From NCBI GenBank assembly GCA_030425645.1, contig JAUHZK010000003.1, positions 186,001 through 250,000 of the forward strand: 64,000 nt of DNA, read 5' to 3'. The translations under genes were made by a program, and so were the position numbers. The DNA is from Gammaproteobacteria bacterium. Its GTDB lineage: Bacteria > Pseudomonadota > Gammaproteobacteria > JAPPPA01. Shown here piece by piece: positions 1-64,000 of this stretch; positions within the stretch are counted from its first letter, which is position 1; the number at the start of each line of letters is the position of its first letter. The notes below the pieces were generated by a model. That model was not told the DNA's origin and ran no database searches. It worked only from the letters and a program-made list of their open reading frames with translations.

Positions 1-1
1 C

Positions 2-127
2 GCTTACGAAGTAGACGTATTCTCGCCAGAAGCTTATAAGAACCGTGGCATGCCTTACGACACCCCACTAGGTGGCGCTAAGGAAGCTCTATTCGGTGAT
101 GAAGCTGAGCTAAAAGTTGCTAGCTAA
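2..127 (+). CDS. C-terminal fragment of an unrecognised protein
   Basis: The window opens inside a gene read on the plus strand. The last 41 codons end at a TAA at 125-127, giving a tail that begins AYEVDVFSPEAY and ends in ELKVAS. It is immediately followed by a strong terminator, which supports it being a real gene end. The tail is not distinctive enough for me to name a family, and the rest lies upstream of the window. Confidence 0.6.
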   Translation, partial: AYEVDVFSPEAYKNRGMPYDTPLGGAKEALFGDEAELKVAS

Positions 128-145
128 GCCTACTTAGCAAGCACT

Positions 146-185
146 AAAAAGCCCCGCATAGCTAACGCTGGCGGGGCTTTTTTTA
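146..185. terminator. Rho-independent terminator, probably bidirectional
   Basis: A GC stem GCCCCGC (151-157) pairs with GCGGGGC (171-177) around a 13-nt loop, with an A run on the left and a run of seven T on the right. It ends the plus-strand gene whose stop is at 127. The left A run would serve as a U tract for the minus-strand gene ending at 206, so it probably works in both directions. Confidence 0.9.
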
Positions 186-205
186 TGCCTGAGAAATGAA
201 CAACC

Positions 206-1345
206 TTAATGGCCAGCGGGTGCCGTTATGCCCGGTTTAAAACGAAATATTTGATAAGGCGCCTGACTCAGTTTGTGCCGCTGCGAGCGGCCAATCACGT
301 GGTGCAAGGCGCTACAGGTGAAATAAAGGTAACCCTCTGGGCCAAATGACATGCCGTCAGGCCAACGAATACTCGTGCTTTGCAATAACGTTTCCAGGCT
401 GCCGTCGCTAGCGTTAAGGCGATGAATAGCATCATTGCCAGGATCTGTGAGATAAACATTGCCGGCGTTATCGGTCGTAATACCGTCAGTTTCCGATTTC
501 GTCGCCCAAGCCTCCACCCGCTTCGCCAGCTCGGCATCGGACAAATCCCGGTTCAACAAATCAGCAACCCGGGCGCGGTACATCTTAGTTGCCGTTACCG
601 CAGCGAAATACAACCACTCGCCCTGCCTGTCCAACGCAATCGAATCAACACCAGGACGAATCGAAAATATGCCAAAGACTTCCATATGGCGACCTTGGAC
701 CACCGGCGTATAACGCTCCGCCACCACCGATACGTGATTTTCTAATACCCGATGCGCGGTTTTATTGGCGACGTCATAAATGATCAAAGCCGGCCGCTTG
801 CCCATAATGCTGGCGTCGGCAATAAAGATACTGCTGCCATCAGCACTCACCTGAAAATCATTCAAATGCGACAAACGCGGCGCAGCATCACGGCTAAATT
901 CGTACTCATGCACCACTTCGCCCGACTCAATATCGAACGCCAGCAACCTTGTCTGCCCTAAACCATGATGCGCATTGTCTAACGTCCATAAGCGACCCTG
1001 CTGGTCAATCCGTAACGACAACACGTTTTGAAAGTAGCGCTCCTCGCCTTCGCCTGTCTGAAAACTCATTGACGGCCATGCTTTAGCCTCGCCATCAACC
1101 CATTCCGCCACTTTCAAGCTAGGGCGCCCCTCGGGGTGAAAGGTGAAGAAAATTCGGCCCTTGTCGCTCACGGCAATATTGCCGGGTGGTTCAGGTAGGT
1201 TCGCCACTATTTCTAAAGCACCACTATCAAAACTCACTTGGGAAATTTCAACGGCAGGAAAGTGCTCACCGCCGCCGTAGCGATGCTTAATCAATACCGG
1301 AACGGCAACAGCGCTTATGAGTAATACCAACAGTAGCTTTTTCAT
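206..1345 (-). CDS. Major royal jelly / yellow-family beta-propeller protein
   Basis: About 379 residues. An N-terminal hydrophobic segment (MKKLLLVLLISAVAVPVLI) acts as signal peptide or anchor, so the protein should be periplasmic or exported. The body resembles the MRJP/yellow family, which shares the SMP-30/gluconolactonase propeller fold. Visible blocks include LWTLDN, LSHLNDFQVSADG, GVDSIALDRQGEWLYF, TDGITTDNAGNVYLTD and WPDGMSFGPEGYLYF. The frame is open nine codons further upstream, but AAAGGAG lies just before the ATG at 1345, so I take that start. Bacterial members have no firmly assigned reaction; some are annotated as lactonase-like. It is a single gene pointing toward the terminator at 146-185, and no partner gene indicates a substrate. 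Confidence 0.85.
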   Translation of the reverse strand: MKKLLLVLLISAVAVPVLIKHRYGGGEHFPAVEISQVSFDSGALEIVANLPEPPGNIAVSDKGRIFFTFHPEGRPSLKVAEWVDGEAKAWPSMSFQTGEGEERYFQNVLSLRIDQQGRLWTLDNAHHGLGQTRLLAFDIESGEVVHEYEFSRDAAPRLSHLNDFQVSADGSSIFIADASIMGKRPALIIYDVANKTAHRVLENHVSVVAERYTPVVQGRHMEVFGIFSIRPGVDSIALDRQGEWLYFAAVTATKMYRARVADLLNRDLSDAELAKRVEAWATKSETDGITTDNAGNVYLTDPGNDAIHRLNASDGSLETLLQSTSIRWPDGMSFGPEGYLYFTCSALHHVIGRSQRHKLSQAPYQIFRFKPGITAPAGH

Positions 1346-1511
1346 ACGGAGCTCCTTTAGACACTTTGACATTAGATGCCTGATTGATATGAGGTAAAAT
1401 TACGCCAAATCCCGCCATTTTCCTAATCAACACGCTTGCACCAAGCATAGCGAATAGAATGGCCGGCACCCGCTGCTGTGTAACCTAGGCATCGCAGTAC
1501 AGATTTATTCG

Positions 1512-1543
1512 GTGAAAGACCAAACCAGTGAAAGACCAACTGA
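1512..1543 (+). repeat. 16-bp imperfect tandem repeat over the argS start
   Basis: GTGAAAGACCAA occurs at 1512-1523 and again at 1528-1539, exactly 16 bp apart. The second copy carries the GTG used as the argS start. The first GTG is out of frame, because 16 is not a multiple of three. No good Shine-Dalgarno sequence precedes either copy. Confidence 0.7.
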
Positions 1544-3285
1544 TCGCTGCCATTGAGCAGGCTTTAGAACAACTTCAAATTCCGCAACCTGCTAAAGGTA
1601 TTGTGATTGAGCGTACCCGCGATGCGGCGCATGGCGACCTTGCCAGCAACATTGCCTTGGTCAGCGCCAAAGCCGCTGGCAAAAATCCGCGCGAACTGGC
1701 AGCCACACTGGTGGAAAAATTAGAAGGCGCTGCCGGCATTACCAAAATGGAAATTGCCGGCCCGGGGTTTATTAACTTCTTCCTCAGCAGCGACGCCGCC
1801 ACGCAGGTCATTAAAGACGCCTTGAGCCAAGGCCAAGCGTTTGGCCAGAACCAGAGCGCCAACGGCCAACGCGTACAAATTGAATACGTCTCTGCCAACC
1901 CTACCGGGCCGCTGCATGTTGGCCACGGTCGCGGTGCTGCCTATGGTGCCTCATTGGCTAATGTGCTCGCCGCCAACGGCTGGGACGTACACCGGGAATA
2001 CTATGTAAACGATGCTGGCCGGCAGATGAATATCCTCGCTGCCAGCGTCTGGTTACGTTATCTAGAAGCCTGCGGTGAAGCCATTACCTTCCCGGTCAAC
2101 GGCTATAGAGGCGAGTACATCAAAGACTACGCCGCTGAGCTAAAAAGCGAACATGCGGAACGCCTCTCTAAGCCAGCCGCTGAAGTCATGGCTGACCTGC
2201 CTGCAGACTTTAACGAAGCTGATGAAAGCGGCGACAAAGAAGCCCATATTGACGCGCTAATTGAACGCGCCCAATCCTTACTGGGTAAAGAAGACTATGA
2301 AGTGGTCTTTGCCAAAGGCTTAAACGGCATTCTCGGCGATATCCGCCAAGACCTTGCCGAGTTTGGCGTTGAATACGACGAATGGTTTTCAGAACGCAGC
2401 CTGACCGACAACGGTGACGTTAACAAAGCCATTGAGGTGCTAAAAGGCAACCAGCACATCTATGAAAAAGAAGGTGCCTTATGGTTTAAGTCAGAAGCCT
2501 TGGGCGACGAGAAAGACCGCTGTGTAGTGCGCGACAACGGTGTCGGCACCTACTTTGCCTCTGATATTGCTTACCACCAAAACAAATGCGAGCGCGGCTT
2601 TGACCGCATCGTCGACATTTGGGGCGCTGATCACCACGGTTATATTGCCCGCGTCAAAGCTGCCATGCAGGCACTTGGCCAGCCGGTAGAAAAATTAGAT
2701 GTCCGCTTGGTGCAATTTGCGGTGCTCTATCGCGGCAAAGAAAAAGTCCAGATGTCGACTCGCTCTGGTCAATTTGTGACCTTGCGTGAACTACGCGAAG
2801 AAGTCGGCAATGACGCTGCGCGCTTCTTCTATGTACTGCGCTCATCCGATCAGCACCTCGACTTCGACCTAGAATTAGCGAAGTCACAAAGCAATGATAA
2901 CCCGGTGTATTACATCCAATACGCCCACGCGCGCGTTTGCCAAATCTTTGCCAACAAAATGACTGAGCAAGGCTATCAGCACAACGCCGACAATGGTCTC
3001 GCCCAGCTAAGCTTGCTGACCGAACCACAAGAAGCGGCGGTGATTGATCGCTTGGCGGCTTACCCAGATATTGTTGCTGCCGCCGGGCGCAACTGCGCAC
3101 CACATAGCATCGCCCATTATTTGCGTGATCTCGCCGCTGACTTCCACAGCTGGTACAACGCGCACGCCTTTGTGATTGAAGAAACCGACCTACGTGACGC
3201 ACGTCTGTGCTTGGCCCTTGCGGTTAAGCAAACCATTGCCAACGGTCTCGCGCTATTAGGCGTTAACGCGCCCGAAAGAATGTAA
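1528..3285 (+). CDS. argS: Arginyl-tRNA synthetase
   Basis: Class I synthetase that attaches arginine to tRNA-Arg in the cytoplasm. At 585 residues it has the normal length. The N-terminal ArgRS-specific Add-1 domain spans about residues 1-95. The HIGH signature is HVGH at 130-133 in the context [15 protein letters not shown]. The region equivalent to KMSKS reads [18 protein letters not shown], and the C-terminal anticodon-binding domain begins near the [16 protein letters not shown] block. The start is a GTG at 1528; the family alignment fits it although the ribosome site is weak. The SPOR protein gene follows after 10 nt, the same pair as in Pseudomonas, which supports a two-gene transcript. 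Confidence 0.98.
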
Positions 3286-3295
3286 GCTAAGCAAC

Positions 3296-3898
3296 ATGCC
3301 ACCACGTTCACAAACTCAAGCCAAGAAAAAGCGTAAGCCAACGCCCAAGCGCGGCGCGACAGGTCGCGCTGCCGGCACTCGTGGTGGCAAGCCCGCCAAT
3401 AGCGGCGGTGGTAACAACTTAGTCCTTGGCTTTATTGCTGGCGCTTTGGTCGGCGGTTTAGCGGTTGCTTTGTGGTATGAAAAACAAGCACCGCAGCCAG
3501 CCACAGACAATCAGCTTGAAAGCGCGCAGCCGGCGCCGAAGGCAGAAACAAAACCCGAGCCAAAAGCCCCGCAAGCTGGCGAAGAGTTTTATCAAAAGCT
3601 ACCCGAAGCCGAAGTCGAAACCTTTAGCGAACAAAAAGACGACAAACCGCTAACGCCCTATGTGTTGCAAACTGGTGCCTTCCGCAGTCGCGCTGAAGCC
3701 GATGAAATGGAAGCGCGGATTGTTTTAGAAACCGGCATGGAAGTTTGGATAGACGAACGCGTATCCAGCAGCGGCACGCTTTGGTATCGCGTGCGCCTAG
3801 GGCCGTTCGAAGGCAAGCGCGCTACTGACCGCGTCAAGCGGCAGTTATGGGAACGCGCACGGATTGAAGCTGTGCGGTATCAGCACCAGCCGGATTAG
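3296..3898 (+). CDS. SPOR-domain cell-division-type protein (FtsN-like)
   Basis: 200 residues with the FtsN-type layout. A Lys/Arg-rich cytoplasmic tail (1-35) is followed by one membrane segment (about 42-60), a Pro/Glu/Ala-rich periplasmic linker (64-115) and a C-terminal SPOR domain (about 119-195: PYVLQTGAFRSRAEADEMEA ... YRVRLGPFEGKRATDRVKRQ). SPOR domains bind denuded septal peptidoglycan, so the protein is expected at the division site. It follows argS by 10 nt, as in Pseudomonas, where hslVU comes next; hslVU is absent here. Whether it is the organism's true FtsN cannot be decided from the window. Confidence 0.9.
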   Translation: MPPRSQTQAKKKRKPTPKRGATGRAAGTRGGKPANSGGGNNLVLGFIAGALVGGLAVALWYEKQAPQPATDNQLESAQPAPKAETKPEPKAPQAGEEFYQKLPEAEVETFSEQKDDKPLTPYVLQTGAFRSRAEADEMEARIVLETGMEVWIDERVSSSGTLWYRVRLGPFEGKRATDRVKRQLWERARIEAVRYQHQPD

Positions 3899-4018
3899 CT
3901 CCCCTATTAGTGACTAAGCACTTCCAGTCACTCTGAGATCATTAGCCTTCATCAAATCTATTGGTGGTTGTTTTCGGCCCTAGGAGCTTCCATTTGCTTT
4001 CGGTGAGTGTATTGGTAA

Positions 4019-4436
4019 GGCCGAGTTACTTTTCTCTATGGCGAGAAAAGTAACCAAAAGAGCCACCGCCAACCGCGCAGCCGCTACGCGGTTCCTTGCG
4101 CTTCTCGCGGATTTTGGCGGTCGCGGGAACTCGCTAACGCTCAAACAAGCCGCTCCCTCAATCCAAAATCCACTGCGATGCTCAGCTGCGCAAAAGGGGC
4201 CTTAGGAGAAAGTCTTCACGCAATCAGCGGTGTTGGTTAGCAGCACCTTTGCCCTTCTATGCGGCCGAGCAACGGAGTCAAATCGAGATTGAGCCTGCGG
4301 CCTGTTTGAGCGCTAGCGAGTTCCGCAGGCGCTCGATTTGGCGAGTAGCACAGGGAACCGCGATAGCGGCCGCATGGTGGGATCGCCTTTCTTTTGGTTA
4401 CTTTTCTTTGGCGACGCAAAGAAAAGTCACTCGGCC
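4019..4436. repeat. 418-bp fold-back (long imperfect palindrome) element
   Basis: The 615-bp gap 3899-4514 has no credible gene. Most of it is one inverted-repeat element. The outer arms 4019-4060 and 4391-4436 are inverted copies, and each is itself a small hairpin built on ACTTTTCT/AGAAAAGT. Inside them, further blocks match in inverse order: GCCGCTAcGCGGTTCC near 4080-4095 against GGAACCGCGATAGCGGC near 4355-4371, and GGAACTCGCTAACGCTCAAAC near 4127-4147 against GTTTGAGCGCTAGCGAGTTCC near 4305-4325. The whole element can therefore fold into one hairpin with arms of about 200 nt. Similar sequences are scattered between genes in other Gammaproteobacteria and often produce spurious ORFs. It has no transposase of its own. 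Confidence 0.75.
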
Positions 4437-4514
4437 CGCATGGATAGCCCAACTGAAAGCGTACAAAACTTTCTTAAGGCCGAAACAACCACCAGCCAAA
4501 GCCCCAAACACCAG

Positions 4515-5843
4515 CTACCGCATCCTCTCAGCAAACCGCTTAAACCCAGCCGGTTTAAACAAAGTTTCCTTCATACGCACCCCAAACTCCGGCTGATCTT
4601 CTTGGTTAGTCATCCCCACCACCACGTAACGGCGTGACTGCAAATCGTAGTGCGCCTCTACCGACGGCAATACCGCCGGTACTTCGTAATAGTTCATCGC
4701 GTGTAGTTCGGCATAGCGCCAAAATTCTAGGCGCTGGTCGTAAATGTCTTGCGCCATCACCGTCCAAGAGTCTTCGTCTAGATAAAACACTCGTTTTTGG
4801 TAGATGTGACTGATGCCGTCTTTAACGTTGGCCTCTACTACCCAAACTCGGTGTTTTTCGTAACGTGTTAAGTCCGGATTAGGGTGTGCCTGTTTAACAA
4901 TGTCGTCGTACTGCACTTTGTTAGAAGACAACCTGTAGGCGTTATAAGGCACATAAATTTCTTTCTTGCCCACTAGCTTCCAGTTGTAACGATCTAAGGG
5001 GCCGTTAAACATCGCAATTTGGTCATGCGTGACCAAACCATCATGAATGGTGCCGTCGTAACCCACGTTAGCGATTTTCTTCACCCGCGTTCCCGGCGTG
5101 TAAATCCAAACATCAGTTTCTTCGATGGTTCTATCTAGCGGCACATGGACTAAAAAGGCTTCGCCAGCATCACGGCCAGTCAGACTCTTACCAATCGCTT
5201 TCACAAAACGATTATCGAGGTCATCCGCATCCACGTCTTCGTCGTGGTAATAGAATTTCAGCTGGGTCACGCTTTTGCTCATGCGGTAGTCGCCGTTGGG
5301 CTGCACCACCGCTGAGTTCGAATAAAGTTTGATGGTATTCGGCGTCACAAAACGCAGGTTGTGATTCCACATCACCTGCTGACCATGCTCCGGCATTGGA
5401 AATGGGAACCCAGCAGCACTGCCTTCAATACCATTACCGTTATTGGTGAGTTTTACTCGTTTGGCGTTTTTAGCCGTTTCTTCGTAAATATATTCCGGAT
5501 AAGAAGCCGAACGGCGCGTTTGATAAACCGGAATTTTGAAGCTATCAGGATAGGTCGTCAGTAGCGCCTTTTGGCCTTCGGTTAGGTTGGCCTCATACTC
5601 TTTGTAGTTCGCCGCCGTAATTGTGAACAACAAGGCATCATCGGCAAACGGATCAGGATGATCGCCGCCCTCCTTATAGGCAGCCGGAGGCGCTTTAATG
5701 CCGCCTTCCCAACTCGGGATGCTACCGTCGGCATTGGCGGCTTTTTCCGCTCCTAAGGGCGTCAGGTGCTCGGGCAAGTCATCGGCGGCAACTGTCGTTA
5801 CCACCAACATGCCGCCCAACAAGGCCTTTAGTAACTGGCTCAT
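4515..5843 (-). CDS. DUF1329 outer-membrane-associated protein
   Basis: 442 residues. A signal peptide (MSQLLKALLGGMLVVTTVAA) is followed by the family's typical start: LTPLGAEKAANADGSIPSWEGG. Later blocks such as NHNLRFVTPNTIKLYSNSAV, GRDAGEAFLVHVPLDRTIEE, TPGTRVKKIANVGYDG and KREVWVVEANVKDGISHIYQ (here KHRVWVVEANVKDG) are also DUF1329-like. The family has a LolA/LolB-like fold and is usually found next to RND exporters and DUF1302 proteins in lipid, sterol or aromatic-compound loci; no such partner is present here. The start at 5843 is supported by GGAGG eight bases upstream. It is a single gene, and its function is not established. Confidence 0.88.
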   Translation of the reverse strand: MSQLLKALLGGMLVVTTVAADDLPEHLTPLGAEKAANADGSIPSWEGGIKAPPAAYKEGGDHPDPFADDALLFTITAANYKEYEANLTEGQKALLTTYPDSFKIPVYQTRRSASYPEYIYEETAKNAKRVKLTNNGNGIEGSAAGFPFPMPEHGQQVMWNHNLRFVTPNTIKLYSNSAVVQPNGDYRMSKSVTQLKFYYHDEDVDADDLDNRFVKAIGKSLTGRDAGEAFLVHVPLDRTIEETDVWIYTPGTRVKKIANVGYDGTIHDGLVTHDQIAMFNGPLDRYNWKLVGKKEIYVPYNAYRLSSNKVQYDDIVKQAHPNPDLTRYEKHRVWVVEANVKDGISHIYQKRVFYLDEDSWTVMAQDIYDQRLEFWRYAELHAMNYYEVPAVLPSVEAHYDLQSRRYVVVGMTNQEDQPEFGVRMKETLFKPAGFKRFAERMR

Positions 5844-5911
5844 CTGGAGCCTCCCTCTCTAACGCATAATTAACAAGTGAGACCACGCTTCTATCACGCG
5901 GTTCCAAAAGA

Positions 5912-6334
5912 CTAGTCTAGCAACTCGGCGGCTAACGCCTGCACCCGTTGTTTAACATCATCTCTAACAGCGCGAAACTGGGCCATGATTTCTTCTTCTG
6001 AACCCGTTGCCTTAGCCGGGTCTGGCAACGGCCAGTGAATTCGGGTTTTGCCAGGCGGCAGCACCGGGCAATGTTCGTCAGCATGCCCACAAACGGTTAC
6101 AAAATAGTCGGTTTGCGCCATCATTTCGTCAGTGAGCACGGTAGATTCTTGCGCCGAAATATCCAGCCCATCCTCAGCCATAATGGCAATTGCCCGCGGG
6201 TTTTTACCATGTGCCTCAATACCAGCAGACAACACTGCCCAGCCTTCACCAAAAGCAGCTTTGGCATAGCCCTCACACATTTGACTGCGGCAAGAGTTGC
6301 CAGTGCATAGAAATAAAACAGTTTTACCAGACAT
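5912..6334 (-). CDS. arsC: Arsenate reductase, low-molecular-weight phosphatase type
   Basis: 140 residues with the thioredoxin-coupled ArsC fold. The P-loop CTGNSCRS has the nucleophilic Cys10, Cys15 and Arg16. Cys82 and Cys89 in VCGHADEHCP form the relay pair that passes the disulfide to the surface. The DP pair after LPDPAKATG matches the acid loop of the LMW-phosphatase fold. The enzyme reduces arsenate to arsenite in the cytoplasm, with thioredoxin as electron donor (trxA is at 55983). No arsR, arsB or acr3 gene lies nearby, so export must be encoded elsewhere. The ribosome site is weak. Confidence 0.92.
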   Translation of the reverse strand: MSGKTVLFLCTGNSCRSQMCEGYAKAAFGEGWAVLSAGIEAHGKNPRAIAIMAEDGLDISAQESTVLTDEMMAQTDYFVTVCGHADEHCPVLPPGKTRIHWPLPDPAKATGSEEEIMAQFRAVRDDVKQRVQALAAELLD

Positions 6335-6447
6335 CAGCTTTAAGATTCTTACTAAGGAAGGGCCGACAGTTTAGTGCAAGCAATAACGTTCGTCATAGAG
6401 TCTTGATCTGCTAGCGTTGCCATAGCCGTTTACTGGTCTAGTTGACG

Positions 6448-6660
6448 TCATAAATCACCTAGCGTTAACAGCAAATGCACGTGGCTGGTCATCAACACAT
6501 AAGCATGCATATCAACGCCACATTTGCGGCTGTACTCTTTCAGCTTATCAAGATAAACCTTGTAGTCCTGGTCTCGTAAAAAACAAACCTGGCGGTCATT
6601 TCCCCGCCGAATAAGACATTGAGGGATACCCGGAAAATTGGAGCGAGACAGGCACGGCAT
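6448..6660 (-). pseudogene. Truncated REP-associated tyrosine transposase (RAYT)
   Basis: Only about 70 N-terminal codons of a Y1/IS200-like transposase remain. The visible RAYT signatures are SRSNFPGIPQCLIRRGNDRQ, the DYKVYLDKLKEY helix, and HAYVLMTSHVHLLLT with the metal-binding His-x-His. The frame then stops at a TGA, before the catalytic tyrosine helix found in full-length members, so it should be inactive. The family mobilises or disperses short REP hairpins. Repeat units of TTTACTCTGACCC flank it just upstream (6715-6759), which fits a decayed RAYT locus. Confidence 0.88.
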
Positions 6661-6714
6661 AGCAAAACCTTTAGAAAAACGATTTGCTACGGCAAGTCAG
6701 GGAGTCCACAAAAT

Positions 6715-6759
6715 CAATTTACTCTGACCCCAATGGTTCTACTCTGACCCCAATGGTTC
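6715..6759 (+). repeat. TTTACTCTGACCC repeat, two tandem 20-bp units
   Basis: The unit TACTCTGACCCCAATGGTTC occurs twice head to tail at 6720-6739 and 6740-6759, preceded by CAATT. The first 16 bases (6715-6730, CAATTTACTCTGACCC) are an exact inverted copy of 7810-7825. A related pair of CCCCTTTGGTTA sequences follows at 6771 and 6791. Confidence 0.85.
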
Positions 6760-6841
6760 AGTTCAACATGCCCCTTTGGTTATGGTTAGACCCCTTTGGT
6801 TACTTTTGGTTGCTTCGCTCCTTTGATTTCCAGTAATCCCA

Positions 6842-7297
6842 TTAATTTGTCGCAGCGGCGGCGGGTTGTCCCTGTGCATCTAGTTCAATAACCCGTCCGT
6901 TAAATTGGCCATTCTTAATGTTTACCTGCGACCAAAAAAATTTGTTCTTATCTACCGAGGTCATGCCGACGAACCAAACTTCACAACCACCGGAGCTCCT
7001 CTCTGACTCATTCAAGATACGCTTCACAAGATCATTCGACAGCAAGTACCTTCTAGTCGCCGAGTGAGCTTTACTGGAATCTAGCTCGCTAAGCACACCC
7101 GGAGGAGCTAAATAATTAACAATAATTTGATCCTCAAACAGCTCGACGTTTTGGATACAAAAACTATCCACTAAAAATCTGCATTCCGACACATAACGCG
7201 TTCTTAAATCAGAAGATAACTCCTTGCAACTAGCAACCGTATCCTCACAACCCAAAAGCGCAAAACAACTAGCTAGCAGAAAAACAAGTCCACGCAA
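6842..7297 (-). CDS. Small orphan lipoprotein
   Basis: 151 residues of no family I recognise. The N terminus MRGLVFLLASCFALLGC is a lipoprotein signal with lipobox ALLGC (Cys17), so the mature protein of about 135 residues should be lipid-anchored. It has five further cysteines (for example in VASCKEL, SECRFL, SFCIQN, GGCEVW), suggesting disulfides. The start is a TTG with AGGGGG upstream; no better ATG is available. The gene lies inside the segment bracketed by inverted TTTACTCTGACCC repeats and looks acquired. Confidence 0.6.
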   Translation of the reverse strand: MRGLVFLLASCFALLGCEDTVASCKELSSDLRTRYVSECRFLVDSFCIQNVELFEDQIIVNYLAPPGVLSELDSSKAHSATRRYLLSNDLVKRILNESERSSGGCEVWFVGMTSVDKNKFFWSQVNIKNGQFNGRVIELDAQGQPAAAATN

Positions 7298-7354
7298 AAC
7301 TTCGCCCCCTAAAATAGTGCCAATCTACAAAGCTTTCTCCTGAGTCGGTAAAAC

Positions 7355-7380
7355 CAATCTACTCTCACCCCGATGGTTCT
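7355..7380 (+). repeat. Diverged copy of the TTTACTCTGACCC repeat
   Basis: CTACTCTCACCCCGATGGTTCT at about 7359-7380 matches the 6720-6759 units with two or three changes and the same orientation. It lies between the orphan lipoprotein and the three-helix membrane protein, so each small gene has its own repeat copy. Confidence 0.7.
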
Positions 7381-7384
7381 TAGC

Positions 7385-7675
7385 CTATATCTGGCTTTTA
7401 TACACAATATAAAATGCAGCAATGACCAGCAGAACCTCAATCCCGGAAATATAGCAATACCATTTAAACCGAGTAGTTTTAAAATAGAAAAATGCGGCTA
7501 ATGAAGTGCATAGCGACAAGGGTGCACCCATCACAAACAATCTAACCACCAATTGCCCACTGTCTCGGTTCAGCTGGATTACCCCAAGCACTTCTCTTAA
7601 CAAAAAAACTCCAGCAACCGATAACACAGAGAAAAAAACGATATCTGCGAGAAACTTCCCGTCAAAGCGCATCAT
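7385..7675 (-). CDS. Small three-helix membrane protein, unknown
   Basis: 96 residues with three predicted membrane segments, at about 9-28 (LADIVFFSVLSVAGVFLL), 44-65 (RLFVMGAPLSLCTSLAAFFYF) and 73-92 (YISGIEVLLVIAAFYIVY). No family is recognised. The start offers two adjacent ATG codons and only a weak ribosome site. It is an orphan cargo gene in the repeat-bracketed patch, next to the orphan lipoprotein and on the same strand. Base composition looks more AT-rich by eye than the neighbouring core genes, as expected for acquired DNA. Confidence 0.5.
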   Translation of the reverse strand: MMRFDGKFLADIVFFSVLSVAGVFLLREVLGVIQLNRDSGQLVVRLFVMGAPLSLCTSLAAFFYFKTTRFKWYCYISGIEVLLVIAAFYIVYKSQI

Positions 7676-7758
7676 TGCTCAATGCCCATATATTCAAAAT
7701 ATGTTTTCATCTACTGCACGCCATAGAGCCTCAGAAAAGTATTCATTCGTACTAGAGA

Positions 7759-7825
7759 ATCATAAGGGTCAATCATAAGAATCATAAGGGTCAGAGTAAA
7801 TAATCATAAGGGTCAGAGTAAATTG
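7759..7825 (-). repeat. Inverted array of TTTACTCTGACCC units
   Basis: Two 22-bp units, ATCATAAGGGTCAGAGTAAA plus two bases, sit at 7781-7802 and 7803-7824, with shorter broken copies at 7759-7770 and 7772-7779. They are inverted relative to the copies at 6715-6759. Bases 7810-7825 are an exact inverted match of 6715-6730. Confidence 0.85.
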
Positions 7826-7927
7826 ACCCAAGTCGCGCCCATCTATAAACCTTTCTTCTGTGTTGGTAATACACTTTGCCGTTCCTAGTCTGCTCTCAAG
7901 GAAAACGCAAACAGTGTTCGGCAACGG

Positions 7928-8974
7928 CTAGCCGTCCTCTAACAACTTACGTAGGTCGATAACCGCGGCATTGGCGCGCGAAATATAGCTCGCCATTACC
8001 AAGGAGTGGTTAGCAAAAATTCCGAAGCCGGAACCATTTAGAATCACCGGGCTGCCCAAGTCGGCTTGTGTGGCTTCTAATTCACGAATGATTTGTCGCA
8101 GGCTGACCAAGGCATTTTTCTTAATCAGCACATCACGGAAATCGTATTCAGCAGCTTTCATAAACTGCACCAAAGCCCAGGCGGTGCCACGAGTTTCGTA
8201 GAAGACGTCGTCGATTTCGAACCACGAGGTTTTAATTTCTAGCGTGCTAGAAGTGGGTGTGGCTTGTTGGGCAGCTGGGTCGCCGGCCAAGTCGGTATTC
8301 ACGCGCTGCTGACCAATACTGGCGGAGAGGCGTTGCGAGAGGCCACCCAAACGCTTTTCGACTACCGCCAACCAATTCGCTAGATTGTCGGCGCGGGCGT
8401 AGAACTGCGCGTCGCCTTGTTCAATATCAATCAGCTCCTGCCGATAGCCTTCGAAAGCACGCAGGGCTTCTCGGTATTTGCCTTCGGTAGAAGGAAATAT
8501 CCAGGAGTCATTGGGCGAATTCAGCAAGGGCTCGCCTTCGGCTAAAAAGGCGTTTTCGACCGACTGTGATTGCGATCGGCTGAAGTCATTTCGTAACGCC
8601 CGTGCTAACTCGCGTGACTGTACGAGCACACCGAATTCCCAATTCGGCATGTTATCCAGCAACACCGAGGGTGGCGTAATGTCGTTACTCAGATATCCGC
8701 CGGGTTTGTCTAACAATGTGCCGACCACATTGATCAATGCCGACGTGGTGGCATGCCCTACTACACCAGAGCTAGCGCCGACTTCCTGCTGCGGCCGCTC
8801 TGGCTCTGATGACCAATACCAGCCCACGACAAGGTTGACCAATACCAGTAAAACCAAGCCCAAAAACGCCGGGCGTGACCATTTATTACGGCCCGTATTA
8901 CCGGCATTAGCGCCTGCAAAGCGCTGCCGAACTGCGTCAACCACATCAATAAATTTATCAGCGACGGAAGCCAT
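7928..8974 (-). CDS. DUF2333 membrane-anchored protein
   Basis: 348 residues. One membrane segment lies near residues 35-52 (AFLGLVLLVLVNLVVGWYW) after a short cytoplasmic tail, and a large, mostly helical periplasmic domain follows. Recognisable DUF2333 blocks are GGYLSNDITPPSVLLDNMPNWEFGVLVQSREL, FPSTEGKYREAL, TSWFEIDDVFYETRGTAWAL and FGIFANHSLVMASYI. The function is unknown. It starts 11 nt after the lnt stop, on the same strand, so it is probably the last gene of the miaB-to-lnt transcript. That position suggests an envelope role but does not prove one. Confidence 0.85.
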   Translation of the reverse strand: MASVADKFIDVVDAVRQRFAGANAGNTGRNKWSRPAFLGLVLLVLVNLVVGWYWSSEPERPQQEVGASSGVVGHATTSALINVVGTLLDKPGGYLSNDITPPSVLLDNMPNWEFGVLVQSRELARALRNDFSRSQSQSVENAFLAEGEPLLNSPNDSWIFPSTEGKYREALRAFEGYRQELIDIEQGDAQFYARADNLANWLAVVEKRLGGLSQRLSASIGQQRVNTDLAGDPAAQQATPTSSTLEIKTSWFEIDDVFYETRGTAWALVQFMKAAEYDFRDVLIKKNALVSLRQIIRELEATQADLGSPVILNGSGFGIFANHSLVMASYISRANAAVIDLRKLLEDG

Positions 8975-8985
8975 ATCAATGAACC

Positions 8986-10509
8986 CTATGTAGTACGGGC
9001 GCCTAGCCCTTGTTGCCTAAGCTTAACCCCCAATAACAACAGCAATACTATCAGCAAGCCAAACATCCAGTGGTTTCGATAGAACATATAAGGTGTGCGA
9101 CCTAGGCGCGGCTGCACCGCATGCACGGCTGCAGCTACCTGCCCTCGTGGCAGGCGCTTCTGTACTTTACCCGCCGGGTTAATAAATGCCGACCAGCCAG
9201 TGGGCGTTGCCCGCACCATCCAACGCTGGGTTTCTATACTGCGCATACGCGCTATCTGTTCGTGCTGGGCGGCAGCAATGGAGTCTCCAAACCAAGCATC
9301 ATTACTCACGTTGACCAGCAAGCCTGCATCCTTGGCCGCTAGCGCTACTTCTTCAGCAAACACATCTTCAAAGCAGATAGAAACAGCTACTTGATGTTGC
9401 CCCACCTGGAATGGGTCACGGTTGCTATCACCGGTATACAAATCGGTAAACGGCAACTCTAAGGACCGCAACCAAGCGCGTACGAAGTTTGGCACCGGAA
9501 AATACTCAGCAAACGGAACAAGGTGCTGCTTATCGTAAAAGGCTAAACCCGGGCCACCTATCTGGGCCACGGTGTTGGCGTATTGGGCACTCAGGTCATC
9601 CCAGCGCATTACGCCAGCCAGCAGCTGCGCATCATGCTGCGTTAGTCGCTCCGCTAATGGCACAAAAAGGTCATGATGGAATTCTCGGTACACCCCGGGA
9701 ACGGCAACTTCTGGCCAAACAATTAAGTCTGCCTCGGCTAGTAGTTCCTCGGTCAGCTGTTCATAACGCTGTACCGTCGGCAGCTGCTGCTCAGGCAGCC
9801 ATTTCCGATCCTGCTCAATATTGCCTTGAGCAATGCCAACGTGTATCGCATCACCACTCGCTTGTGTCCACTGAAGGCTTTGCAGGCCATAGCCTGAAAA
9901 CAGCAACAATATCGCCGGCACTGCCACCCATCGCGCCCTGGCTTGCTGAATAGCCACTGGCATGGCCGCCAATAGCAACACGGGTATAGAGAGCCCAAAC
10001 ACCCCCACTAATGGCGCCCAACCATTCAACCAACTATCAGTCTGGCTGTAGCCCAAGGCAAACCAAGGGAAGCCAGTTAGAACAACGTTGCGCAACCACT
10101 CCAGCAATGGCCATAAGACCAAATAAGCCAGTAACCAAAGGCCAAAAACAGGCTCACTCCCAGAGCGCCGCCCTACCCAAGCGGCGGCGGCCGCTGCCGT
10201 GGCACCAAACAAGGATAAATACAGCGCCAATACAGCAATTAATACCACCGACAAAACGGCCGGGGCACCACTGTAAATATGGGTCGAAATATAAATCCAA
10301 TAGAGCCCCCCAGCGAAGCCCGGGGCCGCAAACAACAGTCCCAACTTAAACGCCGGCAGTGGCGCCTTGCCATACTGCAGCCACAGCAAAACCGCCAGCA
10401 AACAAGGCATTAACCAGCCCTGATTAAAGGGTGCAAAACTAAGCGGAGTTAAGGCACCGGCGGCCAGCGCCACCAATGCTTGGGATTTGCTAACAGACGA
10501 TGTAGCCAA
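8986..10509 (-). CDS. lnt: Apolipoprotein N-acyltransferase
   Basis: 507 residues, the usual length. About eight hydrophobic helices fill the first 200 residues, then a nitrilase-type catalytic domain, then a final membrane helix (WMFGLLIVLLLLLGV). The catalytic triad is visible as Glu in IVWPEVAVPG, Lys in YDKQHLVPFAEYFP and Cys in VSICFEDVFAEE. Lnt adds the third acyl chain to lipoproteins in the inner membrane, so it serves the several lipoproteins in this window. The start appears to be a TTG (10507-10509) with AGGGG upstream. It follows corC by 32 nt. Confidence 0.96.
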   Translation of the reverse strand: MATSSVSKSQALVALAAGALTPLSFAPFNQGWLMPCLLAVLLWLQYGKAPLPAFKLGLLFAAPGFAGGLYWIYISTHIYSGAPAVLSVVLIAVLALYLSLFGATAAAAAAWVGRRSGSEPVFGLWLLAYLVLWPLLEWLRNVVLTGFPWFALGYSQTDSWLNGWAPLVGVFGLSIPVLLLAAMPVAIQQARARWVAVPAILLLFSGYGLQSLQWTQASGDAIHVGIAQGNIEQDRKWLPEQQLPTVQRYEQLTEELLAEADLIVWPEVAVPGVYREFHHDLFVPLAERLTQHDAQLLAGVMRWDDLSAQYANTVAQIGGPGLAFYDKQHLVPFAEYFPVPNFVRAWLRSLELPFTDLYTGDSNRDPFQVGQHQVAVSICFEDVFAEEVALAAKDAGLLVNVSNDAWFGDSIAAAQHEQIARMRSIETQRWMVRATPTGWSAFINPAGKVQKRLPRGQVAAAVHAVQPRLGRTPYMFYRNHWMFGLLIVLLLLLGVKLRQQGLGARTT

Positions 10510-10541
10510 GACAGACGCCCTAGGGGTTAAGAAACAAGCCG

Positions 10542-11459
10542 CTAGCAGTCGTCGGCAGGCTTACCAGCGGGCACCGCGCTTAACTGCGCCACAGCCACTT
10601 GGTGAACACGCCGACCATCGGCTTTTAAGATTTCGAAGCGAAAACCTTCTAGCTCAACCGACTCTCCGCGTTTGGGCAGATAACCGAAACTTTGCAACAA
10701 CAAACCACCGACGGTTTCGGTATCCGGCATGGCGTCAAACTCGGTCTTGAAATAGTCGTCAAACTCGTCCAACTCGGTCAGCGCATTAACCGTATAGCGA
10801 CCGTTGTAGTGCTGAATGATATTGGGCGTTTCTTCGTCATCATGCTCGTCGTCAATGCTGCCAACGATTTGCTCGAGCACGTCTTCAATAGTAACAAGGC
10901 CCGAGATACCACCGTATTCGTCAACCACTAAGGCCAAATGAGTGCGCGCGGCTCTAAACTCCGACAACAACACATTGAGGCGTTTGCTTTCAGGCACCAA
11001 CTTAACGCCACGGCACACTTCGCGTAGCTCAATGTTTTGCCCAGGGTGCTCCACTACATAACGCAGCAAATCTTTCGCCAGCAGAATACCTACGGCCTCT
11101 TCCCTGTCTTCTGTCATCACCGGAAAGCGTGAGTGGCCAGACTCCAACACCGTGCGTAACAAGCTTTCCATTGAGTCGTCGCGGTCAACTACGGTCATCT
11201 GTGCGCGCGGCACCATAATGTCGCGCACACGGGTGTCGGCCACACTCAAAACACCATCAAACATGGTGTGCAAATCACTATCGATAATATGGTCGGCATG
11301 CGCCAAACGGGCAATGTCAGCTAAGTGCGCCGCCGCCGTTGGGCGTGGCATAAAGCGAGGTAGAAGCTTAAGCAATAGTCGCTGCCACCAAGGTAGCGTC
11401 GCGATATATTCGAGCGAAAGGCGCCTCGACGAGGTCGACGGCGGTTTGTCAGTATCCAT
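10542..11459 (-). CDS. corC: CorC/YbeX CBS-domain protein
   Basis: 305 residues. A tandem CBS pair spans about 75-200 (VRDIMVPRAQMTVVDRDDSMES ... LALVVDEYGGISGLVTIEDVLEQIVG), followed by the CorC_HlyC transporter-associated domain (YNGRYTVNALTELDEFDDYF ... FRFEILKADGRRVHQV). There is no membrane domain, as for cytoplasmic CorC/YbeX proteins. The family is linked to magnesium/cobalt efflux and, through its constant association with ybeY and ybeZ, to ribosome maturation. It lies between ybeY and lnt in the conserved order. Confidence 0.94.
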   Translation of the reverse strand: MDTDKPPSTSSRRLSLEYIATLPWWQRLLLKLLPRFMPRPTAAAHLADIARLAHADHIIDSDLHTMFDGVLSVADTRVRDIMVPRAQMTVVDRDDSMESLLRTVLESGHSRFPVMTEDREEAVGILLAKDLLRYVVEHPGQNIELREVCRGVKLVPESKRLNVLLSEFRAARTHLALVVDEYGGISGLVTIEDVLEQIVGSIDDEHDDEETPNIIQHYNGRYTVNALTELDEFDDYFKTEFDAMPDTETVGGLLLQSFGYLPKRGESVELEGFRFEILKADGRRVHQVAVAQLSAVPAGKPADDC

Positions 11460-11493
11460 ACGGATCGTTCTGTAGCCTAAAGGTAAGTCTAAA

Positions 11494-11955
11494 TTAGTCT
11501 ATTTCGTAGGGATTGGCAAAGCCTAAACGAGACAAAATTTCGACTTCTAGCGCTTCCATTTTTTCAGCGTCAGCGTCTTCAATATGATCGTAGCCCTGCA
11601 GATGCAACATGCCATGCACCACCATATGCGCCCAATGCGCCGCTAGGCTTTTACCCTGCTCCGCCGCTTCCGCAGCAACCACCTCGGCACAAATAATAAT
11701 ATCGCCGAGCTCAGGTTCATCGAGTTCGCTTAGTAGCTCAGGTGAAAGCCCAGATGGAATCTCAGCGGGAAAGCTTAATACGTTGGTGGGTTTGTCTTTG
11801 CCGCGATAGTCACGATTTAAGCCCTGAACCTCATCGGCGGCCGCTACTCGTAACGTTACTAGGGCCTTATTCGCCGCTTGCCGAGCAGACTCGGCCCAAG
11901 CCACTAGATCCTGCTCCGCCACCGGCGCAGCTACCGCAAACTGGACTTGAATCAT
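11494..11955 (-). CDS. ybeY: Endoribonuclease YbeY, rRNA maturation
   Basis: 153 residues, the normal length. The zinc site is the family signature [11 protein letters not shown] followed by Asp and Glu residues, near positions 114-128. YbeY acts in 16S rRNA 3'-end processing and 70S quality control. Its ATG overlaps the phoH stop codon by four bases (ATGA at 11952-11955), so translation of the two is probably coupled. Confidence 0.97.
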
Positions 11956-12929
11956 GACCGTTGCGGCGGCTCAAAGGTGCCGTCAACGTCGGCTTTTTCG
12001 TAGGCCTCGACAATACGCTGCACGAGCGGATGCCTGACTACATCGGCGCCAACAAAATGGGTAAAGCTAACGCCATCGACATTGCGTAATACATGTGCGA
12101 TATCACGCAGACCGGAACGCTGATGTCGTGGCAAATCAACCTGAGTTAAATCACCAGTAATCACCGCGCGCGAACCAAAACCAATCCGCGTTAGAAACAT
12201 TTTCATTTGCTCGACACTGGTGTTCTGCGCTTCATCCAAAATAATAAAGCTCTCATTCAGCGTACGCCCGCGCATAAAAGCGAGCGGCGCAATTTCGATA
12301 ACGTTCTTCTCGAGTAAGCGATCGACTTTCTCAAAGCCCAGCATTTCATAAAGTGCGTCGTAGAGCGGTCGCAAATAAGGATCGACCTTGTCGGTCATAT
12401 CACCCGGCAAAAAGCCTAACTTTTCACCCGCTTCTACCGCGGGGCGCACCAACAGAATGCGACGCACTTCGCCACGTTCAAGCGCATCTACCGCACAGGC
12501 GACCGCCAGATAGGTTTTACCGGTGCCAGCTGGGCCAATACCAAAGTTAATATCATGGCTAACAATGTCAGCCAAGTAATGCTGCTGATTAGCACCACGG
12601 GCGCGAATCACACCCCGACGCGTTTTGACGGTGACTTCATCACGTTGCAGTTCGGTCATTTGATCGACTGACGATTCCTGCAAACTTAAATGGATATGCC
12701 CCGGCGTTAGCGTTTCTGTGGCGGCAACTTCATAAAGTTCTTTCAGCAACCGCTCGGTTGCTTGCACCATATCCTTCGGACCTTGTACCGAAAACTGGTG
12801 CGCACGGTTGCTAATTTGCACGCCTAGGCGGCGCTCCAAATGCTGCAAGTGCTGGTTAAATGGACCGCAAAGATTTGCCAGCTGCTCGTTATTGGCTGGC
12901 TCGAGTGTGAGTTGGCTTTTAACAGGCAT
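11952..12929 (-). CDS. ybeZ: PhoH-like ATPase (YbeZ)
   Basis: 325 residues. An N-terminal KH-like region (about 15-90) precedes the PhoH ATPase domain with Walker A GPAGTGKT and Walker [10 protein letters not shown]. The [10 protein letters not shown] block is also typical. PhoH-like proteins of this operon bind nucleotide, probably act on RNA, and are thought to work with YbeY. The start ATG shares one base with the miaB stop codon (TAATG at 12927-12931), and the end overlaps ybeY by four bases. Confidence 0.95.
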
Positions 12930-14308
12930 TAAGCGCTGGCCGTTTCATCAGTCACCACCCGCCCACGCAGGGCATTGGTAGTGGCTTCGGTAATGTAAAC
13001 GTCTACAAACTCGCCAACTAAGCGCGCTGGCGCATCAAAGTGCACCCAACGTAAGTTTTCAGTACGACCACTGAGCTGAGTCATATTTTGCTTAGAGACT
13101 TTTTCCACCAGCACACGTTGTACCGTGCCAACCATGTCTTCGCTGTACTGTGCCTGAAACTCGCGAATACGCGCTTGCAAACGCGCCAAACGCGCTTTCT
13201 TTACATCTTCTGGAATACGGTTATTGGCCAGCATATCCGCAGGTGTACCCGGGCGCGGGCTGAAGATAAAACTAAAGGATTGATCAAAACGAATGGTCTC
13301 GATCAAATCCATGGTTGCTTCAAAGTCATCGTCGCTTTCAGTTGGGTAAGCGACAATAAAGTCAGAAGAAATACCAATATCCGGTCTGACTTCTCGCAAC
13401 TTGTTAATTTTGTCGATGTAGTACTGGCGGTTATGGCCACGCTTCATCGCCGCTAACACATTGTCTGAACCGGCTTGTACTGGCAGATGCACAAAGTTAG
13501 CCAGCTCCGGCACTTCGGCAAAGGCTTGAATCAAGCTGTCGCTAAATTCGACAGGGTGCGAGGTGGTAAAACGAATACGGTCGATGCCATCAATGGCGGC
13601 AACGTAGTTAATCAGCAGCGCGAGGTCGGCCACGTCGCCGTCTTCAGTCTGGCCCTGATAAGCATTCACGTTTTGGCCCAGCAGATTAATTTCACGCACA
13701 CCCTTCTCGGCTAGCTGCGCGCATTCCAGCAACACATCATCCAGCGGGCGGCTAACCTCCTCGCCACGGGTATAAGGCACCACACAGAAAGTGCAGTATT
13801 TGCTGCAGCCTTCCATGATAGAAACAAAGGCGCAGGGGCCTTCGGCGCGCGGCTCAGGCAAACGGTCAAATTTTTCAATTTCCGGGAAGGAAATATCTAC
13901 CGCTGGCTTACGCTCTTTGGTAACGGTGTCGTATAGCTCGGGCAGGCGGTGCAAAGTCTGCGGCCCAAACACCATATCCACATAGGGCGCACGCTCACGA
14001 ATAGCGTCACCTTCTTGGCTGGCGACACAGCCACCCACGCCTAACACTAGATCAGGATTTTTCTGCTTTAGCTTTTTCCAACGGCCTAATTGTGAAAATA
14101 CTTTTTCCTGCGCTTTCTCACGAATAGAGCAGGTGTTGAGCAGAATCACATCGGCTTCTTCTGCTGTTTCTGCGCGCACAAAACCCCGCTCTTTACCCAA
14201 GACATCAGACATCTTGGAAGAGTCGTATTCGTTCATTTGGCAGCCCCAAGTTTGAACAAAGACTTTTTTGGTGGAGGTTTCGGCAGTCACAGATCTAACA
14301 ACAGACAA
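12929..14308 (-). CDS. miaB: tRNA-2-methylthio-N6-dimethylallyladenosine synthase
   Basis: 459 residues. The N-terminal UPF0004 domain holds one iron-sulfur cluster ([20 protein letters not shown] and GVGGCVA cysteines). The radical-SAM domain has the CxxxCxxC motif in [15 protein letters not shown], and a TRAM domain lies at the C terminus. MiaB adds the methylthio group at A37 of tRNAs reading UNN codons. The start is uncertain: 14308 is a TTG without a ribosome site and an in-frame GTG lies at 14290. The -10-like TACAAT at 14324-14329 is close enough that the mRNA leader would be very short. The gene leads the miaB-ybeZ-ybeY-corC-lnt block. Confidence 0.96.
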
Positions 14309-14311
14309 TAA

Positions 14312-14354
14312 AAAAGGGCGCGAATTGTAGCATTTTTAGCCACCGCGCCCTTTT
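14312..14354 (-). terminator. algC terminator with a promoter-like loop
   Basis: An 11-bp stem pairs AAAAGGGCGCG (14312-14322) with CGCGCCCTTTT (14344-14354), leaving a 21-nt loop. Read on the minus strand it follows the algC stop and ends in a U-rich tract, so it should terminate algC. Confidence 0.85.
14324..14332 (-). promoter_or_regulatory. Candidate extended -10 promoter for miaB
   Basis: On the minus strand the terminator loop reads TGCTACAAT, an extended -10 element (TGn followed by a hexamer one base from TATAAT). It lies 16 bp upstream of the annotated miaB start. No good -35 is visible, as is common for extended -10 promoters. Confidence 0.45.
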
Positions 14355-14382
14355 AAAAACAACAGCCCCTTGGGCCTATTTT

Positions 14383-15735
14383 TTAGCCACGCAGAATACT
14401 CAGTAGCTCTTCAGTTTTGGCATCACATAAGGCTTGATTGCCCTTGGCCTCAACATTTAGCCGCACCAACGGCTCGGTATTGGACTTGCGCAAATTAAAA
14501 CGCCAGTCGGCAAAATTAATACCAATACCATCCATCAGATCAATGCTTTCGCAATCCGGCTCATACTTGGCACGAATCTCGGCAATCTTGCCGTCCGGGT
14601 CTTCAATGCGACTGTTGATCTCACCACTAATTGGGTAAGCAGCAGCACGCTCGCCAATCAGCTGAGACAGCGACTTGCCGGTTTTCGACATCAGCTCCGC
14701 AATAAACAACCACGGCAGGTTGCCGTTGTCACAGTACGCAAAGCTGCGGAAATAATGGTGAGCACTCATTTCGCCGCCGTAAACCGCGTCTTCAGCACGC
14801 ATCACGTCCTTCATAAAGGCGTGGCCTGATTTCGACTGCACTGGTTTGCCGTTGGCATTGGCCACGGTTTCTACCGTCGCCCAAGTTAAGCGAGGGTCAT
14901 ACACAATCGCCGCACCCGGCTCACGCGCCAACAGGGTCTCGGCAATTAAGCTGATGAGGTAATAACTTTCAATAAAGTTGCCGTTTTCATCAAACAAGAA
15001 GCAGCGGTCAAAATCGCCATCCCAAGCGACACCAAAATCCGCGCCACTATCGCGCACCGCTTTAGCGGTTAACTCACGGTTCTCAACCAGTAGCGGGTTA
15101 GGCACGCCATTGGGGAAGGTGCCATCTGGCTCATGCTGCAAGCTGACCAGCTCAAACGGTAGCGCCGGTGAAATCGCGTCGACCACCAAGCCCGCACAAC
15201 CATTACCGGCATTGGTAACAATTTTGAATGGCTTCAGATTGGCCACATCAACTTGGCCCAGTAAGAACTGCGCATACTCAGGGCGCAGGTCTTTTTCGGT
15301 AACCGAACCGGTGCGACTAGGCGCTTCAAATTCACCAGCCACCGCTAGGGCACCAATATCCATCAAACCGGTATCAGCTGAAATCGGCCGCGCTTCAGCC
15401 TTCACCATTTTCATGCCGTTATAGTCAGCCGGGTTATGGCTAGCGGTAACCATAATGCCACCACCTAAACCTTGGCTAAAGGTCGCGTGGTAAACCTCTT
15501 CGGTACCCACCACACCGATATCTAACACGTCAGCGCCCTGCTCGGTCAGGCCGCGAATCAACTCCGCGCATAACTCGGGGCCAGACAAACGCATATCGCG
15601 ACCAACAGCCACCGAGGTGGCGCCGGTAAATTGCACAAATGCGCGGCCAATGTTGTAGGCCAATTCAGGATTTAGCTCGCTCGGCACTTTGCCGCGCACG
15701 TCATAAGCTTTGAAACAAGAAGGAACGCTAGTCAT
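14383..15735 (-). CDS. algC: Phosphomannomutase / phosphoglucomutase
   Basis: About 450 residues of the alpha-D-phosphohexomutase family. Visible sites are the phosphoserine loop MVTASHNPADYNGMK, the metal loop AWDGDFDRCFLFDE, the sugar-binding loop YGGEMSAHHYF, and the phosphate-binding C-terminal RKSNTEPLVRLNVEA. The length and sequence fit the bifunctional AlgC/CpsG group that supplies mannose-1-P or glucose-1-P for lipopolysaccharide and exopolysaccharide. The frame is open to a GTG at 15750. I prefer the ATG at 15735 because GGAAAG lies just upstream of it. It is monocistronic, between two terminators. Confidence 0.93.
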   Translation of the reverse strand: MTSVPSCFKAYDVRGKVPSELNPELAYNIGRAFVQFTGATSVAVGRDMRLSGPELCAELIRGLTEQGADVLDIGVVGTEEVYHATFSQGLGGGIMVTASHNPADYNGMKMVKAEARPISADTGLMDIGALAVAGEFEAPSRTGSVTEKDLRPEYAQFLLGQVDVANLKPFKIVTNAGNGCAGLVVDAISPALPFELVSLQHEPDGTFPNGVPNPLLVENRELTAKAVRDSGADFGVAWDGDFDRCFLFDENGNFIESYYLISLIAETLLAREPGAAIVYDPRLTWATVETVANANGKPVQSKSGHAFMKDVMRAEDAVYGGEMSAHHYFRSFAYCDNGNLPWLFIAELMSKTGKSLSQLIGERAAAYPISGEINSRIEDPDGKIAEIRAKYEPDCESIDLMDGIGINFADWRFNLRKSNTEPLVRLNVEAKGNQALCDAKTEELLSILRG

Positions 15736-15782
15736 ATCTTTCCGGGTCACAATCGTTCTGGGTTCTTTTTAAGGGTATATAG

Positions 15783-15806
15783 ACAAAAACCCGCATAAGC
15801 GGGTCT
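15783..15806 (-). terminator. ssb terminator
   Basis: The stem ACCCGC (15789-15794) and GCGGGT (15799-15804) enclose a four-base loop. On the minus strand it is followed by TTTTTGTC. It lies between the ssb stop and algC and should end the MFS-ssb transcript. Confidence 0.85.
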
Positions 15807-15828
15807 TTGTCGGGTTCTAGATTATTGG

Positions 15829-16371
15829 CTAGAACGGAATGTCGTCGTCAATAATGCCGGTGTCACCACCCGCTGGCGCTTGGCCACCGGTAGGCTGTGG
15901 ATTCCAGCCTTGGTTTTGCTGTGGTGCCTGCTGTTGCTGACCACCCCACTGACCGCCACCTTGCGCACCGCCACCCTGGCCGCCTTGTTGCTGGCCGCCA
16001 AAGCCGCCGCTGTCACCCATTGGCGCAGAGCCACCACGGCCACCCAGCATTTGCATATTCTCCATCACTACCTTGGTGGTGTAACGGGTATTGCCTTGCT
16101 GGTCTTGCCACTTGTCGGTTTTCAAACGGCCTTCGATATAAACCTGTGAACCTTTACGCAGATACTCACCGCAAATTTCAGCCTGACGGCCGAAGGCGGT
16201 AATACGATGCCATTCGGTTTCTTCTTGCTGCTGGCCGCTGTCGCGGTTTTTCCACGCACGTGTAGTGGCTACGCTGAATTCACTTACAGAACTGCCACTC
16301 GGCAAATACTTATTCTCTGGGTCAGAACCTAGGTTTCCCACTAGGATGACTTTATTAACACCACGTGCCAT
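15829..16371 (-). CDS. ssb: Single-stranded DNA-binding protein
   Basis: 180 residues. An N-terminal OB fold ([19 protein letters not shown] ... [20 protein letters not shown] ... NMQMLGG) precedes a Gly/Gln-rich flexible linker. The acidic tail DIDDDIPF-type (here IIDDDIPF) binds partner proteins of replication and repair. The start ATG directly abuts the stop of the upstream MFS gene, and GAGGAAA inside that gene is its ribosome site. The pairing with uvrA and an MFS gene is the standard arrangement in Pseudomonas-like genomes. Confidence 0.97.
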
Positions 16372-17619
16372 TTAATTAATTTCCTCTAGAACATCAGGTT
16401 CCGCATCTTCGTCTGCGCGGTTTACCCATAGTCGCATCATCATATACCAAGCAATCGCTGCAACGGCAGCCACTACAAAAACTCTTTCTGGACCCCAGCT
16501 GGCATTTACCCAACCTGCCCACAGGCCGCCAAAAAACGCGCCTAAAAACTGGCTGCTAGCAAACACGCCCATTGCCGCGCCACGCCAGTCTTCACCAGCC
16601 ACTTTTGATACCAGCGCCGGCATCGCTGCTTCCAAGAAGTTAAAGCCAGCAAAGAACAACAGCATGGCTAACACCAACATCTGCAAGTCACCCGCTTGGC
16701 TAGCCATCGCCATACCCGCTGCCAACGCCGCAATCGCTAACGGTAAGCGGCGCATGCTGCGGTCATTTTTGTCGGCCTTCATCACAATCGGCAAAATCAA
16801 AGCCAAGGAGCCAACCACAACACCCAACCAAACCATCCAGTGATCAGCTACCGGCAAGGCAAATTTGTCGCGTAACAAACTGGGCGCAATCACAAACAAG
16901 CTAGTCACTAAGGCGTGCAGCACAAAAACAGAAAAATTCAGCCGTAGCAGCTGCGGCTGCAGTACCGCCGTAATCTGATAGTTACTGGGTTTGCGCTGCT
17001 CAGGGCTTGGCACGCGCAACAACAACAGCATCGCCAGCACGCCCGCCACCGCCGAACCTAAAAATAAGCCTTGGCCGCCCAGCGGCTCTAGCAATAGCGG
17101 GCCAACAAACAAAGACAAAGTAAAGGCAATACCAACACTAGCACCCAACAGCGCCATGGCTTTAGTGCGCTGGCTTGAACGGGTTAGGTCAGCCGCTAAG
17201 GCCGAGCCTGCCGCAGCAATAGCGCCACCACCCTGCAAAATGCGGCCAGCAATCATCCAGTAAATATCGGCCGCCTGCCATGCCAGCAGCGAGCCCAATA
17301 CAAAGATGCCCAGCCCAAGCCACATCACCGGCTTGCGGCCAATGCGGTCAGAAAGCACACCAAAGGGAATTTGCAGCGCTGCCTGTGTTAGCCCATAAAT
17401 ACCAACGGCGAGGCCAACTAACAACGGCGTTTGCCCGTCCATTGCTGCAGCCACTAAGGCAATCACCGGCAACAACATAAACAAGCCCAACATGCGCAGC
17501 ATTAATACCAGCGCAAGGCTAAACACAGCGCGTTTTTCTAGGGGCGTAAAGGCGTTATCAGACAAGGTAGGGCTACAAGAACTTAAGGCAAGAATGGGTA
17601 ACAAAACTGAGGTCGGCAT
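16372..17619 (-). CDS. MFS transporter (uvrA-ssb associated)
   Basis: 415 residues with about twelve membrane helices. Major facilitator signatures are GLTQAALQIPFGVLSDRIGRKPVM between helices 2 and 3 and GAAMGVFASSQFLGAFFGG in the second half. It belongs to the drug:H+ antiporter-like MFS group that sits between ssb and uvrA in many Gammaproteobacteria; the substrate is unknown. The first 20 residues are poorly conserved in such proteins, so the start could lie a little downstream. It is divergent from uvrA across 48 bp, and its stop abuts the ssb start. Confidence 0.9.
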   Translation of the reverse strand: MPTSVLLPILALSSCSPTLSDNAFTPLEKRAVFSLALVLMLRMLGLFMLLPVIALVAAAMDGQTPLLVGLAVGIYGLTQAALQIPFGVLSDRIGRKPVMWLGLGIFVLGSLLAWQAADIYWMIAGRILQGGGAIAAAGSALAADLTRSSQRTKAMALLGASVGIAFTLSLFVGPLLLEPLGGQGLFLGSAVAGVLAMLLLLRVPSPEQRKPSNYQITAVLQPQLLRLNFSVFVLHALVTSLFVIAPSLLRDKFALPVADHWMVWLGVVVGSLALILPIVMKADKNDRSMRRLPLAIAALAAGMAMASQAGDLQMLVLAMLLFFAGFNFLEAAMPALVSKVAGEDWRGAAMGVFASSQFLGAFFGGLWAGWVNASWGPERVFVVAAVAAIAWYMMMRLWVNRADEDAEPDVLEEIN

Positions 17620-17667
17620 AACGCCGAGGCGGTATAGTATCAGGTTTGCTTAACCACCCAGAAGACA

Positions 17668-20511
17668 ATGTCGCAATCACGCCTCGACACTATCCGCGTA
17701 CGCGGTGCTCGCACTCACAATTTAAAGAATATTGATGTCGATTTACCGCGCGACAAGCTCATTGTCATCACCGGTCTTTCGGGTTCAGGCAAGTCTTCGC
17801 TGGCCTTTGACACCATTTATGCCGACGGCCAACGTCGCTACGTAGAGTCGCTTTCCGCCTACGCGCGCCAGTTTTTATCGCTAATGGAAAAACCGGATGT
17901 GGATTCCATTGAAGGCCTTAGCCCGGCGATTTCGATTGAGCAAAAATCCACCAGCCACAACCCGCGCTCAACCGTGGGCACGGTGACGGAAATTTACGAT
18001 TACCTGCGTCTGTTATTCGCGCGCGTTGGCACACCCAAATGCCCGGACCACGACACCGTACTGGAAGCGCAAACCGTCAGCCAAATGGTTGACCGAGTTT
18101 TAGAACTACCAGAAGAAAGCCGCTTAATGCTGCTAGCGCCAGTAGTGCAAGAACGTAAAGGTGAACACCTCAAACTACTCGACGAAATGCGCGCGCAAGG
18201 TTTCGTGCGTGCTCGTATTAACGGCGAAATGGTCGAGCTAGACGACGCACCCGAATTAGAGCTACGCAAAAAACACACGATTGAAATCGTGGTCGACCGC
18301 TTTAAAGTGCGTGACGACCTAAAACAGCGCCTAGCCGAAAGCTTTGAAACTGCACTGCGCCTAACCGGCGGCATTGCCATCGTTGCGCCCATGCGTGAAG
18401 GCGAAGCCGGACTTGAAGAGCCACTCACCTTCTCCGCCAATATGGCCTGCCATCACTGTGGCTACAGCCTGCCAGAGCTAGAGCCGCGCCTGTTTTCATT
18501 CAATAACCCCACAGGTGCCTGCCCTACTTGTGACGGCCTTGGCGTACAGCAGTTTTTCGATCCCGCCAAAGTGGTTAAAAACCCTACTTTAAGCATGGCC
18601 GGCGGCGCCATTCAGGGTTGGGATCGGCGCAACCCTTGGTCATTTAGCTTGGTAAAAGGTGTTGCTAACGCTTATAACTTCGCCGTCGACACCAAATGGA
18701 ACGAGCTAACGCCCAAGCAGCAAAAGGTGCTGCTATACGGCAGCGGTGACAAAGAAATTGAGTTTGTGTACTACAACGAACGCGGTGAAGAGAGCAAACG
18801 CTCGCGCGTATTTGAAGGCATTCTCAACCATATGCAACGCCGCTATCGTGAAACCGATTCAGCGCCGGTGCGCGAAGACTTAGCCAAATACCTAAACAGC
18901 AAAGACTGCGAAAGCTGCGATGGCGAACGTTTAAATCGGGCCGCCCGCCATGTCTATGTAGGCAACCAAAACCTGCCGGCACTTTGCCGCTTGTCGGTGC
19001 AAAAAGCGTTTGACCATTTCGACACACTCAAACTCAGCGGTCACCGCGCCGAGATTGCCAGCAAAATCTTAAAAGAGATTAACGATCGCCTACGCTTTCT
19101 AAATGACGTTGGCCTCGACTATCTCAGCCTAGAGCGCAGCGCCGACACCCTTTCTGGCGGCGAGGCACAGCGGATTCGTCTTGCCAGCCAAATTGGCGCT
19201 GGCCTAGTAGGCGTGATGTACGTATTGGACGAACCCAGCATCGGCCTACACCAACGCGACAATGAACGCCTACTCGGCACGCTCACCCGCCTACGCGATA
19301 TGGGCAATACCGTAATTGTGGTGGAACACGACGAAGACGCCATTCGCGCCGCGGATCATGTTCTAGACATCGGCCCTGGCGCGGGTGAACACGGCGGCCA
19401 AGTCGTCGCTCACGGCACACCAGAAGAAGTGCAAGCCAACGAAAACTCGGTGACAGCGGATTATCTGTCAGGCCGCAAAGTCATCGCCGTTTCTGAACAG
19501 CGTGAGGCTCGCACACCGGACAAATTTATCGAAATCCGTGGTGCTAACGGCAATAACCTCAAAAACGTCGATGTGGATATTCCCGTAGGCGTAATTACCT
19601 GCGTTACCGGCGTATCCGGTTCTGGCAAATCAACGCTGATTAACGACACGCTCTACGCCAAAGCGGCTGCCGAGCTGAACCGCGCCAGCACCGTCGCCGC
19701 GACGCACAAAGAAATTAACGGCCTCGACCACTGCGACAAAGTCATCGACATTGACCAAAGCCCAATCGGCCGCACACCGCGCTCAAACCCAGCCACCTAC
19801 ACCGGTATTTTTACGCCGATTCGTGAGCTATTTGCCGGTGTGCCGGAGTCACGCGCACGGGGTTATAAAGCCGGTCGCTTCAGCTTTAACGTTAAGGGCG
19901 GTCGCTGCGAAGCCTGCCAAGGCGACGGCTTAATCAAAGTAGAAATGCACTTCCTGCCCGACGTTTACGTGCCTTGCGACAGCTGCCACGGCAAACGTTA
20001 TAACCGCGAAACCCTGCAAATTCGCTACAAAGGCAAAACCATTGATGAAGTGTTGAATATGACCGTGGAAGAAGCACTACCCTTCTTCAGCGCCGTACCC
20101 AGCATTCAACGCCGCGTGCAAACGCTATACGACGTAGGCCTTAGCTATATCCGCCTTGGCCAAAGCGCCACCACCCTTTCCGGCGGTGAAGCCCAACGCG
20201 TCAAACTCGCCAAAGAACTCAGCAAACGCGACACCGGCAATACGCTCTATATTCTGGACGAACCCACCACCGGCCTACACTTTGCTGATATTCAACAACT
20301 GCTGGACGTGATCGAACGCCTGCGCGAACACGGCAATACCATCGTCATCATCGAACACAACCTAGACGTGATTAAAACCGCCGACTGGATTATCGACCTA
20401 GGTCCAGAAGGCGGCGACGGCGGCGGCACCATTGTGTGTAGCGGCACACCGCAGGACGTAGCGAAGCACAAAGCCTCGCATACCGGGCGGTTTTTGAAGT
20501 CGTTATTGTAA
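17668..20511 (+). CDS. uvrA: Excinuclease ABC subunit A
   Basis: 947 residues, full length. It has two ABC ATPase halves with Walker [16 protein letters not shown] near residue 35 and [14 protein letters not shown] near 650. Signature motifs [14 protein letters not shown] and [14 protein letters not shown], and zinc-binding CxxC pairs (CHHCGYS ... CPTCDG and CEACQGDG ... CDSC), are present. UvrA finds bulky DNA damage and loads UvrB. No LexA-type operator (CTGTATATATAAACAG) is apparent in the short divergent promoter region. Codons about 899-920 (20362-20427) are duplicated as a decayed remnant at 31327-31392. Confidence 0.98.
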
Positions 20512-20663
20512 TTTCAGCCAACTCACGCGCCATGCTTAATCTGCCTATTACAGTTGATCATGGTGCAATACAGAATCGCAGCAAGAGCGCCTAACAATAA
20601 GTTCCTATCGCCCTCCACAAGGCGATGAAAAGCACTGCATTTGCTTATTTTAAGCATGGCTCT

Positions 20664-21182
20664 TCAATAGGGTTCAAAATGCCACCTGATAGCAAACAAT
20701 AAATCTTGCAAAGACTTCTCACCAGCCACAGAACGACCGTCATGAACGCTCTGAAAAGCTAATTGCAATGACAATGGCAACGCATCCAAACGAAACGCTG
20801 TTCCCAACCTAAAGTAAGGGTCGGTATCACTAGCCCCTGCAGCCTGCTCAGCCACCGAAAACCCAGCGCCTAATGCCATTGACCAATTCTTATTAAGCGA
20901 ATACCGGAAATCCAATCCGAATTGAAACTGATCTTTCTGACCAGAACTTGCTGTCAACGACTGCAACTGAACACGTGATTCAACCACCAAATTGTCACTC
21001 AACTCCCCGACGAACGCAGCCCCTAGCAGGTACCCATTTTGGCTACCGGAATCAGCCTTTCTTGAGGAATCACCTAAAAGGTAACCTACCTCCACCACAT
21101 ACGAGTCATTTGCAACGGCCGCCCCCCAAATTGAGGGAACAACCAAACAGATCACTATAAAAACGTATCTAATGAACATCAC
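20664..21182 (-). CDS. Small outer-membrane beta-barrel, partner of the 2308-residue lipoprotein
   Basis: 172 residues. A signal peptide (MMFIRYVFIVICLVVPSIWGAAVA) is followed by about eight amphipathic strands, for example VVEVGYLLGDSSRKADSG, NGYLLGAAFVGEL and LQDLLFAIRWHFEPY. The size and pattern fit an eight-stranded OmpA/OmpX-like barrel. It shares the signatures SSRKADSG (early) and SVAG followed by xxDLxF near the C terminus with the barrel at 38829-39380, so the two are paralogues. It starts only 2 nt after the stop of the giant lipoprotein, so the two are co-transcribed and probably coupled in translation. Confidence 0.75.
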   Translation of the reverse strand: MMFIRYVFIVICLVVPSIWGAAVANDSYVVEVGYLLGDSSRKADSGSQNGYLLGAAFVGELSDNLVVESRVQLQSLTASSGQKDQFQFGLDFRYSLNKNWSMALGAGFSVAEQAAGASDTDPYFRLGTAFRLDALPLSLQLAFQSVHDGRSVAGEKSLQDLLFAIRWHFEPY

Positions 21183-21184
21183 AA

Positions 21185-24100
21185 CTATTCCACGACCTCA
21201 ATGTAGCCAGTTGAGCGGAGCACGCATCCACTGTCTTCATCATTGGCCTCTGCAACCGCCACCGCTAAATCATAGCGGCCGACATATGGCGCCGATACAT
21301 CCCTTGCCAGCTTAATTCCACCGCTAGGACTCAAACTAGAATAGTTCGTCCGATATAGGATGTCAGTTGTATCGTTACCGACAATACCAAGTTGCACTGA
21401 AGCACCACTGTTAGCTGAGTTTGCTGGGTAATCTAGATTAAATATCACCGTTGTATCGTTGCCTATACGGGCATAGGCATTGGCATATTTTTGAAAATCA
21501 CTAACGACGCTTAAAACATCCTGGCTAACGCCTGCTTTGCAACTAGTATTGCCCACACTAAATGGCTGGGGAGAATTGATACCCCCTTGAGTAACCCTTT
21601 TCCCGCTCGGATCGCCAGAGCCAGCCCCCGAATCCGAGCCGCCTTCCGGCCTGCCATCAAAGTAACAGTCAACTTGCTCCCATGCTCCGTACTGATGGTA
21701 ATCATCCAAACCACTTGTACCAGCCTGAAGCTCACAATCGGCCGTCTCTTCACCCCGGTTCCAACGGCCATCACCATTGCCATCACGATACACTACGACT
21801 TGGTAGTGATGCCCCGAGCTGGCCGAAAACTCCTCCTCGTTTGTGCCCAGCAAACAGGCGTCAGAAAACCGACCAGAGCTGCTCGAAATAGGACAGTTTA
21901 GGCCATTAAAACTATCTTGCAGCACATTGTCACGAGTGACTAAGCGAATTCTTAGGTCGGTAGCAATAGAGCCCGTGACGGCCGTTATAAGGCCCTGTAC
22001 CAGCCCGTCAACCTCTCGATTGCCAGACTCATTGGAAGGAAGGCATTTACCACTAAGGGTGCCCGTACCGTTAGGTTTGCTACCACTGCCGTTGTCGCTC
22101 AACGCCAAACTGTACTCTGAACCATCGGCGAGCGACTGATACCAAGTACCAGCTGGATTTACAGAACTGGTTCCACTTCCACTCCATTGGTCAATACCAC
22201 CGTCTGCATGACGCCAATGCATTCGAGTGTTGGATAACTCCGTCACCAAAACTAGCGCATCGCTTTCACTAACACTGTTAGGGCCACAGTTTCGAAAGCT
22301 CGTAGACAACAAATCAATATCAAGCGTCTCATTATCTACATTGTACTGCCACCGAAGCGTGGCCTCGCCATTTTCTAGATTGCCTGCTTCATCTGCATCG
22401 GCGCCCACACACCCACCCTGGGCTTCGCAAAACGCTTTCGCAGCATCAGAGCTGGCATATAAACGTTCTGTACCCTGGTCGCCTCCATTGTCTTCATAGA
22501 TAAGCGCGCAAAACAAAGCATCAGAACCATAATCCCAACAAACTTCAATATAGCTATCCGCTCGCTTGACGGGATAAACATTCACATCGGTATACCCGTC
22601 GGGATTACCGGGTGTGGCATTCACCAAGACTAAAGAACCGTCCCTAGCAATATCGTAAGACTCTGGCCCAAAACTGGCCGGCCCTGTAATGCCAGGAGCA
22701 TAGTGATAATGATCGTCACCAAAAATAATGCGATCTAAATGCCAATCACGATTATTCTCTTTATAAACACGATACAACGTTCGGTTTCGGAGTTCATCGC
22801 GACTAAAGCCCTCCACAGGGTCAGCCTCGTTTACTGCCACATCAAAACTACGCTCTACAAATTTTCCATCATTCCCTTCGACTACTACCCTAACCGGGGT
22901 CTGGCCAACATTATCAAACACACATGTCAGCTCAAATTCGTTAAAGCCTGTTTGACGGGCCGCAGAGCAATTGCCCGCAGAGGGCTGCACATCACTTACT
23001 TGTTGAATGTTTGAGCCCGTAACTGTCAGCGTTACTTGTTCATCAACAACCACCTCCCTAGGCTGCAAATCTGCGATTATTGCCGCGACTGAGGCCTCTG
23101 GGGTGCGCCTTGCGTCAATAAAATCTGATGGATCGACAAACCCAACCGCGCTCATCACCTCATGTGCACGCTTGATTTCGTCTCCCGTCATGCTGCTTTT
23201 TTTAACAACAATAGTGCCGTCGGTGTAGTAGCCGTTGCCATTATCACCGGGCCAATCATCTCCTAGATCCGGGTCATACTTTGTACGTATTTCAAAGTGC
23301 AGATGGGCATATAAGCCTGAACCATTTTGACCTCGCATATTCGCTAAACGGCCAATAACTTCCTTCTCGCTAACCCAGTCGCCGACTTGCAAACCAAAAC
23401 TACTCACGCTACTTGTCATCTGCCCGTCGGTGAGCTGCTTGCCTGTGATGTGCAAGTAGAAACTGTACACCGAATCTCCCCCAACCTGAGGGTGCTCTAA
23501 CACCATTAACCAAGCGAGGTTACCTTTATTGGCCAAGCGAACCACCTTGCCGTTGGCAATTGCCGTAACCGGCTGACCAGCGTCACTGTCACCCGAACCT
23601 TGATTCCAATCTTCACCCGGATGGACACCTTCTGTACCTGGCAGCTCTAAAAAGCTACCCACATCCTGTGCGTTTCGCCATAGATTGTTATCAGAGTTCG
23701 GCTTGCCCCGCTTAGCGTTATCGGCCACATCATTAGCGCCATACAAATTGTTTTGCTCAGGGCTAATTTGCTCCGCCAATGCAACTGGCTGCGATCCGCT
23801 GAAGTCAGCGCGCTCACCGGTTTGCTCATCTAAACCTACCGGATAATGAAACCCTTCAGCTTGGCTAGGCGTGAAACCAATATTTACGCTACCACCCGCT
23901 AGCAACTCTCCACCACTTTGGGCTTTAACGGTCATTTCAAGCGACCCGGTGCGGCGGTGCATGCAATCCATAGTGAACAACTCACTACTAACCCGCTGTT
24001 TATTGCCGCAGTAACTGGCATTTTGAATATGCGCCGTTACGGTTTCAGGGAAGTTTGTGCCATTCACATGATACTTAACCACTTGGCCCGCTGCCGCACT

Positions 24101-27100
24101 AGTAGGGCTAACGCTAGTCACACTCACCTGCTCAGGGTCGTCTGTTTCGGTTACGGTAATTGTGGCTGCCGCAGTATCGGTCGCACCATCGTCGTCGGTC
24201 GCTGTAAGGCGAATCGTATAAACACCCGCTGCCTTGTATTCATGGCTCCAACTAATAACTTCACTGAAGCAAATATCAGCTGGCGGTAGGCGACTCACCC
24301 CGCCATCGCCCCAGGTGACGTGATAGCCAACGATGCAGCCATCCGAGTCAGAACTGCCATCCGTCGTTATTGCGAACCCCTGGTCTTCCTCAACACTTGT
24401 GGGCGCGTTGATTTTGGCAATAGGAGGACTGTTCTCAGACTCAACAACAACCAAAGTGATTTCTGCAAAATCGGCATTGCCATTACTGTCTACCGCCTTA
24501 ACTCTAAACCGATGCTCACCGACCACTTGAGTTCGGTGGGTAAATTCTACGCCTCTACCCAACCATGCTGCCCTATCATCCGCGAGGTAATACCAAGTAT
24601 ATTCTAGGTGGTCGTTTTCAGGGTCAGTTGAGCCCTCCGCAGACAGGGTAAACGTCTCACCCGCGGAGAACTGACTTTGGCCACCTACAACAACTGCTCG
24701 CGCAGTAGGGGCTTGATTTATTGTAGTTTGGCTTTCCACGACCAGAATGGGTGAGTAATAAGTAGTTGGTTGCCCGTCGACCAATATAAACTTGCCATTC
24801 TTCTTTGGCCGGACTCGAGCGCGATAATAATCGGCTTGAGAGTATTGGTAACTGAAAGCAACTCCAACGTTGCCATTAGAGTCCTCTGTAAATTTCGCAT
24901 TAGGATGCAGTCTCGTTAAACCACCGTAGGGGTCACTATCAAAGTAGAGCTCATATGCATCTTCGGCCTCTTCGACCGAGTCTTCGCCTGATAGAGGAAA
25001 CCAGAAGTTAACCATATCGCCGCTGGCTACTGTACGACGCGCATCGTCATGGTGACTTAGAGCGCTATTTGTAAAGTACAAACCCAGCTTTGTACCTTCT
25101 GTTGTCTCCTCACTTTCTTGTTCAGCGAGTAACTCTGCCACCGATAAATCTACTGTTTTATCTTCTTCCGAAAGGCGGTAACAAGAAGCACCTTGGTATC
25201 TCGGAACAGACAACTCCAGTTGCGCGCTATGAACTTCGTCCGCTACCACGCTTTCACTAAAGCGCCCTGAGGGAGAAACATCCAGCTCGTAACGCTTTCC
25301 ATTAACTAGTAGGTCAGCCGAGATTCCATCAACCGCTGTGAGCGGCTTGTCACCCAAGCCGAACTCAAGATCCCCACCAAAATCATGGTAAACAGTGTTG
25401 TCGTGTCCAATACGACGGCCAACTTCGAAACCCTCAACGTAATAAGTTAGCTGACCAGTAGGCCTGATTACGAAATCTGGGAGGTGAGTTTCTTCCAAAA
25501 TTTTATTTACAGAGTATTTATTGCCGTGTGCTGAAACGTAATCGGCTCGGTACGACGTGCGGAAGTCGACGGGGAGACGCCGGCTAGTAGTCACTTCTGG
25601 GATTTCAACATCCGGAATTAGACAAGTAGCTCGTGAATTTCGTTCACTTAATGCACATGCCTCAGCAGACTTATAGAAACTTTTGTCAGCGGAGACGTCC
25701 TCAAACTCATAAGAAAGATTAACGTTTTGCGGATCTAGTTTGTCATCAAGGAACCTGAACCCCTGAGCCCCTAACCTGAGTTCTACATCGTATTTTTCTC
25801 CACCACACACCTCTGCCGGATCGCCATACAGCACATTATGGTTTTCTACGAACACCGAGACATCAATCCGATGCGGACCATCCGCTTCTACATCCTGCCC
25901 TTTGGAAATAGGTAACGCCGCATCAAGCACCTTTTTAAGGCCGTCTAGGTCATCTTGCTTCACAGATTCCTGATATAGACCCTCCACCATGCGCCAAAAC
26001 TGAGGGGGCGGATCTTCGTCGTCCGGCACAGAGCTAGCAAACCACTTTACATCTCCAGCCAGCAGCTCCCAATCGTGCGTCGGCAAGGGTCCAGAGCCAG
26101 ACAAGTATCGATACAGCTCATAGCCAGCATCAACATTGTTACCTCGCCTATAGTCAACATACTGTCCAATCTGAGCATTTACCCAAATATCGTGATACCC
26201 AGATACGACAGTCGTACCCAAATCAAGAACCACATCAAGGTACTTAGAAGCTAATTTGTTTGCCACGGATGCGTCTGTCGTCCAAGAACCCACTTGATCC
26301 TCAACGGCTCCCAAAGGGTCAGATACAACCTCTCCAAAGTCGTTCATTCGCTTCATAAGCAAAAGCGCATCTGTCGCGTCATCACCAATCATGGTTCTGG
26401 ACAGTGTCTCAACTGGGCTCCCGATAGCCTCTTTGGCCCAACCCCAAGTTTTCAACACCCCAAAAGCCGGAAGCTCGCCTTCAGCGTAAAGCTCTTCAAA
26501 TGCCCTCTGATATCTACGCTGGCTAAAATAGCGCTTAATATTCTTTTGCTGGATAGCCGACTTCACTATGTCGAAAACCAACAAATCTTTGTTCGATGCA
26601 TCTCGGACCTTAACTGTCTGCAAGTTAACCGACAGCAAACGCAGCCACTCTTCTGCACTCATCTCCCGGTAGGGTTGCAAATCATCAGAGTCGTAGGATA
26701 CGTCCGGCGCTCCTTCAAGTAAGATGAGCAACTCACTAACGAAGCTCTCCACTTGAGATTCGTCGTAAGCAAAGCTCGTCAAGTTATCAAAATTATTCTG
26801 TACATCTTTATTAATTTGATATTTGCTAAAATGTTCCGTGCGAAAGCTAACCAAACCACGATCGATATCGACACTTTCTGGCACAAGAGAATCAACGGAT
26901 CCATCGTCATTTACCCGCGTTACAATAACGTCGCTAGAATTAACCCCCTCGGGACGAAATGGCATTGAGACCAAGACAGGCTTAGCGAATTGAGTGCCCG
27001 CGGGCAGCAACTCTATCGCTTTACTCAAGGGCACGCCCAAGACGGCTTTCCCGTCGCTCTCGAGCTCAGAAGCAACAATAGTGACCGGCTTATCTACAGC

Positions 27101-28111
27101 GCCTGCAGGAACCAAAAGCTCAAATCCTGCTAAAGAATCTGATTGCTCGTTAGTCACGTCTAACAAGCTTACCGAGCCAGGGTCAGCATCCACATGGCCA
27201 AGTTCGCTAGCTTCATACGCGACAGCATCCCAGAAATATTGGGCAACGCGATGCTCTCCATGCTTAATTTCCAATGCTATAGAGGTACTACCTACCCGTG
27301 ATAAGGTGGCGCCACCAGTCACAACTTGGTCATCCATTGTCCACTCTGTCACCAAACCTCTTGGCAAAGCCTGCTCTGGAAAAGTTATGACTGCTCCTAC
27401 CTCTGCATAAAGAGGGCCTGGTGGCTCGGGCTCATAATCGACAAACTCGAGAGCACGCTTTGCTAAGCCCGACTGCTGATCGCCACGATGAATTAGCCCG
27501 ACATAAGCTTTTAGCAAATCGTCATATGATACTTTTAGCTGGTCTACGTGCCTAAGTGGGTCGAAAGCCAGCACATCTCCTAGGTCAACCCGCCCGTCAC
27601 CATCGAGATCATTCAACAATTTCTCAGCAATACCGCTAGCCGTAGCCCCATCCCCTAAGTTTTGCTTTGGAGTCGAGCGATATATCAAGTCTGACAGAGC
27701 AGTGACACGCACGGTTCCGTCTAAATTTTCACTCGGTATTAACCCGTAGAAACTTCCCCGGTTTTTCACTCCAGCAGAAATATCTATTTCACCATTATCA
27801 TCTGGGTCAAGATCCGTGCCCCCAGATACTTTAATGACATACATTGGGGACGAAAGCCCTGCGGGGAGCGAGATGGAAAACGCCCCTAGGTCGGCTCCAG
27901 ATACGCTATTTGAAGTTTCAGCAACAGCCAATGGGTTGACCAAGTCTGATACCTCATAGAGCTCTACTATTCCGCTCTGTATGTATCCAAGTTGAGCTAC
28001 CCCGCTTATTCGCCGCGAATCATCCTGTACTGAATCTCCATACCCCCCCCCGCAAGCCGCAAGAAAACCCATCGCAGACAAAACCAGCCAAACTCTAGTA
28101 ACACGGAACAT
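21185..28111 (-). CDS. Giant surface lipoprotein with PKD, IPT/TIG and M23 peptidase domains
   Basis: 2308 residues. A lipoprotein signal ends in lipobox LAAC (Cys20), followed by Gly-Gly-Gly encoded by nine consecutive G residues. An EF-hand/dockerin-like loop NDLDGDGRVDLGDV lies at about 167-180. Two PKD-type domains span about 1131-1225 and 1228-1320 (GSTDPENDHLEYTW; GSSDSDGCIVGYHVTWGDG), and an IPT/TIG-like domain about 1325-1410. An M23 (LytM) metallopeptidase at about 1490-1640 has HPGEDW (His1497, Asp1501) and HLHFEIR (His1603, His1605), so the zinc ligands are intact. A second IPT-like domain follows near 1655-1740. The C-terminal 550 residues are cysteine-containing, strand-rich and unrecognised. 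The product is probably anchored in the outer membrane; murein hydrolysis is inferred from the motif only. The barrel gene follows directly. Confidence 0.85.
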   Translation of the reverse strand: MFRVTRVWLVLSAMGFLAACGGGYGDSVQDDSRRISGVAQLGYIQSGIVELYEVSDLVNPLAVAETSNSVSGADLGAFSISLPAGLSSPMYVIKVSGGTDLDPDDNGEIDISAGVKNRGSFYGLIPSENLDGTVRVTALSDLIYRSTPKQNLGDGATASGIAEKLLNDLDGDGRVDLGDVLAFDPLRHVDQLKVSYDDLLKAYVGLIHRGDQQSGLAKRALEFVDYEPEPPGPLYAEVGAVITFPEQALPRGLVTEWTMDDQVVTGGATLSRVGSTSIALEIKHGEHRVAQYFWDAVAYEASELGHVDADPGSVSLLDVTNEQSDSLAGFELLVPAGAVDKPVTIVASELESDGKAVLGVPLSKAIELLPAGTQFAKPVLVSMPFRPEGVNSSDVIVTRVNDDGSVDSLVPESVDIDRGLVSFRTEHFSKYQINKDVQNNFDNLTSFAYDESQVESFVSELLILLEGAPDVSYDSDDLQPYREMSAEEWLRLLSVNLQTVKVRDASNKDLLVFDIVKSAIQQKNIKRYFSQRRYQRAFEELYAEGELPAFGVLKTWGWAKEAIGSPVETLSRTMIGDDATDALLLMKRMNDFGEVVSDPLGAVEDQVGSWTTDASVANKLASKYLDVVLDLGTTVVSGYHDIWVNAQIGQYVDYRRGNNVDAGYELYRYLSGSGPLPTHDWELLAGDVKWFASSVPDDEDPPPQFWRMVEGLYQESVKQDDLDGLKKVLDAALPISKGQDVEADGPHRIDVSVFVENHNVLYGDPAEVCGGEKYDVELRLGAQGFRFLDDKLDPQNVNLSYEFEDVSADKSFYKSAEACALSERNSRATCLIPDVEIPEVTTSRRLPVDFRTSYRADYVSAHGNKYSVNKILEETHLPDFVIRPTGQLTYYVEGFEVGRRIGHDNTVYHDFGGDLEFGLGDKPLTAVDGISADLLVNGKRYELDVSPSGRFSESVVADEVHSAQLELSVPRYQGASCYRLSEEDKTVDLSVAELLAEQESEETTEGTKLGLYFTNSALSHHDDARRTVASGDMVNFWFPLSGEDSVEEAEDAYELYFDSDPYGGLTRLHPNAKFTEDSNGNVGVAFSYQYSQADYYRARVRPKKNGKFILVDGQPTTYYSPILVVESQTTINQAPTARAVVVGGQSQFSAGETFTLSAEGSTDPENDHLEYTWYYLADDRAAWLGRGVEFTHRTQVVGEHRFRVKAVDSNGNADFAEITLVVVESENSPPIAKINAPTSVEEDQGFAITTDGSSDSDGCIVGYHVTWGDGGVSRLPPADICFSEVISWSHEYKAAGVYTIRLTATDDDGATDTAAATITVTETDDPEQVSVTSVSPTSAAAGQVVKYHVNGTNFPETVTAHIQNASYCGNKQRVSSELFTMDCMHRRTGSLEMTVKAQSGGELLAGGSVNIGFTPSQAEGFHYPVGLDEQTGERADFSGSQPVALAEQISPEQNNLYGANDVADNAKRGKPNSDNNLWRNAQDVGSFLELPGTEGVHPGEDWNQGSGDSDAGQPVTAIANGKVVRLANKGNLAWLMVLEHPQVGGDSVYSFYLHITGKQLTDGQMTSSVSSFGLQVGDWVSEKEVIGRLANMRGQNGSGLYAHLHFEIRTKYDPDLGDDWPGDNGNGYYTDGTIVVKKSSMTGDEIKRAHEVMSAVGFVDPSDFIDARRTPEASVAAIIADLQPREVVVDEQVTLTVTGSNIQQVSDVQPSAGNCSAARQTGFNEFELTCVFDNVGQTPVRVVVEGNDGKFVERSFDVAVNEADPVEGFSRDELRNRTLYRVYKENNRDWHLDRIIFGDDHYHYAPGITGPASFGPESYDIARDGSLVLVNATPGNPDGYTDVNVYPVKRADSYIEVCWDYGSDALFCALIYEDNGGDQGTERLYASSDAAKAFCEAQGGCVGADADEAGNLENGEATLRWQYNVDNETLDIDLLSTSFRNCGPNSVSESDALVLVTELSNTRMHWRHADGGIDQWSGSGTSSVNPAGTWYQSLADGSEYSLALSDNGSGSKPNGTGTLSGKCLPSNESGNREVDGLVQGLITAVTGSIATDLRIRLVTRDNVLQDSFNGLNCPISSSSGRFSDACLLGTNEEEFSASSGHHYQVVVYRDGNGDGRWNRGEETADCELQAGTSGLDDYHQYGAWEQVDCYFDGRPEGGSDSGAGSGDPSGKRVTQGGINSPQPFSVGNTSCKAGVSQDVLSVVSDFQKYANAYARIGNDTTVIFNLDYPANSANSGASVQLGIVGNDTTDILYRTNYSSLSPSGGIKLARDVSAPYVGRYDLAVAVAEANDEDSGCVLRSTGYIEVVE
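28043..28051 (-). repeat. G9 homopolymer directly after the lipobox cysteine codon
   Basis: On the coding (minus) strand nine consecutive G residues encode residues 21-23 of the giant lipoprotein, immediately after the lipid-modified Cys20. As read, the frame is ON. Gain or loss of one G would frameshift the gene right after its signal peptide. Confidence 0.9.
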
Positions 28112-28211
28112 CTTTTAGAATCCCCAAAACGCTTCCACTAAGCCTCCCCTGAGGAAAGCGAGCCGAACAAAAAGTAAGTAGTTAATCCTACTAGCGAACC
28201 AACCTTGAGTG

Positions 28212-28229
28212 TGTGACGCTCGGGTCACA
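28212..28229. promoter_or_regulatory. Palindromic operator candidate 1
   Basis: TGTGACGCTCGGGTCACA is an 18-bp inverted repeat (six-base arms TGTGAC/GTCACA) in the 339-bp divergent gap between the giant lipoprotein gene (start 28111) and the TonB receptor gene (start 28451). The half-sites TGTGA and TCACA are 8 bp apart, two more than in a CRP site. The rest of the gap holds no gene. Confidence 0.55.
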
Positions 28230-28323
28230 TAACTTAATCGGTGCACTAATTGAGGAAACGGCAACTACAGATAATCCAGATAAAACCTACCCCTAGGGAT
28301 CCGCTAGAAGCACACCCGTAAAA

Positions 28324-28341
28324 TGTGAGGTTGGCGTCACA
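28324..28341. promoter_or_regulatory. Palindromic operator candidate 2
   Basis: TGTGAGGTTGGCGTCACA repeats the TGTGA-N8-TCACA layout of the site at 28212-28229, 112 bp further on and 110 bp before the TonB receptor ATG. A further half-site, CCTCACA, is present near 28410. The repeated architecture suggests one regulator binding both. Confidence 0.55.
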
Positions 28342-28450
28342 AATTTTGCATTCCCCTTTCCCCCCACAACAACAGCGCGCCGGCAGGTATGTAGAATGTT
28401 TGCAGTTCACCTCACAAAATACAATTACCGTTTACTAAGGACAAACCGGC

Positions 28451-30487
28451 ATGCGTGCGTATATTGCTCCCTATTATCTATTGCTTAGCGCTTTAAGCCC
28501 CGACACTCTAGCCACAGATAGGATTAACTCACGCACCATGGATATAACCGCTGACAGCAACGGGCTGCAGCTATCCACACCCGCCGCTTACGGGGTGTCC
28601 ATACCCAATATTGAAACCCCTAGCAGCCTACACTCTGTTGCCACAGCATTTGAGGCCAACAAAGGAAGCAAAGCAGAAGCCTATGCGTATGAAATCAGCG
28701 GCGTACAAGTGGGAAGCACACAAGGGGGGCTTGGAACCGACCTATATATCCGTGGATTTTCAACCGGCGGCGGTTTCACGCTTTATTCTGGCCGTAGCTT
28801 TTTGAACGGCGAAATCGACAACATCAATTTTCAGGCCAGAGACACCGCCACGGTCGAGCGCATCGAGATACTCAAGGGCCATAATTCAGCTCGATACGGA
28901 ATAGCGGCACCAGGCGGCAGCATCAACTACCGCACCAAGCAGCCAACCTATAACCGTTTGCTTAATATAGAAACCACCGCTGGTAGCCATGACTTAGCGA
29001 GGTTAACGCTCGATGCGGGCGGGCAAACCTCAGAACATTCAGCTTATAGAATGGTGGTTGCGGCGCAAAACGCCAATGACATGCGTAAAAACGTTGTAGA
29101 CGACCGATACACACTTGCGCCTAGCTGGCGCTGGGATTACTCCGCCAATAGCCATGTACAACTTGAAGCTGAGTATTACCAGAATAATCGCCCCTATCAA
29201 ATGGATACGGTATACACCCAAGGCGCGACGGTTTATGACATTTCCTACGTGGGACCCAATGCTCGCGCCAACAGAAGAACTCACCGCTACGGGCTAAACT
29301 GGCTGCATTTAATCAACCCTAGCTGGCAAACCACACTAAAGCTGCGCCATTACGACGTGAAACGCGAGGATGTATTAGACGGTTTTTTCTTTTTGGCCAA
29401 TCCTACGCAGCTACATAATTTCTACGCAGATTATGTATCTCACTCTAACCAAAACTCTGCGCGAGCAGAGCTAATTTACAACTTCGGCAAAAATACTAAA
29501 CACACGTTGGTAGCCGGTCGCGACTATTTAGACTTTAACGATACGATAGACGCGGACCGCAGTGCATTTGACTTTTTAATCGAAGTGTACGATCCGCAAT
29601 TCCCAAACACGCCACCAGAAACCGCGTACCGGCAGGACACCGCAACCCAAACCAACCACGGCACTTACATTACCCATACCGCCAAATGGAATAAGGCGTG
29701 GCGAACGGTCGCATCAATTCGCCACGCCAGATACCAACTCAGTCGCGAGCGCAATGGCGAACCTAGAGATTTGGGGTTTAACGACGACACCACCTCTTGG
29801 ACCCTCGGCGCAACTCACCTGCTTAATGAGCACTACTCCTATTTCGCGTCCGCCAACCGCTCGGTGGAGGCAAACAGAGGCTCCGACGCGAATGGCCAAC
29901 CGTACCCTAGCAAAGTAGCCCATCAGTTGGAGGTTGGTGTTAAGCGGCATTTTCCGGGTCGTGGCTGGTTTACCGCTAGCTTTTTCAACATTGTTCAAGA
30001 AAACCTAGTTATTCAGAACCCACGCGAACCAGACGAATTTATTCCCAATGGGGATTTACGCTCTCGCGGCTTTGAGTTTGATGGAGCGATGAAAATTGCG
30101 CCAAATTGGCATATATCTGGTCAGATAACCTATTTAGATACTAAAATTTTAAAGCATGAAGAAGATGTTGAGGGCAACCGTTTTGCCAATGCGCCAACGC
30201 TTTCTGGCCGCATTAGCGTTAATAAGCGTTTTCGGCGCTGCTCACTTGGATTAGACCTATTGGCCTCGTCCAGCCGCAAAGGTGACACTGCCAACTCTTT
30301 CACATTGCCCGGCTGGACGCGTTGGGATAGCCAAGCACACTGCAAAACAATGCCAAAACAGTCAGTGCGAATCACCGTTGAAAACCTATTAGACAAGCGT
30401 TATGCAAGCTCTACCTTAGGAGAAGACAACGTTGTACAAGGCGATCGGCGGAATTGGCGACTGAGCTATCAGTGGGAGCTGCTCTAA
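28451..30487 (+). CDS. TonB-dependent outer-membrane receptor
   Basis: 678 residues. A signal peptide (ending near LSPDTLAT) is followed by a plug domain with LGTDLYIRGFSTGGGFTLY and VERIEILKGHNSARYGIAAPGGSINYRTK, then a 22-strand-type barrel. The NLLDKRYASS-like block ENLLDKRYASSTLGEDN lies before the last strand. It resembles siderophore receptors, so ferric chelate uptake is plausible, but the ligand is not shown. I see no clear TonB box. The last residues are YQWELL rather than the usual aromatic end. Two palindromes lie upstream, and the HTH-NBR1 gene starts 4 nt after its stop, so the two form an operon. Confidence 0.9.
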   Translation: MRAYIAPYYLLLSALSPDTLATDRINSRTMDITADSNGLQLSTPAAYGVSIPNIETPSSLHSVATAFEANKGSKAEAYAYEISGVQVGSTQGGLGTDLYIRGFSTGGGFTLYSGRSFLNGEIDNINFQARDTATVERIEILKGHNSARYGIAAPGGSINYRTKQPTYNRLLNIETTAGSHDLARLTLDAGGQTSEHSAYRMVVAAQNANDMRKNVVDDRYTLAPSWRWDYSANSHVQLEAEYYQNNRPYQMDTVYTQGATVYDISYVGPNARANRRTHRYGLNWLHLINPSWQTTLKLRHYDVKREDVLDGFFFLANPTQLHNFYADYVSHSNQNSARAELIYNFGKNTKHTLVAGRDYLDFNDTIDADRSAFDFLIEVYDPQFPNTPPETAYRQDTATQTNHGTYITHTAKWNKAWRTVASIRHARYQLSRERNGEPRDLGFNDDTTSWTLGATHLLNEHYSYFASANRSVEANRGSDANGQPYPSKVAHQLEVGVKRHFPGRGWFTASFFNIVQENLVIQNPREPDEFIPNGDLRSRGFEFDGAMKIAPNWHISGQITYLDTKILKHEEDVEGNRFANAPTLSGRISVNKRFRRCSLGLDLLASSSRKGDTANSFTLPGWTRWDSQAHCKTMPKQSVRITVENLLDKRYASSTLGEDNVVQGDRRNWRLSYQWELL

Positions 30488-30491
30488 GGAC

Positions 30492-31199
30492 ATGAAGCAA
30501 ACAGATATAGAGTTCGGCATCCTAATACGGCAACGCCTGAGAGCGTTAAAACTCACCCAAGAAGAGTGTGCGAGCAAAATGGGCGTTAGCCGCGAAAGCC
30601 TCAACCGGCTTATGGGTAAAAACCCCGAGCGAATGCAAGTTGGTACGCTAGCGGCTCTTGCTCGAGCATTGCATTGGCACCCTAGTTACATTCTAAAAAT
30701 CGCGTTGAGCCACCCCAATGCCGAACTACCGCAGCGAAAGCTTGTAAACGAAACCCAGCATTTTTATTCCGACTGGGCTAGCGCATTCATCAAGGATGTA
30801 TCGTTTCCGGACCACTCGGTGGTTCCTGCGGGAGCTCGCTTTGAAAAAATTTGGGAGGTACAAAACACGGGCACACAACCTTGGGTCGACTGCCAACTTG
30901 TCTGCGTTGATGAAAATTTAACCGTCAATAGGAAAGCTGGGGGCTCTGCACTACTTGAAGCAAAGCTTATTCCAGACAGTCCAAGCGTTCACATAGCCGA
31001 CACAGGAAGCGGCGCCACCACTTGTATCAGTGTTACATTCACTGCACCCAATAGACCTGCCACATACGCTTCTTATTGGAAAATGCTATTACCCAATGGC
31101 GAGCTAGCATTTCCTGAACGAGAAGGACTAAGCTGTATTGTGCGTGTCGAAAGCTATTTGGAACAGCTAGACAAGCCCCCCGAGCTTATCGTGTCTTAA
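30492..31199 (+). CDS. XRE-type HTH protein with NBR1-like Ig domain
   Basis: 235 residues. An N-terminal helix-turn-helix spans about 8-65 (IRQRLRALKLTQEECASKMGVSRESLNRLM). The C-terminal half, about 100-215, matches the NBR1 central (FW) Ig-like domain: DHSVVPAGARFEKIWEVQNTGTQPW, then ISVTFTAPNRPATYASYWKMLLPNG. HTH plus NBR1-Ig proteins are known in bacteria but have no settled function; the FW domain is named from the eukaryotic autophagy receptor. The gene begins 4 nt after the TonB receptor stop. I infer a local regulator of the receptor, perhaps acting at the upstream palindromes. Confidence 0.85.
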   Translation: MKQTDIEFGILIRQRLRALKLTQEECASKMGVSRESLNRLMGKNPERMQVGTLAALARALHWHPSYILKIALSHPNAELPQRKLVNETQHFYSDWASAFIKDVSFPDHSVVPAGARFEKIWEVQNTGTQPWVDCQLVCVDENLTVNRKAGGSALLEAKLIPDSPSVHIADTGSGATTCISVTFTAPNRPATYASYWKMLLPNGELAFPEREGLSCIVRVESYLEQLDKPPELIVS

Positions 31200-31326
31200 A
31201 CCACCACCGCTAAAGATGGATTAAGAAAGCAATGCGAAAAAGAAGTCACGATTGGGGTATAAAGGCGTTCACCGGCAACAGGTTATTCCGGACCGCCCTC
31301 CCAGTTCATCGCCACCTAATCAATTA

Positions 31327-31392
31327 CTAGACGTAATTAAAACCGCCGACTGAATTATTGACTTAGGCCTAGAAGGCGACGACGGTGGCGGC
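31327..31392 (+). pseudogene. Decayed duplicate of the uvrA 3' region
   Basis: These 66 bases match uvrA 20362-20427 at 58 positions, in the same orientation. The translation is LDVIKTAD-stop-IIDLGLEGDDGGG against [22 protein letters not shown]. All eight differences are transitions, seven of them GC to AT, and one turns the Trp codon TGG into TGA. Weak resemblance to a more upstream part of uvrA (near 19846-19880) can be seen around 31240-31275, so the remnant may once have been longer. It lies in the 211-bp gap between the HTH-NBR1 gene and trmH. Confidence 0.85.
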
Positions 31393-31410
31393 AATGATGG
31401 TGATCTGACG

Positions 31411-32088
31411 CTATTCCTCTAACGGTCGGCTTAACTCAAAGCCGCCAATAATGTCGCCGTCTTCATCAATCGGCGGGTAGGGTTTGTTATAGCGGCGACA
31501 GTAACGCGCCATTTTGGCTTGGCAGCCTTCAAACAATAGCTTTTCATGCAACTCATCGCTGATGCGGCGGCTGTCGTATTGTCCGGCAATCTGCTTCTGG
31601 CGTTGCGCCTCGAACAGAATCAATGCCGCGGCCACCGACACATTCAGCGACTGCACCATGCCCTGCATGGGCACCACCAACTCCACATCGCACTGCGAAA
31701 GCACCTCTTCACTTAGCCCATGCTTCTCAGAACCCAATACCAAGGCGGTCGGCTGCGTAAAGTCATACTCCGTAAACGGTATTGCGCGATCAGATAAATG
31801 CGCCGCTGCCAAGGTAAAACCACGCGCTTTTAAGGCATCAACACCATCTTGTGCTGTTCGGTGCCGTTTGAAATGCACCCAAGGCTTACTACCACCGGAC
31901 ACTAAATGCGGCACCGCCAAGCGGCGCAAGGTTGACCAAGCATGTATCTCACCGACACCCACCGCATCGCAAGTTCGCACAATCGCGCCGAGGTTATGCG
32001 CCTTATGCACATCATCCATAAATACCGTCAGGTCGGGCTGGCGGCGATCGAGCATTTGAAAGACTTTTTGGTAACGTTCTGAAGACAT
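31411..32088 (-). CDS. trmH: tRNA (guanosine(18)-2'-O)-methyltransferase
   Basis: 225 residues of the SPOUT family. The catalytic arginine is in HNLGAIVRTCDAVG. The knot motifs are LVLGSEKHGLSEEVL and VVPMQGMVQSLNVSVAAALILFEAQRQ, which bind S-adenosylmethionine. The C-terminal extension (LHEKLLFEGCQAKMARYCRRYNKPYP) is typical of TrmH rather than RlmB. It methylates G18 of tRNAs. Its gene is isolated, between the uvrA remnant and a terminator. Confidence 0.94.
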   Translation of the reverse strand: MSSERYQKVFQMLDRRQPDLTVFMDDVHKAHNLGAIVRTCDAVGVGEIHAWSTLRRLAVPHLVSGGSKPWVHFKRHRTAQDGVDALKARGFTLAAAHLSDRAIPFTEYDFTQPTALVLGSEKHGLSEEVLSQCDVELVVPMQGMVQSLNVSVAAALILFEAQRQKQIAGQYDSRRISDELHEKLLFEGCQAKMARYCRRYNKPYPPIDEDGDIIGGFELSRPLEE

Positions 32089-32126
32089 TAATAAATACTA
32101 AGGAAGCCTAGAATTTGGGCCAAAAG

Positions 32127-32152
32127 AAAGGCCGCAAAAGCGGCCTTTTTTT
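32127..32152 (-). terminator. Terminator after the 89-residue coiled-coil gene
   Basis: The stem AAAGGCCGC (32127-32135) and GCGGCCTTT (32140-32148) has an AAAA loop and T runs on both sides. It overlaps the end of the 89-codon gene and separates it from trmH. Confidence 0.85.
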
Positions 32153-32420
32153 ACTTGGTTTCCGACGAACTCTCGGAGTCTTTTGGATTCGTTAAGCTTT
32201 GCCAAAACTCTCGTAATGCAGCAAAGCGATGCCCAACATGCTCTAGGTGCTCATCAATACGTAGAATCTCTTTATGTTGAGATTTCTCCGCGCGGCGCTC
32301 TAACTCAGCATGTAGCTTGGCAACTGCCTCTTCGGCCTTACGCTCTAGCTTACGTAGCTTTTTATCCGACGCTTTTTTAAGGTCTTTTTTACGCTTTGGA
32401 AATTCGTATGTATCACTCAT
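32151..32420 (-). CDS. Small charged coiled-coil protein, unknown
   Basis: 89 residues, very rich in Lys, Glu and Arg, with a heptad-like helix from about 8 to 60 (KKDLKKASDKKLRKLERKAEEAVAKLHAELERRAEK) and a short C-terminal part (VGHRFAALREFWQSLTN). It has no signal peptide or membrane segment, so it is probably cytoplasmic. No family is recognised. The gene lies 33 nt after the Na/Pi symporter on the same strand and ends at a strong terminator, so it is probably the last gene of that transcript. Confidence 0.65.
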   Translation of the reverse strand: MSDTYEFPKRKKDLKKASDKKLRKLERKAEEAVAKLHAELERRAEKSQHKEILRIDEHLEHVGHRFAALREFWQSLTNPKDSESSSETK

Positions 32421-32453
32421 AAACCATCCACCCTTAATAATTATCTGAACACG

Positions 32454-33599
32454 CTACAGCAGCGAGGTCACGCCCAAGCAAACAGCAGGCACAACAAAGA
32501 ACAAACCCAGAATATAGAACAACGCGACTAGCTTATTTTCTGCCGCAATATAGCCCATCCGTTCTGCAGCGGTTACCGGCAGGTTACGCAGGAACGGCAA
32601 GCCGAAGATTAACGCCACACCGAGCACGTTAAAGGCCAGGTGCACAAAGGCAATTTGCAGGGCCTCGGTCTGGAAGCTGGTGACCGCTGTTGCCGCCAGC
32701 AGCGCCGTTACGCAGGTACCGATATTAGCACCCAGTGTGAACGGGTAAATTTGCTTCAGACCGAACGAACCAGAACCCGCCAAAGGCACCATCAACGAGG
32801 TGGTGGTTGATGAAGACTGCACCAACACGGTAACAACCGAGCCTGACATGATGCCAGTCAACGGACCACGACCAATCGCCCAATCCATAATCAAACGGGC
32901 ACGACCGACAAGCAGGCGCTTAAGCAGTTTTCCGATCAGGCTAATCGACAAGAAGATAACCAAGATGCCACCCGCGATCAGCAACACACCACCTAGAATC
33001 GTATCTAGATTGCCCACCATGTCTTTAGCGGAATTCACCAATGGTTTGGTGGCGGTTTTAACAAAGTTCAGCTCTTTCATCGATGCATCTTGCAGCGTGA
33101 AAACGCCCGCCATCGCAGCACCAATTTTTTCTAGCAAGCCAAACATCATTTCCAGCGGCAAGAAAATAAACACACAAAGCACGTTGAAAAAGTCATGCAC
33201 GGTGGCCGCTGAAAAGGCGCGACGAAACTCTTCTTTCTCACGTACGTGACCAAGAGAAACAATGGTATTAGTGATAGAGGTACCAATATTGGCACCCATC
33301 ATCATTGGCACCGCAATCGTTACCGGCAAGCCGCCGGCAACCAAACCCACAATAATGGACGTTACCGTAGAAGAAGACTGAATTAAGGCCGTAGCCAAGG
33401 TGCCCACAACCAATCCAGCAAAGGGGTTGGTGGCGAACTCAAACAACTCTTTGGCGTGATCACCAGACGCCATCTTGAAGCCCGAGCCAATCAGGCTAAC
33501 CGAGCAAATCAGTAGATAAACCAAAGCTGCAACGGATACCCATTGCCACCACTTGCTTTTTCCTGCTTCCATTTCCGCTGTCATTTCAACTCCAGCCAT
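32454..33599 (-). CDS. Na+/phosphate symporter (NptA/PNaS type)
   Basis: 381 residues with two inverted repeats of the Na_Pi_cotrans domain. Each repeat has the QSSS signature: ATALIQSSSTVTSIIVGLVAGG near residue 60 and VTVLVQSSSTTTSLMVPLAG near 260. About eight to nine membrane helices are predicted. The family imports inorganic phosphate with sodium. A PHO box 136-154 bp upstream indicates induction under phosphate starvation. There is no PhoU-like C-terminal domain, unlike the longer YjbB-type members. Confidence 0.92.
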   Translation of the reverse strand: MAGVEMTAEMEAGKSKWWQWVSVAALVYLLICSVSLIGSGFKMASGDHAKELFEFATNPFAGLVVGTLATALIQSSSTVTSIIVGLVAGGLPVTIAVPMMMGANIGTSITNTIVSLGHVREKEEFRRAFSAATVHDFFNVLCVFIFLPLEMMFGLLEKIGAAMAGVFTLQDASMKELNFVKTATKPLVNSAKDMVGNLDTILGGVLLIAGGILVIFLSISLIGKLLKRLLVGRARLIMDWAIGRGPLTGIMSGSVVTVLVQSSSTTTSLMVPLAGSGSFGLKQIYPFTLGANIGTCVTALLAATAVTSFQTEALQIAFVHLAFNVLGVALIFGLPFLRNLPVTAAERMGYIAAENKLVALFYILGLFFVVPAVCLGVTSLL

Positions 33600-33734
33600 T
33601 TTTCAATTGGTTAACGCGACACCCCACTAAGGCCGCCGCCTAGAATAAGTAGATTTTCACAATTCTACGGTAACTAGAGCCGCTTTTATGGAGAAAACAG
33701 CGCCGTTAATTTCGGCGGCATCTTAGGCACAGTA

Positions 33735-33753
33735 TGTGACACTTTTATGACAT
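33735..33753 (-). promoter_or_regulatory. PHO box (PhoB site) before the Na/Pi symporter
   Basis: On the minus strand the site reads ATGTCATAAAAGTGTCACA, two TGTCA-containing 7-mers with an 11-bp period. It matches the PhoB consensus (CTGTCAT, four A/T-rich bases, CTGTCAC) at all but about three positions. A -10-like TAAGAT follows 14 bp downstream. The gene it precedes transports phosphate, which strengthens the call. The 400-bp gap 33600-33999 otherwise holds only terminators. Confidence 0.75.
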
Positions 33754-33761
33754 GCAAAATT

Positions 33762-33787
33762 AAGCCCCAATCTTTCGATTGAGGCTT
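33762..33787. terminator. Hairpin terminator candidate, second after groL
   Basis: AAGCCCCAATC and GATTGAGGCTT pair around a TTTC loop with one mismatch. T-rich sequence follows on either strand. It lies between the groL terminator and the PHO box and would shield the symporter promoter from groESL read-through. Confidence 0.6.
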
Positions 33788-33851
33788 CTTGTTTACGCAG
33801 GGCAAATCAGGGCAAGCGAGACGTTCGAGAGCAATTCTCCAGCGCCTAAAA

Positions 33852-33885
33852 CGAAAAAACCCCAAGCCAAAGCTCAGGGTTTTCG
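33852..33885 (-). terminator. groESL terminator
   Basis: On the minus strand GAAAACCCTGAGC pairs imperfectly with GCTTGGGGTTTTTTC around a short loop, ending in a run of T. It lies about 115 bp after the groL stop. Confidence 0.75.
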
Positions 33886-33999
33886 TGGTCTATTTGAGCA
33901 AGCCCGAGCCGTGAGTGCAAGGCGGAGAATTGCGAAGTGTGCGATTAGCACATGAGCAACTTTCCAACGCCGCAATCGCGGCTCAGGCGCCGCTTCAAA

Positions 34000-35700
<1,701 letters not shown>

Positions 35701-35713
35701 TTAACGTTGTTGC

Positions 35714-36001
35714 TTACGCAACAACCGCAAGAATGTCGTCTTCAGCAAGAACTACTAGCTCTTCGCCGTCTACTTTGATCTTGTTGCCGCCGTATTCTTT
35801 AAAGAACACGTTTTCGCCAACTTGTACGCCTACTGCACGGGTCTCACCGCTTTCTAGGGTTTTACCTGGACCAACAGCAATCACTTCACCCATCGCTGGT
35901 TTTTCGGTAGCAGAACCGGGCAATACGATGCCTGACGCGGTGGTGGTTTCTTCTTCTACGCGCTTAATAACAACGCGATCCTGTAATGGACGAATGCTCA
36001 T
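35714..36001 (-). CDS. groES: Co-chaperonin GroES (10 kDa)
   Basis: 95 residues starting [18 protein letters not shown], with the mobile loop [20 protein letters not shown] that binds GroEL. The start at 36001 is chosen over an upstream in-frame ATG (36022) because TTAGGAG lies just before it and the family begins with this sequence. It leads the groES-groL operon behind a sigma-32-like promoter and a CIRCE operator. Confidence 0.98.
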
Positions 36002-36064
36002 GGAAGGTTCTCCTAAATCCATGTCATATAACTAATGAGTGGCAATGCGACATTGAGCGTCGAA

Positions 36065-36091
36065 TTAGCACTCTCCGAATTCGAGTGCTAA
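36065..36091. promoter_or_regulatory. CIRCE operator (HrcA site)
   Basis: TTAGCACTC, nine bases, GAGTGCTAA: an exact match to the CIRCE inverted repeat bound by the HrcA repressor. It lies 64-90 bp before the groES ATG, just downstream of the sigma-32-like promoter. An hrcA gene should therefore exist elsewhere in this genome. Confidence 0.95.
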
Positions 36092-36092
36092 T

Positions 36093-36119
36093 ACTAGGGG
36101 CGACTTTCTGGAGTTCAAG
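36093..36119 (-). promoter_or_regulatory. Sigma-32-type heat-shock promoter for groESL
   Basis: On the minus strand CTTGAA (36114-36119), 13 bp, CCCCTAGT (36093-36100) fits the RpoH consensus CTTGAAA-N11-16-CCCCATNT. A sigma-70-like reading (TTGAAC and TAGTAT, 16-bp spacer) overlaps it. Transcription would start at or within the CIRCE element. Confidence 0.75.
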
Positions 36120-36162
36120 TGCGAAAATGGCTTTTTTACGCTTTTTTGCATGAATCAGGCGC

Positions 36163-36480
36163 ATGACCGCACTATTAGCTCTCACAAATTGCGAAAACAC
36201 TGACGAGGCCAACAAACTAGCCCACTGGCTAATACAAGAAAAACTGGCTGCTTGTGTCAATATACTGCCGGCTGTGCAGTCCGTTTATCGCTGGCAAGGC
36301 CATATTGAAACCGCCAGCGAAGTAACACTGTTTATTAAAACCACGAGCACGCAATTTGCGGCCATTAAAAAACACTTTCTAGCTCAACATAGCTATGAAC
36401 TCCCGGAGCTTATCGCGGTCGAGATAAGCGACGGACTTCCTGAATACCTAGATTGGGTTTGTGACAACGGCAATGATTAA
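36163..36480 (+). CDS. cutA: Divalent cation tolerance protein CutA
   Basis: 105 residues, the normal CutA1 length. Family blocks are LIQEKLAACVNILPAVQSVYRWQGHIE, EVTLFIKTTSTQF and SYELPELIAVEISDGLPEYLDWV. CutA forms a very stable trimer and has been linked to copper and other divalent metals, though its role is not settled. It is divergent from groES and overlaps the dsbD start, as in other Gammaproteobacteria where cutA precedes dsbD. Confidence 0.95.
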   Translation: MTALLALTNCENTDEANKLAHWLIQEKLAACVNILPAVQSVYRWQGHIETASEVTLFIKTTSTQFAAIKKHFLAQHSYELPELIAVEISDGLPEYLDWVCDNGND

Positions 36481-38257
36481 ATATTTTCTAACGCTCTGCC
36501 TATTCATTAGCACCAGCGCCTATGCCAGTTTATTTGGCAATAAAACAGAGCAGCTGCTACCGGCGGAAGAAGCGTTTGTAGTCTCCGCCGAATTACGCGA
36601 CGACGGCATGATTCACGCCAATTGGTTTGTTGCCGACGACTACTATTTATATAAGCATCAATTTAAATTCACCGCGTTGAGCCCCGGCGTTGTACTTGGC
36701 GAACCACAAATCCCGCCGGGAAAAGCCAAAACAGACGCCGTGTTTGGTGACGTAGAGGTTTACTACCACAGCGTCGATATCCAAATCCCGGTTATCAAAG
36801 CGCCCGATGGCGCATTTAATGTGGAACTGCGTAACCAGGGTTGTGCCGAAATCGGCCTCTGTTATCCGCCACAGAAAAACGTCCTTAGTTTTGACCTATC
36901 TTCTGTCGCCCTTAACCAAACCACTAGCAACCAAACCACTGATAAACAAACCACTGGAGCCAGCACCGCTAGCCCCGGCAATAGCAGCAACCAATTAGCC
37001 AACCTACTAAACCGCTCTCCGCTATGGGCGGTACTGGTCTTTGCTGGGCTGGGTGTACTGCTGAGTTTTAACCCTTGCTCGTACCCGATGTACCCCATCC
37101 TATCGCGCATTATTGTCGGCCAAGGCACCGACATTACCCGCGGCAAAGGCGTCGCCCTATCGCTAGCCTATGTAGTGCCGATGGCCGCCATGTATGCCAT
37201 CGCCGGGGCGCTTATCGCGCTGGCCGGACAAAACCTATTTGCCGCTTTTCAAAGCCCGCTGTGGCTAGGTGCGGTCATTGCCATCTTGCTACTGCTATCG
37301 CTGTCTATGTTTGGCTTTTATGAGTTACAGCTACCCGCCAGCTTGCAAACCAAACTCAACAACCTGAGCGAAAACCAACGGAGCGGCAGCTACGCCGGCG
37401 CTGCCATCATGGGCGCCATTTCAGCCTTAGTCGTCGGCGCCTGCGTGTTACCGCCACTGACGGCCGCGCTACTGTTTATTAGCCAGAGCGGTAACGTTGC
37501 GCTTGGCGCCGCCGCCATGTTTGCCTTTGGCCTAGGCATGGGGCTGCCACTTGTCGCGATTGGGTTTTCGGCCGGTTGGTTGCTCCCCAAAGCCGGCGCC
37601 TGGATGGAACACATCAAGAAAGTGTTTGGCGTATTACTAATCGCTGCCGCGATTTACATCGCCTCACGCCTACTCGCTGATAACGTCACCTTGGCGCTAT
37701 GGGGCCTTTTACTACTCGGCTGCGGCCTCAGCCTAGGTGCGCTAAAAACCAATCAGCAAGGCAAAGCCTTATTGGCTCAGGGCTTAGGCATACTCAGCCT
37801 ACTCTGGGGCGCGTTAGCTATCATTGGCGCGGCCCAAGGCAATGGCGATCTGTTCAAACCACTCGGCAACAGCAGCGTCGCCTCTGAGAACAGCAGCAAG
37901 GTCAATTGGCTTAAGGCAACCAACGAAACCGAGCTGACACAGCTACTCGAACAACATCCGCAGGCCATGGTGGATATTTACGCTGACTGGTGCATTCCCT
38001 GCAAAGTGATGGAAAAAACCATTTTCCCACGGGCCGATGTGCAAGCCGCGCTAGCCGGCCGCGTCTTAATTAAAGTCGACGTTACTGAAGATAGCGAAAC
38101 CGACCAACAACTCAAAGCAGCCTTCAACATTATCAATCCGCCGACGGTGATGTTTTTTAATAACGGCGCCGAGCTGACTAACCACCGCATCACCGGCGAA
38201 GTTAATGCCGCCGAGTTCCTGCAACATCTACAGGCTTTGCCGCCAACTGCTTTATAG
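36473..38257 (+). CDS. dsbD: Thiol:disulfide interchange protein DsbD
   Basis: About 594 residues in three modules. A signal peptide and N-terminal immunoglobulin-like DsbD-alpha domain has the cysteine pair in CAEIGLCYPP. Eight membrane helices follow, with the cysteines in NPCSYPMYPI and GACVLPPLTA. A C-terminal thioredoxin domain has CIPC (YADWCIPCKVMEK). It carries electrons from cytoplasmic thioredoxin to the periplasm. A short linker with three NQTT/KQTT-type repeats separates the first two modules. A GTG at 36461 is also in frame; I prefer the ATG at 36473, whose codon overlaps the cutA stop. Confidence 0.95.
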   Translation: MIKYFLTLCLFISTSAYASLFGNKTEQLLPAEEAFVVSAELRDDGMIHANWFVADDYYLYKHQFKFTALSPGVVLGEPQIPPGKAKTDAVFGDVEVYYHSVDIQIPVIKAPDGAFNVELRNQGCAEIGLCYPPQKNVLSFDLSSVALNQTTSNQTTDKQTTGASTASPGNSSNQLANLLNRSPLWAVLVFAGLGVLLSFNPCSYPMYPILSRIIVGQGTDITRGKGVALSLAYVVPMAAMYAIAGALIALAGQNLFAAFQSPLWLGAVIAILLLLSLSMFGFYELQLPASLQTKLNNLSENQRSGSYAGAAIMGAISALVVGACVLPPLTAALLFISQSGNVALGAAAMFAFGLGMGLPLVAIGFSAGWLLPKAGAWMEHIKKVFGVLLIAAAIYIASRLLADNVTLALWGLLLLGCGLSLGALKTNQQGKALLAQGLGILSLLWGALAIIGAAQGNGDLFKPLGNSSVASENSSKVNWLKATNETELTQLLEQHPQAMVDIYADWCIPCKVMEKTIFPRADVQAALAGRVLIKVDVTEDSETDQQLKAAFNIINPPTVMFFNNGAELTNHRITGEVNAAEFLQHLQALPPTAL

Positions 38258-38268
38258 AACCACCACCA

Positions 38269-38787
38269 ATGAAATCAGCCCTAAGCCTTGCTGCCGCGGC
38301 AATAGCCGCCGCCATTATTGGCGCCCTCAGCTACCAAGCCATCCATGAGCGTAACAACGAATACAAACCAGCCGAGCGCCTGCCCGCCTTCAGCCTTAAC
38401 GACATGCACGGCACACCCCGCCAAAGCAGCGAGTGGCAAGGCAAAACCCTACTGATTAACTTCTGGGCAACTTGGTGCCCACCTTGTCGCAAAGAAATCC
38501 CATTACTGATTGACGCGCAAAATCGATATGCCGATCAAGGACTGCAGGTCATTGGCATTGCCTTGGAACAGGCTGAGCCCGTTAGAAAATACGCTAAAGA
38601 AATGGGAATCAACTACCCCAGTCTAGCCGGCAGCGCCGACGTGATTGATTTAGGAAACCGCTTAGGCAATCAAATCGGGGCACTACCATTTACGGTAATG
38701 ATCAACGCCGATGGCAAAGTATTAGATACCCATATGGGCGAATTAACGCTTAGCGAACTGGAAGCGCTAATCGCGGCCGCGCTATAA
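38269..38787 (+). CDS. TlpA/ResA-type periplasmic thioredoxin
   Basis: 172 residues. An N-terminal membrane anchor (about 5-22) precedes a TlpA/ResA-like domain with active site WCPPC (Cys70 and Cys73) and the cis-proline loop GALPFTVMINADGKV. It should receive electrons from DsbD, whose gene ends 12 nt upstream, and reduce periplasmic disulfides, for example in cytochrome c maturation. In Pseudomonas the aroQ-accB-accC block follows here directly; in this window about 7 kb of accessory DNA intervenes. Confidence 0.92.
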   Translation: MKSALSLAAAAIAAAIIGALSYQAIHERNNEYKPAERLPAFSLNDMHGTPRQSSEWQGKTLLINFWATWCPPCRKEIPLLIDAQNRYADQGLQVIGIALEQAEPVRKYAKEMGINYPSLAGSADVIDLGNRLGNQIGALPFTVMINADGKVLDTHMGELTLSELEALIAAAL

Positions 38788-38828
38788 ACGCGACCGCTAA
38801 TAGAGGGATGTATAGCAGCAGCGGCTAA

Positions 38829-39380
38829 CTATTCACCCAATCGATAACGCACACCGGCACTAAAAATGATGTCGGTATAGTCACTAACACCCGCCACGCT
38901 CTCGTTATCTTTACTACGCTGAAGCTTGAGTTCTGCACCGGCACTCCAGCGCTCTGCAAAGGCACTCTGCCAGCCTACGCCTAGATTGAAAATGCCGTAG
39001 TTCACTTCATCGCCATTGGCAACATCGGCTTGCGCGATGCCCAGCCCTAACATTCCGTAAGCCTGATGCTTGCCAGCTAGCTGGCCCCATAGATAATTGA
39101 CGGAGAGGTTATCAATGCCTTTGTCATTGCCACCACTACTAATGTTGATTTCCCAGCCACCGTAGTTAAGCTCAAGTGCTCGACTATCTGACAAGTTATA
39201 GCGTACATCTAACTCAAGCCCCTGACCGCCGCTAGCGCCGGCATCTAACTTGCGAGCACTATCCGTTGCCAGACTCAGGGCAGACACTCCAAGTGACCAT
39301 GGCCCAGCCATAGCCGGCATAGACATTCCCAAAATGCTAACGGCAAAGGCCGCAACGCCGATATTTCTTTTAACGTTCAT
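38829..39380 (-). CDS. Small outer-membrane beta-barrel, partner of the TSP3 giant lipoprotein
   Basis: 183 residues. A signal peptide ends near MPAMA and is followed by about eight amphipathic strands (LELDVRYNLSDSRALELNYGG, YGMLGLGIAQA, FNLGVGWQSAF, DIIFSAGVRYRL). It fits an OmpA/OmpX-size barrel. DSARKLDAGASGGQG near the start and ESVAGVSDYTDIIFSAG near the end match the same places in the barrel at 20664-21182. It starts 31 nt after the stop of the giant TSP3 gene, so the two form an operon and a second copy of the same gene pair. Confidence 0.78.
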   Translation of the reverse strand: MNVKRNIGVAAFAVSILGMSMPAMAGPWSLGVSALSLATDSARKLDAGASGGQGLELDVRYNLSDSRALELNYGGWEINISSGGNDKGIDNLSVNYLWGQLAGKHQAYGMLGLGIAQADVANGDEVNYGIFNLGVGWQSAFAERWSAGAELKLQRSKDNESVAGVSDYTDIIFSAGVRYRLGE

Positions 39381-39411
39381 TCTTAATTACGCCTCTTCTA
39401 TAGTCGCCGCG

Positions 39412-42400
39412 TTATTCTTCGCAATCTGCGGCTGCAGATGGGGGCGAAATGTTGCATTCGTCTGCATCCCAAACGTCTTGCTGGGTAGCGCTGAAGCCGA
39501 AGTTAGGCTCAGTACCAAGGTCGTCGGTGTCAACCAGCACATCAAACTCTTGTTGGCTTTCATCGGTAGATGAACTACCAATGGCTTCAACCTCTACAGT
39601 CCAGCCCTCGGCGATATCGACAAAGCTTAGAGCATTAACAGTAATGGTCGTAATGCCTTCCATATGCTGCAGGTTCTCGAATTCATCGACAAGCTGCACC
39701 AGACCATTTTCGTCTTCCGTAACAACATCCAGATCAATATCCGGGCTTGCTGAACCTGCTGCTGTGCCGGTGTAACCGTAATCCAAATCTAGGCGGTAAC
39801 CCAGAGTGATATCTTGGTTATTAGAGTTATCTACATATTCACCAATAATAACGAGCGCCGTGTTTGGCGACTTAAGCGCAAAACTAGCAGTGTTTTCAAA
39901 CGCCGTGCCTGCATCATTTAACTCTTGTTCCACAGAACTGTAGCTGGTGAAATCGATAAAGGTGTCGATTTGCTCAGTGGTACCGCTAGGCGCGGTGTTA
40001 TCAAACTCATTGGCCGTTTCAGTAAACGTTTGCGCAACCTCATACACACCATTATCAATTTCTTTTTCTTCAATGGTGCAGTCGTCTACCGAGCCGTTAC
40101 AGAAACCTTCTACAAACTCTAGGTTGGTGATATCTACGCGCCATACGTAGGCAGTATCACTAGAAGCTGTGATAGTCATGCGAAATTCGCCGGCATTTAC
40201 GCCATAGAAATGACTGTTAGAGCTATCAAAACCTTCTACACAGTTATTGAAGGTCACGCTAACAACATCCCCAACATCCGGGTCAAACGGGTCTGATGAG
40301 CCATTATTTGGCGTGTTATCCGTAAAGTTGCGAGTTACCGTACCGGCTGTGTTTTCACAACTAGGCAGCTCATCTGAGTCTGGCAATACAAATAACAACC
40401 AATCGATGGTGTCTTCTGGCGACTCAGCACCTTCATCCATTACCACTAATGCGGCGGCTCTTTCGTTAGCTGTTGGCTCAGCCGGACCCCAACTCACTAC
40501 TACATACTCAACCACCAAGTTGATGCCATCATCTATGTGCAACTCCAACACGGTAGTACCGCTAGAAGTCGTAGGGGCAGTCCAGCTAGTCGTAGCCGTA
40601 TCGATTGCCGCAAAAGTTCCTGCCCGAGCTTTCCAAGCGTAAGTTAGTGCATCACTCTCTGGATCAACTGCAGCGGCAGCCAAGTTAATGACACCACTTG
40701 GCAAGGCAGCAAAATTCTCGGTCGAGGAAACGGTGACGGAAGGGGCCTTATTATTTAAAGCAGCCGCCTCGACTCCACCGTCAACACTAACCGCCACGCC
40801 GATCAAGCGCTCTCCCCAATCACAGCTATTAGGGTCATCGTCTACCTCTTGAGACCCACCAGCCAAAATCATTGCACCGTTATCGCCGACAAAACCACGT
40901 AGAGTTTGCTCAACCACATTCTCATCCAACAGCTCCAGTATCACATCACCTTCAGAATTAACTTTTAGTCTAACCGGGTCAGAAAAAGCCACACCAGGTG
41001 AATAGTCGCCATCAGACGCACTACCATCTAAAGCAATGCGACCAAACCGAGCCCCACCTTCAACAGTAGCCGCTTGTCGAGCCTCAATAAAATCATGACC
41101 ATCCGTTCCACGCATAGTCGCATCGAAACACTGTGTAGTAGCTCCCAAACTCGCATCGCAAGCCGTTGCAGGGGTGTTGTGTACATCAATCAGTAAATTA
41201 TTCAACATCAAAGGCACACTGCCGTAGTTGCACGATAGCTCGCGGCCACTCATTGAAAGCCGCAGCTGCTTACCGGCCAGCATAGGAGACGACGTTGCCT
41301 TGCGCAGCATCAATCCATACTCTGAAGACCCATCACTAGCACCGCTCTCAGCCGCGTAAACAACAGCCATATTTCCATCGGCCGACATTTTCCCATTGAG
41401 CTGGAAGGTTTCTCCGCCTTCACTAAGAGACAGCAAAACCGCACCAATGTCACTCTGATGTGGTGTAAAGGTACCGGTTGCTGAAACGCCCTGACCTGGC
41501 TCTACGAAAAAGCCGATATCACCATTGCCATCGCTACTTAAGATTTCCGCAGCCGGAAACTGAGTAGTCAACCCACCAGCATCTGCAACTGTCATATCCG
41601 TCTTAATTACATCAATTTCAATTAGACTATTTGTCGCCGTACCATCAACGGTTTGAGAATCAACCTCATGAATCAAACTCAAAAAGCCGTAGTCTCCAGC
41701 CAGCGCACTCTGCTCAAACTGCGCTGTAGGCTTGCGTAGAGCGACCCCTAGGAAACTATTAGTCGACAACCGCACCTCGCTGGCCGTGGCCTCCAAAGCG
41801 GAATTGTAATCACCCCCATCCAAATCAGGATCACCGTTACCGTCGTCATCCACATCCTCGGCGGTGAAGGCACGATCGATAGATAGCTCACTGATTAGCA
41901 ATACTTGCGGTGCCTCGCTAGCCCCAAGCGGAGTAATCGAGTAACGCGGCGAATAGAAGGTGTTGTAATCCCTTCCACTCTGGATATAGGCCCCTGAGAA
42001 GCCACGCACAAAACCAAGCTCACCCTTTAAAGCAAGCTCGAGAGGGTGATCACAACCTCCTTCGCACGATGCTTCACTGTCAGCAAACAAATCCGCGCTT
42101 GAGCTGTCACGTTCGAGCCCGAATGTCTCTGCGCCAGTAAAGGCAGCGATTAACTCCGTTCCAGAAATTCGGAAGTCAAAGTTGTTCCACCCAAACAAGC
42201 TGGTTGCATATGCCCTACTCGCATTAGCACCCGGACCGTTTTGGCCATTATTTATCATTGAGACGCCATAAGAGCCATCAAGGCTCGCACCAGCCGCACC
42301 TATATGACAACCGTTGGCGTCAACATTGTCACGCTCCACTGCCGGAGTATTAGGACAGTCATCATCAGCGTCAGCAACGTTGTCGCCATCATCGTCATTA

Positions 42401-45400
42401 TCACAAGCGTCACCCTGAGTGTCGCCATCGGTATTAGTCTGATCAGGGTTCGCATCATTTGGACAGTTGTCAGCGTTATCACCAACGTCATCCCCATCCG
42501 AGTCGGCAGATTCAGCCGCATCATCAGGGAAGGCGTCTTGGTCGTTATTGGTGCCATCGCCATCGCGGTCAGCATCACAAATATCACCTAATGCATCATT
42601 GTCCTGGTTGGCTTGGTCTACATTGGCGTCGTTTGGACAATTATCGGCGTTGTCACCGATTTCATCACCATCTGAATCAGCAGATTCAGCGGCGTCATCT
42701 GGGAACGCATCTTGGTCATTATTCGTGCCGTCACCGTCACGATCCTCATCACAGACATCACCCAAAGCATCACTATCTTGGTTTGCTTGGTCGTTATTGG
42801 CATCTAATGGGCAGTTATCGGTATCGTCGTTAACATCGTCGCTATCCGTATCAGCCAGTAGCGGATCAGTCCCATTGGTGGCTTCGTCGGCGTCGCTGAC
42901 ATTGTCGTTGTCGTCGTCAGCATCACAGGCGTTACCGTCGCCGTCTTCGTCAGTGTCGGTCTGATTTTCGTTCGCAGTTAACGGGCAGTTGTCAGTGTCA
43001 TCATTGGTATTATCACTATCGGTATCGGCCAACAGCGGATCGGTGCCGTTGGTGGCTTCATCAGTGTCGCTAACATTGTCGTTGTCGTCATCAGCGTCGC
43101 AGGCATTACCCTCTGCATCACCATCGGTATTGGTTTGGTCGGCATTTTGTACGGCTGGGCAGTTGTCTGCGTTATCAAACACACCGTCCCCGTCGCTGTC
43201 GGTTTCGCCTGGCGCACAACCTTGTGCGTTTACTTGGTCAACTAAATCTTGCGGTGTAGTTGGGCAAGCGTCATCACCATCTGCAACGTCGTCGTTATCG
43301 TCGTCGTCATCGCAGACATTACCTTGCTCGTCACCGTCGCTATCCAGCTGGTCGGCATTAGCGCTCAGTGGGCAATTGTCTTGGTCGTCGGCCACCGTGT
43401 CGTTGTCATCGTCGTCATCGCAAACATTGCCTTGCGAATCACCATCACTATTGAGCTGGTCGATGTTGGCATCTAGCGGACAGTTGTCTTGGCCATCCGC
43501 CACAGTGTCGTTATCGTCATCATCGTCACAAACATCACCTTGCGAGTCACCATCGCTATTAAGCTGGTCAGTATTGGCATCTGCCGGACAATTATCTTGG
43601 CCATCGGCAACAGTGTCATTGTCATCATCTTCATCACAGGCATTCCCTAGGGCGTCGTTATCGCTATTCGCCTGATCCGAGTTCGCATCTAAGGGGCAGT
43701 TATCGGCACCATCCAAGACACCGTCATCATCACCATCACGATCGTTTGGCGCAGCATCATCACCGTCAGCTACACCGTCGTTATCATCATCAGGGTCAGC
43801 ATTGTCACCAATACCGTCCTTATCGTTATCGCTACTTTCTGAGGCATTCAGAGGGAATTCGTCAGCACTATCATTAACACCGTCGCCATCGTCATCGTCA
43901 TCACAGGCGTCACCCAAGGCGTCACCAGTCTGAGAGGAGCCGTCGGTATTGGTTTGGGCCGGGTTAAATGCGTTCGGACAGTTATCAGCCTGATCTGGCA
44001 CGCCGTCGTTATCAGCGTCCAACACAGCCACCTGATCGTCCTCGTCGCAGGCCGCACCAACACCATCTTGGTCGGCATCAGCTTGATCAGCATTAGCATC
44101 TACAGGGCAATTATCCTCTGGGTCGTTAACACCGTCCTCGTCCGAGTCAACCGACAGCGGGTTGCTGCCTAATGCTTTTTCGTCGCCATCCGATAGGCCA
44201 TCGTCGTCACTATCCGTGTCACGCGGATCGGTGCCATCATCCGCCTCATCAACGTCGCTAACACCATCGTTGTCGTCATCTTCGTCTGAGCAGCTAAAAC
44301 CTCTTACCGCAGCTCTATTGGCCAACTCGTCACAGCCACCCAGCTCAGCTCCACGCTCACCATCAACAAGCGCATAGGCAACATCAGGTTGACCATCGCC
44401 GTCGGTATCACGATCTGCAGCAGCATCGTCCGGGAAGTCATCTTTGGCATTCTCTACATCGTCACCATCACGATCCGGGTTGCGAGCAGCCGGCTGGGTG
44501 ACCGTTTGTTCGTCTTTGATCGCTTGCTGCTCTTCTTCGCTAACAGCATTACCAGTGGCGGCAGTTTCGTCGGCCACAATTTCCTCAATATCAGCAACGG
44601 TTTTGCCGCCGGTATTCGGAATTACCAAACTATCTGGGTCTTGATCGAGCACATCAAGCGAAGCCTCCTCGACAACAACATTACCGTTACCGTCGTCGCC
44701 ATCAATCTCGCCGTCACCGGCTAAGTCTTTCGCCAAGTTTGCCAGCACTTCTTCAGGGCTTGTTTCTGCGCCACTGCTTTGTTCACTTATCTGATTTACT
44801 ACAGCGGTGAGCGCCTCAACCGCGGCACGATAAGCGGAAACATCCGCTACTGGAGTTTCACCGCTTTCGGTTTCACCAATTGCAACGGTGTCGTCAACCA
44901 GTGGTGGCGTATCGAAAATATCAATCTTGTTGGCATCCAAACCAAACCCAACCGTCGAGGCCACTTGACCAGCAGCAAACTGCAGGGCTGCTTCAAGGTC
45001 ACCCTCGTCGGATGAAGTCAAACCATCAAAGTCAGCAAAATTTTGGAATGCGATATCCACCGCCATATTGGTTAATGGCGTCGCATAAATCTGCTCACCT
45101 TTTGCCGCCAACGCACTAGTTAACACCGTTTTTAAGGTAGTTATAACGGGCGCAACGCCGGTGGTTAGATCTGTTGTATCGTCGTCTGACTCAAACACTA
45201 ATAAATAAGGGAACACCTGTGGAAAGGCTAATGTCACACCCGTAATTTGAGCCTGAGCATCTGTTTCACCGGTAGCGACCAAAGCGCCCTGCGAAACGCT
45301 GGCACCGTCAAAATCAATGGCGTATACATTGACCACCGCGCCCGCCATTGGGCCCTTAACACCACCGCCTTTAAGCGTTGTCGACTTGCCACCGCCCGAA

Positions 45401-45447
45401 CCGCCGTAGTCGCCGCTACCACTACATGCGGCAATTACATGCGGCAA
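39412..45447 (-). CDS. Giant thrombospondin type-3 repeat protein, signal peptide out of frame
   Basis: An open frame of about 2011 codons. Residues 30-200 resemble the N-terminal domain of other large lipoproteins (KGPMAGAVVNVYAID ... PYLLVFESDDDTTDLTTG). Residues about 324-1048 are an Asp/Asn-rich array of TSP3-type calcium-binding repeats (DNCPxDANxDQxNxDGDxxGxxCDDDxD). A middle domain holds cysteine pairs. An Ig/cadherin-like domain lies near 1490-1590 (AVDPESDALTYAWKA), and the last 400 residues are strand-rich and unrecognised. The frame can only begin at a TTG (45447) without a ribosome site. The real signal peptide starts at 45499, but a 13-bp tandem duplication puts it out of frame. 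With one copy removed the protein reads LFIAAC-SGSGDYGG, an ideal lipobox. The body shows no other damage. Confidence 0.85.
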   Translation of the reverse strand: MPHVIAACSGSGDYGGSGGGKSTTLKGGGVKGPMAGAVVNVYAIDFDGASVSQGALVATGETDAQAQITGVTLAFPQVFPYLLVFESDDDTTDLTTGVAPVITTLKTVLTSALAAKGEQIYATPLTNMAVDIAFQNFADFDGLTSSDEGDLEAALQFAAGQVASTVGFGLDANKIDIFDTPPLVDDTVAIGETESGETPVADVSAYRAAVEALTAVVNQISEQSSGAETSPEEVLANLAKDLAGDGEIDGDDGNGNVVVEEASLDVLDQDPDSLVIPNTGGKTVADIEEIVADETAATGNAVSEEEQQAIKDEQTVTQPAARNPDRDGDDVENAKDDFPDDAAADRDTDGDGQPDVAYALVDGERGAELGGCDELANRAAVRGFSCSDEDDDNDGVSDVDEADDGTDPRDTDSDDDGLSDGDEKALGSNPLSVDSDEDGVNDPEDNCPVDANADQADADQDGVGAACDEDDQVAVLDADNDGVPDQADNCPNAFNPAQTNTDGSSQTGDALGDACDDDDDGDGVNDSADEFPLNASESSDNDKDGIGDNADPDDDNDGVADGDDAAPNDRDGDDDGVLDGADNCPLDANSDQANSDNDALGNACDEDDDNDTVADGQDNCPADANTDQLNSDGDSQGDVCDDDDDNDTVADGQDNCPLDANIDQLNSDGDSQGNVCDDDDDNDTVADDQDNCPLSANADQLDSDGDEQGNVCDDDDDNDDVADGDDACPTTPQDLVDQVNAQGCAPGETDSDGDGVFDNADNCPAVQNADQTNTDGDAEGNACDADDDNDNVSDTDEATNGTDPLLADTDSDNTNDDTDNCPLTANENQTDTDEDGDGNACDADDDNDNVSDADEATNGTDPLLADTDSDDVNDDTDNCPLDANNDQANQDSDALGDVCDEDRDGDGTNNDQDAFPDDAAESADSDGDEIGDNADNCPNDANVDQANQDNDALGDICDADRDGDGTNNDQDAFPDDAAESADSDGDDVGDNADNCPNDANPDQTNTDGDTQGDACDNDDDGDNVADADDDCPNTPAVERDNVDANGCHIGAAGASLDGSYGVSMINNGQNGPGANASRAYATSLFGWNNFDFRISGTELIAAFTGAETFGLERDSSSADLFADSEASCEGGCDHPLELALKGELGFVRGFSGAYIQSGRDYNTFYSPRYSITPLGASEAPQVLLISELSIDRAFTAEDVDDDGNGDPDLDGGDYNSALEATASEVRLSTNSFLGVALRKPTAQFEQSALAGDYGFLSLIHEVDSQTVDGTATNSLIEIDVIKTDMTVADAGGLTTQFPAAEILSSDGNGDIGFFVEPGQGVSATGTFTPHQSDIGAVLLSLSEGGETFQLNGKMSADGNMAVVYAAESGASDGSSEYGLMLRKATSSPMLAGKQLRLSMSGRELSCNYGSVPLMLNNLLIDVHNTPATACDASLGATTQCFDATMRGTDGHDFIEARQAATVEGGARFGRIALDGSASDGDYSPGVAFSDPVRLKVNSEGDVILELLDENVVEQTLRGFVGDNGAMILAGGSQEVDDDPNSCDWGERLIGVAVSVDGGVEAAALNNKAPSVTVSSTENFAALPSGVINLAAAAVDPESDALTYAWKARAGTFAAIDTATTSWTAPTTSSGTTVLELHIDDGINLVVEYVVVSWGPAEPTANERAAALVVMDEGAESPEDTIDWLLFVLPDSDELPSCENTAGTVTRNFTDNTPNNGSSDPFDPDVGDVVSVTFNNCVEGFDSSNSHFYGVNAGEFRMTITASSDTAYVWRVDITNLEFVEGFCNGSVDDCTIEEKEIDNGVYEVAQTFTETANEFDNTAPSGTTEQIDTFIDFTSYSSVEQELNDAGTAFENTASFALKSPNTALVIIGEYVDNSNNQDITLGYRLDLDYGYTGTAAGSASPDIDLDVVTEDENGLVQLVDEFENLQHMEGITTITVNALSFVDIAEGWTVEVEAIGSSSTDESQQEFDVLVDTDDLGTEPNFGFSATQQDVWDADECNISPPSAAADCEE
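42305..44478 (-). repeat. DNA encoding the TSP3 repeat array
   Basis: This stretch codes for about 725 residues of Asp-rich repeats. Near-identical units recur: 36-residue (108-bp) units at about 43360-43660, 58-residue (174-bp) units carrying DAFPDDAAESADSDGD at about 42470-42820, and 58-residue units carrying DEATNGTDPLLADTDSD at about 42830-43180. All unit lengths are multiples of three, so recombination would change length without breaking the frame. Confidence 0.85.
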
Positions 45448-45499
45448 TAAACAGCGTCACAACCAAGATAGCGACAAAACGCAAGGAACGAGCAACCAT
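45422..45499 (-). pseudogene. Orphaned lipoprotein signal peptide of the TSP3 giant
   Basis: From the ATG at 45499, with GGGAGA seven bases upstream, the frame reads MVARSLRFVAILVV then TLFIAAC, a complete lipoprotein signal and lipobox. It then continues NCRM and stops at a TAG (45422-45424). The stop arises because the second copy of the 13-bp duplication shifts the frame. This is the true 5' end of the TSP3 giant gene. Confidence 0.88.
45423..45448. repeat. Perfect 13-bp tandem duplication across the lipobox
   Basis: TACATGCGGCAAT occurs at 45423-45435 and again at 45436-45448. On the coding strand ATTGCCGCATGTA encodes Ile-Ala-Ala-Cys plus one base, so the repeat unit is the lipobox itself. 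Two copies are OFF; one copy, or four, restores the frame. Confidence 0.95.
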
Positions 45500-45863
45500 A
45501 ACAATCTCCCAAAATGCAGCAGTCAAGCTTTCAGCCCCCGCTCCGCGTAATGCGAGGCAACGACCTAATATTTATAAAATGCAAAATCTGATCAGTGCAG
45601 CTTAACAGTGCGCACGGCAATTGTCTATGCGAATTAGTAACGCCAAACCATCTTAGGTCACCCAGACAACCCAATTACGCTCACCCTCTGTAAAACCGCA
45701 AAAGCAACATCGCAGACCCAAGTCACGATAAACCGCAGCCATTTACCCTCAATTTGCAGTTAACCACCAATTTTTACTGTAACTACGGCAAAAACCTTAT
45801 AAACTTGATTCATTATGAGAAATAGCTCGTTTGAGCTCAGATAGCGCTCTTTTAGGAACTGTT
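45500..45863. promoter_or_regulatory. Divergent promoter region between the TSP3 giant and aroQ
   Basis: A 364-bp gap without a credible gene. It contains the GGGAG ribosome site of the TSP3 gene at its left end. An AT-rich stretch near 45770-45815 with TATAAA (about 45799-45804) could be a -10 for aroQ, although the nearest -35 candidate (TTTACT) is 19 bp away and so poorly spaced. I see no further repeat or operator that I trust. Confidence 0.35.
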
Positions 45864-46313
45864 ATGCACAAAATATTGGTAGTTCATGGCCCCAACCTTA
45901 ATTTATTGGGAACCCGCGAACCCGAGCATTACGGCGCCGCTACGCTAGACAGCATCAATCAAGGCTTACAGGCTCAAGCCGAAAACGCCGGCGCCAGCCT
46001 TAGTTACATCCAAAGCAACGCCGAACATACGCTGGTTGACGCTATCCATGCGGCTGCTGCTGATGGAGTGGATTTCATTCTTATTAACCCAGCCGCATTT
46101 ACGCACACCAGCGTTGCCCTGCGCGACGCTCTGCTGGGCACCGCTATTCCTTATATAGAAGTACATCTTTCTAACGTGCATGCACGCGAGTCATTCCGCC
46201 ACCACTCCTATTTCTCAGATAAAGCGGTCGGCGTTATCTGCGGCTTAGGCGCAGCGGGCTACCAATACGCATTACAGGCTGCACTGACCCAACTTCAATC
46301 CAACCCGGCTTAA
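45864..46313 (+). CDS. aroQ: 3-dehydroquinate dehydratase, type II
   Basis: 149 residues of the dodecameric type II enzyme. The catalytic tyrosine region is [19 protein letters not shown], with [16 protein letters not shown] and [31 protein letters not shown] further on. It removes water from 3-dehydroquinate in the shikimate pathway. The start at 45864 ([11 protein letters not shown]) is preceded by AGGAAC and matches the family; the frame is open 11 codons upstream. It leads the aroQ-accB-accC-prmA run. Confidence 0.96.
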
Positions 46314-46324
46314 AAGGACCCCTC

Positions 46325-46795
46325 ATGGCCATGGATTTACGCAAAATTAAAACTCTTATCGAACTGCTAGAAGCTTCGGATTTAGCAGAAATTGAAGTCA
46401 AAGAGGGTGATGATGCCGTACGCATTAGCCGCCCTAGTGCGGTTGCAGCACCGGCGGTCATTAGTACCGCTGCGGCAACCCCGGCAGCGGCTCCTGTCGC
46501 CACGCCAGCAACCGCCGCTCCTGCGCCAACAGCAAGCAGCCCGACTGAAAATGCTGCTGGCAGCACCATCAGCTCACCAATGGTCGGCACCTTCTATCTG
46601 GCACCCAGCCCTGAGGCTCCTCCCTTTGTTGAAGTTGGCCAGCATGTAAACCGTGGCGACACCATTTGCATTATTGAAGCCATGAAAATGTTCAACCAAA
46701 TCGAGGCCGAAAAGTCCGGCACCATTAAAACCATTTTGGTGGAAAGCGGACAGCCCGTTGAGTTTGGCCAAGACCTGTTCTTGATCGAGGAATAG
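46325..46795 (+). CDS. accB: Biotin carboxyl carrier protein of acetyl-CoA carboxylase
   Basis: 156 residues. An N-terminal helix domain (about 1-36) is followed by a Pro/Ala linker (about 40-75) and a C-terminal biotinyl domain with the thumb region [15 protein letters not shown]. The biotinylated lysine is Lys121 in EAMKM. It carries the carboxyl group between AccC and the AccAD transferase for fatty-acid synthesis. The gene lies 11 nt after aroQ and 3 nt before accC, the standard order. Confidence 0.97.
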
Positions 46796-46798
46796 GCC

Positions 46799-48145
46799 AT
46801 GCAGAAGCTGCTGATAGCCAACCGCGGCGAAATCGCGCTGCGCATTCTGCGCTCTTGTCGTGAGCTTGGGATTAAAACCGTGGCGGTATATTCCGAAGCC
46901 GACCGCCATTTGAAACACGTGCTCTTAGCCGACGAATCGGTATGCATTGGACCAGCAGCTTCCAAAGACAGCTATCTAAGCATGCCCGCCATTATCAGTG
47001 CCGCCGAAGTCACTGGCGCTGACGCCATCCACCCGGGTTATGGCTTCCTCAGCGAGAACGCCGACTTTGCTGAACGCGTAGAAAAGAGCGGCTTTACCTT
47101 TGTCGGCCCACAGGCCGAAACCATCCGCATTATGGGTGATAAGGTGGAAGCCATTCGCGCCATGCAAGATGCCGGCGTACCGTGCGTACCCGGCTCTGGT
47201 GGCCCACTCGATAACGACGCCGCCAAGAACATTGCCTTGGCCGAAAAAATTGGCTACCCCGTTATTATTAAAGCGGCCGGCGGTGGGGGCGGTCGCGGTA
47301 TGCGTGTGGTGCGTGCCGAAGGCGAGCTGGTCTCGTCAATTGAAACCACCCAAGCCGAAGCCGAGGCCGCTTTTGGCAACGGCATGGTATACATGGAAAA
47401 ATTCCTCGAGACCCCGCGCCACGTTGAAATCCAAGTCATGGCAGACACTCACGGCAATGCCGTGCACCTAGCCGAGCGCGATTGTTCTATGCAGCGTCGC
47501 CATCAAAAGGTAATCGAAGAGGCTCCCGCTCCTGGCATTACCGAAAAACAGCGTGCGGAAATTGGCGCAGTTTGCGTTGAAGCCTGCAAACGCATCAACT
47601 ACCGCGGCGCCGGCACCTTCGAGTTTTTATATCAAGATGGTCGTTTCTACTTTATTGAGATGAACACACGCATCCAAGTAGAGCACCCAGTAACCGAACT
47701 CATTACCGGTATTGACTTGGTAGCAGCACAGCTCAAAGTCGCCAGTGGTGAGCGCCTACCTTGGAAACAGGAAGACATTCAAATCCGGGGCCACGCCATT
47801 GAATGCCGTATTAACGCCGAACACCCGCGCACCTTCCTACCCAGCCCGGGCAAGGTCACGCGCTTCCATGTGCCCGGCGGCCCCGGCGTGCGCGTCGACA
47901 GCCATGTCTACCGAGACTACGTTGTGCCACCTTATTACGACGCCATGATTGGCAAGCTAATCTGCCACGGTGATAACCGCGATGCCGCCCTAGCGCGTAT
48001 GCGCACCGCCTTAGATGAAATCGTGCTCGAAGGCATTCAAAGCAACATCCCCTTACACCGGGAAATTTTGCTGGATAGAGGCTTTAGCAACGGCGGCGTG
48101 ACCATCCATTACCTTGAGCAAGAGCTGCTCAACCACAAACACTAA
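46799..48145 (+). CDS. accC: Biotin carboxylase of acetyl-CoA carboxylase
   Basis: 448 residues, normal length. It has an N-terminal pre-ATP-grasp domain ([21 protein letters not shown]), the ATP-grasp core with glycine loop [14 protein letters not shown], and the active-site block [20 protein letters not shown] followed by [18 protein letters not shown]-terminal biotin-carboxylase domain closes the protein. It carboxylates biotin on AccB using ATP and bicarbonate. GAGGAA at the accB end is its ribosome site. Confidence 0.98.
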
Positions 48146-48162
48146 ACAGGCATAGACTGATT

Positions 48163-49056
48163 ATGAGCTGGGTTCAAATCAGCTTTACGCTCGCACCTGA
48201 AAAGGCGGCGATTGCGGAACAGCTACTCGATGCATTTGGCGCGGCCAGCATCACTTTTACTGACGCCGCCGACCAGCCTATCTTTGAGCCCGACCTCAAC
48301 ACCACCCCGCTGTGGCAGCAAAGCCGTTGCACAGGCCTGTTCGACAGCGAACAAGACATTGCCGAGATCGTGGCGCAATGCCAACAAATCCTGCAGTTGC
48401 CTGCCAACGCGCTCAGCGTTGAGCCACTAGAAGACCGCGACTGGGAACGGGCTTGGTTAGATGACTTTAAGCCCATGTTATTTGGTGAACAGCTGTGCAT
48501 CTGCCCAACGGCCTTTGAGCCAGTGAGCGGCAAGCTCAACATCATGCTCGACCCGGGTTTGGCGTTTGGTACGGGCACCCATCCAACCACCCGTCTATGC
48601 CTCGAATGGCTTGATCAACATGCCGCCGCCGTAAAGGACCAAACCATTTTAGATTTTGGTTGTGGCAGCGGCATCTTGGCCATTGCCGCCGGCTTACTCG
48701 GCGCTGAGCACCTCGACGCGGTTGATATCGACCCGCAAGCCGTCACCGCCACCGACACCAATGCCGAACGCAACGGCGTGCAAGAGAAAGTCGCCAGCTA
48801 TTTGCCGAAACCTTTCAGCAATAGTCACGGCCAGCAGCAATACGACATTGTGCTAGCCAATATTCTCGCTAATCCACTGATCGAACTGGCGCCGAACCTA
48901 ATTGCTCATCTCAAGCCTGCAGGTCACTTGGTGCTGTCTGGCATCCTAGCCGAGCAAGCCGACAGCGTATTAGCAGCCTATCGCGACAGCATCGACTTTC
49001 AGCCGATTGCCGAACATAACGGCTGGGTTTGCCTACACGGTCAGCGTCGCGGCTAA
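48163..49056 (+). CDS. prmA: Ribosomal protein L11 methyltransferase
   Basis: 297 residues. A small N-terminal L11-recognition domain precedes the methyltransferase domain. The SAM-binding motif is LDFGCGSGILAIAAG, with DPGLAFGTGTHPTTRLCLEWL before it and VLANILANPLIELAP after it. The enzyme trimethylates L11. It lies 17 nt after accC, the usual order in Pseudomonas-like genomes. Confidence 0.96.
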   Translation: MSWVQISFTLAPEKAAIAEQLLDAFGAASITFTDAADQPIFEPDLNTTPLWQQSRCTGLFDSEQDIAEIVAQCQQILQLPANALSVEPLEDRDWERAWLDDFKPMLFGEQLCICPTAFEPVSGKLNIMLDPGLAFGTGTHPTTRLCLEWLDQHAAAVKDQTILDFGCGSGILAIAAGLLGAEHLDAVDIDPQAVTATDTNAERNGVQEKVASYLPKPFSNSHGQQQYDIVLANILANPLIELAPNLIAHLKPAGHLVLSGILAEQADSVLAAYRDSIDFQPIAEHNGWVCLHGQRRG

Positions 49057-49065
49057 TACAGCAGC

Positions 49066-49503
49066 GTGGTACGGCCGCTCACCCTGCTACTCCTGCTGAT
49101 TACGGCCAGCATCTGGCTCACCAGGCATGCCTGGCTGACACAACCACCGCTTTTCCAGCTCGCCAGTCAACTAACCGAAACACTAGGACTCAGCACACCG
49201 GTCGCTAAACGGCCAGAGCTGCTCAGCATTGCCAGCCACGCCAAACTGCGAACCCACCATAGTCGCCACTACCAAATTCACGGGCAAATCCATAACCCTA
49301 CCGCCACCCCATTAGCGGCACCCAGCATCCTCTTTATTATGCTGGACCGCGACAACAATACTCTCGACACCATTCACTATCCGGCCGAGGCCTGGCAGCA
49401 AAACCAGCAACCGATTGCAGCCAATGGTCTGACCGAATTTGTATTACAGTTACCACGCTGGCTCGACAGCAGCTGGGGCTATCAAATACGGCTTATTGAC
49501 TAA
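49066..49503 (+). CDS. DUF3426-type membrane-anchored protein, short form
   Basis: 145 residues from a GTG at 49066. One membrane segment lies at the N terminus (PLTLLLLLITASIWLTRHAW), followed by a periplasmic domain with HYQIHGQIHNPTATPLAAPSILFIMLDRD and EFVLQLPRWLDSSWGYQIRLI, which resembles DUF3426. In Pseudomonas the protein at this position is longer and begins with a cytoplasmic zinc-ribbon (MJ0042) module. That module is missing here and I find no remnant of it before the start. The function is unknown. It follows prmA by 9 nt. Confidence 0.75.
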   Translation: MVRPLTLLLLLITASIWLTRHAWLTQPPLFQLASQLTETLGLSTPVAKRPELLSIASHAKLRTHHSRHYQIHGQIHNPTATPLAAPSILFIMLDRDNNTLDTIHYPAEAWQQNQQPIAANGLTEFVLQLPRWLDSSWGYQIRLID

Positions 49504-49633
49504 ACCAGTGGGTCGCCCAGCGCAGTTTCAATAAAAGCCTGCTGCCTGACTGACGGCCAAGAAAAAAATTGTGTTTTTTTTACACAAAACTTTCCACTAG
49601 GGAATACAAGGCCTTGCGCATTTTTTATACAAG

Positions 49634-49668
49634 TTGTCCACAAGCTATACAACGCAAGTGGTGGATAA
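49634..49668. promoter_or_regulatory. Two DnaA-box-like 9-mers upstream of dusB-fis
   Basis: TTGTCCACA (49634-49642) on the plus strand and TTATCCACC (reverse complement of 49660-49668) each differ from the DnaA box TTATCCACA at one position. They face each other in the AT-rich dusB-fis leader (49504-49738), which also has runs of A and T around TTGTGT/ACACAA near 49570. Confidence 0.4.
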
Positions 49669-49738
49669 AGTGCTTTATTCCAAGCACGTAAATCATTAAA
49701 CTGCGCGACCATTTTCGGCCATGCCCTGACCCGTAAAA

Positions 49739-50797
49739 GTGAACCACAAAAAAATTACAATTGGACAGTGGACACTCAGCAACAACCTTGTGTTGTCGCC
49801 GATGGCGGGCATCACCGACAAACCGTTTAGACTGCTTTGTCGCCAATATGGCGCTGGTCTAGCGGTGGCTGAAATGACCTCGGCCAACCCTGCACTCCGC
49901 CACACCGAAAAATCACGCTTACGCCTAGACCATAAGGGCGAGCCTGAGCCGCGCATGGTGCAAATTGCAGGCAGTGATCCGCAGTGGATGGCAGACGCCG
50001 CACGCTTCAATGTCGACAACGGCGCGCAAATTATCGACATCAATATGGGCTGCCCGGCGAAAAAGGTTTGTAACAAAGCCGCCGGTTCGGCACTGCTCGC
50101 CAACGAAGACTTGGTGGCCGACATATTAAACGCCGTAGTGAAAGCCGTTGATGTACCAGTCACCTTAAAATTCCGCACTGGCGTCAGCCCCGAGCAACGC
50201 AATGCCGTGAACATTGCCCGTATCGCTGAAGACGCCGGCATTCAAAGTCTCGCACTCCATGGCCGCACCCGTGCCGACGCCTACAAAGGCGACGCCGAAT
50301 ACAGCAGCATTGCCGCAGTTAAAGCCGCGGTTAAGCTACCGGTGTTTGCTAACGGCGACATCACCAGCCCGCAAAAAGCGCTGCAAGTGTTGCAGCAATC
50401 TAATGCCGATGGCCTCTATATTGGCCGCGGTGCGCAAGGCCAGCCTTGGATATTCCAGCAGATTGCACACTACTTAGACTCAGGCGAACAGCTGGCGGCG
50501 CCGAGTTTAGAAGAACAAGCCGACATTGTGCTCAAGCACCTGAAGGCACTGTACGAATTTTACGGCGAAGGCAAAGGTCTTCGTATTGCTCGTAAGCACC
50601 TTGGCTGGTACAGCCAAAACCACGCCGGCCCACACGCCGATTCAGCCGCGTTCCGCCGTCTAGCGTTTGCCGCTGACAGCGCCGACCAGCAATGGCAGAT
50701 CACCCAACGCTGGTACCAGCAGCTTGAAGCTGCTGCTCAAAGCAACCCAACCTTAGAAAACCAAAACAAAGCAACGCCCCCGAAGCTTGCCGCCTAG
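49739..50797 (+). CDS. dusB: tRNA-dihydrouridine synthase B
   Basis: 352 residues of the FMN-dependent Dus family. The signatures are LVLSPMAGITDKPFRLLCRQYGAG and DINMGCPAKKVCNKAAGSALL, the latter with the catalytic cysteine, followed by LHGRTRADAYKG and FANGDITSPQKALQVL. It reduces uridine in the D-loop of tRNA. The start is a GTG at 49739. The fis gene follows after 16 nt, the universal dusB-fis operon of Gammaproteobacteria. Confidence 0.96.
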   Translation: MNHKKITIGQWTLSNNLVLSPMAGITDKPFRLLCRQYGAGLAVAEMTSANPALRHTEKSRLRLDHKGEPEPRMVQIAGSDPQWMADAARFNVDNGAQIIDINMGCPAKKVCNKAAGSALLANEDLVADILNAVVKAVDVPVTLKFRTGVSPEQRNAVNIARIAEDAGIQSLALHGRTRADAYKGDAEYSSIAAVKAAVKLPVFANGDITSPQKALQVLQQSNADGLYIGRGAQGQPWIFQQIAHYLDSGEQLAAPSLEEQADIVLKHLKALYEFYGEGKGLRIARKHLGWYSQNHAGPHADSAAFRRLAFAADSADQQWQITQRWYQQLEAAAQSNPTLENQNKATPPKLAA

Positions 50798-50813
50798 ACC
50801 TCAGAAGAAGATC

Positions 50814-51065
50814 ATGTCCGAGACCCATTTACATAACGGAAAACCCCTAAGTCACCACGTTACTGATAGCTTAGAAACCTATTTCAACACCCTAGAAAAC
50901 ACCGACCCTATTGAGCTCTACAACCTAGTGCTCGCCGAGGTCGAAAAGCCACTGTTGGAAAAGGTCATGCTAGAAGCCCGTGGCAACCAGTCCAAGGCCT
51001 CAGTATGGCTTGGCATCAGCCGCAGCACCTTACGTAAAAAGCTAGCCGAACACGGCCTAGCCTAA
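50814..51065 (+). CDS. fis: DNA-binding protein Fis
   Basis: 83 residues from the ATG at 50814, preceded by AGAAGAAG. The frame is open nine codons further upstream into the dusB end, but homologues start near here. The C-terminal helix-turn-helix reads GNQSKASVWLGISRSTLRKKLAEHGL. Fis bends DNA and coordinates chromosome structure with growth phase. It is co-transcribed with dusB and lies before purH, as in Pseudomonas. Confidence 0.95.
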   Translation: MSETHLHNGKPLSHHVTDSLETYFNTLENTDPIELYNLVLAEVEKPLLEKVMLEARGNQSKASVWLGISRSTLRKKLAEHGLA

Positions 51066-51146
51066 GCAACTAATCCGCTAACTAACGCTCCACTAGACGC
51101 GCCGCCCGCCGCCTAGAGCCCAAGACTCGATACCAAAGGAAGTTTC

Positions 51147-52769
51147 ATGCCGTCCCTGTCTGACGAACTGGCCAACGCCTATAGCGCACCCAACCAACTA
51201 CCATTGCGCCCGGTGCGTCGCGCGTTAATTTCTGTTTCCGATAAAACCGGCATTGCCGATTTTGCCAAAGCCCTACATGACCGCGGCGTCGCCCTGCTGT
51301 CCACCGGTGGCACTGCCAAGCTAATCGCTGACGCCGGCCTACCCGTTACTGAGGTTTCCGAGCACACCGGCTTTCCCGAAATGATGGACGGTCGTGTAAA
51401 AACCCTACATCCAAAAATTCACGGTGGCCTACTAGGTCGTCGCGACATGGATGAGGAAATCATGGCCGAACACGGTATCGATCCAATTGATATGTTGGTG
51501 GTCAACCTCTACCCATTCGAACAAACCGTCGCCGATCCAGACTGCCCATTGCCGTTAGCGATTGAGAACATCGACATTGGTGGCCCAGCCATGCTGCGCG
51601 CCGCCGCTAAAAACAACGACGGTGCGGCCGTCGTAGTTGACCCTAGCGACTACGAAAACCTATTGGCAGAAATGGATGCCAACGGTAACCAGCTGAGCGG
51701 CGCTACTCGCTTCAAGCTGGCCGCTAAAACTTACGCGCTAACCGCCGCCTACGATGGCGCCATTGCCAACTACATGGGCCGTATTGCCGACGACGGCGAA
51801 AAGCGCGATTGGCCAGATACCTTCAACACCCAATTCCAGCTGGAAGAAAGCCTGCGTTACGGTGAAAACCCTCACCAAAAAGCCGCCTTCTTTAAAGAAG
51901 CTGGCGCCACCGAGCCAGCCATTGGCACCGCCAAGCAGCTACAAGGCAAAGCCCTCAGCTACAACAACCTTGCTGACGCTGACGCTGCACTGGAATGCGT
52001 TAAAGCATTCCCAGAAGCACCGGCTTGCGTGATTGTGAAACACGCCAACCCTTGCGGCGTAGCCCTAGGCGATAACCTATTGCAGGCTTATGACCTCGCC
52101 TTCCAAACCGATCCAACCTCGGCCTTTGGCGGCATCATCGCCTTTAACCAGGCGCTAGACGCTGAAACTGCCAAAGCCATTATCGATCGCCAGTTTGTCG
52201 AAGTCATTATCGCGCCTAGCGTGAACGCCGATGCGGCCGAAGTACTTTCAGCCAAAGCCAATGTGCGCGTGCTCGAAACCGGTCAATGGGACCAAGCCGT
52301 TCCGAGTTACGACTTCAAACGCATTAACGGTGGCCTGCTGGTACAAGATCGTGACCTTGGAGTGGTGAGCGACGACGAGCTTAAAGTCGTGACCAAGCGC
52401 GCACCAACCGAAGACGAAATGCGTGACCTGAAATTTGTCTGGCGCGTGGCCAAGTTTGTGAAATCAAACGCCATTGTTTACGCCAAAGGCCAACAAACCA
52501 TTGGCGTTGGCGCAGGCCAAATGAGCCGTGTTTACAGCGCCAAGATCGCCGGCATTAAAGCCGCCGATGAAGGTTTGGAAGTCCCCGGTTCGGTACTGGC
52601 TTCGGATGCCTTCTTCCCATTCCGTGACGGCGTTGACGCCGCCGCAGCTGCCGGCATTACCGCCATGATTCAACCGGGCGGCTCGATTCGTGACGACGAA
52701 GTCATTGCTGCTGCCGACGAGGCGGGCATTGCGATGGTCTTTACCGGCATGCGTCACTTCAAACACTAA
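51147..52769 (+). CDS. purH: Bifunctional AICAR formyltransferase / IMP cyclohydrolase
   Basis: 540 residues. The N-terminal IMP cyclohydrolase (MGS-like) domain starts near [20 protein letters not shown] and includes [11 protein letters not shown] and [19 protein letters not shown]. The C-terminal AICAR transformylase domain has [14 protein letters not shown], the catalytic [11 protein letters not shown] and [12 protein letters not shown]-type (here [12 protein letters not shown]) end. It performs the last two steps of IMP synthesis. AAAGGAAG precedes the ATG. Confidence 0.98.
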
Positions 52770-52797
52770 TCAGCGCGTTTAGCATCTGGATACCACA

Positions 52798-54084
52798 ATG
52801 AAAGTATTAATCGTAGGCGGCGGTGGCCGCGAACATGCCCTAGCTTGGAAAACCGCGCAAGCCGACCACGTGACCGAGGTACTGGTTGCTCCCGGCAACG
52901 CCGGCACTGCATTAGAGCCGAAGCTACGTAATGTGAATGTCAGTGCCGAGGATATCAACGGCCTATTGGCGCTGGCGAAAGCAGAAGCGGTAGACCTCAC
53001 CATTATCGGCCCAGAGGCACCCTTAGTTGCCGGTGTGGTCGACGCCTTTACTGACGCCGGACTACGCTGCTTCGGCCCAAGCAAGAGCGCTGCCCAACTA
53101 GAAGGCTCGAAAGCGTTCACCAAAGACTTCTTAGCACGCCACAATATCCCAACTGCGGCTTACGGCAACTTCACCCAAATCGACGAAGCCGTTGCTTACA
53201 TTAAGGAGCAAGGCGCGCCGATCGTGGTTAAGGCCGATGGTCTAGCCGCCGGCAAAGGCGTGATTTTGGCGCAGACCGAACAAGAAGCCATTGATGCCGT
53301 TAACGACATGTTGGCAGGTAACGCTTTTGGCGATGCCGGCCACCGCGTAGTAATTGAAGAGTTTTTGGTCGGTGAAGAAGCCAGCTTTATCGTTATGGTA
53401 GACGGCAAAAACATCTTGCCGCTGGCCACCTCACAAGACCATAAAGCCGCTTTGGACGGCGACACCGGCCCCAACACGGGCGGCATGGGTGCTTACTCGC
53501 CAGCGCCAGTGGTAACCCAAGAAATTCACGACCGCGCCATGCGCGAGGTTGTGATTCCTACGGTTGAAGGCATGGCCGCAGAAGGTAATGACTACACTGG
53601 TTTCCTTTATGCCGGCCTGATGATTGGCCCAGACGGAACACCCAAGGTGTTGGAATACAACTGCCGCTTTGGTGACCCAGAAACACAGCCGATCATGTCG
53701 CGCCTACAGTCCGACCTAACCGAACTCTGCAACGCCGCCATTGATGGCAAGCTAGACAACACCACGGCCGAATGGGACTCGCGCCCAGCCGTAGGCATTG
53801 TTATGGCTGCCGGTGGTTATCCTGGCGACTACGGCAAAGGTGATGTGATTAACGGCCTAGACGATATTCCGGCTGGCGCCAAAGTCTTTCACGCTGGCAC
53901 TAAAGCAGTTGATGGCAATGTTGTCACCAATGGCGGCCGCGTTATCTGCGTTACCGCGCTCGGCGACAGCGTTACCGAAGCTCAGGCCAATGCCTATGCT
54001 GCTGTCGATAAGATCAGCTGGGAAGGTGCCTACTATCGAACTGACATTGGTCACCGCGCCATTGCTCGCGAGAACGCCGCCTAA
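52798..54084 (+). CDS. purD: Phosphoribosylamine-glycine ligase
   Basis: 428 residues of the ATP-grasp family. It begins MKVLIVGGGGREHALAWK, with VKADGLAAGKGVILA, VVIEEFLVGEEASFIVMVDG and the metal-binding LEYNCRFGDPETQPIM, followed by the GARS C-terminal domain (VGIVMAAGGYPGDYGKGD). It makes glycinamide ribonucleotide, the second step of purine synthesis. It follows purH by 28 nt and ends at a strong terminator. Confidence 0.98.
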   Translation: MKVLIVGGGGREHALAWKTAQADHVTEVLVAPGNAGTALEPKLRNVNVSAEDINGLLALAKAEAVDLTIIGPEAPLVAGVVDAFTDAGLRCFGPSKSAAQLEGSKAFTKDFLARHNIPTAAYGNFTQIDEAVAYIKEQGAPIVVKADGLAAGKGVILAQTEQEAIDAVNDMLAGNAFGDAGHRVVIEEFLVGEEASFIVMVDGKNILPLATSQDHKAALDGDTGPNTGGMGAYSPAPVVTQEIHDRAMREVVIPTVEGMAAEGNDYTGFLYAGLMIGPDGTPKVLEYNCRFGDPETQPIMSRLQSDLTELCNAAIDGKLDNTTAEWDSRPAVGIVMAAGGYPGDYGKGDVINGLDDIPAGAKVFHAGTKAVDGNVVTNGGRVICVTALGDSVTEAQANAYAAVDKISWEGAYYRTDIGHRAIARENAA

Positions 54085-54104
54085 GCTGCAGCAAAATCGC
54101 AGGT

Positions 54105-54136
54105 AAAAAAAAGCCCAGGCTAGCCTGGGCTTTTTT
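54105..54136. terminator. Bidirectional terminator between purD and the RRM gene
   Basis: AAGCCCAGG (54111-54119) pairs with CCTGGGCTT, with A8 on the left and T6 on the right. It serves purD on the plus strand and the convergent RRM gene on the minus strand. Confidence 0.93.
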
Positions 54137-54153
54137 ATGAGAACGTCTACCGA

Positions 54154-54432
54154 CTAGCGACCGAAGCCACCGCCGTTACGTGGACGATCTTCACGAGGAC
54201 GTGCTTCGTTTACACGTAGCGCACGGCCGTCCATGTCTTGGCCGTTTAGGGCGTCAATGGCTGATTGCGCTTCAGAAGCGTTTGGCATTTCAACAAAGCC
54301 AAAACCACGTGAACGACCAGTTTCACGATCAGTCATCACGTTAGCGCGGCTAACCTCACCGTGAGCAGCAAAAGCGTTACGTAACGCGTCAGAATCGGTG
54401 CCCCAAGAAAGGTTACCTACATAAATATTCAT
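54154..54432 (-). CDS. Single-RRM RNA-binding protein
   Basis: 92 residues. One RNA-recognition motif spans residues 1-78, with RNP2 IYVGNL at 3-8 and RNP1 RGFGFVEM near 42-49, followed by an Arg/Gly tail (RPREDRPRNGGGFGR). These small glycine-rich RRM proteins bind RNA and are often cold- or stress-inducible in cyanobacteria and proteobacteria; which applies here is unknown. GAGAGATCGATAG before the ATG is the ribosome site. The leader (54433-54627) is AT-rich with no element I can name. Confidence 0.92.
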   Translation of the reverse strand: MNIYVGNLSWGTDSDALRNAFAAHGEVSRANVMTDRETGRSRGFGFVEMPNASEAQSAIDALNGQDMDGRALRVNEARPREDRPRNGGGFGR

Positions 54433-54627
54433 CTATCGATCTCTCAAATCGGGTCATCAAAAACAAAAAACCATCGACCACCCAACCCGTAGCAAACGAT
54501 AGTACCGCTGAAGCAACTACTTCTGCGGCTTCAAACAGTCCGCACTATAACCAGCACAGACTGAAATAGCTATGACAATCTGATGAAAGCCATCGCCATG
54601 TAAATAAATCCCTAGCTTGAGTTTCCC

Positions 54628-55884
54628 CTATCGCTTCATCGAAGCGAAGAACTCTTCGTTGGTCTTGGTCACTTTCAGACGATCAAAGACAAACTCAACC
54701 GCGGCCAGCTCATCCATTGGGTGCAGAATCTTACGTAGAATCCAAGTCTTCTGTAGCTCAGCCTCAGGCACCATAAGCTCTTCACGGCGGGTACCAGAAC
54801 GATTGATATGAATCGCTGGGAACACGCGTTTTTCAGCAATGCGGCGATCCAAATGAATCTCAGAGTTACCGGTGCCTTTAAATTCTTCGTAGATCACTTC
54901 GTCCATTTTAGAACCCGTGTCTACCAAGGCCGTGGCCACAATCGTTAGGCTACCGCCCTCTTCGATATTACGCGCAGCACCGAAGAAGCGTTTTGGCTTA
55001 TGCAGACCATTGGCGTCAACACCACCGGTCAAAACCTTGCCAGAGCTCGGCGCTACAGTGTTATAGGCACGCGCTAAACGGGTAATAGAGTCGAGCAAGA
55101 TAACCACATCTTTCTTGTGCTCCACTAAGCGCTTGGCTTTTTCAATCACCATTTCAGCCACTTGTACGTGGCGGGTCGCTGGCTCATCAAAGGTAGAAGA
55201 AACCACTTCGCCTTTCACCATGCGCTGCATCTCGGTCACTTCTTCCGGGCGCTCATCAATCAGCAATACGATCAAATACACTTCCGGATGATTAGTGGCG
55301 ATGCTCTGAGCAATGCTCTGCATCATCATGGTTTTACCCGCTTTTGGTGGCGATACGATCAAACCACGCTGGCCTTTACCAATCGGCGCGCACATATCAA
55401 TTAAGCGGCCAGTGATATCTTCGGTACTACCGTTACCCACTTCCATGTTTAAACGCTCTTTAGCGTGCAGTGGGGTTAAGTTCTCAAATAAAACTTTTTG
55501 TTTGGCGGCCTGTGGATCATCAAAGTTGATGCTATCCACTTTCAACATCGCAAAGTAGCGCTCGTTATCCTTAGGTGGGCGCACTTTGCCGCTAATGCTG
55601 TCACCCGTACGCAAACCTAAACGTCGAATTTGGCTAGGTGATACATACACATCATCTGGGCCTGCCAGATAAGAACCATCTGGCGAACGCAAGAAGCCAA
55701 AGCCGTCAGAGAGAATCTCTAAAACACCATCACCATAGATCTCTTCGCCTTCTTTGGCTTTCTTCTTCAAGATAGAGAAGATCAGATCTTGCTTACGGCT
55801 ACGGTTAATATTTTCAACACCCAGTTCTTGGGCGATTTCTAATACTTCTTGGGCGGATTTACGCTTGAGTTCAGTTAAGTTCAT
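54628..55884 (-). CDS. rho: Transcription termination factor Rho
   Basis: 418 residues, normal length. The N-terminal helix bundle and cold-shock-like RNA-binding domain ([30 protein letters not shown]) cover about 1-125. The ATPase core has Walker A SPPKAGKT near 178-185 and Walker [18 protein letters not shown], and the Q- and R-loop residues lie in [25 protein letters not shown]. Rho is a hexameric RNA helicase that ends untranslated transcripts. It follows trxA with a terminator between, the Pseudomonas order. Confidence 0.98.
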
Positions 55885-55944
55885 TCAGATGTGCTTTAAG
55901 AAAGTGGCTGAGGTTGCAGGACTGCGCCCTTGATGCCGGTCATC

Positions 55945-55974
55945 AAAAAAACTGCCCGCTAAATAGCGGGCAGT
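55945..55974 (-). terminator. trxA terminator
   Basis: A perfect 10-bp stem pairs ACTGCCCGCT (55951-55960) with AGCGGGCAGT (55965-55974) around AAAT. On the minus strand a run of seven T follows. It separates trxA from rho, so rho needs its own promoter or some read-through. Confidence 0.93.
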
Positions 55975-55982
55975 AGGTTGTT

Positions 55983-56306
55983 TTAAATTTCGCTGTCGAT
56001 AAACGCAGTTAGTTGGCTTTTAGATACCGCACCAGTTTGTGCCGCGGCTTTCTCGCCACCCTTGAATAAAATCAAGGTAGGAATACCACGAATACCAAAT
56101 TTGGCAGTGGTGTCTGGGTTTTCATCAACATTTAGTTTGGCAATTTTCACTTTGCCGTCGTAGTCACCCGCAATATCTTCCAAGATCGGCGCGATCATTT
56201 TGCAGGGACCACACCACTCGGCCCAGAAATCAACCAATACAGGTTCGGCAGATTGCAGGACTTCAGCTTCAAAATTGCTGTCGGTAACAGAAACGATTGC
56301 ACTCAC
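55983..56306 (-). CDS. trxA: Thioredoxin
   Basis: 107 residues with active site WCGPC (Cys32 and Cys35) in [16 protein letters not shown] and the cis-proline loop [13 protein letters not shown]. It is the general cytoplasmic disulfide reductase and should supply electrons to ArsC (5912) and DsbD (36473) of this window. The 276-bp gap upstream (56307-56582) holds only an unconvincing 79-codon frame. Confidence 0.97.
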
Positions 56307-56582
56307 AGGCTTAACCTCTTGTTTTCATGCATTACTGATTTAACTCATGACTGAGAACTCGCCTATCGGCGGCAACCAATCATCGAACTACATAGCCAAT
56401 AACTGGGGCCAGAGTTCTAAAAATAAAGGGGATATCACAACTGACTGCTGCCAGTTCACGCGGCGATGTCTTTTATTAACAAGCTTTCTAGGCTCGACGC
56501 ATCGCATTTGTAGCGTTCGATGTCGGCATTACAGCGCAAAGCCAAACACAATGCAAGCACAAAGCCCGCAAAAAGTTAGCGG

Positions 56583-57998
56583 CTAGCGCGCCTGTTCAGC
56601 GCGCGCCGCCACGTAAGCCAAGGCTTGATCAATCCGCGCCAGGGCACGCTGCTGCCCCAACAAGGCCAAGGTGATGTCAATTGACGGCGACTGACCACTG
56701 CCACTAACAGCCACCCGCAACGGCATACCCACTTTACCCATGCCTAGCTCTAGGGTTTCAGCGGTCTGCTGCACCACGGCCTGAATGGCTTCCGCCTCCC
56801 AGTTAGCTAGCGCAGCTAGTTTTTCTTTCAACATGGTTAGCGGCTCAGCGGCCGATACTTTTAAATGTTTCTTCGCCGCACCCGCGTTGTATTCATCAAA
56901 ATCCTGATAGAACATGCGGCAGGATTCTGCCAAGGCTACTAGCGTATTGGCACGTTCACGCAGTTCTGAAAGTACCGCTTCTAAAGACGGACCCTCTGCC
57001 GTATCAATACCCGCTTGCTGCAAATAAAACGGCAACAACTCCAGCAAACGCGACATTTCAACAGACTTAATGTATTGCTGGTTTAACCACAGCAGCTTTT
57101 CCGTATTAAACGTCGACGGCGCACGGTTCACATTCTCAAGCCGGAAATGCTGGATCATTTCTTCAATACTGAAAATTTCTTGGTCACCATGCGACCAACC
57201 CAAACGCACCAAGTAGTTCAGCACAGCTTCGGGCAAGTAACCGTCGTCACGGTATTGCATTACACCAACGGCTCCATGACGCTTAGACAGACGGCTACCG
57301 TCTTCACCCAAAATCATCGGCACGTGCGCAAACACCGGCGGCTCAGCACCTAGGGCTTGGTAAATATTGATCTGCCGTGGCGTGTTGTTGATATGGTCGT
57401 CGCCACGCACAACATGCGTCATACCCATATCAATATCATCCACCACCACCGTTAAGTTGTAGGTTGGTGTACCGTCGGCACGGGCAATAATCAAATCATC
57501 CAACTCAGTGTTGGCGATACTGATTTCACCTTTAATGGCGTCCTGCCAAACCACGTTACCTTCTAACGGGTTACGGAAACGCACCACTGGTTCTACACCT
57601 TCACGAGGCTCAGCGCCGTCCCGGCATTTACCGTTGTAACGAGGTTTTTCTTTATTCGCCCACTGCTGCTCACGCAGCGCCTCTAATTCTTCTTTAGTGC
57701 AGTAACAATGGTAGGCCAGACCAGCATCTAACAACTGTTGCACTACAGCACGGTAACGATCAAAACGCTGTGTTTGGAAAAACGGCCCCTCATCGTGCGC
57801 CAATCCTAACCACTGCATGCCATCAAAAATGGCTTGCACCGACTCCTCAGTCGAGCGTTCACGGTCGGTGTCTTCAATACGCAACACAAACTGGCCGCCC
57901 TGCTGGCGCGCAAACAACCAAGAATACAATGCCGTGCGAGCACCACCGATATGCAAATAACCGGTCGGACTAGGGGCGAAACGAGTAACTACCGCCAT
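56583..57998 (-). CDS. gltX: Glutamyl-tRNA synthetase
   Basis: 471 residues. The class I signature is [25 protein letters not shown] (HIGH equivalent HIGG), and the KMSKS equivalent is RLSKRHG. A cysteine-containing zinc-like insertion ([15 protein letters not shown] ... YNGKCRDG) is present. The C-terminal helical domain binds the anticodon. It charges tRNA-Glu. No tRNA gene follows or precedes it here, unlike in Pseudomonas. Confidence 0.97.
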
Positions 57999-58142
57999 AA
58001 CAAAATCTAGGACTTAAGGTTTCAAAGGGCGCGCATTCTATCAAGTTCCAGACGCCTCTCGTCATTTCAGGCTTTACTTTCCGCTTTGGGCTGTGAATGA
58101 TTAGCTTCCTAATGAGTCGTTCAACTAATGGAGACAGCCTTA

Positions 58143-58808
58143 ATGAATGTCTTAGTGAAGGCTCAACGTAACCCTTCAACTCCAGCCGGCAAGCTCACTG
58201 TGATTCAGTCTTTGATAAAAGCACACAAAAAACACCTCAGCTTCGCGTCACCTTTAATAGTCGCCGTCAGTCTTTTGGTAACCGCGCCGATCGGTCTCGC
58301 TGGAGACGAAGAAGTCGAAAAGCAACAACGTCAAAAAGACCGACGTGAACTACTGCGCGAGCTAGACCGCAATAGCCAAATTGCTAAAGAACGCGCCTTA
58401 GATTTAGAGCACGCGCTCTATAAATTAGAACTCGACAGCCAAATGCACCCGCTAGCCGAGACCCGCTGGTTCTTCGCTATCCAAACCAAAAAGCCGTACA
58501 CCATCCAACGGCTCCGCGTAGAAGTCGACGGCAAAGCGTTGATCGACAATAGCTACCACCCACAACAAGCCGGGGCGCTTAACCAAGACGGTGCCGAGCG
58601 CGTTTTCCACGGCAACCTTTCAGCCGGCGAGCACAACATTACCGCCTATGTAGAGGGTTACTTCAAAGAAGACGACCGAATCCTGAGCTACGAGACCAGT
58701 GCCAACTTCACGCTTGAGAAGCAGCGTGGCTTGACCCACCTCTTGCTCGCGCTAAGCGACAGCAAACGTACTTGGGAACCTGAATTGCGCTTACAGGTGT
58801 GGCAATAA
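58143..58808 (+). CDS. Exported coiled-coil protein, first gene of the TPR operon
   Basis: About 221 residues. A long basic N-terminal region is followed by a hydrophobic segment (LSFASPLIVAVSLLVTAPIGLAG, about residues 33-55) that acts as signal peptide or anchor. A charged coiled coil (VEKQQRQKDRRELLRELDRNSQIAKERALDLEHALYKLE) and a strand-rich C-terminal domain (YTIQRLRVEVDGKALIDNSY ... LSAGEHNITAYVEGYFK) complete it. An in-frame ATG lies at 58128, but that ATGGAG itself supplies GGAG nine bases before the ATG at 58143, so I use the latter. No family is recognised. Its stop overlaps the next start by one base (TAATG). Confidence 0.7.
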   Translation: MNVLVKAQRNPSTPAGKLTVIQSLIKAHKKHLSFASPLIVAVSLLVTAPIGLAGDEEVEKQQRQKDRRELLRELDRNSQIAKERALDLEHALYKLELDSQMHPLAETRWFFAIQTKKPYTIQRLRVEVDGKALIDNSYHPQQAGALNQDGAERVFHGNLSAGEHNITAYVEGYFKEDDRILSYETSANFTLEKQRGLTHLLLALSDSKRTWEPELRLQVWQ

Positions 58809-60700
58809 TGAAAACATTACATTTACTACTAGGCGCCACACTACTTGCTAGCTTGCCGCAAATCGCGGCGGCCAAAGATTTTCCGTCCAGCATTGCTGAC
58901 CTTTATGTCGCCGAAGCTAACTACTTAGACGCTACCGGCAAACAAGCGCAGGCATCAACCCGTTTACAAGAGGCATTAGAACGCGACCTAGTAGCCAACG
59001 GCGCCGCGCAAGATGCACTGAAAGCCCGCAGCGCACGCAGCCAACTCAACTGGGGCATGCACTATTTGCCGTCGGCCATTTATCAACAACTGGTAGACCG
59101 CCCGAAGCCACATAAAGTGAATGACAGCACTTGGCTAGACCTAGCAACGCTGCAATACAAACGTGGTTACTGGGGACTGACCGGCACTGTCGAATATAGC
59201 CTGTCACGCATCAGCAAGCGCCCTAACCGCGCGGTGCGCGGCGGTCGCACCATGCTGCGTTCGCAGCTCTACTTAAAACAAAACCGCTTCGCCCAAGCCT
59301 CACGTGGTTTGTCTCGTTATCGTGGCAATTTCGACGACCAGCCCTATGCCGAATTTAACCAAGCCGTGGCCTTGCTTAAGCAGGGCAATAGCGAAGAAGG
59401 CGCGGCACTGCTCGACAAAGTCGGCAACATGCGCACCAGCGACGACACCTTGCTGGCGCTACGAGATCTGGCCAACTACACACTGGGCAACTGGTTCCTA
59501 AACCAAGAGCAAGCCGGCACCGCTATTCCGCTGTTAAAGAAAGTGCGGGTTGAAGGCCCCTACTCAAATAAAGCTTTATTGGCACTCGGCTGGGCCTACC
59601 TAAGTGATACCGGCAAATTGCAGCGAGTTGATGAGATCTTCTCGCCACGATGCCTAAAAAATGTGCTCGCTAAAAGCGGCACTATTATTAATAACAATCA
59701 AAAAGACTGCCGCCCAGGGCGCACGCTCCGGATTGAGAATGTTGGCAGCAAAGAACAAAAACGACTGCAACGCGCGCTAACAGCATGGCAAATTGTGCAA
59801 GAGCGCAATCCGCTATTCCCCGGCGTTCAAGAAACCTTAATGGCCTTGCCGTTTGCACTCGACCAACTGGGCTACACCCATGTAGCAGAAACCCAGTACA
59901 AGAAAGCGCTAAAGTCGCTGCAATATGAAGCCGAACGCATCAATGATGCACTCGATGTTATTCATGCCGGCCAACTGCTGAAACCCACCGTCACCAGCGA
60001 TGAAACCATTGGCAACCGCCCAGACTGGGATTTATATGGCCTCAACTTAAGTAAGAAGCTTGATACTCGCCTGCTTTATCGACTTTATTCGGAACACGAA
60101 TTCTACGAAGCCCTGGTTAACTATCGCCAACTGCGCCAGTTACAAAACCATGTCGGCCAACGCCTACAGGCCTTGAAACAAAACGCAACGCAAACACGTA
60201 GCAGCAACCGCACCCTTCGAGTGCGTGACTCCTTGAAGCTGCAAGAAGCCGAACCAAGCACCACAACACAAAGCGGGTCGACCTCGGCAGAAGCCACTCG
60301 CAGCCGTCTACTTAGCAGCCTTAATAGCTCTCGCTTTAGTACGCGACTAAGCAATAAGGACAGCAAAAACAATCGTCCAGAATCCAAACTGACAGTATGG
60401 ATGACACACGAGAAAACCGCGTCCAACAGCCTCGGCCGCCGTGGTCAAGAATTGCTGCCGAAAACCGAAACGCTCTACAAACAACTCGGCAACCTAGCGG
60501 CTAAACATGCTGGTTATTTGTCACAGCAAAGCCAAGCCGAACTCACAGTTCAATTGGATCGTGTTAACACCTATATGGCGCAGGCACGTTTATCGCTGGG
60601 TCGAATAAAAGACCGCCAAGCTAGCGCGCATAACACTCAGCAGCCGACAACGATCGAAGACATCGAGTTTAATGACGAGTCTGAAGCCGCAGAAGAATAA
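58808..60700 (+). CDS. Periplasmic TPR-repeat protein
   Basis: 630 residues with a signal peptide (MKTLHLLLGATLLASLPQIAAA). Helical TPR-like repeats fill most of the first 420 residues (YVAEANYLDATGKQAQASTRLQEAL; AEFNQAVALLKQGNSEEGAALL; KALLALGWAYLSDTGKLQRV). A Ser/Thr/Asn-rich low-complexity linker lies at about 455-530, and a short helical C terminus ends in acidic residues. The family resembles proteins near AgmX/ExbBD clusters in Gammaproteobacteria; the exact role is unknown. AGGTG precedes the ATG at 58808, which shares a base with the previous stop. Confidence 0.75.
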   Translation: MKTLHLLLGATLLASLPQIAAAKDFPSSIADLYVAEANYLDATGKQAQASTRLQEALERDLVANGAAQDALKARSARSQLNWGMHYLPSAIYQQLVDRPKPHKVNDSTWLDLATLQYKRGYWGLTGTVEYSLSRISKRPNRAVRGGRTMLRSQLYLKQNRFAQASRGLSRYRGNFDDQPYAEFNQAVALLKQGNSEEGAALLDKVGNMRTSDDTLLALRDLANYTLGNWFLNQEQAGTAIPLLKKVRVEGPYSNKALLALGWAYLSDTGKLQRVDEIFSPRCLKNVLAKSGTIINNNQKDCRPGRTLRIENVGSKEQKRLQRALTAWQIVQERNPLFPGVQETLMALPFALDQLGYTHVAETQYKKALKSLQYEAERINDALDVIHAGQLLKPTVTSDETIGNRPDWDLYGLNLSKKLDTRLLYRLYSEHEFYEALVNYRQLRQLQNHVGQRLQALKQNATQTRSSNRTLRVRDSLKLQEAEPSTTTQSGSTSAEATRSRLLSSLNSSRFSTRLSNKDSKNNRPESKLTVWMTHEKTASNSLGRRGQELLPKTETLYKQLGNLAAKHAGYLSQQSQAELTVQLDRVNTYMAQARLSLGRIKDRQASAHNTQQPTTIEDIEFNDESEAAEE

Positions 60701-60707
60701 GCACCGC

Positions 60708-63695
60708 ATGAAAAAGATGCCGTCAATGACCCCAAAAACTTCGCTCGCTATTGTCGTCGCGGCGGCGCTAGTCGCCGGCTGCGGTGCCAGCTACAGTAAG
60801 AAAAACCCGTCCATCGGCAAAATGGTGCGCAAGAACTTCGACGTCGAAATGTTGAAGCTTGAGAACACCCCAGCGCCGGTAGTCGACAATAGTGCCGATG
60901 CCGTTGAGCAGCACCAAGCGGAAGCGATCGAAAACTATCGCGCCTACATCGCGCTGTTGCCAGAAGGCCCAGCCAAACAACAAGCCAAACGTCGGCTAGC
61001 CGACTTATTGGTGTCATTAGGTCCGCAGTCCGACAATGTCGATGCGCAACTCAGTAGCTTTGATCAAGGCCCCGGTGATGGTGTTGACGGCATGGGCGGC
61101 CCAACCACCCTCTATCAACAGCTGATCAACGACCCGCAAAGCGAAGAACAAAAAGATGTTCTGCTATACCAGCTAGCACGCGCCTATTTGAACGATGGCA
61201 AACCCGCCGCCGCGGTCGACACATTACGCAAGCTAGTAGTGCAGCATCCTGACAGCAAACTCAAAGGCGAAGCCAACCTGCGCCGCGGCGAGCTGCAATT
61301 TGTCCGCAAAGAATACCAAGACGCCCGTCAGGCCTACGAAGCAGTGATGGCGGACCCAGCCGCCGGACGTTTTCAAGAACAGGCGCTATATAAACTGGGC
61401 TGGTCACTCTACAAGTTAGAAGAGTACGAACTGGCGCTGGATCGACTACATGAGCTGTTAGAACCACGCATTCCTAACGTTGCACTATCGGTTAGCGACA
61501 CTCAGTTCGATCCACATCTAACCGAACTACCACGAGCACGGCGCGAACTCGTGCAAGATGCACTGCGCGTTCACTCGCTGGCTCTGGCTTGGTTAGAAGG
61601 CAGCAAGCCAATCGAAAAATACTTAGCCGAACGACCTAAGCGCCACTACGAAAGTCTGATCTACGCACGCCTAGGCGAGCTCTATCAAAACCGCGAACGC
61701 CATCGCGACGCTGGCCGAACCTGGCAAACCTTTGTCGACAACAACCCACAACACCCTCACGCGCCGCTGTTCTCTAGTTATGTGATCGACGCTTGGGAAG
61801 GCGCCGGTTTCTTAGAACCCGTACTAACCGCCAAGGGCAGCTACGCCGAGCTATATGCACCACAGTCTGGCTTCTGGGGTCAGCCTCAGGTGGGCATTAG
61901 CAACGAACAATGGACGATCCAAGCAGAAAGAACTGCACCGCATATCATCCGCCAAGTGCGCACCTATACCCGTGAGCTCGCTGAGCACTACCACGCAGTG
62001 TCACAGCAAGCTGGCAGTAGCCGTGGCCGCGCCGACGAAGACCCCGTCAGCAATGCCGCCAAGTGGTACCAACACTACCTAGAGCAATTCCCGGCCGACG
62101 AAGACACGCCTACGCTTAGCTTCCTCTACGCTGAATTGCTATTTGAAAACCAACGCTGGGATGCAGCAGCGGCGCAATACAGCAGCAGTGCCTATCAGTG
62201 GCAGCGACACGAAAAAGCACCAGAGGCTGCCTATGGCGCGGTACTCGCTTGGCGAAACCATAAAGATCGCCTAAAAGCCGCCAATCGCGGCAAATTTGAC
62301 GAAGCCAGTATCAACGCTTCAGAAAACATGGTCGCCAGCAGCCTCAAACTGGCCGACACCTACCCGCAACACCCACAAGCGGCGCCTGCCTTGGTTGCCG
62401 CCGCAGAAGACCTCTATGTATTGGGTGACCTCGAGGGCACCATTGATACCGCCAAGCGAGTCATCGCACTGCAACCGACGGCACCTAAGCCACTACTTTT
62501 CACCAGCTGGCTGATGACTGCGCAGGCCGAAATGGATGCCGAGAATTACCCCGCCGCTGAAATTGCTTGGGAACAGACCCGCGCCCTCAGCCGTGAACTC
62601 GAGCCACAAAATCTGCAGAAACAAGCCAACTATACCGAGCAGCTGGCTGCCAGCATTTACTACCAAGGCCAGCAGCACCTTAACAACGACGCCCCTGCTG
62701 AAGCCGTTGACGACTTCTTACGCGTGGTCGCCAAAGCGCCCACCGCCAGCATCGTGAGCACTGCGCATTACGATGCCGCCAACAGCCTCATGCAAATGCA
62801 AGATTGGCAACGCGCTAAGACCGAGCTACTTAGCTACCGTGAACGTTATCCGAACGACGCCAAGCAGCCTGACATCGACCGCAAGCTAGCCACCAGCTAT
62901 CTGGCTTTGAATGAGCACGGTGCAGCGGCCGCTGAGTTCGAGAAAATTGGTCTTCGCAGCGACGAGTCAGCCGACACCCGCCGCGAAGCCCTATGGCGCG
63001 CCGCTGAACTCTACGATGAAGGCAAGCAAATTCCGCAAGCTACCGCCGCGTGGCAGCGCTATTTACAGTTCTTCCCAAGCCCATTTACTGCCGCGATTGA
63101 CGCACGCCAGCGCCTGATTGAACTAGCCATTGCCAGCGGTGATGCCTTTGCCGCCCTGCGCTGGCAGCGCGAGCTAGTGCGGGCCGATCAAAATGCTGGT
63201 CAACAGAGCAACGAGCGCAGCCGCTTGCTAGCCTCCCGCGCTGCACGCGAGATTGCCTTAGTGACTTACGCTCAGTTCGAGAACTTAGAGATCACGCAAC
63301 CGTTCAAACGCAGCTTGCAAAACAAGAAAACGGCTATGCGCGCCGCCATTGACGCCTGGAATACCGTGCAAAAATACCGTTTTGCCGACCAAGCTACCGA
63401 AGCCGCCTACCATCAGGCCGAAATTCAAGCCAACTTAGCGGAATCGTTGATTTACTCTCAACGGCCAGCCGGCATTTCCGAGCTTGCCTTAGAAGAATAC
63501 GAACTACTGGTTGAGGAACAAGCCGAACCATTTGAAGCCAGTGCAATTAAAGGCCATGAGGCGGTTGCACAGCTGTTAATTGATCAAGATATTCTCGATC
63601 AATGGGTACGCGACAGTGTCAAACGACTCAGTAAACTTTACCCTTCACGCTGGCAACAGAAAGAACGCGGAGTGAAAAACGTTGATATCAACTAA
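60708..63695 (+). CDS. Large TPR outer-membrane lipoprotein
   Basis: About 995 residues from the ATG at 60708. The lipoprotein signal ends in LVAGC (Cys25), then GASYSKKNPSIG. Almost the whole mature chain is helical TPR repeats, for example QKDVLLYQLARAYLNDGKPAAAVDTLRKLVVQHPDS, EANLRRGELQFVRKEYQDARQAYEAV and SLIYARLGELYQNRERHRDAGRTWQTFVDNNPQHP. Such large TPR lipoproteins resemble GltE/AglT-type components of the Myxococcus Agl-Glt machinery and their gammaproteobacterial relatives. The frame extends 12 codons upstream, but that extension precedes the signal peptide and is unlikely. It begins 7 nt after the previous stop. Confidence 0.78.
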   Translation: MKKMPSMTPKTSLAIVVAAALVAGCGASYSKKNPSIGKMVRKNFDVEMLKLENTPAPVVDNSADAVEQHQAEAIENYRAYIALLPEGPAKQQAKRRLADLLVSLGPQSDNVDAQLSSFDQGPGDGVDGMGGPTTLYQQLINDPQSEEQKDVLLYQLARAYLNDGKPAAAVDTLRKLVVQHPDSKLKGEANLRRGELQFVRKEYQDARQAYEAVMADPAAGRFQEQALYKLGWSLYKLEEYELALDRLHELLEPRIPNVALSVSDTQFDPHLTELPRARRELVQDALRVHSLALAWLEGSKPIEKYLAERPKRHYESLIYARLGELYQNRERHRDAGRTWQTFVDNNPQHPHAPLFSSYVIDAWEGAGFLEPVLTAKGSYAELYAPQSGFWGQPQVGISNEQWTIQAERTAPHIIRQVRTYTRELAEHYHAVSQQAGSSRGRADEDPVSNAAKWYQHYLEQFPADEDTPTLSFLYAELLFENQRWDAAAAQYSSSAYQWQRHEKAPEAAYGAVLAWRNHKDRLKAANRGKFDEASINASENMVASSLKLADTYPQHPQAAPALVAAAEDLYVLGDLEGTIDTAKRVIALQPTAPKPLLFTSWLMTAQAEMDAENYPAAEIAWEQTRALSRELEPQNLQKQANYTEQLAASIYYQGQQHLNNDAPAEAVDDFLRVVAKAPTASIVSTAHYDAANSLMQMQDWQRAKTELLSYRERYPNDAKQPDIDRKLATSYLALNEHGAAAAEFEKIGLRSDESADTRREALWRAAELYDEGKQIPQATAAWQRYLQFFPSPFTAAIDARQRLIELAIASGDAFAALRWQRELVRADQNAGQQSNERSRLLASRAAREIALVTYAQFENLEITQPFKRSLQNKKTAMRAAIDAWNTVQKYRFADQATEAAYHQAEIQANLAESLIYSQRPAGISELALEEYELLVEEQAEPFEASAIKGHEAVAQLLIDQDILDQWVRDSVKRLSKLYPSRWQQKERGVKNVDIN

Positions 63696-64000
63696 CAGCA
63701 TCCATTTCGCCAAATTACTGGTTGTTGCCTTATTAGGCTTCAGCCTGCTAACGGGTTGCACCTCAACGGGCGGCAAGCAGCAAGACGACGAAGCAGGTTT
63801 AAGCCAATGGCAGAAAGCCAATAAGCGCCTCAAGCGCGGCAAATACGACAAAGCCTTAGTACTGCTAGACGAAATTCTTGTTACGCAGCCAGAGCTCGCC
63901 GAAGCCCATATTAATCGTGGCATCGCGCTCGCCGGATTGCGTCGCAACGCCGAAGCTCTAGTGGCTTTGGAAACAGGGCTCAACCTGCACCCGCAAAACC
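63683..64000 (+). CDS. TPR lipoprotein, 5' part only
   Basis: The gene runs off the window end; about 106 codons are visible. The signal peptide ends in LLTGC (lipobox), then TSTGGKQQDDEAG. TPR repeats follow: WQKANKRLKRGKYDKALVLL and AEAHINRGIALAGLRRNAEALVAL. The start is a TTG (63683-63685) with GGAG nine bases upstream. It overlaps the end of the preceding gene by 13 bases, so the two are translated from one mRNA. Confidence 0.72.

Follow-up and report, generated by a model that had tools for sequence, protein, structure and literature searches.

A 1591-bp patch with two orphan genes, a broken RAYT gene and short repeats lies between arsC and DUF2333 at positions 6336-7926 of the window, the whole stretch of 64,000 nucleotides analysed here (G000:C9:186001-250000; source genome of 2.75 Mb in 16 contigs), and is absent from the congener G001. 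We consider it reasonably probable, at roughly 0.58, that this is a small accessory patch in which decayed elements of the TIRtron/TIRYT kind occupy an insertion-tolerant spot and their repeat ends supply breakpoints for gene turnover. The presence/absence difference, the family and polarity of the elements, the broken RAYT and the clustering of copies with genes between them in other genomes are directly established. The repeats mark a gene-turnover spot; the layout does not show that a transposase carried the genes.

Position and content of the patch

The genes on the minus strand follow the order Lnt-like (named by eye), DUF2333 (7928-8974), the patch, arsC (5912-6334) and DUF1329. At 43.2% G+C (mean 51.6%, sd 2.6), 6336-7926 is lower than every equal-sized stretch taken in 200-nt steps. 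The patch comprises the following features:

6336-7926, no strand: segment absent from G001, whose flanks lie back to back on G001:C216; lowest G+C
6448-6660, minus: 5' fragment of a RAYT/TIRYT transposase gene, 70 aa, HVH kept and remainder lost (profile matches, RAYT homologues)
6713-6759, plus: TIR copy with tail AATGGTTC and an extra 20-nt truncated copy (6740-6759)
6771-6802, plus: two CCCCTTTGGTTA units, probably more tail copies
6842-7297, minus: orphan gene of a probable 151-aa lipoprotein, TTG start (lipobox by eye)
7319-7351, no strand: subterminal segment of the middle element, 27/33 identical to 7837-7869
7353-7379, plus: decayed middle TIR copy with tail GATGGTTC
7385-7675, minus: orphan gene of a probable 96-aa membrane protein (membrane nature by eye)
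7756-7827, minus: right TIR copy (7810-7827) with ragged tandem tail copies
7837-7869, no strand: subterminal segment of the right element, 27/33 identical to 7319-7351

Outside the patch, at 3961-4532, a repeat of ~540 bp with foldback arms (4126-4198/4252-4324) adjoins the DUF1329 gene, and partial copies of it are found on at least nine G001 contigs.

An empty site in a congener

On G001:C216 the two flanks (window 4527-6335 and 7927-10940) directly adjoin each other, with an 8-nt overlap between DUF2333 and arsC. Since the flanks are contiguous there, 6336-7926 is either extra in G000, the source genome, or lost in G001; this comparison is with G001 alone, and the two are different species-level genomes rather than strains. 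The low G+C and the orphan genes without relatives would fit an insertion, and outgroups do not settle the direction: DUF2333 is present in 12 of the 37 genomes searched and arsC was seen beside it in the G001 locus only; the locus of G000 itself ends before arsC, and the remaining loci carry at most ~1.5 kb of flank. The extra segment exceeds the left repeat copy by 377 bp (6336-6712) and the right one by 99 bp (7828-7926).

The initial annotation of this DNA had read the patch as a small cassette and had suggested looking for relatives with an empty site at 6715-7830. G001 supports an extra accessory segment, with an absent part (6336-7926) wider than proposed. No relative that keeps the two genes without the repeats was seen; G001 lacks both genes. 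Around the site, 14.3 kb are collinear apart from one other gene-size change: at window ~14348-14384 G001 contains an additional transporter-like gene of 466 aa (family assigned by eye), where none of the repeats is present.

The two orphan genes

The 151-aa ORF starts with a lipobox-like LLGC, read by eye, and the 96-aa ORF is hydrophobic, its membrane nature being likewise judged by eye. In a search of 369 genomes of the class, each matched itself and two weak, stop-containing hits, with no convincing relative, and each has one match in G000. The probable lipoprotein has no PDB match. A mobile-element origin was considered for both genes and set aside, as neither matched plasmids, viral contigs or PHROGs.

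Repeat copies and the RAYT fragment

At up to one mismatch, TTTACTCTGACCC occurs at four sites of the window, all in the patch (6718+, 6738+, 7788- and 7810-), where 0.08 are expected in the window (mean of 100 shuffles; largest 1). The whole genome holds six such matches, against two for the reversed-pattern control: the four in the patch, one on contig C10 and one on C11. The inverted copies that had been pointed out at 6715-6730 and 7810-7825 are real, and their match is longer than claimed, extending over 25 nt (6714-6738 with 7802-7826) at 88% complementarity. The additional units described at both ends and between the two small genes were also recovered, as 6738+, 7788- and a decayed copy at 7353-7370+ with 3 mismatches over 18 nt. 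The repeat plus tail is absent from the viral contigs searched. Literature matches to the repeat letters, among the matches listed, were biomedical by title and were taken as primer coincidences.

The middle and right copies have in common a 33-nt subterminal segment (27/33), with no other match of at least 22 in the 64 kb. This segment has the same orientation in both elements while their TIRs are opposed, as would be expected if the copies were the two unlike ends of a single type of short unit. The two copies therefore look like remnants of distinct short elements. For the right element, a candidate decayed second end near 7884-7901 was not significant (119 of 2000 shuffles).

The 70-aa ORF at 6448-6660(-) matches the NCBIfam profile REP_Tyr_transpos with E=1.2e-5 and 25.3 bits, under the 80-bit cut-off, and Pfam Y1_Tnp with E=0.0016, also under the cut-off. 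It resembles the N-termini of RAYT genes in repeat-bearing loci, with up to 69.8% identity; the HVH motif is kept and the match ends at about residue 66. The left TIR copy (from 6713) lies 53 bp upstream of the start of the fragment, or 58 bp when measured to the core, and forms the 5' terminus of the element to which the broken RAYT itself belongs. In the window this element retains its 5' TIR copy alone, with no inverted pair flanking the gene. A truncated RAYT had thus been correctly noticed; it had been placed outside the proposed cassette, and it sits inside the inserted segment 6336-7926.

A complete transposase for the window repeat family was not found among the threshold matches of a PF01797 search of the source genome. 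The sole Y1_Tnp (PF01797) gene that passes the threshold is flanked by GGGACAGACCCAAATGGGTCTGTCCC and therefore belongs with another repeat family. The same genome carries 16 copies of CGGGGTCTGTCCCC on contigs C2, C4, C8, C10, C11 and C12 (L040-L054, L056), each shortly preceded by an inverted GGGGACAGACCCC; this REPIN-like family goes with the complete RAYT gene on C2 (L007).

A terminal inverted repeat family of mostly marine proteobacteria

A scan of the genome collection for core plus tail returned 54 loci, mostly from marine alpha- and gammaproteobacteria, with 109 copies at up to 3 mismatches against none in reversed sequences. To obtain the family consensus, AATCAATTTACTCTGACCCCATTGATT, 68 copies from the loci and 3 window copies were selected out of 98 distinct sequences and aligned. 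Of the 369 genomes of the class, 5 contain the exact 16-mer AATTTACTCTGACCCC and none its reversed control. A divergent unit of ~165 bp, one of the close pairs, is common to Nitrincolaceae MAGs and an Osedax symbiont.

RAYT homologues occur in 10 of the 54 loci, with long ORFs in several (e.g., L083, L089, L096, L098, L109 and L110). In L074, L105, L109 and L110 the RAYT gene is flanked by an inverted pair of copies with a spacing of 772-791 bp; the AATCAA sides of the copies face inward and their tails outward. In 7 of the 10 RAYT loci a copy precedes the gene start by ~17-70 bp, an arrangement also seen in the window. The earlier assignment of the repeats to the RAYT type therefore stands, given that intact relatives have the transposase between such copies.

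Within the consensus, GGGGTCAG fits the GGGGWSAS motif, and a GT[AG]G head is missing. In the stem 85.7% of cells pair, yet there is no covariation over shuffles, and a hairpin kept by selection was set aside on that ground. The left window copy folds no better than shuffles, and no RNA family match was obtained. Its letters and its relatives place the window repeat among the terminal inverted repeats (TIRs) of RAYT-related elements of the TIRtron/TIRYT type, and 'TIR' would be a better name than 'REP' because the GT[AG]G head is missing and the stem does not covary.

Polarity of the copies

The orientation of adjacent copies was compared over 57 pairs, 55 in the loci and 2 in the window. Divergent pairs (n=23) are mostly close together, with 17 at less than 150 bp, 5 at 150-2500 bp and 1 longer. 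Direct pairs (n=20) number 4, 14 and 2 in the same classes, and convergent pairs (n=14) 0, 13 and 1. Divergent pairs correspond to elements, convergent and most direct pairs to the spaces between them. The outer pair in the window is convergent, its tails pointing inward toward the genes, which places the two genes of the patch in a gap between elements.

Cargo between outward tails, as a RAYT-borne composite would have, was not found in the window; L069 is a counter-example. There, at 3827-5199, divergent TIRs enclose a 370-aa ORF without Pfam match, next to the decayed 5' remnant of a RAYT gene. This ORF is the strongest candidate for a gene located within an element of this kind. L108 may have a comparable RAYT remnant adjoining a TIR, at E=0.012 only.

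Gene turnover, clustering and tail arrays

Gene content differs between G000 and G001 at 3 of 3 repeat sites, of which two are independent, since the patch itself (site 1) was chosen for its oddness. The flanks of site 2 (C10) match G001:C165 at 95% and 85% identity, and the intervening genes differ: an oxygenase-like gene (by eye) and an AbiGi-family gene in G000, a Rieske oxygenase and two other ORFs in G001. A blastp comparison of the 8 G000 gap proteins with the 5 of G001 gave nothing better than E=0.066. In this regard, the Rieske oxygenase gene, whole in G001, survives in G000 as a stub of ~20 codons that is partly duplicated and located between two repeat families. At site 3 (C11), the two genomes carry different genes between an ilvD-like and a DUF1499-like gene (by eye), and the identical three repeat families stand at the boundary in both. 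HIT-like and TonB-like genes (by eye) at this site are bracketed by repeats of the same orientation.

In six genomes, chosen because repeat loci came from them, 60 hits merged to 48 elements, of which 24 have a neighbour within 2.5 kb, against ~0.5 expected if they were uniform. The even scatter that would have told against a link between repeats and small orphan genes is thus not what these genomes display.

The genes in the gaps (at least 110 aa) passed the Pfam cut-off in 13 of 25 cases, against 21 of 25 for length-matched controls from the same locus set, all located over 1.5 kb away from the nearest copy (Fisher p=0.032), in a test devised after the genes had been seen, on intervals that are not independent and with 1 of the 25 gap genes and at least two controls looking like spurious ORFs. 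YoeB and YefM are shorter gap genes, outside the 25.

Most of the genomes in this analysis are MAGs, in which repeats invite misassembly. Two MAGs share a LysE gene adjoining a TIR unit (L113 1-672 and L117 202-1491; 96.5% over 543 bp), with no further match found beyond the unit, which could reflect either shuffling or misassembly. L107, compared among four marine genomes, is very divergent and crowded with other repeats.

The 7-nt tail is repeated within 60 nt outward in 25 of 98 copies, against 10 of 98 on the inner side and 0 of 98 for the reversed tail. In front of each extra tail copy stand 0-19 nt of the core 3' end, and such arrays are present at both outer window copies. Arrays of this form, constant at the 3' point and variable at the 5' starts, would be compatible with the tail end being nicked or re-primed repeatedly. 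A second repeat, AAAACGTGGTCTGTCCCCGTTTTT, shows the same kind of ragged tail array as the window repeat (L131 4611-4760, L129 4471-4577 and L130 5265-5412), and the hairpin TTAAAGGGCTCTGCCCCCTTTAA lies beside it.

Interpretation of the patch

The empty site, the lowest G+C, the polarity of the copies, sites 2 and 3 with the Rieske stub, the clustering and the Pfam-poor gap genes lead us to favour repeat ends as breakpoints. Low-copy elements of the TIRtron/TIRYT kind would gather at an insertion-tolerant spot. In this family a transposase gene or just a short spacer sits between inverted AATCAATTTACTCTGACCCCATTGATT ends with their tails outward, and both genes of the patch are located outside the elements, in the gaps. 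The repeated ends may offer nick sites, slippage-prone tail arrays and recombination homology, and at the resulting breakpoints neighbouring genes could be gained, lost or trimmed. No repeat-caused event was seen directly in the genomes compared.

It is also conceivable, if rather unlikely, that horizontally acquired genes settled in a permissive spot and that TIR elements inserted there later, harmlessly and with no role in gene movement. Mobile repeats of many kinds gather in intergenic or variable regions, clusters near RAYT genes have been described in some marine gammaproteobacteria (extract of PMC2817692), and the transporter gene difference without repeats indicates that turnover occurs without them. 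Such passive co-occurrence does not sit well, however, with a Rieske stub that ends among repeats at site 2, nor with the identical three repeat families at the changed boundary of site 3 in both genomes. An improbable alternative is that of integron-like or homologous-recombination arrays, in which circles of gene plus repeat would join a resident repeat and leave single genes bracketed by direct repeats. Direct pairs at 150-2500 bp do occur (13 in the 54 loci and 1 in the window) and often enclose one to three genes, as in L093, L107 and L113, and the HIT-like and TonB-like genes of site 3 lie within same-orientation repeats; nevertheless, the repeats are short (~27 nt) and decayed and thus offer little homology, and convergent gaps are nearly as frequent in the loci (12).

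The initial annotation had seen the two genes as a cassette moved by the RAYT, with the inverted pair as its ends and one repeat per gene, which we now hold to be very improbable. Inverted copies do bracket the genes, and L069 has a non-RAYT ORF of 370 aa between properly divergent TIRs by a decayed RAYT 5' remnant. In the window, by contrast, the copies are oriented the other way round from those of an element, the inserted DNA reaches beyond the repeats at either end, both orphan genes have one match each in G000, and the sole passing PF01797 match belongs to another repeat family, so that no cognate transposase was found. RAYTs are not known to spread anything but repeats; no account of RAYT- or TIRYT-moved cargo stood out among the literature matches listed, which is not proof of absence.

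Beyond the breakpoint reading that we prefer, it is a highly speculative thought that the TIRs of this marine alpha- and gammaproteobacterial RAYT/TIRYT family might form an integrase-free gene-exchange system, with nicking at tail ends driving gain and loss of whole genes. Elements would seed clusters, and single accessory genes (GNAT, cupin, redoxin, YoeB/YefM, LysE, lipoproteins) would collect between them or, as in L069, inside; the same nicking would also build the ragged tail arrays. If RAYT repeats swap single genes, part of the bacterial gene turnover that leaves neither integrase nor phage in its wake could be traced to them, a prediction testable in close strains. The patch documents a TIR family shared across two classes, and the polarity rules help to read repeat-bracketed genes correctly.

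Comparison with known systems

The following comparisons refer to extracts of the papers cited. TIRtrons or TIRYTs consist of a RAYT-like gene with flanking inverted repeats and no GTAG; their copies are moderately abundant and occur as single, dimeric or grouped units, and only some of them have the GGGGWSAS motif in their TIRs (Di Nocera et al. 2013, PMC3733652). The copies described here likewise have TIRs with this motif (GGGGTCAG) and no GTAG head; unlike in TIRtrons, the transposase is truncated, unrelated genes lie among the TIR copies and there are ragged tail arrays, of which that extract makes no mention (PMC3733652). With REPtrons and REPINs and their RAYTs they have in common a probable link to the HUH tyrosine transposase family, inverted pairs, an extragenic location and the clustering seen near RAYT genes in some marine gammaproteobacteria, and differ from them in having few copies, no GT[AG]G head and a weak hairpin without covariation (PMC2817692, PMC6006769); the canonical arrangement of REPs and REPINs, GT[AG]G at the foot of a stable hairpin, was not found.

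Correia repeat enclosed elements are also short inverted-repeat elements and possible recombination hot spots linked to gene loss; their sequence is unrelated, they exceed 100 copies and they have no known transposase (PMC2649163, extract). The minimal mobile element sites of Neisseria resemble the patch in gene layout, since the whole genes found between two conserved genes vary from strain to strain; in that extract these are defined by homologous recombination alone, whereas here repeats stand at the borders (PMC3898611). Such a swap of genes is seen at sites 2 and 3, and at site 1 as a filled against an empty site, in a comparison of two species-level genomes only.

Follow-up and report, generated by a model that had tools for sequence, protein, structure and literature searches.

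A 13-bp tandem duplication of the lipobox disconnects the signal peptide from a giant TSP3-repeat lipoprotein in a gammaproteobacterium

Genomes with contingency loci usually carry several multi-copy repeats in surface genes. The 8-bp unit of Pseudomonas aeruginosa mexT is a two-copy tandem, and duplications in pneumococcal capsule genes have reportedly been seen to revert. The capsule cases are spontaneous tandem duplications inside the open reading frames (ORFs) of cap3A, cap8E, and tts, and the published titles speak of phase variation control (Waite et al. 2001, 2003, cited in PMC4022640). In mexT, the presence of the unit puts the gene out of frame, and its deletion yields a functional product (PMC7819972). 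The locus described here lies on the minus strand of the window, by which we mean the whole stretch of 64,000 nucleotides analyzed. Like the capsule genes, as far as their titles describe them, it has a two-copy tandem duplication within an ORF that would inactivate a surface-structure gene, and like mexT it has a short unit that puts the gene out of frame. Unlike the capsule genes, the gene encodes a lipoprotein and is known here from one assembled sequence; and whereas mexT encodes a regulator and occurs in both states in many strains, the window gene encodes a surface protein of which one state is known. By analogy with these precedents, the 13-bp repeat may be reversible.

The duplication (45423..45448, minus strand) consists of ATTGCCGCATGTA × 2 and spans the lipobox codons. 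As originally predicted, it is exact: the copies at 45423-45435 and 45436-45448 are 100% identical and number exactly 2.0, and the match continues into neither adjacent base (ttt-ATTGCCGCATGTA-ATTGCCGCATGTA-gtg), giving an array of exactly 26 bp. Since 13 = 3 × 4 + 1, the duplication is out of frame, with a shift of one base. Five locally shuffled versions of the 300-kb contig contained no perfect tandem with a period of ≥12 and only one with a period of 11, so that the 13-bp repeat is well beyond chance. A census of 440 kb of the genome, made up of a complete contig plus 140 kb from a second one, recovered, at periods of ≥10, the lipobox repeat, a single 12-bp repeat that lies in an ORF and keeps the frame, and three repeats between genes, making the lipobox repeat the only frame-breaking perfect tandem of ≥10 bp within an ORF.

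The start-proximal frame (45422..45499, minus strand) opens with an ATG at 45499, with GGGAGA ahead of it (both recognized by inspection), and is translated as MVARSLRFVAILVVTLFIAACNCRM; in this product the signal peptide MVARSLRFVAILVVTLFIAAC runs on into NCRM, and a TAG ends the frame after 25 codons. At 45447-39412, the long frame comprises 2,011 codons with zero internal stops and reads …IAAC-SGSGDYGG…, which bears out the original prediction of a signal peptide that runs into a TAG while about 2,000 codons stay open in another frame. The two parts of a signal peptidase (SPase) II-type lipoprotein, signal peptide and mature protein, occupy different frames. A TGA lies in the long frame four codons ahead of its first TTG, so that no signal peptide can be read in this frame; no hydrophobic segment follows either, and the idea that the long frame uses another start was rejected. 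As a minor correction to the original prediction, the lipobox is disconnected from the start codon and the hydrophobic core, but its letters are not lost, since the second copy spells Ile-Ala-Ala-Cys in the long frame. At the sequence level, then, an out-of-frame lipobox duplication disconnects the signal peptide from the giant lipoprotein. A scan for sigma-70 promoters upstream of the gene gave nothing above chance.

Thrombospondin type 3 (TSP3) repeats bind calcium in solved animal proteins. The mature frame (39412..45447, minus strand) encodes an N-terminal domain (GGGVKGPMAGAVVNVYAIDF…) that carries a GGGVKGPMAGAVV motif, a long run of about 20 TSP3 repeats, and a unique C-terminal half with no named family among the Pfam, NCBIfam, and PDB matches. 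Pfam TSP_3 (PF02412) matched with 155 bits (gathering cutoff, 25; 3.5e-46), the PDB matches were thrombospondin-2 and COMP (2rhp, 6e-33), and the NCBIfam MtsC match stayed under its cutoff (299 versus 350 bits required). Going by these matches, the product is a TSP3-repeat lipoprotein of the calcium-binding type. It shares the tandem acidic DxDxDG-type repeats with human thrombospondin-2, COMP, and bacterial MtsC-like proteins; what sets it apart is that it is a bacterial lipoprotein whose N-terminal domain and C-terminal half are its own. Downstream, after a gap of 31 bp and also on the minus strand, lies a small OMP beta-barrel gene (38829..39380), and the two genes are therefore probably cotranscribed as one operon.

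Further repeats and giant proteins were also seen. Within the TSP3 region, positions 42458-43691 hold DNA-level repeats of 108 and 174 bp (75 to 79% matches), units divisible by 3, which suggests that the region grew by in-frame duplication; the differences from the congener in this region are in-frame gaps. A second TSP3-repeat protein is encoded in the same genome outside the window (G000 contig C8, ∼245889-251336) in an uninterrupted frame of 6,307 codons, and a further giant protein, probably also at the surface, is encoded at 21185-28111 by a 2,308-amino-acid open frame that has PKD domains and an M23 peptidase domain. A REP-associated tyrosine transposase survives as a truncated remnant at 6300-6760 (NCBIfam REP_Tyr_transpos, E value of 1.8e-5, under cutoff; Pfam Y1_Tnp, 0.0024), beside which a perfect 20-bp tandem, TACTCTGACCCCAATGGTTC, occupies 6720-6759. 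The core GGGTCAGAGTAAAT of an intergenic tandem, AATCATAAGGGTCAGAGTAAAT (7758-7823), is the reverse complement of the motif ATTTACTCTGACCC at 6717, ∼1 kb away; the motif and the tandem may mark both ends of a single decayed REP-type element.

Homologues were searched for in 56 genomes, among which G001 is the only congener. Its orthologue shows 72 to 73% identity and, as in the window, adjoins aroQ, accB, and accC. It starts with MHLSATHYLRLAALFVFSLLIAACSGGGSYDGG, in which the 13-bp unit stands once and both signal peptide and lipobox are intact, with the lipobox Cys in frame with the mature protein (…LLIAAC-SGGG…). More distant homologues in G037, from another family, also start with a signal peptide and a Cys (e.g., LAAALAVTLAGCGGG and LIGVVGLSVLLSACGGG). 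The one-copy, in-frame arrangement is therefore the functional one and is most likely also ancestral, with the direction of change polarized by one relative only. Between the congener and the window, dN is ∼0.2 with dS saturated (N-terminal half, the part common to both genomes), which points to purifying selection on the mature part between the two species and to selective maintenance of the protein over most of its past. For the C-terminal half, the congener, with a contig that breaks off within the gene, gave no match; a scan of genome contigs with the N-terminal domain found no relatives, and one with AccB found generic gammaproteobacterial loci only and was set aside.

The gene body could acquire a stop by 486 single changes, corresponding to ∼162 expected stops per substitution per site (486/3), and zero were observed in 2,010 codons. 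Neutral divergence since inactivation would thus be bounded at roughly <2% (a crude 95% bound that assumes equal rates). With one lesion and 2,011 open codons, the gene does not look like an ordinary degraded pseudogene, which carries several lesions. The stop-free gene body indicates that the lesion is young or reversible, two states that sequence alone does not separate, and, together with the one-copy congener orthologue and its intact signal peptide, it upholds the earlier view of a recent event.

We consider it likely that the repeat is a recent, private loss-of-function duplication in the lipobox of this giant TSP3-repeat surface lipoprotein gene. The main rival, which we regard as unlikely but still deserving of weight, is an assembly or gap-closing artifact in which contig ends sharing 13 bases were abutted unmerged and the real gene is intact. 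Abutted ends would leave exact copies that no flanking base extends, the congener has one copy, and a 2,011-codon frame with no other lesion fits an intact gene. However, the repeat lies in midcontig (C9:231423-231448 of 300517), the genome is 99.5% complete in 16 contigs, and ordinary reads or k-mers greatly exceed the 26-bp array in length. A generally bad assembly was ruled out: the coding-frame census of the 440 kb gave two candidates, neither a frameshift on reading (the first proved to be a normal gene start that overlaps the stop before it, and the second an ordinary gap between genes with an ATG after it), and the absence of another convincing frameshift indicates that the assembly is generally clean. 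Expression of the two-copy gene by +1 ribosomal frameshifting within the duplicated lipobox seems very remote; a shift at any point from the TGA at ∼45457 to the TAG at 45422 would bring the gene body into frame with the signal peptide, and a Cys could be retained, but no known +1 shift signal was recognized, and the congener needs none. Hardly any credence attaches to a lost insertion element whose 13-bp target-site duplication survived imprecise excision: the direct repeat is perfect and lacks flanking microhomology, as such a footprint would be, but no residual element sequence stands between the copies. The transposase family searched was DDE_Tnp_1, which had no match in the genome, ruling out a footprint of an IS4-type element.

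The original prediction had instead proposed slipped-strand switching. An evolved phase-variation switch, in which slipped-strand gain and loss of the 13-bp unit toggles the lipoprotein, is quite improbable. The repeat is perfect, sits at the start of a giant surface protein where a change in copy number alters the frame (13 bp × 2, in the leader), and leaves the gene body intact, and the pneumococcal capsule genes offer a precedent for two-copy duplications as on/off events, in the terms in which PMC4022640 cites them. Against this, there are two copies only, where contingency loci usually have multi-copy arrays; the congener carries no repeat; and no similar frame-breaking repeat occurs elsewhere in the 440 kb. 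A hairpin promoting slippage was ruled out, since the DNA folds no more stably than its shuffled versions (z = −0.02). The congener's single copy, which the original prediction had expected of an assembly error, leans toward a private mutation or an error, and away from a maintained switch. We see no sign that copy loss is frequent or selected enough to count as phase variation, and a switch is less likely than a private, recent null. That the lipobox serves as the repeat unit of a reversible switch, toggling surface display of a 2,000-residue calcium-binding lipoprotein and, by polarity, of its partner beta-barrel in a free-living gammaproteobacterium, appears very doubtful. If both states were present, this would be antigen-type switching by a two-copy repeat in a nonmodel bacterium, and the anchor signal would be the element that switches.

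Under the favored explanation, a recent private null, the duplication inside the lipobox displaces the reading frame by a single base, translation that begins at the normal start stops after 25 codons, and no lipidated, exported protein would be made. Polarity from the premature stop may, in addition, reduce expression of the beta-barrel gene downstream. The two-copy state would be a private null allele of the sequenced clone, and, as with short direct repeats in general, the perfect repeat could drop a copy at a low rate. For a useful gene, fixation of a null in a representative genome would be somewhat unexpected, so that a mixed population is conceivable. If the lesion is a plain recent null, annotators should be aware that what looks here like a 2,000-codon “gene” starting at a TTG is a lipoprotein gene in a broken state, and giant surface lipoproteins can be lost through a single small duplication.
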